From Aneurinibacillus terranovensis DSM 18919 (GTDB taxonomy: Bacteria > Bacillota > Bacilli > Aneurinibacillales > Aneurinibacillaceae): a stretch of DNA of 40,527 nt. Each line of letters begins with the position of its first letter. Within the stretch, counting starts at the first letter, position 1. The translations under genes and the position numbers were made by a program. The DNA lies in the NCBI RefSeq assembly GCF_000430625.1, contig NZ_AUMJ01000053.1, positions 1 through 40,527 of the forward strand, read 5' to 3'. This document shows positions 1 to 40,527 of this stretch, piece by piece. A model generated the notes under the pieces. The model was not told the DNA's origin. It ran no database searches and saw only the letters and a list, made by a program, of their open reading frames with translations.

Positions 1-1039
1 ATTGGTATTGACGTAAGTCTTCGTTCTCACCATGTACAATTCATGGCTGAGGATGGAACTTCAATCGCTTCATTCTCGGTTTCTAACGATCAGCAAGGGG
101 CCGATACCCTCATTCAAAAGATGATCGAGCAAGCTGAGAAAATAAATAGCCAACTCCTTCAAATCGGGATGGAGGCTACTTCGAATTTAGGTTGGCATTT
201 GGCTCATTACCTAAAAGAGCAACTGGATGTCGTTCACCCAAACTATAAAGTCAAAATTTACGTCATAAATGCAAGCAAAGTGGCTCGTTTTAAAAAAGGA
301 TACGATTCTCTTCCTAAGAAACGGATTGCGGCAGGATAATCCTTTCTCTAATCCGTTTGGAAATACAGGCCTGGCTGTGATTCAGGAATTGGAACCAGAA
401 CAAATCACAGCGATGCCTTTAGAAGAGCTCATTTCTTTTCTGAATGAAAAAGGAAAGAATCGATTTGAAAATCCAGAAGAAAGAGCAAAGTTTCTACAGA
501 AAATCGCCCGCTCTTCCTATCGCCTAAATAAAGCGATGGTGGAACCTGTCAATTTATCCTTGGCTACCACGCTTAACGTGATTAAGTATATGGAATCCGA
601 AGTCAAAAAGTTAGATAAAGCCATTGACAAGTTGTTAAAAACAATTCCTCAGACTCTTGAATCAGTAAAAGGAATTGGGCCTGTTTATGCAGCAGGCATC
701 ATTGCCGAAATCGGAGACATCAAAAGATTCAAGAGTCATCACGCATTAGCAAAATATGCCGGTCTGGTTTGGAACCAGCACCAGTCAGGTGAATTTGAGG
801 CCGAAGAGACCAGCCGAATACGTACAGGAAATAAGTACCTTCGGTACTATCTCGTTCAGGCAGCTGATTCCGTAAGGAAGCATTCCGAATACAAAGCGTT
901 TTACCAAAAGAAGTATAGTGAAGTTCCTAAGCATCAACACAAAGGAGCTCTCGTCCTTACCGCAAGAAAACTGGTACGGCTGGCATACACACTACTGCAT
1001 ACCAAGCAACTGTACACACCCCCTGAAAGGAGAGAGTAA
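1..1039 (+). pseudogene. IS110-family transposase, 5'-truncated by window edge, frameshifted and internally deleted
   Basis: The first reading frame opens at base 1 with the IGIDVS start of the DEDD (RuvC-like) domain of IS110 transposases and runs to a stop at 337-339. The protein then continues in the next frame from about base 330 to 1039. That second part holds the C-terminal transposase_20 region: VKGIGPVYAAGIIAEIGD, then ALAKYAGLVW, the HQSG serine motif, and RTGNKYLRYYL. Between the INASKVARFKKGY segment and NPFSNPFGNTGLAVI, the middle of the protein expected in a roughly 400-residue family member is missing; only about 345 codons are present in total. The copy therefore has both a frameshift and an internal deletion and should be inactive. 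Its true 5' end lies outside the window. It points toward the 3' end of the argGH operon but is separated from it by a terminator. Confidence 0.85.
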
Positions 1040-1343
1040 AAACCCGCCTTCAACCTTTTCCCAGAAATGTAAACCTACCTTATCAAAGTTTGTTTAGAAA
1101 ATTTTGATATTGTGTAGGTCTTCTTTGATGTTGTCTTATTTAGAGAAAAACAAGACGATCACATAATCATTTTCCAATTTGCATAAATCATCCCCTTGAC
1201 ATATCACCGCTGGGCTTAATTTTGTTAAATACTCTAATTCAAAAAATAGGCGGTTTGACCCCAATGTAAAAATCGAGTCAGTTGGTCCATTCCATCGCCA
1301 CACCACTCATCGCCACATCACTTCTACAGTTTTACGTTGGAAC
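1040..1343. other. Non-coding stretch, likely IS110 3' end plus AT-rich spacer
   Basis: This 300-base AT-rich stretch follows the transposase remnant and precedes the argH terminator. I see no open frame with a ribosome site. The proximal part probably contains the non-coding right end of the IS110 copy, but I cannot place its boundary because IS110 elements lack clear terminal inverted repeats and no second copy is present for comparison. Confidence 0.4.
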
Positions 1344-1375
1344 AAAAAAAACATCCCCGCCTATTGGCGAAGATG
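1344..1375 (-). terminator. Intrinsic terminator of argG-argH
   Basis: On the minus strand a 10-bp stem (CATCTTCGCC paired with GGCGGGGATG, with two G-U pairs) closes an AATA loop and is followed directly by eight T residues. It begins about 20 bases after the argH stop codon, a textbook rho-independent terminator. Confidence 0.9.
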
Positions 1376-1395
1376 ATTAAATGGCTATCTTATTT

Positions 1396-2820
1396 TTAGC
1401 GTAAAGAAACGTCTATTCTCTTATAATGTGCCTGCACCCATTCCTGGTTTTGCTGGACGGCATCAAACGCAGAGGCGATTTGCTTTTCTACCTGATTTTT
1501 CGCCGTTCCACCGAGAACGTTACGGGCGTTGACCACCTGCTGCGGGTCAAGGGCGGCATAGATATCATCACCGAAGAGTTCAGAGAACTGCTTATATTCT
1601 TCCAGCGTCAAATCCAGCAGGTATTTCCCCCACTCAATACAATAGAGAACCGTCTTGCCGACCACTTCATGCGCCTGGCGGAATGGCATTCCCTTATTAA
1701 CAAGGTAGTCCGCAAGGTCGGTAGCATTGGAAAAATCCTCAGCCACGGCCTGGCGCATTTTTTCTTTTCGTACCTTCATCGTGCGAATCATCGGCGCAAA
1801 CAGGGACAGGGCGCCATGGAGCGTCGCCACCGTGTCGAACATCCCTTCTTTATCTTCCTGCATATCTTTGTTATAAGCAAGAGGCAGACCTTTAAGTACT
1901 GTCAGCATTCCCATCAGGTTTCCGTAGACCCGTCCCGTTTTTCCGCGCACAAGTTCCGCTACATCCGGGTTTTTCTTCTGCGGCATAATACTGGACCCCG
2001 TACAGAAAGCGTCGTCCAATTCAACAAAGCCAAACTCGTTGCTCATCCACAGTATAAATTCTTCACAGAGGCGTGACAAATGGGCCATTAAAAGAGACGC
2101 ATTCGATAAAAATTCAATAATGAAATCACGGTCGCTCACCGCATCCATGCTGTTTGTGTAAACTGCATCAAATGCAAGGCGTTCCGCGACGTACTCCCGG
2201 TCAATCGGAAACGTGGTACCAGCTAGCGCACCCGCGCCGAGCGGAAAAATGTTGATGCGTTTCCAGCTGTCCATCAGGCGTTCAACATCCCGCTGCAGCA
2301 TCGAGTAGTACGCCATCAAATGGTGGGCAAACAGGACTGGCTGGGCACGCTGCAGGTGGGTATACCCCGGAAGAATCGTGTCCGTATTGTCTTTTGCCTG
2401 CTCAAGCAGCGCTTCCTGTACCTTCACGGTTAAATCAATCAGCTCTACGACCCGCGCCCGCAGATACAGGTGCATATCAAGGGCAACCTGGTCATTACGG
2501 CTTCTGCCTGTATGCAGTTTGCCGCCGACCGGTCCGATTTGTTCGATCAGCATTTTTTCGATGTTCATATGAACATCTTCATTGGAAATGGTAAACTCAG
2601 CTTCCCCCGCTTCAATAACGGCCGCTACTTTTTTCAGACCTTCTGTAATGGCTGAGGCTTCTTCTTCCTTAATAATTCCGCATTTTCCGAGCATAGCAAC
2701 ATGGGCGAGGCTGCCGATAATATCTTCTTTCCAAAGCTGCTGATCAAAGGAAATGGATGCTGTGTATTCCTCTACAAGCTTATCTGTTGCTTTCGTAAAT
2801 CTACCGCCCCACAGTTTCAT
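1396..2820 (-). CDS. argH: Argininosuccinate lyase
   Basis: Cleaves argininosuccinate to arginine and fumarate, the last step of arginine synthesis, in the cytoplasm. The 474-residue length is normal. The N-terminus MKLWGGRF and the fumarase/aspartase superfamily signature [12 protein letters not shown] (about residues 275-290, with the catalytic serine loop) are intact, as are the [12 protein letters not shown] and [10 protein letters not shown] substrate-binding blocks. The start ATG overlaps the argG stop in an ATGA arrangement, so the two genes are translationally coupled. There is no strong separate ribosome site. The gene is followed by an intrinsic terminator and is the last gene of a two-gene operon driven from the ARG-box promoter upstream of argG. 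Confidence 0.97.
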
Positions 2821-4070
2821 TGGGTCACAGCTTCTTTCTTATCGATCACCACGGCTTTCGGAGTGTTATCCAGTTGGTCTTTATTGACCTGAACAAACAC
2901 TTTCGTTGGCATACCGTACAGCTTGATGAAGCCAAGGGCCGCATTATGGTCAAATGTGTCCTCTGTGCTGTATGTGGCAAGCTTTTCATCGTATAGAGAT
3001 GATGCCGATTTTCTGCCGACTACGATCGCATGGCCTTTGAACAGCTTAACGCGCACCGTACCGGTTACGAACTTCTGGGTCTCTTCAACAAAGGCTTTCA
3101 ATGCGTCCATAATCGGCGAGAACCACAGAGCTTCGTAGATAACCTGGGATACTTTATGCTCAATAATCGGTTTAAACTGGGCAACTTCGCGCGGCTGTGT
3201 TAAGAATTCAAGCTCGCGGTGGGCAAGGATTAATGTCATCGCACCCGGGGCTTCATACACTTCACGTGATTTAATTCCAACAAGGCGGTTTTCTACGTGG
3301 TCGATGCGGCCTACCCCATGTTTGCCGGCAATTTTATTGAGCTCAAGAATAAGTTCGCTCAACGCCATGGTCGTTCCGTTTAACGCGACCGGTTTTCCCT
3401 GAATGAATTCAATTTCGATTTCTTCCGGTGTATCCGGTGTATCGGCCAGTTCAGCCGTCAGGTGATAAGCGCCGGCCGGCGGCTCGTTCCACGGATTTTC
3501 CAGTACCCCGCACTCGCAGGAACGGCCCCACAGATTCATGTCAATGCTGTATGGATTATCCAAATCAATCGGAATCGGAATATTATGTTCGGCAGCATAT
3601 TGAATTTCTTCATCGCGGCTCATTCCCCATTCACGTACAGGCGCCACGATTTTTAAATCAGGGTTAAGTGCGGTGATGGAAACATCGAAACGAACCTGGT
3701 CATTCCCTTTTCCGGTGCAGCCATGCGCAATGGCTACAGCACCTTCTTCCGCCGCAATGTCCACAAGAACTTTAGAGATAAGCGGGCGGGAAAGCGCGGA
3801 GACAAGCGGATATTTTCCTTCATACATGGCATTTGCTTTCAGGGCCGGAAGCACAAATTCATTCGCGAACAATTCCTTCGCATCCACAACATAGGACTTA
3901 ACGGCTCCAACCTGCAGCGCTTTATCACGAATGAAGTCAAGATCCTTACCTTCCCCCACATCAAGCGCAACCGCAATCACATCATAATTGTATTTCTCCT
4001 GCAACCATTTGATAGCTACAGATGTATCTAAACCACCGGAATATGCCAGAATAATTTTTTCTTTTGCCAT
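2817..4070 (-). CDS. argG: Argininosuccinate synthase
   Basis: Joins citrulline and aspartate with ATP hydrolysis to AMP, giving argininosuccinate. The 417-residue protein starts [19 protein letters not shown], containing the N-type ATP pyrophosphatase loop SGGLDTS near residues 10-16. The [13 protein letters not shown] block and the GRSCECG segment typical of this family follow. A GGGAAGGG sequence upstream of the ATG can act as ribosome site. It is first in the argG-argH operon, with a 4-base overlap to argH. A sigma-A-like promoter overlapped by two ARG-box-like sequences lies about 40-75 bases upstream, so repression by ArgR/AhrC with arginine is expected. The C-terminal extension of about ten residues beyond the core is unremarkable. 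Confidence 0.97.
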
Positions 4071-4107
4071 TAGTAGAACCCTTCCCTTCGTTAAATACGA
4101 TAACCTT

Positions 4108-4146
4108 TATGCAATATTATGCACTCAGATTTATAAAAATGCAATA
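4108..4146 (-). promoter_or_regulatory. argG promoter overlapped by two ARG boxes (ArgR/AhrC operator)
   Basis: Read on the minus strand there is a -35 TTGCAT (4139-4144), a 17-base spacer and a -10 CATAAT (4116-4121). Two sequences resembling the Bacillus ARG box (consensus around TGAATAAAAATKCA) cover it: ATTTATAAAAATGCAATA at 4129-4146 as written on the plus strand, and TTATGCAATATTATGC at 4108-4123. A further upstream TTGACA at 4168-4173 has only a poor -10. Operator assignment is by similarity to known ArgR sites. Confidence 0.65.
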
Positions 4147-4181
4147 CAAATTTATTTAGTTCTTTATTGTCAAACGATTCA

Positions 4182-6617
4182 CTACCTTTTGGCATCAATT
4201 ACTTCTTCGATTTTGTTCGCGCCATCAGACATCCGTTCAAGTCGCGCATTCACCCGACCAAACAGCGTATCGTCGGGAAAACCTCCGAATTCATCCCGGT
4301 CTCCCGCAACTACCCCCGTTAGAATTTCGATACCTTCTTCGATGGTGCTCACCTGCCAGATATGGAAAAAGCCCTGTTTAACCGCGTCGACCACTTCCTG
4401 GCGCAGCATTAAGTTCTTCACATTCTGGCGGGGAATGATAACCCCCTGTTCGCCTGTTAGCCCGACGGCCTCACAAACAGCGAAAAAGCCCTCTATTTTT
4501 TCGTTCACGCCCCCGATTGGTTGGATTTCACCCCACTGGTTCACCGAACCGGTAACGGCAATCGCCTGTTTAATCGGAATGTCAGAAAGCGAGGAAAGCA
4601 AAGCGTATAATTCCGTGCTTGACGCGCTATCTCCATCGATCATGCTGTACGTCTGCTCAAACGTAAGGCTTGCCGATAGGGGCAATGGCTTATCCTGCGC
4701 AAACAGACCGGCAAGATATCCGCTTAAAATGAGCAAACCTTTGTGGTGGATCTGGCCGCTGAGTGCTGTTTCACGCTCAATGTTGATAATCCCCTGGCGG
4801 CCTGTAAACGTCTGTGCCGTGATCCGGTGGGGCTGGCCGAAAGCGTAATTGCCAATCTGTAGCACAGCAAGCCCATTAATTTGCCCGACTTTTTCTCCGG
4901 TTACATCTACCATAATCGTTCCCTCTTCAATGAGCGAACGGAGTTTTTCATCCACACGATTTGATCTATATTCCTGTTCATCAAGCGCCTGCCTTACATG
5001 CCCGGCATCAACGATAGCCACACCGGCTTCTTCCGCCCAATAGCTTGCTTCTACTAACAGGCGGGTCATTTCATGAAATCTTGTAGAAAGTTTACGCTGA
5101 TCCCCGACAAGCCGCGAACTATAGTCAATCAGCGCAGCGAGCGCGGAACGGCTGAAGGGAAGCAAGCCTTGTTCATCGCAGTAATTGCGGACAAACGCGG
5201 CGAATTTCTGATAGTGGGCCGAATTCTTGTTCATTTCTGTATCAAATTCTACTTTCACTTTAAATAGCTTGTGAAAGTCTTCATCCAATTCTGATAACAA
5301 TTCATACAAGTCCGGCGTTCCAATCAGGACAACCTTTATATTGAGCGGAATCGGCTCAGGCTTTAGCCCTGCCGAAGCGACAAGTCCGCGTTCTTCCGGA
5401 ATATTTTCGATGCGTATGCGCCCTGTTTTTAACGTTCGCTTTAAAACATTCCAGGACAGCGGATTGCTGAGAAGTTCACCGGCCTGCAGAATCAAATACC
5501 CGCCATTGGCAAGATGCAAAGCGCCCGGCTTAATCATGGTAAAATCGGTCATCATCGTCCCGAAAGATCCTTTGTACTCGATTTTGCCAAACATATTGTA
5601 ATACGTTGGGTTATTTTCAATAATCGCGGGGGCGCCGCGCAGCTCCTTATTATCAACAAACACATTTACTTTATACCGGGTCAGATTATTAGGAGTTCCC
5701 TGCAGCAATTGTGCCATCTGGCTCTTTTCATTATCTTCTGCTTCCTTAAAGAAGTGATAATTCTCTATTAAATCTGTTTCATACGCATATAAATAACGCT
5801 GAATTTTTTCATCCGTATAGTTCTCGAGCAGCGGCAGGAAAAGGTGGTGAACGGCATAACGGGCCGAATCTTTATTCAATTGGGCAATCTCCTGCTCCAT
5901 TTCCTTTTCAATAAGCTGTATCTGCCGACTGATCTCGCTGACTTCATTCTCAATCTGCTTGCCTTTCTCGGCAATCTCTTTTTTTAGCGATTCGGAAAGC
6001 TGGTTGTATTCTTCCTTGCTGAGCGGTTTGCCGAATTGCAGAGGAACGGTTACAATTTCACCCTGGGGCATCCGTTCGAGTGAAAAATTCAATTCTCTCG
6101 CGTGATCCTCTACTTGCTTCCATATGTCCTTTGCTTTATTTTCATAGTTTTGAATAACAAAGCGGCGGTGTTTTTCATAGTCGTCTCCTGCGAACACTTT
6201 GCGCACTTCCCGTTCCACATCGCGCAGAAGTTCATCTATCTGACCTTCAAAGATACGAACCGTCCCGGCTGGAAAGGATAGTACATTTGGGCAGTCAGGC
6301 CGGTCAAAATTATAAACGTAGCACCAGTCAAGCGGCACCGGCTTACTATTGGCTATCTCCCTGATTTTCGTCCGGGCATATGTGGTTTTGCCGGTGCCCG
6401 AAGGCCCAACCAGAAATAAATTATAGCCAGACTGCCGGACCTTCAATCCGAAATCCATCGCTTTCACGGCGCGGTCCTGCCCGATAATCCCTTCCCGCAG
6501 CGGCTCAACCTCCCGGGTGGTCTCACACGCGAATTCCTCGGGCTGCGTCATCAGCCGCAGCAGATGAACCGGTACTTTCCTTGCATCCATTGTTTGCTGT
6601 GATACTCTTTTCACCAT
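4182..6617 (-). CDS. AAA/Lon-family ATP-dependent protease (LonB/COG1067-like)
   Basis: An 811-residue ATP-dependent serine protease of the group with an AAA_32-type ATPase domain and a C-terminal Lon S16 protease domain. A Walker A GPSGTGKT lies near residues 71-78. A long charged helical region around residues 190-270 looks like a coiled-coil insertion. The protease domain carries GDSASSTELY with the catalytic serine near 664 and IPIKQAIAVTGS with the catalytic lysine near 683, so the Ser-Lys dyad is intact. I prefer the ATG at 6617 because GAGAGG sits 9 bases upstream; the ATG at 6626 lies almost on top of that sequence. It lacks the N-terminal substrate domain of classical LonA. It has its own promoter and a palindrome in the leader. 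It follows a two-component system, possibly linking it to envelope or protein-quality stress (inference). Confidence 0.9.
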   Translation of the reverse strand: MVKRVSQQTMDARKVPVHLLRLMTQPEEFACETTREVEPLREGIIGQDRAVKAMDFGLKVRQSGYNLFLVGPSGTGKTTYARTKIREIANSKPVPLDWCYVYNFDRPDCPNVLSFPAGTVRIFEGQIDELLRDVEREVRKVFAGDDYEKHRRFVIQNYENKAKDIWKQVEDHARELNFSLERMPQGEIVTVPLQFGKPLSKEEYNQLSESLKKEIAEKGKQIENEVSEISRQIQLIEKEMEQEIAQLNKDSARYAVHHLFLPLLENYTDEKIQRYLYAYETDLIENYHFFKEAEDNEKSQMAQLLQGTPNNLTRYKVNVFVDNKELRGAPAIIENNPTYYNMFGKIEYKGSFGTMMTDFTMIKPGALHLANGGYLILQAGELLSNPLSWNVLKRTLKTGRIRIENIPEERGLVASAGLKPEPIPLNIKVVLIGTPDLYELLSELDEDFHKLFKVKVEFDTEMNKNSAHYQKFAAFVRNYCDEQGLLPFSRSALAALIDYSSRLVGDQRKLSTRFHEMTRLLVEASYWAEEAGVAIVDAGHVRQALDEQEYRSNRVDEKLRSLIEEGTIMVDVTGEKVGQINGLAVLQIGNYAFGQPHRITAQTFTGRQGIINIERETALSGQIHHKGLLILSGYLAGLFAQDKPLPLSASLTFEQTYSMIDGDSASSTELYALLSSLSDIPIKQAIAVTGSVNQWGEIQPIGGVNEKIEGFFAVCEAVGLTGEQGVIIPRQNVKNLMLRQEVVDAVKQGFFHIWQVSTIEEGIEILTGVVAGDRDEFGGFPDDTLFGRVNARLERMSDGANKIEEVIDAKR

Positions 6618-6653
6618 TCCGCCCATCCTCTCCCTATTGGAGTAGCAAAAATT

Positions 6654-6673
6654 ATTCGAAGATTATTTCGAAT
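6654..6673. promoter_or_regulatory. Perfect inverted repeat, candidate operator in the protease leader
   Basis: ATTCGAA-N6-TTCGAAT is a perfect 7-bp palindrome located just downstream of the predicted -10, covering about +4 to +24 of the transcript. It does not match CIRCE, CtsR or LexA consensus sites, so the cognate regulator is unknown. Confidence 0.5.
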
Positions 6674-6683
6674 CATTACTTCC

Positions 6684-6712
6684 ATTATAGAAGCAAAGGA
6701 AAAGATGGACAA
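6684..6712 (-). promoter_or_regulatory. Sigma-A-like promoter for the Lon-family protease
   Basis: On the minus strand: -35 TTGTCC (6707-6712), 17-base spacer, -10 TATAAT (6684-6689), about 70 bases upstream of the protease start codon and just beyond the histidine kinase stop codon. Confidence 0.65.
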
Positions 6713-6720
6713 AGGAATTT

Positions 6721-8178
6721 TTAAGAGGGCAGGATTAGTCTGAAAACGGTTCCTTTACTTGATGTGTGAAGCAGCAGCAAATCCCCTCCGTGCGCCCGGG
6801 CAAGCAGGCGGCTGAGCGGCAGGCCCAATCCTAATCCGTGCCCGCTTATCCGATCCTTATGGCCCCGATAAAACCGTTCGAAAATATACGGCTTTTCGTG
6901 TTCCGATATGCCCTTTCCGTTATCGAACACGTCTATGATAATCTGCCTTTTCTCTTCGTTTATTTGGGTATTAATAGTAATCTGTTCAGCTCCGGCATCC
7001 CGGCTGTTTGTAAGCAAATTCATAAGAATTTGCCGGAGGCGCCCTGCGTCGCCCATTACCCATATATCTTCATTCTCCACTTGATGTCCCTCATCATGGT
7101 TAGCATTCATCTGGAAATGTATATCGGAGAAATCGTCGAGCGATTTAAGCTGGCGGATGACACCAGAGATAAGTTCGGTAATATTAACAGGCTTGTATTC
7201 AGCCGATGTGGCTGCCGCTCCAGCTTCAAGCGAGGAGAATTCCAGTAAATCTTCGACCATACGCTGCAACCGTTTCGCTTCGTCAAGCGAAATCGCAAGA
7301 AATTCATCCGCCTCCTTATCGGCCACGACCCCGCTCTGGACCGCCTGAATCATTCCGCGAATCGAGGTCACAGGCGTTCGCAGTTCATGGGAAACCCCGG
7401 CCAGTAAATCACTGCGCAGTCGTTCAAGCTGTTCAAGGCGGGAAGCCATATCGCGAAACGAATGGACAACCTGCTGCAGTTCCTCCTCTTTTAAAGGCCC
7501 TTCCGGAAGCGATGGATGATATTCACCCTCGGCCACCTGACGGGCGGCCTGGGCAAGCTCGCGCAGCGGACGGGTGAGGCGGCGGGAAAGAAAATAAATG
7601 ACTAGCCAGCCAAGCAGCGCAATGATCGCGCTAAATACGCCTAATAAAGAGAATTGGCGGCGCAGCTGGAGCGACGTACTCATCGCAGGCATGCTTAAGT
7701 AAAGGGCTTTTTGGACGGTGTTATTATGATAAATAGGCACGCCCACACGCAGCCACGTTTGCCCTCCCACATTAATTTTTTCCCGGACGTTCTTACCGGC
7801 CAGCACTTTTTTGTAAGACGCAGGAATGTTCTCCAATTCAAAAGGCACTGCAATCTTGGAAATAATCATCTCCGTGGCGCCCGATACACCCACTACCTGC
7901 ATAATAACGAGGTGGGGAATTCTAATTGATTTAATTCCGTGAAGTCCAGTAAAGGGTTTGTTTTCCTCAAACAACCGCTCATATGTCTCAGACTGCTGTT
8001 CCGCACGCAGCTGCAAAAGCTGAAAACTTTGTTCATATGCATTCGTGCGCACCCACATACCGATAAATAAAACAATAATAACGATGGCGGCAAGCAGCAT
8101 AACAGCATACTGCATCGTCCAAACGCGCAGCAGAGGGGCCGAATTTGCCGATTGTTTTTTAAATTTTTTATACCACAC
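6721..8178 (-). CDS. Membrane sensor histidine kinase (HAMP-HisKA-HATPase)
   Basis: A 485-residue class I sensor kinase. I place the start at the GTG at 8178, which overlaps the response-regulator stop codon; the longer open frame reaching 8271 would run through the regulator's conserved C-terminus. Transmembrane segment 1 lies at about residues 22-43. An extracytoplasmic sensor region of about 135 residues follows, then transmembrane segment 2 (about 178-197), a HAMP linker, and the HisKA box SHELRTP with the phospho-accepting His near residue 264. A HATPase domain with DNGKGISEHEKPYIFERFYRG and GLGLGLPLSRLL completes it. It forms an operon with the OmpR-type regulator. The signal is unknown; the secreted helical protein encoded just upstream may be a target or accessory. 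Confidence 0.9.
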   Translation of the reverse strand: MWYKKFKKQSANSAPLLRVWTMQYAVMLLAAIVIIVLFIGMWVRTNAYEQSFQLLQLRAEQQSETYERLFEENKPFTGLHGIKSIRIPHLVIMQVVGVSGATEMIISKIAVPFELENIPASYKKVLAGKNVREKINVGGQTWLRVGVPIYHNNTVQKALYLSMPAMSTSLQLRRQFSLLGVFSAIIALLGWLVIYFLSRRLTRPLRELAQAARQVAEGEYHPSLPEGPLKEEELQQVVHSFRDMASRLEQLERLRSDLLAGVSHELRTPVTSIRGMIQAVQSGVVADKEADEFLAISLDEAKRLQRMVEDLLEFSSLEAGAAATSAEYKPVNITELISGVIRQLKSLDDFSDIHFQMNANHDEGHQVENEDIWVMGDAGRLRQILMNLLTNSRDAGAEQITINTQINEEKRQIIIDVFDNGKGISEHEKPYIFERFYRGHKDRISGHGLGLGLPLSRLLARAHGGDLLLLHTSSKGTVFRLILPS

Positions 8179-8845
8179 GCAGCATATACCCCACTCCACG
8201 AAGTGTGACAATCTCGCCTTCTTCGGCAGGCCAATTACGCAGACATTTACGCAATCGCTTAATCGCGACATCTACCGCACGGTCTCCCCCTTCATAATCC
8301 ATCCCCCACACGCGGTCAAGTAGCTGTTCCCGGCTAAAACCCTGATTAGGATGGCGTGCCAAAAAAGAGAGGAGCTCCCAATCGCGCGGTGTAATGGAGA
8401 CGGCTTGTCCCCCGCACAGCGCCTGGCGCGCCGTAAAATCAATAACTAGACTGCCAAGCTGAACCTGCTCGGATTCTACAAGGTGGATCGGCCGGCGAAG
8501 TACAGCCTGGACTCTGGCCACCACTTCTTCCGGGTCAAACGGTTTGGCTATGTAATCATCGGCGCCGTGCTTAAAACCGTAAAGACGGTCTTTTACCTCA
8601 CCGCGGGCGGTTAAAATAATGACGGGACAGCTGCTTTGTTTGCGAATGACGTCAAGGATCTCCCACCCCTCTTTGTCAGGAAGCATAAGATCAAGCAGCA
8701 CGAGGTCAGGCTTGCACTCCTGAAAAGCCCGGATCGCATCTTCCCCGTTGGAGGCGAGGAAAACACTATACCCGGCATTTTTTAAATACACTTCCAGAAG
8801 GCGGGCGATCGGAAACTCATCTTCTACAACAAGAATACGCGACAT
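8168..8845 (-). CDS. OmpR/PhoB-family response regulator
   Basis: A 225-residue DNA-binding response regulator. The receiver domain (about 1-115) has the acidic pair in VVEDE, the phospho-acceptor Asp near residue 52 in LLDLMLPD, and the conserved Lys near 101 in IAKPFD. The C-terminal winged helix (about 125-225) ends with DVAIKRLRKCLRN and LRGVGYMLRVV. A ribosome site AAAGGAG precedes the ATG. The stop codon overlaps the start of the histidine kinase, so the pair is coupled. A 30-base palindrome lies in the gap between this gene and the secreted-protein gene upstream. Confidence 0.95.
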   Translation of the reverse strand: MSRILVVEDEFPIARLLEVYLKNAGYSVFLASNGEDAIRAFQECKPDLVLLDLMLPDKEGWEILDVIRKQSSCPVIILTARGEVKDRLYGFKHGADDYIAKPFDPEEVVARVQAVLRRPIHLVESEQVQLGSLVIDFTARQALCGGQAVSITPRDWELLSFLARHPNQGFSREQLLDRVWGMDYEGGDRAVDVAIKRLRKCLRNWPAEEGEIVTLRGVGYMLRVV

Positions 8846-8903
8846 ACGGACGCTCCTTTGCTAACGAACAAATTAACTTTTCTCTGCGATACTGATACTA
8901 TAG

Positions 8904-8933
8904 CAAATCCCCGGCTTAAACGCCGAGGATTTG
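8904..8933. repeat. 12-bp stem palindrome without U-tract
   Basis: CAAATCCCCGGC and GCCGAGGATTTG form a 12-bp stem (one G-U pair in RNA) around a 6-base TTAAAC loop. No T-run follows on either strand, so it is not a standard terminator. It lies between the secreted-protein stop and the response-regulator start and could be an mRNA processing or stabilising hairpin, an operator, or a transposon-end remnant. Confidence 0.55.
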
Positions 8934-8973
8934 TGAAATCGTGCAGTTGAATTTTATTTTTGCCTGTCAATAT

Positions 8974-9525
8974 TTATTTTTGTACAGACGGATTTCCCTG
9001 ATTCAGTGCATCCAGAATATTTTTTTTCACCTGCAAAAGCGCCTGCTTTTGGGTGATCATATCTTGCTTAATCGTAATCAGTTTGGTAAGCGCAGCGGTT
9101 TCGCCGGGAACATCCTTATTCTTTTTCGCCGTACGGAAGGCTTGAACCTGTTCTTTCTGGCTCTGGTTGAGCTTTTTCATTTCAGCCGTAATGTTCTTAT
9201 GCTGGTCGCGCAGCGTTTTTACGCTTTGCGTCAGCGCTTTATACTGCGGATTAGCGGCGGACCGAAGCGATTTCACCTTCGCTTTAATCTGGGACGTTTC
9301 ATCTTTCAATTGAGCATTCAACGTTTTTTTCTGTTGTTGGAAATTTTTAAGCTGGTCCTTTAAACTCTGGACAGCCGGATCCTGGGCTTTCACTGTTGTG
9401 GTTGTGCTTGCGGCAGGTGCGGCAGGTGCAGCCGTTGCCGACGAATCATTGGAAGCTGCATATACAGCGGATGAAAATACAGATAAAGAAGCAACGACTG
9501 CAAAGGCAGCGAGTTTCTTATTCAT
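8974..9525 (-). CDS. Secreted, highly charged coiled-coil protein of unknown function
   Basis: The 183-residue protein begins with a clear signal peptide (MNKKLAAFAVVASLSVFSSAVYAA, written here as MNKKLAAFAVV then ASLSVFSSAVYAA), with cleavage expected after AYA-like VYA near residue 23. A short Ala/Ser/Pro/Thr-rich linker follows, then about 130 residues rich in Lys, Gln, Leu and Ala with heptad-like spacing, predicted to be long helices. An AGGAGG ribosome site lies 8-9 bases upstream of the ATG. I recognise no family; the composition recalls extracytoplasmic helical chaperone-like proteins such as Spy/CpxP, but no diagnostic motif (for example LTxxQ) is clear. It sits just upstream of a two-component system on the same strand. 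Confidence 0.8.
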   Translation of the reverse strand: MNKKLAAFAVVASLSVFSSAVYAASNDSSATAAPAAPAASTTTTVKAQDPAVQSLKDQLKNFQQQKKTLNAQLKDETSQIKAKVKSLRSAANPQYKALTQSVKTLRDQHKNITAEMKKLNQSQKEQVQAFRTAKKNKDVPGETAALTKLITIKQDMITQKQALLQVKKNILDALNQGNPSVQK

Positions 9526-9956
9526 TGGTTATTTCCTCCTTGGAAAATGGAATTGTTTTGCAGCATTTGATATTGTAGCGCAGGAATGTGTCCGGAATAT
9601 GTCAAGCCCGATATCTGGTATTGGATGCCTCAATTCTCCTTCAACTCTCCTCATTTCAACCGGTTTTATTGATCGAAGCATTCCAATCCCTGTCTATCAC
9701 AATCCCGCATTCGCATTGAAATACTCGTTCGGAAAGAGACAACTTCTCCGAACAAACATATCTTTTGCCTAGTCAGATAGGGTGTCATCCATTGCTTTTC
9801 TACGAATTTGACGACCAAAACAAGATGATAATACAATGAGAATATCGAATGATTATTATTGTCTAAATTCGTTGATATAACAGCCTTTCATTTATCTAAG
9901 ACTGATTATATCATTGCACAAAAAGGGAAACAACTTTAGGCTAAGAAACTGGAGAC
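9526..9956. other. Intergenic stretch with no recognisable gene
   Basis: About 430 bases between the argF terminator and the secreted-protein gene. A plus-strand open frame crosses part of it (to about 9772), but it starts inside the secreted-protein gene, has no ribosome site and shows no recognisable domain. The region should contain the promoter for the secreted-protein gene, but I could not pick one with confidence. Confidence 0.4.
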
Positions 9957-9991
9957 AAAAAAAAATCCCGCGTCTGCTGTAGACGGGGATT
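9957..9991 (-). terminator. Intrinsic terminator of the argCBD-carAB-argF operon
   Basis: On the minus strand AATCCC-CGTCT pairs with AGACG-(C)-GGGATT around an ACAGC loop, followed by a run of T residues. It lies about 77 bases after the argF stop codon. Confidence 0.88.
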
Positions 9992-10067
9992 TCGTTTTTC
10001 TATGACATCATATTCTTAAGCCGGCGTCTTTTTATTCCATTGTCTTTCTATACTTTTCGATATCTTT

Positions 10068-11009
10068 CTATGCCATTGTCGCTACAAGAATCGCTTTCTG
10101 CGCGTGCAGCCGATTTTCCGCCTGGTCAAAGATAAAGGAGTGCGCGCCGTCGATCACCCCGGCGGAAACTTCTTCCCCACGGTGCGCCGGGAGGCAGTGG
10201 AAGAATAGATAGTCTGGCTTAGCCGCCCGCACAAGGTCTTCGTTCACCTGGAAGCCGGCAAATTTAGCCACTCGCTCCTGCTGTTCTTCTTCTTGCCCCA
10301 TACTGGCCCATACATCGGTATAGATAATGTCGGCATCCACCACCGCTTCATACGGGTCGGTTGTCACAAGGACTTCGCTTCCGCTCTCCGCCGCAAACCG
10401 GCGTGTCATCTCTGTAACATCGTCTGCCGGCAGGTAACCTTCCGGCGCACCGACCGCTACATGCATGCCTACTTTAGCGGCACCGATCATAAGAGAGTGG
10501 GCCATGTTGTTGCCGTCCCCGATGTAAGCGATCTTCAGGCCCTCCAGCTTGCCCTTCTGCTCGATAATCGTCTGGAAATCGGCCATCACCTGGCATGGAT
10601 GCTGCTTGTCGGTCAGGCCGTTAATGATTGGAATCGAGGCATACTCTGCCAGCTCTTCCACCATCTCATGGGAAAATGTCCGGATCATGATGCCATCCAG
10701 GTAGCGGGACAGCACACGGGCTGTGTCAGGCACCGGCTCGCCGCGGCCGATTTGCAGATCCTTACCGCTCAGGAAAAGCGCTGATCCTCCCAGCTGGTAC
10801 ATTCCCACTTCAAAAGAAACCCTCGTTCTCGTGGATGCTTTCTCAAAAATCAGCCCAAGCGTTTTCCCTGCCAGGTGCGGATGGGGAATTCCCTGCTTCT
10901 GTTCACTCTTAAGCTTGGCGGCAAGATCTAATAAATAAAGCAATTCTTCTTTTGTATAATCAGAGAGACAAAGAAAGTCTCTTTCCTTTAAAGGTTGTGT
11001 AGCAATCAT
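10068..11009 (-). CDS. argF: Ornithine carbamoyltransferase (anabolic)
   Basis: Transfers the carbamoyl group from carbamoyl phosphate to ornithine to make citrulline. The 313-residue protein has the carbamoyl-phosphate motif STRTR near residues 59-63, the HPCQ motif ([10 protein letters not shown]), and the ornithine-binding [11 protein letters not shown] near the C-terminus. The start ATG at 11009 overlaps the carB stop (ATGA); the longer open frame reaching 11126 lies inside carB and is not plausible. It is the last gene of the arg-car operon, consistent with carbamoyl phosphate from CarAB being used directly here. Confidence 0.96.
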
Positions 11010-14000
11010 TGGACTAACTCCTTCCTTTTCTCTCCTGCAAGGTACTCCCCTAAATCTATGGCATCTCCTGCTTGATGTCCATGTACGGCCAAATACGAAG
11101 CAAACGTATCGAGAAATGTAAAGCAAGGGATGGCAAGTGTAAGCGCAAGCTGCCGGAGGGCAAAACCTAAGCGCCCGCGTTTATTGCCAAGGGTCGGCGT
11201 GTTCACAAACGCTTTAACCGGATATTTTGCGCAAAGCTGCTTAACCATTTCTTCCGTCTCTACGATTTCCTTTACTTCTACACCGCTCGACTGCAGCAGG
11301 GCTGCTGTTCCGGGCGTAGCAATAATCTGCAGCTTTAATTCTTTCAGGGCGGGAAGATACGGAATAAAATCCTGCTTATCCTGTTCGGATAGCGACAGCA
11401 AGATTGCATCGCCCGGCGCAAGCCAGTCGCAAACACCTTCCTTCCAGCCAATCGCTTTGCCGATAGCTTCCTCTACTGAATAGGAAAGGCCGATAACTTC
11501 CCCTGTCGACTTCATTTCCGGCCCTAACGCCGGGTCGACTCCATTGAGTTTAATCGTGGAAAAGACCGGACCTTTTACCGCGTAGAAATCAATGCGCGGC
11601 ATAAGGCCAGTGCCGAATCCCATATCCGCGAGTTTTCCCCCAAGCTGGGCGCGTGTTGCGAGGGCTACCATCGGCACACCGGTTACTTTGCTGACGATCG
11701 GTACAGTCCGGGACGCGCGCGGATTGACTTCCAGCACGTAAATCGTTCCCTGCTTGTCGATCACAAGCTGGATATTAATCAGCCCGCACGCTTTCATTTC
11801 GTTAGCAATGAGGGCCGCGTATCGGGCAATCTCTTCACACTGCGCCTCGTTCAGATTTGGCGACGGGAAAATGGCCATGCTGTCACCGGAGTGGACCCCG
11901 GCTCGTTCGATATGCTGGAAAATGCCCGGGATAAGGATGTCTTCCCCGTCGCATATCGCGTCGACTTCAACTTCCATTCCTGAAACGTATTTATCGATAA
12001 GCAGCGGGAATAACGCGCCCGATGAAGTGTAACGATTCCAGTCAGCAAAATATTGGTCGAGTTCTTCCGGGTTGTTTAATACAACCATTCCGCGGCCGCC
12101 GATGACATAAGACGGGCGAATGAGTACCGGATACCCGATTTCTTCTGCGACAAGGTGTGCCCCCTGCTGGCTGTTGACCCCCTCACCCGGGATATGCGGG
12201 ATGTTAAGCTTACGCAGCATTTGGTAGAAAAGTTCACGGTCTTCCACCATATCAATCGCTTCTACAGACGTACCATAGATTCGTACGCCAGCTTTTTTCA
12301 GTTTTTCCGCAAGGTTCACCGCTGTCTGACCCCCGAACTGGACCATCACGCCATCGACTTGTTCTTTCTCGATGACATTGAGTACGTCCTCAAGCGCGAG
12401 CGGCTCAAAATAAAGCTGGTCGGCTGTATTGTAATCGGTGGATACCGTTTCCGGATTGTTGTTGATAACGACCGCAGATACACCCTGTTTGCGTAACGCT
12501 TTCGCGGCATGGACGGAACAATAATCAAATTCAATCCCCTGCCCGATCCGGATCGGGCCGGAACCTAAAACGAGAACTTTCTGCGTTTTTTCCTCTACCG
12601 GCACTTCATCGCTCCCCTGCCAGGTTGAGTAATAATACGGCGTGGCGGCAACAAACTCGGCGGCGCATGTATCAACCAGCTTATATGCCGGACGCAGCTG
12701 CCATTCTTTCAAGCGCGCCCGCACTTCTTCAAAACTTACCCCGCACAGGCTGGCAATCGTACTGTCCGCAAAACCGTACAGCTTGGCTTCCTGCAGGAGT
12801 TCGCGGTCCAGATTGCGCCAGCGGGCTTCCTTCAGCTGATTTTCAAGTTTGACGATACGCTGCAGGGCACGGAGGAAAAAGCGGTCTACCTGCGTTTTCT
12901 CATGGAGTTCTTCGATGTCCATTCCGCGGCGCAGCGCTTCAGCAATGTAAAAAATCCGAAGATCCGTTGCGTCCGTCAGCGCCTCATCTATCTCTTGTGC
13001 GCTTGCCTCTTTTACATACGAAAGCTCCACATGATGCACGCCGATTTCAAGCGAACGAATGCCTTTCAGGAGCGCGCCTTCGAGCGTGCGGTCAATCGAC
13101 ATGACTTCCCCCGTTGCTTTCATCTGTGTGCCAAGCATCCGGTCGGCGTGAGGAAATTTATCAAACGGCCAGCGCGGAATTTTCGCCACAATGTAATCGA
13201 TCGCGGGCTCAAAACTCGCGTACGTATACCCTGTGATCGGATTAATCACTTCATCGAGATGGTAGCCGAGCGCCAGCTTAGCCGCCGTTCGTGCAATTGG
13301 ATAACCCGTCGCTTTCGAAGCCAGCGCGGAGGAACGGCTCACCCGTGGATTGACCTCAATCAAATAATACTGTTCACTCTGCGGATCAAGCGCAAACTGA
13401 ATGTTACAGCCGCCGACAACACCGAGCGAGCGAATCACCTTGCAGGAAACCGAACGCAGCATTTGATACTGGCGGTCCGTTAACGTCTGGGAAGGGGCAA
13501 ACACGATGGAATCCCCGGTATGGATGCCCACCGGATCGAAGTTCTCCATATTACAGACGATAATGCACGTATCATTCGCGTCGCGCATCACTTCATACTC
13601 AATTTCTTTCCACCCTTTGACACTGCGTTCAATGAGAACCTGCTGAATCGGACTGGCAGCCAGTCCTCTCCGGGCAACCGCCTGCAGTTCTTCCTCCGTA
13701 TTGGCGATGCCACCCCCGGCACCGCCAAGCGTATAGGCCGGACGAACGATAACCGGATACCCGATGCTTGCCGCAAATTCAACCGCATCTTCCACTGTCT
13801 GAACGGTTTTGCTTTCCGCAACGGGCTCACCGATTTCTTTCATCATTTGTTTGAACTGTTCGCGATCCTCGCCTTTGATGATCGTATCCAGCGGTGTTCC
13901 CAGCAGTTCCACACCATATTTGGAGAGAACGCCTGCCTCGGAGAGTTCCACCGCAAGATTGAGCCCTGTCTGGCCGCCCAGCGTGGGAAGTACGCCATCC

Positions 14001-14248
14001 GGACGCTCTTTGTCGATAATTTTTTCGACCGACGCTAGCGTCAGCGGCTCCATATAGATGCGATCCGCCACTTCCTCATCCGTCATAATTGTGGCCGGGT
14101 TGTTGTTGACGAGAATGACCTCGACTCCCTCTTCACGAAGGGCAAGGCACGCTTGTGCCCCTGCGTAATCGAATTCGGCGGCCTGGCCAATCACGATCGG
14201 ACCGGAACCGAGTACAAGCACTTTTTTTATCTCTGGTCGTTTAGGCAT
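11006..14248 (-). CDS. carB: Carbamoyl-phosphate synthase, large subunit (arginine-linked)
   Basis: Makes carbamoyl phosphate from bicarbonate, ATP and ammonia channelled from CarA. The 1080-residue protein has the expected internal duplication: each half starts with a related nucleotide-binding segment ([21 protein letters not shown] near the N-terminus and [19 protein letters not shown] near residue 560). Each half also carries an ATP-grasp domain with [17 protein letters not shown] or [15 protein letters not shown] blocks. The C-terminal MGS-like regulatory domain is shorter and divergent. The start overlaps the carA stop by 8 bases and its end overlaps argF by 4. Embedding between argD and argF indicates the arginine-specific rather than the pyrimidine-linked enzyme (inference from context). 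Confidence 0.96.
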
Positions 14249-15311
14249 AGCTTTTCTCTCCTGTTAACTCACATTGTTGTACGAATTGTTCAAACAAATA
14301 ATGCGTATCCTCCGGTCCCGGATGGGCTTCCGGGTGAAACTGCACGGATGAAATCGGCAAATACTTATGGCGCACGCCTTCACACGATCCGTCGTTGACA
14401 TTGCGAAACGTCTGAATTAATGGGGTATTTTCCAATTCATTCGTTTTAACAACATACCCATGGTTTTGTGAAGTGATATAAACCTTACCTGTTTCAAGAT
14501 TTTTCACCGGATGGTTGCTTCCGCGATGGCCGTATGGAAGGCGCTCGGTATCGCAGCCGTAAATCAGTGAAATCAGCTGGTGGCCGAGGCAAATGCCCAT
14601 CGTCGGGTACCTTTCAATAATCATTTGCAACTCTTTTAAGTGAGGCTGCAGCTCTTTGGGGTCCCCCGGTCCATTTGAGAGAAAAACCCCGTCCGGGTTC
14701 AGTGCGGCTGCTTCACTGCTCGTTACATGATAAGGAACAACCGTTACCCGGCAACCGAGTGCAAGCAATTGAAGAAGAATATTTTTCTTATAGCCGTAAT
14801 CAATCAGCATAATATGCGGACCCGATGCGTCTTTTCCATACTCCTGCTTCTCCTTTACGGATACCTCCCGGACAAGACCACGAAGCGGCTGCGCCGGGCA
14901 TGCCGCCTGTTTGTCCGTCGTTAACAGTCCGTAGACTTCACCCCGGGTACGCACAATTTGAGTAATCGCGCGCGTATCCACACCGGACAACCCTCCGATG
15001 CCGAACTGGCGGGCGATATCCGCCAGTGAACGGTCCGCCTGATAATGGCTCGGTTCCTGGCACAGTGTGCCTACAATCAGCGCTCTGCACGCCGGTTTGA
15101 TGCTTTCATAATCCATATCATTAATGCCATAGTTTCCGATGAGCGGATACGTAAACGTAACAATCTGTCCAGCGTAAGAGGGATCGGAGAGAACCTCTTG
15201 ATAACCGGTCATTCCTGTATTAAATACGACCTCTCCCGTACAGATACGTGTATCGCCAAACCATTCTCCCTCGAAAATATCGCCCGTACTTAACACAAGA
15301 TATCCTTTCAT
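14241..15311 (-). CDS. carA: Carbamoyl-phosphate synthase, small (glutaminase) subunit
   Basis: Hydrolyses glutamine and passes ammonia to CarB. The 356-residue protein has an N-terminal CPSase small-chain domain ([21 protein letters not shown] is present, here shortened to [14 protein letters not shown]) and a class I glutamine amidotransferase domain. The nucleophile lies in GICLGHQ, and the catalytic His-Glu in FHPEA near the C-terminus. I chose the ATG at 15311 because AAAAGGAG precedes it; the upstream in-frame ATG at 15362 lacks both a ribosome site and family similarity. It lies 105 bases after argD, a gap that contains small hairpins but no clear promoter. Confidence 0.95.
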
Positions 15312-15416
15312 CTCAGCCACTCCTTTTCCTATCTCGCTGATTCTTCGCCGGCTTTTCGGCACACAGCCGATACCGGTCGGCCGCTGCTGCTTCGGGAGCA
15401 GCTGGTGCCGGACTCT

Positions 15417-16598
15417 TTATTCGTTCGCAACCGGCTCTTTCATCCGGTTGAGCACATTTTCGAGTACGTCAACCGCACGGTCAATTTCTTCTTTTTTTAT
15501 CGTAAAAGGCGGAAGAATCCGCAGCACGTTCGGACCTGCCTGCAGCATCAAAATACTTTCCGCTCTCATCTGCTCAATGATGCCTGCCACTTCTCCCGTC
15601 ATTTCCATTCCAATCATCAGCCCTTTGCCGCGCACCTTAACGATAGTCGGGTTTGCAGCGGCAAGCGCTTCAAGCTTTTCTTTAAAATAAACACCCAAGC
15701 CGTGAACCTGTGCCACGTATCCGTCTTCTTCCAACGTTTCGAGGGTAGCAAGCGCAGCGGATGAGGCCAGCGGATTGCCTCCGAATGTGGTACCATGACT
15801 GCCAGGCCCGAATGCTTCAACAAGTTTTTCTTTTCCGACAATAGCGCCGATCGGGAACCCGCTCCCCAATCCTTTCGCCATCGTAATGATATCAGGCTCT
15901 ATATCGTAATGCTGGTAGGCAAACCATTTACCGGTGCGGCCGATGCCTGTCTGGACTTCATCGACAATAAGCAGCAGATTGTGTTTCGCACAGAGTGTTT
16001 TTATCTGCTCGACAAATTCCGGGTCAGCCGGATTGACACCGCCTTCCCCCTGAATCATCTCCAGCATAATCGCGCACGTTTTATCCGATATCGCGTCTTG
16101 TAACGCGCGGCTGTCGTTATAAGGGACAGTAACAAATCCTTCGGGCAGCGGGTCAAATCCCTCTTTCACTTTCGCCTGGCCTGTGGCGGTAAGAGTGGCC
16201 AGCGTCCGGCCGTGAAACGATTGCGTAAAGGTAATCACCTCATACCGCGGTTCATTCAGTATCTTTTGCGTATATTTTCGCGCGAGCTTAATGGCTGCCT
16301 CATTCGCTTCCGCACCGCTGTTACAGAAAAAGGCGCGATCGCCGCAGGTTAAGGAAACAAGCTTTTCCGCCAGCTTCTCCTGCACCGGAATTTCAAACAG
16401 GTTCGAGCAGTGCCAGAGCGTGTTGAGCTGTTCCTGTACTTTTTCTTTCACTTTAGGAGGAACGTTACCGAGCGAAGTGACCGCAATACCCGCAATCAGA
16501 TCAAGATATTTTTTACCGGATTCGTCATACAGGTAATTGCCTTCCCCGCGTACAATGCGAATCGGCCAGCGCCCGTAATTTGGAAATAAGCTGCTCAT
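15417..16598 (-). CDS. argD: Acetylornithine aminotransferase
   Basis: A PLP-dependent class III aminotransferase that converts N-acetylglutamate semialdehyde to N-acetylornithine. The 393-residue protein has the PLP-binding cues NSGAEANEAAIKLAR, SFHGRT, VDEVQTGIGRTG, and the Schiff-base lysine in TMAKGLGSGFPIGA near residue 245. The substrate-phosphate loop HGTTFGGNPLA is also present. The start ATG overlaps the argB stop in an ATGA arrangement, giving tight coupling. The position in the argC-B-D order supports the acetylornithine rather than ornithine or GABA aminotransferase assignment. Confidence 0.94.
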   Translation of the reverse strand: MSSLFPNYGRWPIRIVRGEGNYLYDESGKKYLDLIAGIAVTSLGNVPPKVKEKVQEQLNTLWHCSNLFEIPVQEKLAEKLVSLTCGDRAFFCNSGAEANEAAIKLARKYTQKILNEPRYEVITFTQSFHGRTLATLTATGQAKVKEGFDPLPEGFVTVPYNDSRALQDAISDKTCAIMLEMIQGEGGVNPADPEFVEQIKTLCAKHNLLLIVDEVQTGIGRTGKWFAYQHYDIEPDIITMAKGLGSGFPIGAIVGKEKLVEAFGPGSHGTTFGGNPLASSAALATLETLEEDGYVAQVHGLGVYFKEKLEALAAANPTIVKVRGKGLMIGMEMTGEVAGIIEQMRAESILMLQAGPNVLRILPPFTIKKEEIDRAVDVLENVLNRMKEPVANE

Positions 16599-17395
16599 CC
16601 GAACATCGCCTTTCTTTCTTTTATAATTTTTGTCCCGGCAGGCTCCCCGCCCGCAGCTTTAAGGAGAATTCCGGGCTCATATCCATCGACGATTAAAACT
16701 TCTTCCACATCTTGGCCGAGCGCATCAAGCGCAGCCTTTACTTTTGGTATCATGCCGCCGTAGATAACCCCGTCGGCGATGAAAGCTTCAATTTGCGTTT
16801 TGGTTAACTCGGGAAGCACCTGCGGCCTTCCATCCGCTTCCTTCATAACACCGGGAACATCCGTGACCATCACAAGCTGCTGAACACCGAGAGCTCCCGC
16901 CACCGCACCGGCCATCGTATCCGCGTTCACATTGTAGAACTGGCCGGCTGTGTCGATGCCGATCGGGGCTAACACAGGGATGCATCCCGCTTCGCTAAGC
17001 GCTTGAATCACATGGGGCTGAATGGTTTCTATCACCCCGACAAACCCAAGGTGTTCCGGTCCCTGCTTTACCACCATCGTCGCTCCGTCAATTCCGCTTA
17101 TGCCGACCGCACAGCCGCCGGCTTGCTGGATGCGGCCGACAACCTGTTTGTTTGTCTGGCCGATCAACACCATCTGGGCGACTTTCAGTGTTTCGGCATC
17201 TGTCACGCGGAGCCCGTCGATAAAATGGGGTTCGATTCCCATTTGCTTAAGCGTACCGGAAATCGCCGGCCCCCCACCGTGGACAATGACGGGGTCAATA
17301 CCGCTCTGCTTAAGAGCCGCAATATCCTGATAAAACGAGTCAGGCAGTTGGTCGAGTGTACTGCCCCCGCATTTAATGACTACTTTTTTTCCCAC
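16595..17395 (-). CDS. argB: Acetylglutamate kinase
   Basis: Phosphorylates N-acetylglutamate using ATP. I start it at the GTG at 17395, giving 266 residues beginning MGKKVVIKCGGS. GAAGGTGG lies just upstream of that GTG, whereas the longer frame from 17434 adds 13 residues (PFEDKKAEEGG) outside the family core and lacks a ribosome site. The amino-acid kinase motifs KCGGST, VHGGGPAIS and NVNADTMAGAVAGAL are present. The gene overlaps argD by 4 bases. The expected preceding gene, argJ, is absent; argC comes directly before it. Confidence 0.95.
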   Translation of the reverse strand: MGKKVVIKCGGSTLDQLPDSFYQDIAALKQSGIDPVIVHGGGPAISGTLKQMGIEPHFIDGLRVTDAETLKVAQMVLIGQTNKQVVGRIQQAGGCAVGISGIDGATMVVKQGPEHLGFVGVIETIQPHVIQALSEAGCIPVLAPIGIDTAGQFYNVNADTMAGAVAGALGVQQLVMVTDVPGVMKEADGRPQVLPELTKTQIEAFIADGVIYGGMIPKVKAALDALGQDVEEVLIVDGYEPGILLKAAGGEPAGTKIIKERKAMFG

Positions 17396-17436
17396 CGTTC
17401 CACCTTCTTCGGCTTTCTTATCTTCAAAAGGCACCT

Positions 17437-17475
17437 AAGGCAATCGCCTGTGCCTTCAGCTTGGCGCTTGCCAAG
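17437..17475 (-). other. Two tandem hairpins in the argC-argB gap
   Basis: On the minus strand CTTGGC-AAGC-GCCAAG (17460-17475) is followed by AAGGCA-N8-TGCCTT (17437-17456). They lie between the argC stop and the argB start, exactly where argJ normally sits. Neither has a T-run. They could be mRNA processing or stabilising structures, or a scar of gene loss. Confidence 0.5.
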
Positions 17476-17477
17476 TT

Positions 17478-18515
17478 TTACGGGAAAACAGGGGTGAAAT
17501 TCAGACCCGTTGTTTCCGGTAATCCAAACATAAGATTCATATTCTGAACCGCCTGGCCGGCAGCCCCTTTCACCACATTATCGATGACCGACAGTACAAT
17601 AATGCGGCCCGTTCGCTGATCGATATGCCAGGCGATATCGCAGTAATTCGACCCGTACACTTCTTTTGTTTTCGGGTAAGAACCTGGCTGGCGCAGGCGC
17701 ACAAACGGCTTTCCTTCGTACGCCTGATTGAAAGCATCCGCCACCCGGCCTTCTGTTGCCCCCGCTGTCAGAGCTGCGTAGCTTGTCGTGAGAATCCCAC
17801 GATTCATCGGCACCAAGTGCGGCGTAAACGAAATGATTGCTTCTTTGCCGGTGAGCTTCGTCAGAATTTGTTCAATCTCCGGTGTATGCTGGTGTATTGC
17901 CACTTTGTAAGCGGAGATACTTTCGTTCACTTCGCAAAAGTGACTGCCGAGTGTGACCGAGCGACCCGCACCCGTTACCCCTGATTTGGCGTCGATAATA
18001 ATGGACGTTTCCTCGATGATCCCCGCCTGCAAAAGCGGAAGCAAACTCAGCAGCGCTGCCGTCGGAAAACATCCCGGGTTTGCAATGACCTGCGCCTGTT
18101 GAATCGCATCGGCCATCCATTCGGACAAGCCATAAACCGCTTGATCCAGATATTCCTGCGGAGCGGGTTCTTTTCGGTACCATGTTTTGTATACATCAGT
18201 AGTTGCCAATCGCAAATCTCCAGATAAGTCAATGACTTTTAATGAATCATTCATTAATTTCGGGATAAGCTGACCGCTTACGCCCGATGGTGTAGCAATA
18301 AATACAACGTCTGCAGTGCACTGAATTTCCTCAACATTGATTTCATGAAGATCCTCCGTAAAAACATACTGCAGATGCGGATAAATAGCCTGCATGGAAT
18401 TCCCGGCCTGTGAATTTGAATAAACGGCTGAAATACGAGCCTCGGGGTGCTGCAATAACAGGCGAATCAGTTCGACCCCGCTGTAACCGGTGGCTCCTAT
18501 GATTGAAATGTTCAC
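17478..18515 (-). CDS. argC: N-acetyl-gamma-glutamyl-phosphate reductase
   Basis: NADPH-dependent reduction of N-acetylglutamyl phosphate to the semialdehyde. The 345-residue protein starts at a GTG (18515) with AGGAGG seven bases upstream. The N-terminal Rossmann motif GATGYSGVELIRLL, the catalytic cysteine in ANPGCFPTA near residue 148, and the HxHxPEI segment (HQHTPEIEQIL) are intact. It is the first gene of the arg-car operon, behind a strong sigma-A-like promoter overlapped by an ARG box. Confidence 0.96.
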   Translation of the reverse strand: MNISIIGATGYSGVELIRLLLQHPEARISAVYSNSQAGNSMQAIYPHLQYVFTEDLHEINVEEIQCTADVVFIATPSGVSGQLIPKLMNDSLKVIDLSGDLRLATTDVYKTWYRKEPAPQEYLDQAVYGLSEWMADAIQQAQVIANPGCFPTAALLSLLPLLQAGIIEETSIIIDAKSGVTGAGRSVTLGSHFCEVNESISAYKVAIHQHTPEIEQILTKLTGKEAIISFTPHLVPMNRGILTTSYAALTAGATEGRVADAFNQAYEGKPFVRLRQPGSYPKTKEVYGSNYCDIAWHIDQRTGRIIVLSVIDNVVKGAAGQAVQNMNLMFGLPETTGLNFTPVFP

Positions 18516-18549
18516 CGTGTTTCCTCCTGCTTGTAAGCGACCTTGTAAT

Positions 18550-18587
18550 TTATGAATTATTATACATTGTATAGTATATTAATTCAA
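18550..18587 (-). promoter_or_regulatory. argC operon promoter with ARG box
   Basis: Minus strand: -35 TTGAAT (18582-18587), 17-base spacer, perfect -10 TATAAT (18559-18564). The sequence around the -10, ATGTATAATAATTCATAA (18550-18567), closely resembles the ArgR/AhrC ARG box and overlaps the -10, a repression geometry. The promoter lies about 45 bases upstream of the argC GTG. Confidence 0.7.
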
Positions 18588-18701
18588 TTACTTTTTTTGA
18601 ATGACGACACGTACTACTAAAATTGAATGGAAATTGGTTTAAAGAATCAATTCGGTTGAGTACAATAAATACAAAACCTAGTAATAGGGAAGGTGGTTAT
18701 T

Positions 18702-18947
18702 GTGCGGGAATTTCAGATGGAAGACTTTTTTAGAGATATCGATCGAAAGCAGAAAGAAGTCAATGAATTGGCGTATACACGCTTTAGAAGCGGTACGCGT
18801 AAAGTAAGGATTCGCCCACGGGATGAAGATGAAAAGAGATGTTTGGACATTATTTGCCGGGAGAAGTGGCTGCGAGCGGTAAGAGAAGGTAAGGTAAAAT
18901 ATATCAGCGACAGGGAGATGGATTATGTTATCGATGGAGAAGTATAA
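18702..18947 (+). CDS. Small charged protein of unknown function, paired with a nucleotidyltransferase-like gene
   Basis: An 81-residue protein, acidic and basic residues in alternation, with no signal peptide or membrane segment. I place the start at the GTG at 18702 (MREFQMEDFF) because GGGAAGGTGG lies just upstream; an in-frame GTG at 18693 falls within that ribosome site. It overlaps the following nucleotidyltransferase-like gene by 23 bases, so the two are coupled. I do not recognise a family. The arrangement (short first gene, coupled nucleotidyltransferase second) recalls toxin-antitoxin or regulator pairs, but no DNA-binding motif is certain. A TACAAT at 18661-18666 may be the -10, though no good -35 is visible. 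Confidence 0.65.
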   Translation: MREFQMEDFFRDIDRKQKEVNELAYTRFRSGTRKVRIRPRDEDEKRCLDIICREKWLRAVREGKVKYISDREMDYVIDGEV

Positions 18948-19497
18948 AAAAGAGGTTGAGGGATTAAAAGGAAAGGCCAAAACTGAGAAAATGCTTTTGT
19001 TCTCTGCAATTCTTACCGAAATTCTAAAGCAGGACAATATTGATCTAATTATTGTAGGCGGTTTCTCTGTCGAGCTGTACACCCGTAACAGCTATGTAAC
19101 CGAAGACATTGACTTTGTTATGGACGGCCGGGATAAAGCAAATAGTGTCTTATTGCAACTAGGATTTAAGCAGCAAGGGAAAGACTGGCTTAACGGTGAA
19201 CTTGGGCTTGTGGTTGAAATTCCCGATAACTGGCTAGACGGTGACTACAACCGTATTACAAAACTAAATATCGGGAACGGGCGGTATGTAAATGTCATAG
19301 GAATCGAAGATATTATTTGTGACCGGCTACGCGCCTGTAAGTTTTGGAAATCGGAAAACGACTGTGAATGGGCATTCCGTTTGTTTTACTCACATAAGGA
19401 GCGTATTGATATCCAATATCTAAACGAAAAGGCAACCAAGGATGGAACCTACGAAATTATAGAAGGATGGCTTAAAGAAATCGAAGACTTAAGGTAA
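18925..19497 (+). CDS. Nucleotidyltransferase-like protein (DUF6036/AbiEii-like fold)
   Basis: A 190-residue protein with a nucleotidyltransferase-type pattern: VGGFSVELYTR around residues 38-48, followed by TEDIDFVMDG carrying the DxD metal-binding pair near residues 54-58. This resembles families that keep the GG...S and DIDF motifs (DUF6036-like proteins and AbiEii-type toxins). The C-terminal half has the IEDIICDRLRA helix also typical of such proteins. AGGGAG lies seven bases before the ATG. It follows a small coupled gene and ends at a bidirectional terminator. Family-level assignment is by motif; substrate is unknown. Confidence 0.7.
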   Translation: MLSMEKYKKEVEGLKGKAKTEKMLLFSAILTEILKQDNIDLIIVGGFSVELYTRNSYVTEDIDFVMDGRDKANSVLLQLGFKQQGKDWLNGELGLVVEIPDNWLDGDYNRITKLNIGNGRYVNVIGIEDIICDRLRACKFWKSENDCEWAFRLFYSHKERIDIQYLNEKATKDGTYEIIEGWLKEIEDLR

Positions 19498-19515
19498 GCG
19501 AATCTTTTAAAAAAT

Positions 19516-19554
19516 AAAAAGGCAAGGGTGACTTTTGTCAGCCCTTGCCTTTTT
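19516..19554. terminator. Bidirectional intrinsic terminator
   Basis: AAAAAGGCAAGGG-TGAC loops over TTTT to GTCA-(G)-CCCTTGCCTTTTT. The A-run and T-run on the two sides serve both convergent transcripts: the plus-strand nucleotidyltransferase module and the minus-strand cytochrome gene, whose stop codon overlaps its edge. Confidence 0.93.
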
Positions 19555-19960
19555 ATTTTTTCGTTACTAGCCAATCGGCGAGCACCTTTGCATCCGCATC
19601 ACTGACGAGGTGGGCCGGCATTCCGCCGCCGCCATTAATGATTCGGTTCCGGATTTGATCTCGTGACAACTGGCTACCAATTTTTGCGAGGGCTGGCCCT
19701 ACGCCGCCTTCAAGGTTTTGCCCGTGGCAAACGATACAATGGGCCTGATACATCTTCTGCGCGTTCGCCGCAGCCGTTGTGCCACCGGCAGTATTGCCCC
19801 CGGCCGTTCCTTTGTTAGCACCTGAAGTCCCACCGGTTGTTCCACCACCGGCCCCGCCTGTGGTGTTCCCTTGTTGAGCATTTTTATTGGCCGTTCCACA
19901 CCCGGCTGCAAGCGCAAGTGTAAGCAGCAGGGATGATATGTAAATTATCCACTTTTTCAT
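19553..19960 (-). CDS. Membrane-anchored lipoprotein cytochrome c (c-551 type)
   Basis: A 135-residue single-haem cytochrome on the outer face of the membrane. The start is taken at the ATG at 19960 (MKKWIIYISS), which has GGAGG seven bases upstream. A lipoprotein signal with the lipobox LAAGC lies near residues 16-20. A 40-residue Gly/Thr/Ala/Asn-rich linker follows, then the haem motif CIVCH and the likely methionine ligand in GGGGMPAHL near the C-terminus. It resembles CccB-type cytochromes c-551 of Bacillus, which also sit next to prfB. Role: electron transfer to terminal oxidases (family knowledge). Confidence 0.88.
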   Translation of the reverse strand: MKKWIIYISSLLLTLALAAGCGTANKNAQQGNTTGGAGGGTTGGTSGANKGTAGGNTAGGTTAAANAQKMYQAHCIVCHGQNLEGGVGPALAKIGSQLSRDQIRNRIINGGGGMPAHLVSDADAKVLADWLVTKK

Positions 19961-20042
19961 AAAAAAACCTCCTCTGCGTATTCGCACTTAGTATGAACAG
20001 AGAAGGGAACTTTATAACATTTTATCTAAAATTTTTATGCGG

Positions 20043-20219
20043 CTAATAGCGCCTAAAGCCTTCCCCAAGCACCTCGTTCGTATCGCTTACAATGACAAAC
20101 GCTTCGGGATCTATTCGCTTCAAGACGTTCTTTAAGCGGGCAATCTGATTTTGGTTTACAACACACATAAGCATCGCCCGTTCCTGGTCGGTACATACTG
20201 CCGAATGAATTCTATCCAT
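20043..20219 (-). pseudogene. C-terminal remnant of a YitT/YvjA-family membrane protein
   Basis: A 58-codon frame encodes VVNQNQIARLKNVLKRIDP then EAFVIVSDTNEVLGEGF, the hallmark of the DUF2179 C-terminal domain of YitT-family proteins, whose full length is near 280 residues with an N-terminal membrane domain. An in-frame TAA directly precedes the first ATG and nothing resembling the membrane part lies upstream, so this is a 5'-truncated remnant. B. subtilis has a YitT-family gene (yvjA) in the same neighbourhood as prfB and cccB, which supports in-place decay (inference). Confidence 0.75.
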
Positions 20220-20381
20220 TTATCCGTTTGAGAGGAAGGGATAGCGGAGGACTCCGTTCTTCTCTGCTGCATACATTTTACCCAATTTCTTGTAATATAG
20301 TGTGTTTTCTGGCTGGTTTATACAGAGGCGTAGCTGGCTCAACACGGTCAGCCCCGGTAATCAACTCAACTCAGCTGCAAG

Positions 20382-21495
20382 TTAGTCGTTTAACTGCTGA
20401 CGCAAATACGCGTCGATAAAGGGCGTGATGTCTCCGTCCATTACAGCCTGAACATTTCCGGTTTCTTCACCTGTCCGGTGATCCTTCACCATGCTGTACG
20501 GGTGGAATACATAGGAACGAATCTGGCTGCCCCAGCCAATTTCTTTTTGTTCCCCGCGCAGTTTCGCCGCCTCTTCTTCTTGCTCTTTAATTTTTCTCTC
20601 ATAGAGCTTTGATTTTAGCATCTTCATCGCCCGCTCCCGGTTTTGAATCTGGGACCGCTCCGTCTGGCACGTAACAACAACCCCTGTCGGCACATGGGTG
20701 ATACGGACAGCCGAGTCGGTTGTATTAATATGCTGGCCGCCCGCTCCGCTGGATCGGTACGTATCGATTTTTAATTCGTCGGGGCGAATTTCGATTTCAA
20801 TGTCATCGTCAATCTCTGGCATGACATCGCACGACACAAACGACGTGTGACGGCGGCCTGACGCATCAAAAGGAGAAATTCGCACAAGGCGGTGCACCCC
20901 TTTTTCCGCTTTAAGATATCCATACGCATTATGCCCCTTAATCAGCAGCGTTACACTTTTAACGCCCGCCTCATCGCCCGGCAAATAATCAAGGGTCTCC
21001 ACTTTAAAACCCTGTTTTTCCGCCCAGCGGGTATACATGCGTAAAAGCATTTCCGCCCAGTCCTGCGATTCCGTGCCGCCCGCGCCCGGGTGCAGCTCAA
21101 GAATCGCGTTGCGCCGGTCATACGGCTGGCTGAGCAGAAGCTGCAGTTCGTATTCCGACAGCTGCCTGTTAAGATTCTGTGTGGACTCCATAATGTCGGG
21201 AACAAGCGATTCATCGCCTTCTTCCGCAGCCAGTTCCATGAGAACCTGAATATCTTCATAGGAAGAATGAAGCCCACTGAAAGTGTCCACCGCCTGCTTC
21301 AAAGCGTTCACTTCGGCGATCACTTTCTGCGCTGTATCATTGTCATCCCAGAAATTCGGCGCGGCCATCTTCTCTTCTAAAGCCGCAATTTGTTTTTCCT
21401 TATTAGGAAGGTCAAAGAGACCCCCTGATTTCATCCAATCGCGTTCCGATTGTCGTCATAAGCTGCTTTACTTCTGTCAAAGACGTAACAGACAT
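20382..21495 (-). CDS. prfB: Peptide chain release factor 2 (programmed +1 frameshift)
   Basis: Recognises UGA and UAA stop codons and triggers peptide release. The gene starts at the ATG at 21495 with GGAGGGA upstream, embedded in the last codons of secA. It is read [17 protein letters not shown] then [10 protein letters not shown] to an in-frame TGA at 21412-21414, where +1 slippage on CTT-TGA-C moves into the main frame (FDLPNKEKQ onward). The full product is about 370 residues. It carries the stop-recognition SPF motif ([14 protein letters not shown]) and the catalytic GGQ loop ([16 protein letters not shown]). The downstream frame alone starting at 21434 would lack the N-terminus; the frameshift is normal autoregulation and not a mutation. 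Confidence 0.96.
21412..21426 (-). promoter_or_regulatory. RF2 programmed frameshift site
   Basis: Minus strand AGG GGG TCT CTT TGA C. The AGGGGG acts as an internal Shine-Dalgarno stimulator, CTT is the slippery codon, and TGA C is the poor-context stop recognised by RF2 itself. Only one base differs from the E. coli AGGGGGTATCTTTGAC site. Confidence 0.96.
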
Positions 21496-21497
21496 GA

Positions 21498-24017
21498 TTA
21501 TCCCTCCTGTAGTCCATGGCAGTTCTTATATTTTTTACCGCTTCCGCAGTAACACGGATCATTGCGGCCCATCTTCGGCTCGCTGCGGCGAACGGGTTTT
21601 TTCGGCGCAGGCTCATCCGAAGCCGGCATGACCGCCTGGCCTTTCGCCACTTCCTGACGTTCGAGATTATTGCCAACCTGAGCTTTCATAATGTACGTTG
21701 CGACTTCTTCTTCAATCGTGGCGATCATTTCGTTAAACATTTCAAAGCCTTCCATCTGGTACTCACGGAGCGGATCGGTTTGACCGTACGCACGCAGGTG
21801 AATCCCCTGACGGAATTGATCCATGGCATCAATGTGATCCATCCACTTGCTGTCTACAGCACGCAGCACAACGACCTTTTCAAATTCGCGGATGTTCTCC
21901 TCGCCAATCTCCTGTTCACGCTCGGCGTACAGGCGTTCCACAAGCTCACGGAAAATCTCCATGATTTCTTCGCGGTCTTTACCCCAGATGTCCTTCGTGG
22001 TAAGCTGCCCCTCGTACAGGAACGATCCGTTGCAGTGATCGATCAGGGATTCCAAATCCCACTCTTCCTGTACAACTTCATCCGGACAATGAATAGTAAC
22101 CAGGCGTTCAACGTGTGACATAATCATGCCGATTACCGCATCACGCAGGGATTCCGTTTCCAGCACTTCACGGCGCTGCTTGTAAATCACGGTACGCTGC
22201 TGGTTCATCACGTCATCATACTGGAGGACAACGCGGCGCATGTCAAAGTTGGCGCCTTCCACGCGTTTTTGGGAAGATTCAATCGCTCGCGATACCATTT
22301 TGCTTTCAATCGGCACATCTTCTTCCATCCCCAGCCTGTCCAGCATTCCCATGATGTTTTCCGAACCGAACTTGCGCATCAGTTCATCCTGCAGGGAAAT
22401 AAAGAACTGGGAAGAACCCGGGTCCCCCTGGCGTCCGGCACGTCCGCGAAGCTGGTTATCAATCCGTCGGCTTTCGTGGCGCTCTGTACCTATAATATGA
22501 AGTCCGCCGAGTTCGGCAACACCTTCACCAAGTTTAATATCCGTCCCACGGCCGGCCATGTTGGTCGCAATCGTTACGGCCCCTTTTTGTCCGGCTGCTG
22601 CAACAATTTCCGCTTCACGGGCATGATGCTTCGCATTCAGCACGTGATGTGGAATGCCTTTTTTACGCAGCATGTTTGAAATCAATTCTGATTTTTCAAT
22701 AGAAGTCGTACCGACAAGGACAGGCCGGCCTTCTTTATGGTGCTTGATAATATCCTCGACAACCGCGTTATATTTTCCTTTTTCGGATTTATAGATCGCA
22801 TCCGGCTTGTCTTCCCGGATGACGGGTTTGTTCGTCGGAATGGCGACGACTTCGAGGCCGTATATTTTCTTAAATTCTTCTTCTTCCGTCTTGGCTGTAC
22901 CGGTCATCCCGCCCAGTTTCTTATACATCCGGAAGTAGTTCTGCAGCGTAATGGTGGCGAGCGTCATGCTTTCATTCTGAACGACAAGCCCTTCTTTCGC
23001 TTCAATCGCCTGGTGAAGGCCATCGCTGTAACGGCGTCCCTGCATTAGGCGGCCGGTGAATTCATCGACGATAATGATTTCCCCGTTGTCCACGACATAA
23101 TCCACATCAATTTTCATGAGCACGCGGGCTTTTAACGCCGTGTTAATGTGATGGTTCAACAGGATATGTTCTGAATCATACAGGTTATCAATATTAAATG
23201 CTTGTTCGACCTTGTTAACCCCTTCTTCGGTCAAAGCAACCGAGTTGGCTTTCAGGTCAATCGTATAATCTTCCTCTTCTTTCAAACGCGTAACGAAACG
23301 GGCCGCTACATAATAGAGTTCGGTTGATTTCTCCGCCTCACCGGATATAATGAGAGGAGTACGCGCTTCGTCGATTAAAATACTATCGACCTCGTCGACA
23401 ATACAGTAATTCAGGTCGCGCTGCACCATCTGCTCTTTGTAGAGAACCATGTTATCGCGCAGGTAGTCAAAGCCAAATTCATTGTTTGTTCCATACGTGA
23501 TGTCGGCTGCATAAGCCTCACGTTTTTCATCCGGGGACATCCGGTTTAAATTCACGGCACAGCTGAGGCCGAGGAAATTATAGATTTGCCCCATTTCTTC
23601 CGCGTCACGAGCCGCCAGGTATTCGTTGACGGTAATCACATGCACGCCTTGACCGGCAAGAGCATTCAGGTATACAGGCAGAGTGGCAACAAGCGTTTTC
23701 CCTTCCCCTGTCCGCATTTCCGCAATTCTCCCATCATGAAGAGCCATGCCCCCAATGAGTTGTACATCATAGTGACGCATTCCCGTTACACGCCGCGAAG
23801 CTTCACGGCATACAGCAAATGCTTCATGCAAAATATCGTCAAGGGTTTCACCCTTTGCCAGTCTTTCTTTAAACTCATCCGTCTTATTGCGCAGTTCGTC
23901 ATCGCTTAACGCCTGGATTGAAGGCTCTAATACGTTAATTTTCTCAACGCGCTTCGCGTATTTCTTCACATCGCGCTCGTTAGTGTCTCCAATCATTTTT
24001 TTGATTAATCCCAGCAT
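21498..24017 (-). CDS. secA: Protein translocase ATPase subunit SecA
   Basis: Drives preproteins through the SecYEG channel using ATP. The 839-residue protein has the DEAD-like motor with Walker [12 protein letters not shown] near residues 101-111, the [15 protein letters not shown] motif near 205-220, the [13 protein letters not shown] motif of NBD2, and a helical scaffold/wing region. It ends with the zinc-binding tail [14 protein letters not shown], which binds SecB or ribosomes in other species. GGAGA lies upstream of the ATG. The last codons (CAG GAG GGA TAA) also form the prfB ribosome site, so the two genes are coupled. Confidence 0.98.
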
Positions 24018-24075
24018 CGGAATTCTCCTTCCAATTGCCGCCCGTAAATTGGGCGAAGCTACTCTCTAAATTTTT

Positions 24076-24104
24076 ATTGTATCAGTAACGCGATACGTTG
24101 ACAA
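24076..24104 (-). promoter_or_regulatory. secA promoter
   Basis: Minus strand: -35 TTGTCA (24099-24104), 17-base spacer, -10 TACAAT (24076-24081), about 60 bases upstream of the secA start codon. Confidence 0.7.
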
Positions 24105-24216
24105 GAAATGGAGTATGGGTGATAAAGGAAAAAGCAGACTCGTACGGGATGCATAATCATTTTTTTCGATTGAATCTTAGATGCCTTTCAAATTCATATT
24201 ACCCACCCACAATATG

Positions 24217-25209
24217 TCAATCCCCTTCTATAAGCGTATGAACCGTTACAAATGTGTATCCTCTCTTACGCAAATAATCAATGATACCAGGCAGTGCCTT
24301 TACCGTTCCATCTAATATACGTGGTGCGGTTAAGAGTGCATGCTGTAGAATGATGGCTCCCGGCGACACATCTCTTTTTACGATCGATAAAATCTCCTCC
24401 TCTGATATTCCCTGCCAATCAAGTGTATCAACTGACCACATGATGATTTGATGACCTAAATCATCAATTGTGCGAAGATCTGCATTCGTAAACAAACCAA
24501 AAGGCGGCCGAAATAGAACCGTTTTACGTCCTGTAATTGAATCAATCTCCAACTCTGCCTTTTGGACTTCTTGTATGACTTGAGTAGTTGTAAGCTTAGG
24601 TAATTCAGGATGGCTCCAACTATGGTTACCTATCTCATGCCCTTCCTGTAGAATCCGTTTTAATACTTGGGGAAATAGCTTTACCTGTTTTCCCACAACA
24701 AAGAATGTAGCCGTAACTCCATTGTCGTTGAGAATGTCCAAAATCTGAGGAGTATAAAAATTATCCGGGCCATCATCAAATGTTAGAGCAACCCTTTTCT
24801 TACTTGGATCTCCATTATAATAAATCCTGGGTATGCTGGATGGTGGAGTATTCGTAACGATATAGGTTCTGGATTGTTTAAAATGATATGATACGGTCAT
24901 CCCTAGTTTTTCAGATACATATTGCAGCGGGATATATGTACCGTCAGGAAAATTAGTGGTGATTGTCGGAAGAAGATCACGCTGCCACATATCTTTCACA
25001 TAGTAATCGGCATATTTTTTTCCTGATGGTAAAGTAAGTATCATATTATTTCTCTTTAAGACCACAGATTGGTTCTCAACATTCCAATCCACGAAAACAC
25101 CAGTGTATTTAAAGAATAGGGCTGGTACCATTAAATAGCCATTTTGCAGATAATATGTGGTGATTACGGGTTGACCGTCAATATAAATCGGCGCTTGAGG
25201 TAAAATCAT
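24217..25209 (-). CDS. Polysaccharide deacetylase (NodB) with N-terminal copper-amine-oxidase-like stalk domain
   Basis: A 330-residue carbohydrate esterase 4 protein. The N-terminal 115 or so residues (IYIDGQPVITTYYLQNG, then TYIPLQYVSEKLG) look like the copper-amine-oxidase N-terminal-like/stalk domain common in Paenibacillaceae wall proteins. The C-terminal NodB domain carries TFDDGPD (catalytic Asp and metal Asp), HSWSHPEL (metal histidines) and RPPFG. It likely removes acetyl groups from wall glycan. The start is uncertain: the ATG at 25209 has AGGGAGG six bases upstream, while an in-frame ATG at 25293 would add a partly hydrophobic segment (YFVGCVLILGDVITFF) that could act as a membrane anchor but has a poor ribosome site. 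Confidence 0.85.
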   Translation of the reverse strand: MILPQAPIYIDGQPVITTYYLQNGYLMVPALFFKYTGVFVDWNVENQSVVLKRNNMILTLPSGKKYADYYVKDMWQRDLLPTITTNFPDGTYIPLQYVSEKLGMTVSYHFKQSRTYIVTNTPPSSIPRIYYNGDPSKKRVALTFDDGPDNFYTPQILDILNDNGVTATFFVVGKQVKLFPQVLKRILQEGHEIGNHSWSHPELPKLTTTQVIQEVQKAELEIDSITGRKTVLFRPPFGLFTNADLRTIDDLGHQIIMWSVDTLDWQGISEEEILSIVKRDVSPGAIILQHALLTAPRILDGTVKALPGIIDYLRKRGYTFVTVHTLIEGD

Positions 25210-25318
25210 GTCAAACCTCCCTTGCATCCCCCTTGAGAAAAACGTAATTACATCCCCCAATATTAATACGCACCCAACAAAATACCGTTCCATCTTTATC
25301 CACTTACTTTTTATGTAC

Positions 25319-25358
25319 AAAAAAAACGGCCTCTTTTCACACTGGATGAAAGAAACCG
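25319..25358 (-). terminator. Intrinsic terminator after the universal stress protein gene
   Basis: Minus strand hairpin beginning CGGTTTCTTTCA and ending TGAAAAGAGGCCG with a small bulge, followed by seven or eight T residues. It lies about 20 bases beyond the usp stop codon and just upstream of the deacetylase gene. Confidence 0.75.
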
Positions 25359-25380
25359 CTTTGTTTCAACTTTCTGCGAC

Positions 25381-25812
25381 TTATTTAACGATGAGAACCG
25401 GGCATTTAGCTAGCTGGGCTACTTTGTGGCTGACGCTGCCGAGCAGGATTTCTTTTGCCATGCCGCGGCCGTGGCTGCCAACTACGATAAGGTTGACCCC
25501 GTTTTCCGCGGCATACTGAACAATGGACTGTGCCACATCACCGGTTAAAAGCTGTGTTGTACAATGGATGCCTGCGTCTTCTGCGTTCGTTTTCGACCGG
25601 CTGAGCAGTTCCTCCCCTTCCTGCCGGATCGCCCGATTGAATTCGGCGACAGACAGCGCCACTTCTCCCGCCGTATAGCGGGTTTGCACGCTGTGCACAA
25701 CATGGATGACGCTTAGCGCAGCCTTCTGTTCTTTTCCGAGCACAATGGCGGCATTCAACGCCTTTTTACTGAAATCGGAACCGTCTACCGCGACAGCAAT
25801 TTTCTTGAACAT
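25381..25812 (-). CDS. Universal stress protein, UspA family
   Basis: A 143-residue cytoplasmic single-domain Usp. The start MFKKIAVAVDGSDFS contains the first beta strand and the conserved Asp; the ATP-binding signature G-2x-G-9x-G(S/T) is present near the C-terminus as VGSHGRGMAKEILLGSVSHKV. The ATG at 25812 has GGAGG seven bases upstream, while the ATG at 25818 overlaps that site. It lies downstream of the eut-linked permease on the same strand, with a 110-base gap in which I see no strong terminator, so read-through is possible. Confidence 0.93.
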   Translation of the reverse strand: MFKKIAVAVDGSDFSKKALNAAIVLGKEQKAALSVIHVVHSVQTRYTAGEVALSVAEFNRAIRQEGEELLSRSKTNAEDAGIHCTTQLLTGDVAQSIVQYAAENGVNLIVVGSHGRGMAKEILLGSVSHKVAQLAKCPVLIVK

Positions 25813-25924
25813 GTTCATTCCTCCCCGGTACTTTATCTATTATTTTATAAGCAATGGGCCTGCTAAAAACAATCAGTCTACTCTATAAAACTGCCTGCTG
25901 CTCTACTAACCATTTGCGCACGCA

Positions 25925-27502
25925 TCAGCCCGCAGCGCCCATACGTTCATTTACTTCACGGTACGATCCTAAATGCGGTCCCTTAAAATGCTTCCGTGCC
26001 CGTATTCTGTATAGCAGGAATAAAAGAATAAGAACCGTGCCAAACGCTTTGCCGGTTGCATAATGGAGCGTAAATGTTGCCGTAAGAGGAATATCGCTCG
26101 GCGCGGTTACAAACAAAATGGTAATAAAACAAATCCAGGCCACAGCGATGACATTGACAATAACGCTCCAGCTTCCCAGGGACCACGGGCCATTATCTCC
26201 GGCCGTCCACACCCCTTTATACTGGGCCCGCATTTTTAAAAACAGAGGAACTGCGTAGGAGCTGTGCAAACCGATAACGCTTAGTGAAGTCACTACTGCA
26301 TACACATTATCAAAAAGCCCGCATGCGAACGCCAGCGCTCCGGTGAGCCAGATAGCATTAAAAGGGGTACGGAATTTCGACGATACTTTCCCCCAAATAT
26401 TGGATAAAGGCAATCCTTTATCGCGGGCAAAGGCATAGATCATTCTTGACGCGGATGTGATAGAAGACAGTCCACAAAACCACATTGCAATCGTTACCAT
26501 CCAAAGTGTAGCCCGGCCAAACACGCCGCCCATTGCCTGTTCAATGACCACAATAAAGGCGTTCCCGCCGCCAGCAGCCACAGCTGCCGGGTCTTTAATG
26601 GATAACGTTACTAAGGCGAGCATCATAAATCCAAAAATACCGGAAAGGGCAACAGACAAGTAAACGCCCCATGGCGCCCGGATTTTAGCGTCTACTGTTT
26701 CTTCACTCGTATGCGCGGACGCATCATAACCCGTAATGGTCCACTGCGCCTGCAGCAGCCCGACCAGGAAGGCAAACCAGTACGGTGTGGAACTGTTGGC
26801 TACGGTGGAGAAACTCATATCAAATAAATAGCTCACATCTTTGGAAGGTCCAAAGTAAACAAGCGACCCGATAATGATACCAACCCCAACCATATGATAG
26901 ATGGCGGATACATCATTCAGCTTGGCAACAATTCGGATCCCTACATGGTTCAGTAACGCATGGCTGGCTAAAATCACCGCGTACACCAGCAGCGTCTGAC
27001 CCTTGGTCGGGTGGTCAAAAAGTAAGGAAGACGCAAAGCCGGCACACCCGAAGTCAATTCCGGCGACGGTAGCTACCTGGCCGACCATATTAAGCCATGC
27101 AGAAAACCATCCCCATCCGGGCCCGCCAAGAATAGACGCCCAGTGATAGATGGCGCCAGAGGTTGGAATAGCCGACGTTAACTCAGCGAGAGCCGCTGCA
27201 AGAAAGAGGACAAAAAGCGTAACAAACGGCCAGCCGATCCCCATGACCGCCGGCCCTCCCTGATTAAAGCCAAAGCCATAGAGTGTAACAGCTCCGGTTA
27301 AAATAGAAATAATCGAAAAAGAGATTGCAAAATTGGAGAAACCGCCCATATCCCGCAGTAATTCCTGCTTATAACCGAACGCATTTAAATCATCGCCGGA
27401 ATTTTCTTTTGTGCGGGCGAGCTTAATACCCTGATTGGCTTTCATAAAAAGGCCGACCATAACCAGCAGCGTGACAATAATTAAACAGATACCTAATACC
27501 AT
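25925..27502 (-). CDS. APC-superfamily permease, probable ethanolamine or amino-acid transporter
   Basis: A 525-residue, roughly 12-helix membrane transporter of the amino acid/choline transporter group. The N-terminal loop GYKQELLRDMGGFSNFAISF, the first core helix (ISILTGAVTLYGFGFNQGGP) and the ELTSAIPTSGAIYHWA block are typical. The ATG at 27502 is preceded by GAGGGGG; an in-frame TTG at 27508 is too close to that site. It lies 200 bases after the second eutC copy on the same strand, so ethanolamine import is the likely role, replacing the EutH carrier found in other eut loci. Substrate is inferred from context; GABA, choline or another amine remains possible. The C-terminus ends in a basic cytoplasmic tail. 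Confidence 0.85.
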   Translation of the reverse strand: MVLGICLIIVTLLVMVGLFMKANQGIKLARTKENSGDDLNAFGYKQELLRDMGGFSNFAISFSIISILTGAVTLYGFGFNQGGPAVMGIGWPFVTLFVLFLAAALAELTSAIPTSGAIYHWASILGGPGWGWFSAWLNMVGQVATVAGIDFGCAGFASSLLFDHPTKGQTLLVYAVILASHALLNHVGIRIVAKLNDVSAIYHMVGVGIIIGSLVYFGPSKDVSYLFDMSFSTVANSSTPYWFAFLVGLLQAQWTITGYDASAHTSEETVDAKIRAPWGVYLSVALSGIFGFMMLALVTLSIKDPAAVAAGGGNAFIVVIEQAMGGVFGRATLWMVTIAMWFCGLSSITSASRMIYAFARDKGLPLSNIWGKVSSKFRTPFNAIWLTGALAFACGLFDNVYAVVTSLSVIGLHSSYAVPLFLKMRAQYKGVWTAGDNGPWSLGSWSVIVNVIAVAWICFITILFVTAPSDIPLTATFTLHYATGKAFGTVLILLFLLYRIRARKHFKGPHLGSYREVNERMGAAG

Positions 27503-27630
27503 CACCAATCCCCCTCAGCAAGCTTCTTTCTTGACATGTAATAAAACAACGAAAAGGTAGACATTTAACAAAAATATATAAATATTCAGTAAATATATTC
27601 GGCAGCTCTACTTCACTTATAAACCTGCCA

Positions 27631-27690
27631 TCCTTCAAACCTATATCCTTCAAACCTACATCCTTCAATTCCACACTCTTCAATTCTACA
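27631..27690. repeat. 15-bp tandem repeat upstream of the permease
   Basis: Four contiguous 15-base units: TCCTTCAAACCTATA, TCCTTCAAACCTACA, TCCTTCAATTCCACA and CTCTTCAATTCTACA. Degenerate units extend on both sides (about 27616-27705). The array fills much of the 200-base gap between the second eutC and the permease. The unit is close to one and a half helical turns, and the run is open on the minus strand, but it lacks any ribosome site. Confidence 0.85.
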
Positions 27691-27708
27691 CCCTTGTAAC
27701 TTTACAAC

Positions 27709-28605
27709 CTACGTTCCCCTCTGCTTGGCAAATGCCACACCGCTTGCCTTCCGCTTGAGCATCTCAGCTATAATGTCGGCAAGATGCGCCCCTGCTTCGA
27801 CCGGCGACAGTCCGCCTCTGTGAATATTGGAAATGACCGTCCGATCGGCCTCGACCGTATGCTCTCCTGGCCGGTAAATCATATAGGCGCTGATGCTTTC
27901 CGCGGTAGCCAATCCGGGCCGCTCCCCAATCAAAGAGACAACGACGTCGCAGTCAACAATGGCGGCCACATGGTCCTGAACCCACACGCGTGCCCGCCTG
28001 ATAAAGACAGGTCTGCCTGTGCTGATGTTTTTTAGCTTCAGCCCCTGCATTAGTGACGGAAGTAAATCGTTTATGTTAGCCTCCACGGCCGACGAACTCA
28101 ACCCGTCACATACAATAACCTGCACGTTCTTGCCCTTTTCTGCATGTTTATCCAGCCACTCGGCCGACTCCGGTTTCAGCCGTCTTCCCAGATCAGGATC
28201 CATCAGGTAAGCCTGCAGGTCATCCGTTCTCGTTTCCAGCACCGGCAGCTGTAATTCCGTTAAAAATTCCGGGCTTACGTCTTGTAGAACGGCATCCTGG
28301 GCAGCCGCATGATCGATGCGAAACTGCAGGTAGCTGGTCGTCCTCATCCTCGTACCGGCACGGCCAATCCCAATGCGGGCGGGTGTGATCTGCCGGGCCC
28401 GCTCAATCGCTTCCCGATTGTTCGGATGCCCGACGCCAAATTCCTTCCCTTCCGGAAAAAGGACAGGAGAACCGCCGATGTCCTGTTTAACCGTTTCATT
28501 CTGTTGTCTGCACGGATGCAGCTTTTTCGCAAATTCCTGCAAAACATCCGATACAATGGCTTCCAATTTATCCGTTTCCAACCCGTTTCCTTTATGTGTT
28601 TCCAA
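27709..28605 (-). CDS. eutC: Ethanolamine ammonia-lyase, small subunit, second (divergent) copy
   Basis: Small subunit of the adenosylcobalamin-dependent lyase that splits ethanolamine into acetaldehyde and ammonia. The 298-residue protein has the conserved ARIGIGRAGTRMRT block, the B12-binding segments VIVCDGLSS and VVSLIGERPGLATAESISAYM, and the terminal VEADRTVISNIHRGG and KRKASGVAF motifs. I place the start at the TTG at 28605, eight bases after AGGAGG; an in-frame GTG at 28614 lies on that site. The N-terminus contains a short amphipathic helix (KLEAIVSDVLQEFAKKL). It pairs with the eutB copy upstream, separated by 112 bases with conspicuous hairpins, and precedes the permease. Confidence 0.93.
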   Translation of the reverse strand: METHKGNGLETDKLEAIVSDVLQEFAKKLHPCRQQNETVKQDIGGSPVLFPEGKEFGVGHPNNREAIERARQITPARIGIGRAGTRMRTTSYLQFRIDHAAAQDAVLQDVSPEFLTELQLPVLETRTDDLQAYLMDPDLGRRLKPESAEWLDKHAEKGKNVQVIVCDGLSSSAVEANINDLLPSLMQGLKLKNISTGRPVFIRRARVWVQDHVAAIVDCDVVVSLIGERPGLATAESISAYMIYRPGEHTVEADRTVISNIHRGGLSPVEAGAHLADIIAEMLKRKASGVAFAKQRGT

Positions 28606-28636
28606 ACAATTCACCTCCTACCCTCGTTCAAGAAGA

Positions 28637-28723
28637 CCTGGCTAACGCCAGGCCGCGGGCGGCAGGCGATCTGCCTCGTTGCACTTGCATAGATAAGAAA
28701 ATTATCCTTCCTCTTATCTACGC
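28637..28723 (-). promoter_or_regulatory. Structured eutB-eutC intercistronic region with possible ANTAR-type hexaloop
   Basis: Minus strand, in order: a 12-bp stem (28687-28723) over the eutB stop codon; TGC-AACGAG-GCA (28672-28683), a hexaloop with A at position 1 and G at position 4 as in ANTAR targets, and matching the GCAANGRRGC core reported for EutV sites; a competing GGCAG-N5-CTGCC hairpin (28661-28675); and CCTGGC-GTTA-GCCAGG (28637-28652) followed by TCTTCTT. A matching first ANTAR hairpin is not obvious, and the hexaloop stem is only 3 bp, so the regulatory reading is tentative. Confidence 0.4.
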
Positions 28724-30079
28724 AAAAATAGAGAGATCCCCTGCGCGCTCCGTCAATCTGCCGTTTTCCATGATCCCCATTTTCTCAAGCCATTTCTCAA
28801 ATTCCCGAAGCGGTCGATATCCCAGCATTTCTCGCAGGCTGGCATCATCGTGGTAACTCGTATCCTGATAGTTCAGCATGACATCATCGCCGCCCGGAAC
28901 GCCCATATAGAAATTGGCTCCCGCCAGGGCGGTGAGAATACCGGCAATCTCCTGGTCATTCTGATCCGCATGCATATGATTCGTATACGTTGGCGCGATG
29001 CCCATCGGCAGCTGGTGCATTTTTCCCATAAAGAGATCTTCCAGATCCGCCCGAATCATCTGGCGGCCGTCGAAGAGGGTTTCCGGCCCGATAAACCCGG
29101 AGACATTGTTTACCATAAACGGTTTCCAGTGTCTCGCGAAGCCGTAGGTACGCGCTTCGAGCGTCTGCATATCGACCCCTCTGTGGGCGTTTAGCGACAC
29201 CTCAGAACCTTGCCCGGTTTCAAAATACATTACATTCGGCCCGGCTGACGTTCCATACCGCTTCATCATTTCCAACCCCTGATCCAGCAATTGTTTAGAA
29301 ACACCGAAGGCTTCATTCCCTTTCTGTGTCCCCGCCAGACTTTGAAACATGAGAGCGATAGGCGCTCCCTTATCCAGCGCTTCCATCTGGGTGGTGATAT
29401 GGGCAAGCACACAATTTTGCGTGGGAATTTCCCATCGTCTGATAAATTCATCACTCATGTGCAGAAGCCGGGAAACTGATTCAACGGTATCGATATTGGG
29501 GTTAATGCCGATCACAGCGTCCCCCGATCCATAGGAAAGCCCTTCTTTAATCGAAAACAAAATGCCTTCGGGGTCATCGGTCGGGTGGTTAGGCTGGCAG
29601 CGGAACGCCAGCCGGCCCGGCTCCCCAATCCATGTATTGCAGTGTGCCTTGTATCTCATTTTTTGGGAAGCCATGACCAGATCGATGGTAGACATTAGTT
29701 TGGCCACCGCTGAAATCATTTCGCTTGTTAATCCCCTTGCAAGGCGTGAGAGTTCGTGCGAGCCGGTTTCGTGTAAAAGAATGTAATTTCTGAGCTCGCC
29801 AACAGGCCAATCTTTTATTTCCTTATAAATAGAGAGATTTACGTCATCATAGATGACCCGGGTTACCTCATCATCCTCATAAGGAATAACCGGATTCTCG
29901 TAGATATCCGCCAGCCGGATTTCGCTCAGCACAACCTTGGCAGCCATCCGTTCAAGCGAAGAATCGGCAGCGATTTTAGCCAGTTTATCCCCGGTTTTTT
30001 CTTCGCTTGCCTTGGCCAGAACCTCAGCAAGAGAAGAAAATTGGTAATATTTCTTTCTCATCACGCAGGACAGCCTCAT
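28718..30079 (-). CDS. eutB: Ethanolamine ammonia-lyase, large subunit, second (divergent) copy
   Basis: Catalytic TIM-barrel subunit of the B12-dependent lyase, 453 residues. The start at 30079 (MRLSCVMRKKYYQFSS) aligns exactly with the other copy in this window (MNLKTKLLDKVYQFTD); an upstream ATG at 30097 lacks this support. Residues matching the known substrate contacts of E. coli EutB remain: the RCQPN segment (Arg and Gln), GINPN (Asn), YFETGQGS (Glu) and HADQND (Asp). It differs from the first copy through much of residues 110-160 (QKMRYKAHCNTWIGEPG against SKIEIISMCNTAIGQQG) and near the active-site rim (MGVPGGDD against IAAPMGDD). It sits after the shell genes, with its own eutC and a permease, resembling compartment-free eut modules. 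Confidence 0.95.
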   Translation of the reverse strand: MRLSCVMRKKYYQFSSLAEVLAKASEEKTGDKLAKIAADSSLERMAAKVVLSEIRLADIYENPVIPYEDDEVTRVIYDDVNLSIYKEIKDWPVGELRNYILLHETGSHELSRLARGLTSEMISAVAKLMSTIDLVMASQKMRYKAHCNTWIGEPGRLAFRCQPNHPTDDPEGILFSIKEGLSYGSGDAVIGINPNIDTVESVSRLLHMSDEFIRRWEIPTQNCVLAHITTQMEALDKGAPIALMFQSLAGTQKGNEAFGVSKQLLDQGLEMMKRYGTSAGPNVMYFETGQGSEVSLNAHRGVDMQTLEARTYGFARHWKPFMVNNVSGFIGPETLFDGRQMIRADLEDLFMGKMHQLPMGIAPTYTNHMHADQNDQEIAGILTALAGANFYMGVPGGDDVMLNYQDTSYHDDASLREMLGYRPLREFEKWLEKMGIMENGRLTERAGDLSIFA

Positions 30080-30100
30080 CGCATTTTCTGCCTCCATTCC

Positions 30101-30706
30101 TTATTGAGAGCCTCTATTGTTTTTCCTCCGTCCACGCCCTGCCTCCCCTCCGTCCAAATTCAACGGTCCCGCGTCGGCACCTGGAGCTGGAGAGTCAGAT
30201 TCCTGAGCGCTATCTGTCGCTATCACATCCTGTGAATCCTGCGTATCCTGTGTATCCTGTTGTTCTCCCGCCAGCGCCCCGCCAGGCGCTTGATTGTGCG
30301 GTTGAACTTCAACCTGTGCACCGCCCGATTTTGCAAGAGAAGCAGCGGAATTAGAAGAAACGGTAGAATTGGAAGAAACAGTAGAATTGGAAGAATCGGC
30401 AGGAGGACGCTGCTTTGCGCTGTCTGTTGACTTACCGTCCTTTTTTAAAATGCCGCGCACCTCGTCGTCGGGGCGCGGAATCAAATGAAAGGCGACAAGT
30501 TCACCGACCCGCTTTGCCGCCTCTTTTCCCGCTTCCAGAGCCGCCTGTACGGCTCCTACATCTCCCTCTATCATGACTGTAACGAGAGCCGCATCGATTT
30601 TTTCCTGGCCGACAAGCCGGACATCGGCCGATTTAACCATCGCATCTGCCGCTTCAATGGAGCCAATCAAGCCTCTTGTTTCGATCATCCCTAATGCTTT
30701 TGCCAT
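30101..30706 (-). CDS. BMC-domain shell protein with long disordered C-terminal tail
   Basis: A 201-residue hexamer-forming microcompartment shell protein. Residues 1-90 are a canonical BMC domain ([20 protein letters not shown] at the start, ending [13 protein letters not shown]). The pore loop reads KIDAALVTV, unlike the small GSG or GGG loops of EutM/PduA. About 110 further residues are low complexity: three SSNSTV-type repeats, a [11 protein letters not shown] run, acidic stretches and a final basic patch [10 protein letters not shown]. The ATG at 30706 is the family start; the GTG at 30715 adds only MIA. It follows eutN by 5 bases and precedes the second eutB by 21. Extended BMC proteins such as EutK carry a C-terminal nucleic-acid-binding domain; the tail here has no recognised fold. 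Confidence 0.92.
30345..30398. repeat. 18-bp tandem repeat inside the BMC tail
   Basis: Three in-frame copies of about GTAGAATTGGAAGAAACA (plus-strand reading) encode the repeated SSNSTV segments on the minus strand. Copies two and three differ by only two bases, so the array is recent or under slippage. Confidence 0.85.
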
Positions 30707-30711
30707 TGCGA

Positions 30712-30984
30712 TCACCCGCTTTCTACATCGATAGAATCCACAATACCAATCACCACGGCATCGATCGGCACATCTTTATTGTCAACGACAAATCTGGCGG
30801 CGCTCCCCTGTGTAATCATGACACGGTCTCCGATACCGGCACCAATACGATCGGCTGCAATAACAGGAACATCAACAGGCGTCCCGTTTGTATCCTCCAG
30901 TTGAATAAATAAGAATTTCAGACCAATGAGACCATCTTCTTTACGGGTCGCCCATATGTTCCCGATTACTGTTCCAATGCGCAT
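30712..30984 (-). CDS. eutN: Microcompartment vertex protein, EutN/CcmL family
   Basis: A 90-residue pentamer-forming protein that caps the vertices of the icosahedral shell. It starts [19 protein letters not shown], the usual EutN/CcmL opening (MxIGxVxGxVVATxK), followed by [20 protein letters not shown] with the conserved GAGxGD motif and ending [11 protein letters not shown]. It lies between the eut-associated unknown (12 bases) and the tailed BMC protein (5 bases), clearly part of the same transcript. Confidence 0.95.
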
Positions 30985-30996
30985 CTTCTCACCGCC

Positions 30997-31707
30997 TCAC
31001 GATTCTTCGACATGTATGGTTATCCCTCGTTCCCTCGCCGTATCACGCGCCAGCGGCGTAATAATCGTGGTATGGGAAACGATAATTCCCACAGCCTCGG
31101 CCAATTGTACATCGCGCTGGGTGAGCAGCCTCTCTGCAAAACGAACGGTTTTCTCCGCCGTCAGCTGCGATTCTGCTGCCTTTTCCTGCTTCTCTTCCCT
31201 TTCTATATTAAGCAAGTCACCTATGTCTTCAACAAAATGAACCCCGAAGGAAACGAGCTGCTCTTTGTGCTTGTATATATGATTCCGGTAGCGGCTCCCT
31301 TTTTCAAATAAGCTGGCTTCCGGCTTTCCACAGAGCCACTGCAGGAAACAGCAGGGAACCATCGTTACAGAAATACCGCGCAGGAGCGCATCCGCCAGAA
31401 CCTGGCTCTCCCCGGTATCGGTTAACCCGAGAGCCCCGCGAATCATCAAATCCTGACCTGCGTCTAAAAAAAGAACATGGTCGGTTCCATTCAGGAGCGG
31501 GAGGGAGTCTTGTTCGAAAGCCGAACCCTCGATAACTCTCCATTTAGCCTGTAATTGCGTACAGGCCCTATCAAGGTCCTCTTTCGTGGTGTTCCGGCCG
31601 CCAAGAAGCAGCAAAACCGGCTTTACACCCTCCGACGATTTTTCCAGGACACGGGAGAGAACTTCTCTTACAATGATTTCAATCGCCTCGCGTTCAATGG
31701 CTATCAC
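30997..31707 (-). CDS. Ethanolamine-utilisation-associated protein of unknown function (TIGR02536-like)
   Basis: A 236-residue protein found within the shell operon. It starts at a GTG (31707) with GGAG upstream, and begins REAIEIIVREVLSRVLEKS, an amphipathic helix of the kind that targets cargo to the shell interior. The middle has an alternating strand/helix pattern (VKPVLLLLGGRNTTKEDLD, DHVLFLDAGQDLMIRGAL) recalling a flavodoxin-like or Rossmann fold, and a CCFLQWLCG cysteine-rich segment. The last part (VGIIVSHTTIITPLARDTARERG) looks like a nucleotide or cofactor binding edge. It resembles the eut-linked hypothetical family seen in firmicute eut operons. Function not known; cofactor handling inside the compartment is a guess. 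Confidence 0.75.
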   Translation of the reverse strand: MIAIEREAIEIIVREVLSRVLEKSSEGVKPVLLLLGGRNTTKEDLDRACTQLQAKWRVIEGSAFEQDSLPLLNGTDHVLFLDAGQDLMIRGALGLTDTGESQVLADALLRGISVTMVPCCFLQWLCGKPEASLFEKGSRYRNHIYKHKEQLVSFGVHFVEDIGDLLNIEREEKQEKAAESQLTAEKTVRFAERLLTQRDVQLAEAVGIIVSHTTIITPLARDTARERGITIHVEES

Positions 31708-31738
31708 CCCTTTTAGCTCCGGTTACCCGTTATTTTTT

Positions 31739-31775
31739 GCGGCGTTCCCATCTCTCCGCTTGACAGGAGCGCCGC
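31739..31775. other. Inverted repeat between eutM and the eut-associated gene
   Basis: GCGGCG and CGCCGC flank an inner CTCC/GGAG stem. On the transcribed minus strand the structure is followed by A residues, not T, so it is not a rho-independent terminator; it may modulate mRNA stability across the 100-base gap. Confidence 0.5.
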
Positions 31776-31807
31776 ATTCGCTTCGTCTAAATCAACGTGC
31801 ATGTTAG

Positions 31808-32098
31808 TTATTCCGCGTCTAGCTGCGGTAAGATGCTCTCCAGTTCATTATGCGGGCGTGGAATGACGTGGACGGACAATAATTCTCCGACGCGCTGCGC
31901 GGCGGCTGCTCCCGCATCCGTAGCAGCTTTCACCGCGCCTACATCCCCGCGGACGAGGACGGTTACAATCCCGCCGCCAACGTGGACTTTACCAATCAAA
32001 TGAACATTGGCTGCCTTCACCATGGCATCAGCCGCCTCAACAGACGCTACCAGACCTTTTGTTTCAATCATTCCTAAAGCTGTAAGTTCTCTTGCCAT
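31808..32098 (-). CDS. eutM: BMC-domain shell protein, EutM/PduA type
   Basis: A 96-residue hexameric shell tile of the microcompartment. The whole protein is one BMC domain: [20 protein letters not shown] at the start, the pore loop [27 protein letters not shown], and [12 protein letters not shown] at the end. The pore loop with three glycines is close to the EutM/PduA type, suggesting a small open pore. AAGGAGGAAGG lies just upstream. It follows the aldehyde dehydrogenase by 29 bases and precedes the eut-associated unknown. Confidence 0.95.
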
Positions 32099-32127
32099 TT
32101 TACCTTCCTCCTTATAGTAAATAAATT

Positions 32128-33678
32128 CTATAATCGTGCTATAACTTCACTGACCAGGGAGGCCACCGTTTCCCTGTCAACCGCCGGCGTCGCTCCCACC
32201 TGTGCCAGCACCCTGTCAATCACCGTTTGAATCTGTTCCTCCTGCGTCGGTTGTTCCGCCGGTTGTGCGTATGCGTGGCCAGCCTGGGGAGCGGAGAATA
32301 ACTGCCCCGATTTCGGAATCTCCACCGTTTTTGTTTCAAAAGCAAGACGCTTAATGTTCATGAGATGGTGGACGGTAATATTATCGGACGTAATGTTGCC
32401 GCCGAACGTACCGCAGCCAAGCGTCATGGACGCCTGCAAACCAGTCGTTCCACCTACCGCTCCAAGCGATGAAGGCGTATTGACGACGAGCCGCGATACC
32501 GGCATGCGAAGGGCAAATGTGCGGGCAATCTCATCATCTCTCGTATGCAGCGCCAGCGTATGTCCTCTTCCACCAAGTTCCAGCAGCCTTTCACAGGTGC
32601 CCAGCGCTTCCTCTACCCCGTTAACCGTATAAAAAGCAAAAATAGGGGATAACTTCTCAAGTGAAAATGGAACATCCTTGCCGATTTTGGATTCTTCCGC
32701 GATAAGCAACCGCGTATCCGGCGGCACTGAAACGCCGGCCATCTGCGCGAGTACCACCGCACTTTTCCCGACAATTTTCGGGTTCAGTTTTCCGGGAACC
32801 GGAGAAATCAAACGCTCCATTTTCCGTTTTTCTTCTTCATGCAAGAAATAAGCACCGTTATTTTTACATTCACGGATAACCATTTCCCGAATATTCCGAT
32901 CGACGATGATCGCCTGTTCGGAAGCGCAAATCGTCCCGTTGTCAAACGTCTTACTTTCAATAATTTTTCGAACGGCGGAGGGCACATCGGCCGTTTTTTC
33001 AATAAATACAGGTACGTTGCCCGGGCCCACACCATAGGCAGGTTTTCCCGAACTGTACGCCGCCCGCACAAGGCCACTGCCCCCGGTTGCCAGAATCAGA
33101 TTAACATCCCGGTGCTTCATTAACCCTTCCGTTGCCTCCATGGTCGGGCGGTCCATCCAGCCGATAAGTCCTCCCGGCGCCCCGGCCTCAACCGCTGCCT
33201 CCAGGCAAATTTTTGCGGCTTCGACCGTACAGCGAGCAGCCGAAGGATGGGGGCTGAACACAATCGCATTGCGCGCCTTAACAGCAATTAAACTTTTAAA
33301 AATAGCGGTCGAAGTCGGGTTGGTAACAGGCACAATTCCGGCAATCACCCCGAACGGCGCAGCGACCTCGATTATTTTCCTGTCCGGAATTTCCCTGATG
33401 ACACCAACCGTTTTAGTGGTCGCAATGGATTCAAACACACCGCGTGAGCCAATCTGATTTTTGACCACTTTATGTTCAACAACGCCCAGCCCTGTTTCTT
33501 CCACCGCCAGCCGGGCCAATTCGTATGATTTTTCATACGCAGCCTCAGCCATCGCTTTCACAACCCGGTCCACTTGCTGCTGAGAAAAATCCTGAAATGC
33601 CTGCTGGGCTTCTTTTGCCCGCCGAACCGCATTTCGCATATCCTGCAGAGTCTGTAAATCCTGATCAATCGGCTGCAT
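32128..33678 (-). CDS. eutE: CoA-acylating acetaldehyde dehydrogenase
   Basis: Oxidises acetaldehyde to acetyl-CoA with NAD+ inside the microcompartment. The 516-residue protein has the aldehyde dehydrogenase fold with [15 protein letters not shown], the [12 protein letters not shown] segment, and the catalytic cysteine in [14 protein letters not shown] near residue 275. Unlike most EutE proteins the tail extends about 60 residues past the core (after the PKSGQL region) as a Pro/Gln-rich linker followed by two amphipathic helices, [16 protein letters not shown] and [16 protein letters not shown], which look like encapsulation peptides. The ATG at 33678 has AAGGAA nine bases upstream; the GTG at 33687 lies almost on that site. 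Confidence 0.94.
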
Positions 33679-33731
33679 GGCAATCACTTCCTTTCCCTGT
33701 CACCTGTCAGTGTCGTTGATTGTTTCGTTTC

Positions 33732-34385
33732 CTAATATGAGATGGGATGTCTGGCAATATCGATGATGCTGTCGCGAAAAGCATCCGCTGCCGCCTGGCA
33801 GGCCGACTGTGTTCCCGTCAGTAAGCCTCCCCCGTAGTTTGTTTGGGAAGGGGGGCCGAAAAAAGAAACGAGTCTTACATCAGCCGCCTTCAGTGCAGCG
33901 TCCATCCCGTACATCGCTTCCAGAGGCGGGGCGATTAAATAAGCCAGAGGTTCACCCTCCTGAATCCCGGCCGTTTTGGAAAGATAGCTGCCCGTTCTCG
34001 CGATCACATGGGCATACAGTGCGTGGCTTCCGTCTTCATTGAGCGCTTCAAAATGCGCATCATAGCGAATCGTATTCTCCACCGCCTCGATGCCGCTCGC
34101 GATTTCATCCGGATTCGGCCCGACGATTATGCCGATAAACTCACCGGAAAGCGGGCCGGATGCGTGGGCAGCACCCGCATAGAAGGAACGCGCATAAACC
34201 ACTTCCACTTCCGCTCTTTTCGTTGCTTCATCAAGAGCTGTATATCCCACATCATCAATGGTGGTTGTAACCATGCCCAAACTTCGCTGTCCAGGCCGCA
34301 AATTAAACTCGCGTGCCAGTGCTTCATCCACATTCGGGATGACGCGAACGGCAAGGACCTTTGCTTTTACCGGAGCCAGTTTCAC
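33732..34385 (-). CDS. eutL: Tandem-BMC shell protein EutL
   Basis: A 217-residue trimeric shell protein with two fused, permuted BMC domains (pseudohexamer). The start (GTG at 34385, GGGAGGG eight bases upstream) reads MKLAPVKAKVLAVRVIPNVD as in EutL. The blocks SLGMVTTTIDDVGYTALDEA, GEFIGIIVGPNPDEIASGIE, and SFFGPPSQTNYGGGLLTGTQ match EutL, where the last forms the gated central pore. It lies 14 bases after the first eutC and 54 before eutE. Confidence 0.95.
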   Translation of the reverse strand: MKLAPVKAKVLAVRVIPNVDEALAREFNLRPGQRSLGMVTTTIDDVGYTALDEATKRAEVEVVYARSFYAGAAHASGPLSGEFIGIIVGPNPDEIASGIEAVENTIRYDAHFEALNEDGSHALYAHVIARTGSYLSKTAGIQEGEPLAYLIAPPLEAMYGMDAALKAADVRLVSFFGPPSQTNYGGGLLTGTQSACQAAADAFRDSIIDIARHPISY

Positions 34386-34399
34386 GTCTGCAGCCCTCC

Positions 34400-35425
34400 C
34401 TATCCTTCCTTCTGAACAAGCGCCACCCCGCTCGCTTTGTATTTAAGAATTTTTTGCACGACATTGCCAAGGTAAGCCCCTGCTTCTACCGGCGGAATTC
34501 CGCCTGCGTGAATATTTGAAATCACCATACGGTCGGATTCCAGCGTACCTTTGTGTGGTTTATAGCATAAATAAGCGCTGAGTGATTCGGCGCTGACCAG
34601 TCCAGGGCGTTCACCGATAAATAGCACAATGACTTCCGGCTGGAGCAGTTCCCCGATTTCATCCATCACAGCGACGCGGCCTTTTTCCACAAAAAACGGA
34701 GTCCCCTGCTGGATGCCAAGCTGACGCAGGGATTGCTGCAGGGAAAGAAAAGCATCCTCGAAATTCCGGTCGATTGCCTGGGAACTCAAACCGTCCGAGA
34801 CGACAATCTGAACTTTTGGCGCCGCCGCACATCGTTCGCGAATCTTTTTTTTAGCGTCTTCCGTGAGCCTTCTCCCCAGGTCTGGCCGGAGGATATATTC
34901 CTCTTTATCCCTGACCATGGTTTGCACGCTGAATAATTGATGAGTTTCCAGTACTTTCGGGTTCGCCTCGCCGTATACCGCATCAACGGCAGCCGCATGG
35001 TCATACCGGAAGCGCAGCCACGTTTCCGTCCGTGGGCGAAGACCCGCGCGCCCTACCCCGATACGTGCCGGAGTCTTGCTCATCATCTCCAGCAGCAATT
35101 CCTGATGACGGGGCTTAACAATGCCGCTCTGCGGCTGGATCGCCTCGGATTTACTCGCATGCGACGGCACCGCCGGCTTTCCACCCGATACGGCATGTTC
35201 GGATACGACAGGTTCGGATAAGGCAGGAGAACGGTTCCGGTTAACAGCAAACGAGTCGGAAGCGGGCTGGATATGATTCCACACTTTCACCGATCCATAC
35301 CGATGTAACGGGGACTCTTCTTCGGGAGAAGGCGAAGTATCCGCCGCTTGGCCGCCTTCCTCCCGGCTGTTTTTGATTTTCTCCAGAACAAGTTTCGTTA
35401 TCGTCTCAACCAATTGCTCGTTCAT
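34400..35425 (-). CDS. eutC: Ethanolamine ammonia-lyase, small subunit, first copy
   Basis: A 341-residue small subunit of the B12-dependent lyase. The N-terminus MNEQLVETITKLVLEKIKNS is an amphipathic helix of the shell-targeting type known for EutC, followed by a 90-residue Pro/Ser/Glu-rich linker absent from short EutC forms. The catalytic core starts near residue 115 with KTPARIGVGRAGLRPRTETW and continues with VVSDGLSSQAIDRNFEDAF, VIVLFIGERPGLVSAESL, and ESDRMVISNIHAGGIPPVEA. AAGGAGG lies upstream of the ATG. It lies 12 bases after the first eutB, the usual eutBC order, and is the compartment-associated copy. Confidence 0.95.
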   Translation of the reverse strand: MNEQLVETITKLVLEKIKNSREEGGQAADTSPSPEEESPLHRYGSVKVWNHIQPASDSFAVNRNRSPALSEPVVSEHAVSGGKPAVPSHASKSEAIQPQSGIVKPRHQELLLEMMSKTPARIGVGRAGLRPRTETWLRFRYDHAAAVDAVYGEANPKVLETHQLFSVQTMVRDKEEYILRPDLGRRLTEDAKKKIRERCAAAPKVQIVVSDGLSSQAIDRNFEDAFLSLQQSLRQLGIQQGTPFFVEKGRVAVMDEIGELLQPEVIVLFIGERPGLVSAESLSAYLCYKPHKGTLESDRMVISNIHAGGIPPVEAGAYLGNVVQKILKYKASGVALVQKEG

Positions 35426-35437
35426 GTTTGCACCTCC

Positions 35438-36802
35438 TTAACGTACAAAAATGGTAGGATCCCCGGCACGCGCGCTTAATTTTCCCGCCTCCATAATACC
35501 CATCTTCTCTAACCACTCCTGAAAGCGGGGAGCCGGCCGGCGGTTCATCGTCTGCCGCAGTGTTGCCACATCATGATAGCTCATCGATTGGTAATTCAGC
35601 ATACAATCGTCCCCCATCGGAGCGGCAATGATAAAGTTCACTCCCGCTGCCGTGAGCAGAACCCCGAGGTTTTCCATGTCGTTTTGGTCTGCCCGGATAT
35701 GGTTCGTGTAGCAGATGTCAACCCCCATCGAAATTCCGTGCATTTTCCCCATAAAGTGGTCTTCCAGTCCCGCCCGGATCACCTGTTTGCTATCGTACAA
35801 ATATTCCGGCCCGATAAATCCGACAACCGTATTGAGGATATACGGATCATAACGGCGTGCGAACCCGTAGTTCCGCGATTCCAGGGTCATCTGGTCAATG
35901 CCGTGATGCGCTTCGGCGGACAGCTCCGAACCCTGTCCTGTTTCAAAATAAAGCCGCTGCGGCCCGCTGCTCGTTCCGAGCGCACGAATCATATCTCTCG
36001 CTTCATCCAGCATAGCCGCCGTGATGCCAAACGATCGGTTGGCCGCTTCCGTACCGGCAATACTCTGGAAAATCATATCGGCGGGAGCCCCCTGGGCAAT
36101 GGCTTTCATCTGGGTTGTGACATGCGCCAGCACGCAATTCTGGGTAGGCACTTCCCATTTCTCGATAAAATCATGCGTGGCGTGCAGCAGGCGCTTGACA
36201 CTTTCAACGGAATCGTCGACCGGATTAATCCCGATCACGGCATCACCGATTCCATAAGCGAGACCTTCCTGTAAGGAAGCGAGCATTCCTTCTACACTAT
36301 CCGTAGGATGGTTAGGTTGAAGCCGGGAAGCGAGGGATCCCTGCTGGCCGATCGCCGTATTGCACATGGAAATAATCTCAATTTTGCTTGCACAGTGTAT
36401 CAAATCCAGATTGGACATCAGTTTTGCCACGGCGGCAATCATTTCACTCGTTAAACCTCTGCTAATTCGCTTCATCTGTTCTCCCGTTGTTTTATCATCG
36501 AGAATCTTCTCTCTTAACTCGGCAACCGTCCAATTCGCCATTTCTTTAAAAATCGCTTCGTTGACCTGTTCCTCGATAATCCGTGACACTTCGTCTTCTT
36601 CCGGAGGCAAAAGCGGGTGGGCTCGTATGTCCCCCAGGGTCAAATCAGCCAGTACCCGCTTGGCAGCAATCCGTTCCTGCACCGTCCCGGCTGCGATCCC
36701 TGCCAAACGGTCGCCGGACTTCTCTTCATTTGCTTTAGCAAATACTTCTTTTATATCAGTAAACTGATAGACTTTATCCAGCAGTTTCGTTTTAAGGTTC
36801 AT
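35438..36802 (-). CDS. eutB: Ethanolamine ammonia-lyase, large subunit, first copy
   Basis: A 454-residue catalytic subunit. It starts MNLKTKLLDKVYQFTDIKEV, close to E. coli EutB (MKLKTTLFGNVYQFKD), and keeps the substrate residues in RLQPNHP, GINPVDDS, YFETGQGSELS and HIRADQND. The stretch GFIGPEYLYDSKQVIRAG and DHFMGKMHGISMG is nearly as in proteobacterial compartment-type EutB, unlike the second copy. The start overlaps the eutA stop (ATGA), so reactivase and lyase are coupled. It is first of the lyase genes in the operon and most likely the copy housed in the shell. Confidence 0.96.
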   Translation of the reverse strand: MNLKTKLLDKVYQFTDIKEVFAKANEEKSGDRLAGIAAGTVQERIAAKRVLADLTLGDIRAHPLLPPEEDEVSRIIEEQVNEAIFKEMANWTVAELREKILDDKTTGEQMKRISRGLTSEMIAAVAKLMSNLDLIHCASKIEIISMCNTAIGQQGSLASRLQPNHPTDSVEGMLASLQEGLAYGIGDAVIGINPVDDSVESVKRLLHATHDFIEKWEVPTQNCVLAHVTTQMKAIAQGAPADMIFQSIAGTEAANRSFGITAAMLDEARDMIRALGTSSGPQRLYFETGQGSELSAEAHHGIDQMTLESRNYGFARRYDPYILNTVVGFIGPEYLYDSKQVIRAGLEDHFMGKMHGISMGVDICYTNHIRADQNDMENLGVLLTAAGVNFIIAAPMGDDCMLNYQSMSYHDVATLRQTMNRRPAPRFQEWLEKMGIMEAGKLSARAGDPTIFVR

Positions 36803-38295
36803 TGCAGGGCCATCCTTTCTGAAGAATGAAAAGTAAGCGTTTTGACAACAACGGGAACAACTTCCGTCTGCAGCATATGGCCGATATCCACATAATCACC
36901 CTGTTCCACCTGAACCTGGTCAATACAGAGGATGCGGTGTCCGGGATTCATCGACTGCAGCGTTTGCCCCAACACTTTGGCCATATCACTCGAAACGATA
37001 ATTACGATAGGCTCCTTATGATTCCGCGGCTGACGATAGGATGAAAGCAGCCAGTCTGCCAGTTCCCGCACCTCGCGGAACCTGAGGACAGGAAGCCCGG
37101 TTAGATAGAGTGCAAAGCTACGCCCTTCTCCCGCCGGATCGTAAATCCGGATCGCTTTTTCGATAGCAGTATGTATCTTTTGCCTGCCGTCGGCCAGGCT
37201 CCCGTTCATGTCCACGTGATACACCGGCAGGTTTTTAATCGGCAGGCAGGAACGATCCACGTGAATCGTTGCCCCGCTAATTTCCGTTGTCTGCATACCT
37301 GCGCCAAGCACGGTTGCCCTGACCGTTTCCAGCGGCTTGATCCATTCCCACCTGGTAAGTTCGGCCGACTCTGCAAGCACTCTGGCAAGTATGAGCCCAA
37401 TATCTGCATAGCTGTCGTTTAGCAGAGACTCCCTGCCGTTTTGTTCCAATCCGTACAGACATTCGCTCACGCCGCCTGAGAACATAATTGCCTCCACAGG
37501 GGCCGTCCAGTCCGGCGGATGCCCGAGCAGGAGGATTTCATCCCCCGGCTCGACCCTCCCGTCGAGGATATGGGAGAGGGTGCGGACCATGGCCTGCACA
37601 ATCTCTTCAACCACTCCCCGGGGAGCAGGCTCTCCCTCGATCAGCCGCAGCCCTAATCTGTGCAGCAAATCCCGCACTGGAGAAGAGATTCGTTTCACGA
37701 CCTTTTCACCGTGGGCGACCTGACCCGCGTGAAATTCAATCAGCCTTCCGCCGATATGGAGGGTGCACGTACCGAGTAAATGACCGGACCGATAGACAGC
37801 GATGTTCGCGGTTCCACCACCGATATCAATATTGGCGACTGTTCTGCCGGTTTGCCTCGAATACTCATAGGCGCCGGAACCTTTCGCCGCGATAATTCCT
37901 TCCAGATCCGGGCCCGCCGTGGCCACGAGAAATTCCCCGGCTCGTTCGGACAATTGGTGAACCATTTCCTCGGCGTTCTGCTTTGTTGCAGTTTCACCTG
38001 TAATAATTACCGCGCCGGTAGCGATATCCCGGGGATGAATACCCGCCCTCCGGTATTCCTGTTCTACCAGCTCCAGCACGGCCCCCATGTCAATCCGACT
38101 GTCCGATTCAAGGGGCGTGCGGTAAATCGGGCTTTTATATAAAACCTGTTTATCGATAATCTCAATCCGCGGCACATGGCTTAGCCCTGCTGTATTCGCG
38201 AGTGAAAGGCGGCTGATAATCAGCTTGGTTGTACTCGTTCCGATATCGATACCCGCACTGATCAATTCTTCCTGTTCACGGCGCAGCGGTTTCAT
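36799..38295 (-). CDS. eutA: Ethanolamine ammonia-lyase reactivating factor
   Basis: An ATP-dependent factor that swaps damaged cobalamin for fresh adenosylcobalamin in the lyase. The 498-residue protein belongs to the ASKHA (actin/Hsp70-like) superfamily: phosphate-1 motif ISAGIDIGTSTTKLIISR near residues 11-28, phosphate-2 motif ANIDIGGGTANIAVYRSG near 170-187, and the later VEAIMFSGGVSECLYG. GGGGGGG stands five bases before the ATG. It is preceded by a terminator with possible ANTAR hairpins, so it is the first gene under EutV antitermination control, and overlaps eutB by 4 bases. Confidence 0.95.
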   Translation of the reverse strand: MKPLRREQEELISAGIDIGTSTTKLIISRLSLANTAGLSHVPRIEIIDKQVLYKSPIYRTPLESDSRIDMGAVLELVEQEYRRAGIHPRDIATGAVIITGETATKQNAEEMVHQLSERAGEFLVATAGPDLEGIIAAKGSGAYEYSRQTGRTVANIDIGGGTANIAVYRSGHLLGTCTLHIGGRLIEFHAGQVAHGEKVVKRISSPVRDLLHRLGLRLIEGEPAPRGVVEEIVQAMVRTLSHILDGRVEPGDEILLLGHPPDWTAPVEAIMFSGGVSECLYGLEQNGRESLLNDSYADIGLILARVLAESAELTRWEWIKPLETVRATVLGAGMQTTEISGATIHVDRSCLPIKNLPVYHVDMNGSLADGRQKIHTAIEKAIRIYDPAGEGRSFALYLTGLPVLRFREVRELADWLLSSYRQPRNHKEPIVIIVSSDMAKVLGQTLQSMNPGHRILCIDQVQVEQGDYVDIGHMLQTEVVPVVVKTLTFHSSERMALQ

Positions 38296-38323
38296 TTCAA
38301 CCCCCCCTTACGTTAAGGAAAAT

Positions 38324-38396
38324 TTGGCTAGCACCAAGCCAAAAAGGCGCCGTATGCGATCGTTGCATTATACGAATCGCACAGGCGCCTTTGCCC
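38324..38396 (-). promoter_or_regulatory. eutA leader: intrinsic terminator overlapped by candidate ANTAR (EutV) dual hairpins
   Basis: Minus strand. Terminator 1: AAAGGCGCC-TGTGCGA pairs with TCGCATA-(C)-GGCGCCTTT (38343-38392), then T residues. Terminator 2: TTGGCT-N7-AGCCAA (38324-38342), then ATTTT. Overlapping these are two short hairpins with ANTAR-like loops: P1 GGGC-AAAGGC-GCCT (38383-38396), a hexaloop with A1 and G4, and P2 ATGC-AACGATC-GCAT (38354-38368), A1 and G4 but a 7-base loop. P1 uses the terminator's 5' arm, so the two states exclude each other, as expected for EutV antitermination. The terminator is clear; the ANTAR reading is inference. Confidence 0.6.
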
Positions 38397-38418
38397 TCTT
38401 TATTCTTTTTTGCGTCAT

Positions 38419-39015
38419 TTACGACGTTAACGAATCCAGTTTCAAACTGCGGTGGGCAATCACATGATCCGCCGCCTCATCCATGGAAATCCGGTTGTTC
38501 ATGCAGTATGTTCTCAGCTTTCTGTAGGCTTCTTCCTCGCCCAGATGGTACTCAGCCATCAAAACTCCCTTGGCCTTTTCTATCTTTTTTCGTATCTCAA
38601 GCTGGTGTTCCAGCTTTTTTATGCTGTCCAGCAAACAGTTGATTCGCATTGCCTGCCCGAGGGCGATTTCCACAGAGGGAATAAGGTCCCTTTCCGTTAT
38701 CGGTTTGACAAGGTATCCAATGTTCTGCGCTTCCCGCGCTTCCTGAACAAGTTCTTGTTCGCTGTATGCTGTCAACAACAGCACCGGTATTCCATACGTT
38801 TTTTGGATAATGCGGCTTGCCTTTATGCCGTTCATTTTCGGCATTTTTACATCCATCACGATTAAATCAGGCCGATGAATCGCCGCCTGTTCGATGGCCA
38901 TGTCACCGTTGTTAGCCTCAGCCACCACGTCGTAGCCGGCTTCCACCAGCATTTCTTTCACATCCATCCGTAAAATTGACTCATCATCAACCACCATAAT
39001 GCGGCCTTTACTCAT
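38419..39015 (-). CDS. eutV: Response regulator with ANTAR RNA-binding domain
   Basis: A 198-residue antiterminator. The receiver domain has VVDDES at the N-terminus, the phospho-acceptor in LIVMDVKMPKMNG near residue 53, and a conserved Lys in YLVKPITERD. The C-terminal ANTAR domain (about 130-190) carries KKIEKAKGVLMAEYHLGEEE and AYRKLRTYCMNNRISMDEAA, the three-helix bundle that binds paired hexaloop hairpins in RNA. The ATG at 39015 has AGGAG eight bases upstream, preferred over the GTG at 39024. It is coupled to eutW, whose stop overlaps its ribosome site. Phosphorylated EutV should prevent termination before eutA. Confidence 0.94.
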   Translation of the reverse strand: MSKGRIMVVDDESILRMDVKEMLVEAGYDVVAEANNGDMAIEQAAIHRPDLIVMDVKMPKMNGIKASRIIQKTYGIPVLLLTAYSEQELVQEAREAQNIGYLVKPITERDLIPSVEIALGQAMRINCLLDSIKKLEHQLEIRKKIEKAKGVLMAEYHLGEEEAYRKLRTYCMNNRISMDEAADHVIAHRSLKLDSLTS

Positions 39016-39020
39016 CCTCA

Positions 39021-40457
39021 TCACTCCTGGGCAAGGGGAAAAGTAACCTTTGATTTTGTGCCCCCTCCATCGTTTTGACCAATCTCAAATCTTCCGGAAA
39101 GATCGTAATGGGTTAGGTTTCGTACGATTTCCAGACCCAGCTGATCCGTATTCGGCCGCTCCTGAAGACCAACGCCGTCATCCTGTACAGATAAATAAAG
39201 CCTGTTCTGTTCATCCATATGAAACATGACGACGATGCTCCCTTCTGTCCGCCCGGTGAAGCCGTGTTTGATGCTGTTCTGAATCAATTCAGTGAGAATC
39301 AGAGCGAGCGAAACTGCCTGTTTAGAGGAAAGCTCAATATCCTCAATGTCAACTTCAATATCGACCCGGCAATCTTCACCCTGCATATTATAAATCAACA
39401 TTTTTGCAATTTTTTCAATCACCTGGTTCATGTTGACCTTCTCAATCCCGCTGTAAGAAAGGACTTCATGAATCGTGGCGATACTGTTAATCCGGTTCAG
39501 GCTTTCCTGGTACAGTGATTTTGCTTCGTCCGGTACCCCGCGTCTTAGCTGGAGCCGCAATAAGCTTGACACCGTCTGCAAATTGTTTTTGACACGGTGG
39601 TGAATTTCCTGAATCACCGCCGATTTTACCATCAACTGGCGCTCTTTTTCACGCAAATCCGTGATATCCCGAATATACAACAGAATGCGCCGCGCTTCGT
39701 GATTCTGCTGCAAACAAATGCCGCGCAGGATATAAACCATATCCTTAAAATGAACCTCCCGCTGCATGACACTATTGTGGGAGTAATCGCTGGATATGAC
39801 GAATGGAATCACTTCGTTGACTCTTTTGTTGATGTAGTTTTCCCGGGTAAGCCCGCTGTACGCCTCAATCATCCCGATTGCAAAATTATTGGCATACAGA
39901 ATGGTTCCATCTTCCCGCAGCAGGACAAGCGCCTCTTCAATCACATCCGGAATGGCCTGTTCCTTCGCAATTAAGTCCCAGAATGTACGGCTGAATTCTT
40001 CCGTTGTTTCCGATAAGATAGCCAGTTCATTCTCGTTTTTCACCTGAAGAGAAATATCCTGCTCCAAAATCAACATCCCAATTGACTCTCCGCCGCTGTT
40101 TTTAATAGGCAGCACATTTTGCTTCACATGCTGTCCTTCCTGGGTAACGGCACGATTCATCATAGCCGGTCTGCCTGTCCGGTAGGCGCGAAAAACGGCC
40201 GGTTCGTAAGGCGCAAATATTTTCTTCCCCACATAGCTCTTCTCGTAAAGGGAACGAGTGGTCGCGGGAATGGCTTCCGCAACAACGATAGCGGTGTCCC
40301 CGATTCCGTCATTCACCGGACAATCGATAAATACGTTGGCCTGGGAAAGATCCGCGATTGTCTGGATCATTTCGCTGTTTTTGATTAGACAATCAATGTC
40401 CTGTTCCGTAAGCACGGTATACTCCATACAGAGGCGGTAAATTTGAGAATCCACCAT
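39021..40457 (-). CDS. eutW: Ethanolamine-responsive sensor histidine kinase
   Basis: A 478-residue soluble sensor kinase. The N-terminal 150 or so residues form a GAF/PdtaS-like sensor domain (FIDCPVNDGIGDTAIVVAEA, VLPIKNSGGESIGMLILEQD), followed by a PAS domain (EEALVLLREDGTILYANNFA) and a HisKA_2-type dimerisation helix with the phospho-acceptor His in IQEIHHRVKNNLQTVSSLLR near residue 286. The HATPase_c domain has LILTELIQNSIKHGF and VQDDGVGL. No membrane segment is seen. GGAG lies about ten bases before the ATG. Only 18 bases separate its start codon from an IS200/IS605-type right end, so its native promoter may be displaced. Confidence 0.93.
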   Translation of the reverse strand: MVDSQIYRLCMEYTVLTEQDIDCLIKNSEMIQTIADLSQANVFIDCPVNDGIGDTAIVVAEAIPATTRSLYEKSYVGKKIFAPYEPAVFRAYRTGRPAMMNRAVTQEGQHVKQNVLPIKNSGGESIGMLILEQDISLQVKNENELAILSETTEEFSRTFWDLIAKEQAIPDVIEEALVLLREDGTILYANNFAIGMIEAYSGLTRENYINKRVNEVIPFVISSDYSHNSVMQREVHFKDMVYILRGICLQQNHEARRILLYIRDITDLREKERQLMVKSAVIQEIHHRVKNNLQTVSSLLRLQLRRGVPDEAKSLYQESLNRINSIATIHEVLSYSGIEKVNMNQVIEKIAKMLIYNMQGEDCRVDIEVDIEDIELSSKQAVSLALILTELIQNSIKHGFTGRTEGSIVVMFHMDEQNRLYLSVQDDGVGLQERPNTDQLGLEIVRNLTHYDLSGRFEIGQNDGGGTKSKVTFPLAQE

Positions 40458-40475
40458 CGTTGAAAGACTCCTTTA

Positions 40476-40527
40476 TTGAACCTCTCATGGCTAAAGCCAC
40501 GAGATTCTTGGGTAGTCCGCTCTACTG
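40476..40527 (-). mobile_element. Right end of an IS200/IS605-family (TnpB) element, including 3' part of its omega-RNA
   Basis: Read on the minus strand the edge holds GTAGAGCGGACTACCC, then AAGAATC, then an 8-bp hairpin CTCGTGGC-TTTA-GCCATGAG (40484-40503), then AGGTTCAA ending at 40476. This order (GTAGAGCGG..., AAGAATC, imperfect hairpin with TTTA loop, ending TTCAA) is the layout I know for right ends of IS605/IS1341-type elements whose tnpB is followed by an omega-RNA. The rest of the element, including any tnpB, lies beyond the window. It would be transcribed toward eutW. Assignment is from pattern memory, not a search. Confidence 0.7.

What the first reader, a model, noticed from the sequence alone, without database searches (positions are those of the whole stretch)
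40458..40527. A TnpB-type transposon end abuts eutW, and its omega-RNA guide would be the eutW ribosome binding site
The minus strand ends an IS200/IS605-like right end at TTCAA (40476). TnpB omega-RNAs are known to extend past the right end and use the flanking bases as guide. Here the first 18 flanking bases (40475 down to 40458) are exactly the eutW leader with its GGAG site, and base 19 is the A of the eutW ATG. The element points toward eutW, so tnpB/omega-RNA transcription could both drive eutWV and carry a guide matching the eut regulator's translation start. A nuclease-dead TnpB here would resemble the TnpB-derived RNA-guided repressors described elsewhere; this last step is speculation.
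Basis: partly seen in the sequence, partly recalled or inferred. Interest (0 to 1): 0.78.

Follow-up and report, generated by a model that had tools for sequence, protein, structure and literature searches.

The report
Stranded transposon in ethanolamine regulator leader
A common kind of bacterial jumping gene has landed just before the ethanolamine-sensing gene eutW, so its guide RNA would match eutW simply because such guides copy whatever DNA lies next door; it is an ordinary, probably immobile copy rather than a designed repressor.

Summary
Window 40476-40527 (minus strand) is the right end of an IS200/IS605-type TnpB transposon: 14 of 14 right ends found in this genome finish GGTTCAA with unrelated flanks. 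The next 18 bases are the eutW leader. The window stops at a contig end. The other half of the locus is, by synteny, the end of contig C37: eutS-like gene, eutP, promoter, antiterminator-like leader, then TTTAT, a left end and the first 92 codons of tnpB. Joining TTTAT to the right flank gives an empty site that aligns with the uninterrupted leader of eight relatives. "Guide equals ribosome site" holds by construction, because TnpB guides are the flanking bases. At home the flank follows TTCAA, not the inferred TAM TTTAT, and no TTTAT-flanked match within 3 mismatches was found in the assembly. In this copy tnpB follows directly on a left end lacking the 3' hairpin arm, so tnpA is gone and the copy is probably immobile. 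Scans show no promoter in the element parts seen; tnpB and eutWV probably depend on the eut promoter. The repressor idea has no support. The middle of tnpB is unassembled.

The parts
40476..40527 (-). Right end (RE) of an IS200/IS605-type TnpB element, ending TTCAA; cut off by the contig end
   Evidence: 98-100% identical in 12 places of the genome, 14 counting two weaker ones; nothing shared by all after TTCAA
40478..40507 (-). Subterminal RE hairpin, the expected 3' part of the omega-RNA scaffold
   Evidence: MFE fold; scaffold role inferred from ISDra2 (PMC8612924, passages)
40458..40475 (-). Right flank = predicted omega-RNA guide = eutW leader with GGAG ribosome-binding site
   Evidence: Sequence; AAAGG(A/G)GT is kept in the leaders of eight relatives. 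Guide role inferred, no RNA data
39021..40457 (-). eutW, sensor histidine kinase, 478 codons, intact start codon
   Evidence: GAF_PdtaS, HisKA_2, HATPase_c; 62-71% identity to the eight best relatives
38419..39024 (-). eutV, response regulator with ANTAR RNA-binding domain
   Evidence: Response_reg E 4e-27, ANTAR E 6e-18
38339..38395 (-). Leader of eutA: GGC-AAAGGC-GCC mini-hairpin overlapping a terminator-like stem, the same motif as in the leader on C37
   Evidence: Sequence read by eye and fold of 38296-38418; not called by the terminator scan, which called another hairpin at 38343-38323
36799..38295 (-). eutA, reactivating factor
   Evidence: PF06277 E 8e-164

Best explanation
An IS200/IS605-type TnpB element inserted 3' of TTTAT in the T-tract of the leader terminator that precedes eutW, 18 bases before the eutW start codon. 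SHOWN: right end and flank in the window; eutP, promoter-like site, leader, left end and tnpB start at the end of contig C37; uninterrupted leaders in relatives that fit the joined flanks. SHOWN: in C37 the left end lacks the 3' arm of its hairpin and tnpB follows without a tnpA. INFERRED: this arose by deletion of tnpA. INFERRED: the two contig ends are the two sides of one element of about 1.3 kb. INFERRED: TnpB with its omega-RNA would, as proposed for ISDra2, cut the empty donor site (TTTAT plus the eutW leader) left after excision and so restore the element; the match to the eutW ribosome site is a by-product of where it landed. INFERRED: with a broken left end the element can no longer be excised, so this function is idle here. 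INFERRED: tnpB, the omega-RNA and eutWV are now transcribed from the original eut promoter, past the EutV-type terminator; eutW translation signals are intact but the transcript is longer.
For: RE multi-copy with a sharp boundary. TnpB C-terminus inside the same RE at ten other ends; Cys finger and WDRDVNAS seen in the two copies translated. C37 end: eutS-like BMC protein, eutP (69% identical to G008 eutP), leader, TTTAT-GAATTAGCCGAG left end, HTH_OrfB_IS605. TTTAT precedes the left end in 15 of 15 own-genome copies printed (two further own rows, the reverse arms of the C51 and C55 hairpins, left out). The join aligns with 8 of 8 relatives aligned, without duplication; the spacer between T-tract and AAAGG varies in length, longest in G047 and G014. 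Only one eutW match at E up to 1e-40 and one strong eutP match. Seven of seven sister left ends folded have a stem of 8 or more pairs (MFE -15.5 to -34.9); C37 does not (-7.7). Two promoter-like sites in the C37 stretch, 10 and 9 of 12 matches, both upstream of the leader; the TTTACA and TAT columns are mostly kept in relatives. Guide origin, TAM and donor-joint model from ISDra2 (PMC8612924, passages).
Against: No contig spans the element: the two halves are joined by synteny and by the empty site, not by sequence. Most of this copy's tnpB (from codon 93 to the last 52 bases of the RE) is unassembled and could be truncated. The left-end defect rests on one assembled junction; the tnpA remnant (QIRQYIQNQKVR) was recognised by eye and is not among the Y1_Tnp matches. 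The scans are weak: promoter-like sites are not above the shuffles (2 found, mean 1.4), the leader terminator itself was not called, and a terminator-like site was called inside the tnpB start (L106 1713-1728), which would count against read-through into eutW. The TAM is inferred from insertion sites; one of nine left ends of relatives (L097) lacks TTTAT. The second hairpin of the classic ANTAR pair was not identified, so EutV control of the leader is inferred.
Confidence: 0.9

Rival explanations
1. Domesticated TnpB: the element lost tnpA and its left end, kept tnpB and the guide RNA, and now acts as an RNA-guided regulator of eutWV, binding the eutW leader or elsewhere.
For: tnpB start and RE kept while tnpA and the left-end hairpin are gone. 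Nuclease-dead TnpB relatives that repress genes and sit beside non-transposon genes are known (PMC13418256, passages); that such loci also lack tnpA is recalled. It sits inside the operon of a regulator.
Against: At home the guide match is preceded by TTCAA rather than TTTAT; the four other matches within 3 mismatches lack TTTAT, and the total is not above the control (5 against 7). C-terminal catalytic motifs are kept in sister copies. None of the eight relatives aligned has the insertion.
Confidence: 0.04
2. The element carries an outward promoter that now drives eutWV in place of the displaced eut promoter.
For: Insertion sequences often do this (general statement in PMC9208149, passages); the element lies directly upstream in the same orientation.
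Against: No sigma-70-like site called in the last 360 bases of the near-identical copy C26 nor in this copy's left end and tnpB start; the stretch that in sister copies leads from the left end to tnpA is absent here. The unseen middle of tnpB could still hold one, and other promoter types are not covered.
Confidence: 0.1
3. The hairpin is an unrelated leader structure of eutW, not a transposon end.
For: It is a strong hairpin close to a start codon.
Against: The same end occurs in 13 other places with unrelated flanks, ten of them with a TnpB match inside, and the eight relatives' eutW leaders aligned lack it.
Confidence: 0.005

Closest known systems
ISDra2 of Deinococcus radiodurans (IS200/IS605 family; TnpB with right-end RNA, TAM TTGAT)
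   Same: Partly palindromic ends, insertion 3' of a T-rich pentamer without duplication, right-end RNA with flank as guide (PMC8612924, passages)
   Different: Target TTTAT instead of TTGAT; this copy lacks tnpA and has a broken left-end hairpin
IS605-type elements of Sulfolobus islandicus (SisTnpB)
   Same: Left-end motif TTTAA and right end finishing TTCAC, very close to TTTAT and TTCAA here (PMC11043419, passages)
   Different: Archaeal; TnpB not compared here; no link with eut genes known to me
EutV/ANTAR-controlled eut leaders of Enterococcus faecalis
   Same: Mini-hairpin with a six-base loop having A at 1 and G at 4, overlapping an intrinsic terminator before eut genes (PMC3369931, passages)
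   Different: There four terminators precede eutP, eutG, eutS and eutA; here one precedes eutW and has the element after it; only one mini-hairpin was recognised
TldR, TnpB-like nuclease-dead repressors
   Same: A tnpB-type gene with a guide, here without a transposase gene beside it (TldR: PMC13418256, passages)
   Different: No trans target with a TAM found; nuclease death not shown; RE still present and guide still just the flank

Membership tests
IS200/IS605 transposons with tnpB | Subterminal right-end hairpin and sharp conserved right boundary | tested here: met
IS200/IS605 transposons with tnpB | Insertion 3' of a fixed short target without target duplication | tested here: met
   TTTAT in 15 of 15 own left ends printed and 8 of 9 of relatives there (the 16 used were picked with TTTAT in the pattern); clean join
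IS200/IS605 transposons with tnpB | Left-end hairpin | tested here: not met
   This copy lacks the 3' arm; seven of seven sister copies folded have the stem. It is best called a defective derivative
IS200/IS605 transposons with tnpB | Y1 transposase tnpA (in autonomous members; may be absent) | tested here: not met
   No Y1_Tnp match on C37, only a short tnpA-like tail read by eye; Y1_Tnp matches lie beside this family's left end on C51, C55, C12, C68 and C57
IS200/IS605 transposons with tnpB | TnpB with N-terminal HTH and C-terminal zinc-finger/RuvC domain | tested here: inconclusive
   HTH_OrfB_IS605 on C37 and TNB domain in a sister copy; the rest of this copy's tnpB is unassembled
TnpB omega-RNA system | RNA from the RE with about 16 flanking bases as guide | not testable with these tools
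   Needs small-RNA sequencing; sequence anatomy fits
TldR nuclease-dead repressor | Loss of RuvC catalytic residues | not testable with these tools
   This copy's RuvC region lies in the assembly gap; the fragment on C22 keeps IEDL and DRDVNA (which residues are catalytic is recalled)
TldR nuclease-dead repressor | Guide matches a target elsewhere next to a TAM | tested here: not met
   One exact match (the flank itself) and four with 3 mismatches, none preceded by TTTAT; unassembled repeats not covered
ANTAR-responsive leader (eutW) | Two mini-hairpins with A1/G4 hexaloops before a terminator | tested here: inconclusive
   One such hairpin TAGGC-AAAGGC-GCCTA found overlapping the terminator; the second not identified; no Rfam match there

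The most novel reading that the evidence does not exclude
A TnpB element stranded by loss of tnpA and of its left-end hairpin inside the EutV-controlled leader of eutVW: tnpB and a guide RNA carrying the eutW ribosome site would be made together with the regulator when ethanolamine is sensed, and the TnpB complex, tolerating TTCAA as a weak motif, would bind its own flank and damp eutWV transcription: an early step toward an RNA-guided autoregulator.
Probability: 0.03. Interest if true: 0.75.

Novelty: new member of a known kind. Interest (0 to 1): 0.22.

Why it matters
It shows how a striking "guide equals ribosome-binding site" reading follows from the ordinary anatomy of TnpB elements. It also gives a natural case in which such an element separates an antiterminator-type leader from the regulator gene it serves, with uninterrupted sites in relatives. 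If the preference for terminator T-tracts (5 of 16 sites) holds up, it would explain how these elements can land between terminators and genes with little harm.

Tried and rejected
Unrelated leader hairpin: rejected by copy number and empty sites. C22 as an intact left half of the element: rejected, its open frame is a ParA-like frame (by eye) running into the C-terminal part of TnpB. Longer TnpB frames on C39 and C50: 44% and 39% identical to one relative's TnpB used as query (L082), where the pieces of this family that I could assign (C22, C13, C37 and the ten right-end pieces) reach 57-73%, so not used for this copy. Searching a relative's 141-base spacer as DNA gave a 24-base hit on C37 (E 5e-4) and 15 weaker chance-like hits; the protein search for eutP settled it. 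Rfam, on ten loci, found no known RNA family at the right end or the eutW leader. Structure prediction was not used: this copy's tnpB is incomplete. Of 13 relatives with an eutW match, eight were aligned at the leader, two more only read (G053, G035) and three not examined there (G023, G041, G059). Terminator preference: T-run of at least 6 before the target in 5 of 16 left-end sites against 27 of 524 TTTAT sites in 115,671 bases of own-genome DNA (Fisher 0.0015); strong hairpin alone 4 of 16 against 53 of 524 (p 0.077, not significant); both 4 of 16 against 18 of 524 (p 0.003) (background length). The cut-offs were chosen after seeing the sites, and survival of insertions between genes alone could give such a bias, so this is only a lead. 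My first statement that eutW was the only right end near a start codon was checked and corrected to 2 of 14. No paper of the held library holds both TnpB and eutW (one search); a search for IS200/IS605 and terminators or insertion preference listed 8 papers, of which passages of two were read, without finding a terminator preference for this family.

Full report
What was claimed.

The letters and coordinates are as stated. The window is the whole of contig C35 of a 4.25 Mb, 98-contig genome and ends where that contig ends. The terminal 52 bases occur in 12 places of the genome at 98-100% identity (window included) and in weaker, shorter form in two more. In 14 of 14 the shared sequence ends GGTTCAA and nothing after it is common to all. 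At ten of the 13 other ends, on nine contigs, the DNA runs a little further inward and gives a TnpB C-terminal match (PF07282 above its cut-off); two of these were translated and read WDRDVNAS after a Cys finger. So the feature is a multi-copy TnpB element end, not a leader structure.

The missing half of the locus was found. Relatives with eutW (13 of 60 other genomes searched) show what should lie upstream. In the eight best relatives a leader with the motif GGCAAAGGCGCC (GGCAATGGCGCC in one) and a terminator precedes AAAGG and eutW; in most of them a eutP-like frame lies before it, in G047 and G014 the gene before was not recognised (by eye). Searching the own genome for eutP gave one strong match, 69% identical, near the end of contig C37. 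That contig end reads: BMC-domain protein (eutS by position), eutP, TTTACA-17-TATTAT, the same leader motif and a terminator-like stem with T-tract, then TTTATGAATTAGCCGAGAACACTCGTGAC and a tnpB start with its HTH_OrfB_IS605 domain, running off the contig after 92 codons. The sequence from GAATTAGCC on is the left end (LE) of the family: 15 of 15 own-genome left ends printed have TTTAT before it, as do 8 of 9 left ends of relatives there (L097 does not; four rows that are reverse arms or a right end were left out of these counts).

Empty site. Joining C37 up to TTTAT with the right flank of the window gives GAGCTTTTTTTTAT-TAAAGGAGTCTTTCAACGATG, which aligns through the leader with eight relatives, for example GAGCCTTTTTTATTAACAAAGGGGTCTTTCACACGTG, with no duplicated bases. 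The spacer between T-tract and AAAGG varies among relatives and is longest in G047 and G014, so a change of a few bases at the join cannot be excluded. This is the classic IS200/IS605 insertion, 3' of a short T-rich target. Here the target lies in the T-tract of the terminator that precedes eutW.

State of this copy. Seven of seven sister left ends folded have a stem of 8 or more pairs. In C37 the stem's second arm is missing and a tail that reads like the end of a Y1 transposase (QIRQYIQNQKVR, by likeness to other TnpA ends; no Y1_Tnp match on C37) follows directly, then tnpB. The junction region (query bases 53-128) matched only C37, so a false join through a repeat is unlikely, though only one assembled junction shows it. 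Without the left-end hairpin, which the transposase recognises in this family (recalled; a reference title in PMC2806898 says so), the element is probably no longer mobile. Most of this copy's tnpB, about 270 codons by comparison with a 363-codon relative, is not in the assembly, so its integrity is unknown.

What the guide means. In ISDra2 the right-end RNA carries about 16 bases of flanking DNA as guide, cleavage needs the TAM that equals the insertion target, and the proposed role is cutting the empty donor joint (PMC8612924, passages). Applied here, the guide TAAAGGAGTCTTTCAACG with motif TTTAT is aimed at the empty eutW site, wherever that still exists. The occupied site has TTCAA before the match. 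A scan of the own assembly with up to three mismatches found the flank itself and four matches with three mismatches, not more than the reversed control pattern gave (5 against 7), and none preceded by TTTAT. A start codon within 20 bases heading a same-strand frame of at least 70 codons occurs at 2 of 14 right ends, eutW and C77; at C77 the ATG lies 4 bases after the end and the frame may be the inside of a broken gene. The coincidence at eutW needs no further cause.

Effect on eutWV. The insertion leaves the ribosome site and start codon intact but puts the promoter and the terminator on the far side of the element. No promoter-like site was called in the final 360 bases of the near-identical copy C26 or in the left end and tnpB start of this copy; two were called upstream of the leader, of which TTTACA-17-TATTAT sits where relatives have similar hexamers. 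These scans are weak: the number found is within that of shuffled sequence. The right-end hairpin was not called as a terminator, but one terminator-like site was called inside the tnpB start (L106 1713-1728). The simplest reading is one transcript: leader, tnpB with its RNA, eutW, eutV. The leader hairpin TAGGC-AAAGGC-GCCTA has a six-base loop with A at position 1 and G at 4, as EutV sites do (PMC3369931, passages), and overlaps the terminator; by eye, similar hairpins precede the eutS-like gene and eutA. I did not recognise the second hairpin of the pair, and Rfam had no match, so control by EutV is inferred.

Verdict. A well-anchored insertion of a known kind of element, probably dead as a transposon, in an interesting place. 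The regulatory story is not excluded in its weakest form but has no support. Interest is low to moderate; the most useful leads are the possible taste of this family for terminator T-tracts and the possibility that a tnpB now lies under eut control.

Noticed in passing
window 9668-9754 (-), with about 9770-9860 (-): A scrap of TnpB C-terminus (PF07282) shortly after a stretch that reads like the start of a Y1 transposase similar to the one on C32: a deletion scar of a second IS200/IS605 family (the tnpA likeness was read by eye).
   Followed up: partly
window 35438-36802 (-) and 28718-30097 (-): Two EutB large subunits of ethanolamine ammonia lyase in one locus (Pfam EutB E 7e-211 and 1e-199).
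   Followed up: no
L056 1589-2938 (G000:C22): A ParA-like frame (by eye) continues open into the C-terminal part of TnpB (450 codons to the contig end), an apparent in-frame fusion made by a truncated element.
   Followed up: no
L118 (G000:C14 about 80354-80417): A palindrome of about 62 bases made of two left ends head to head, TTTAT on both sides: it looks like a miniature left-end-only derivative.
   Followed up: no
left ends on C37, C12, C57, C20, C34: Five of 16 insertion sites lie in T-runs of six or more, against 27 of 524 TTTAT sites in general; three of the five also follow a strong hairpin. Cut-offs were set after seeing the sites.
   Followed up: partly
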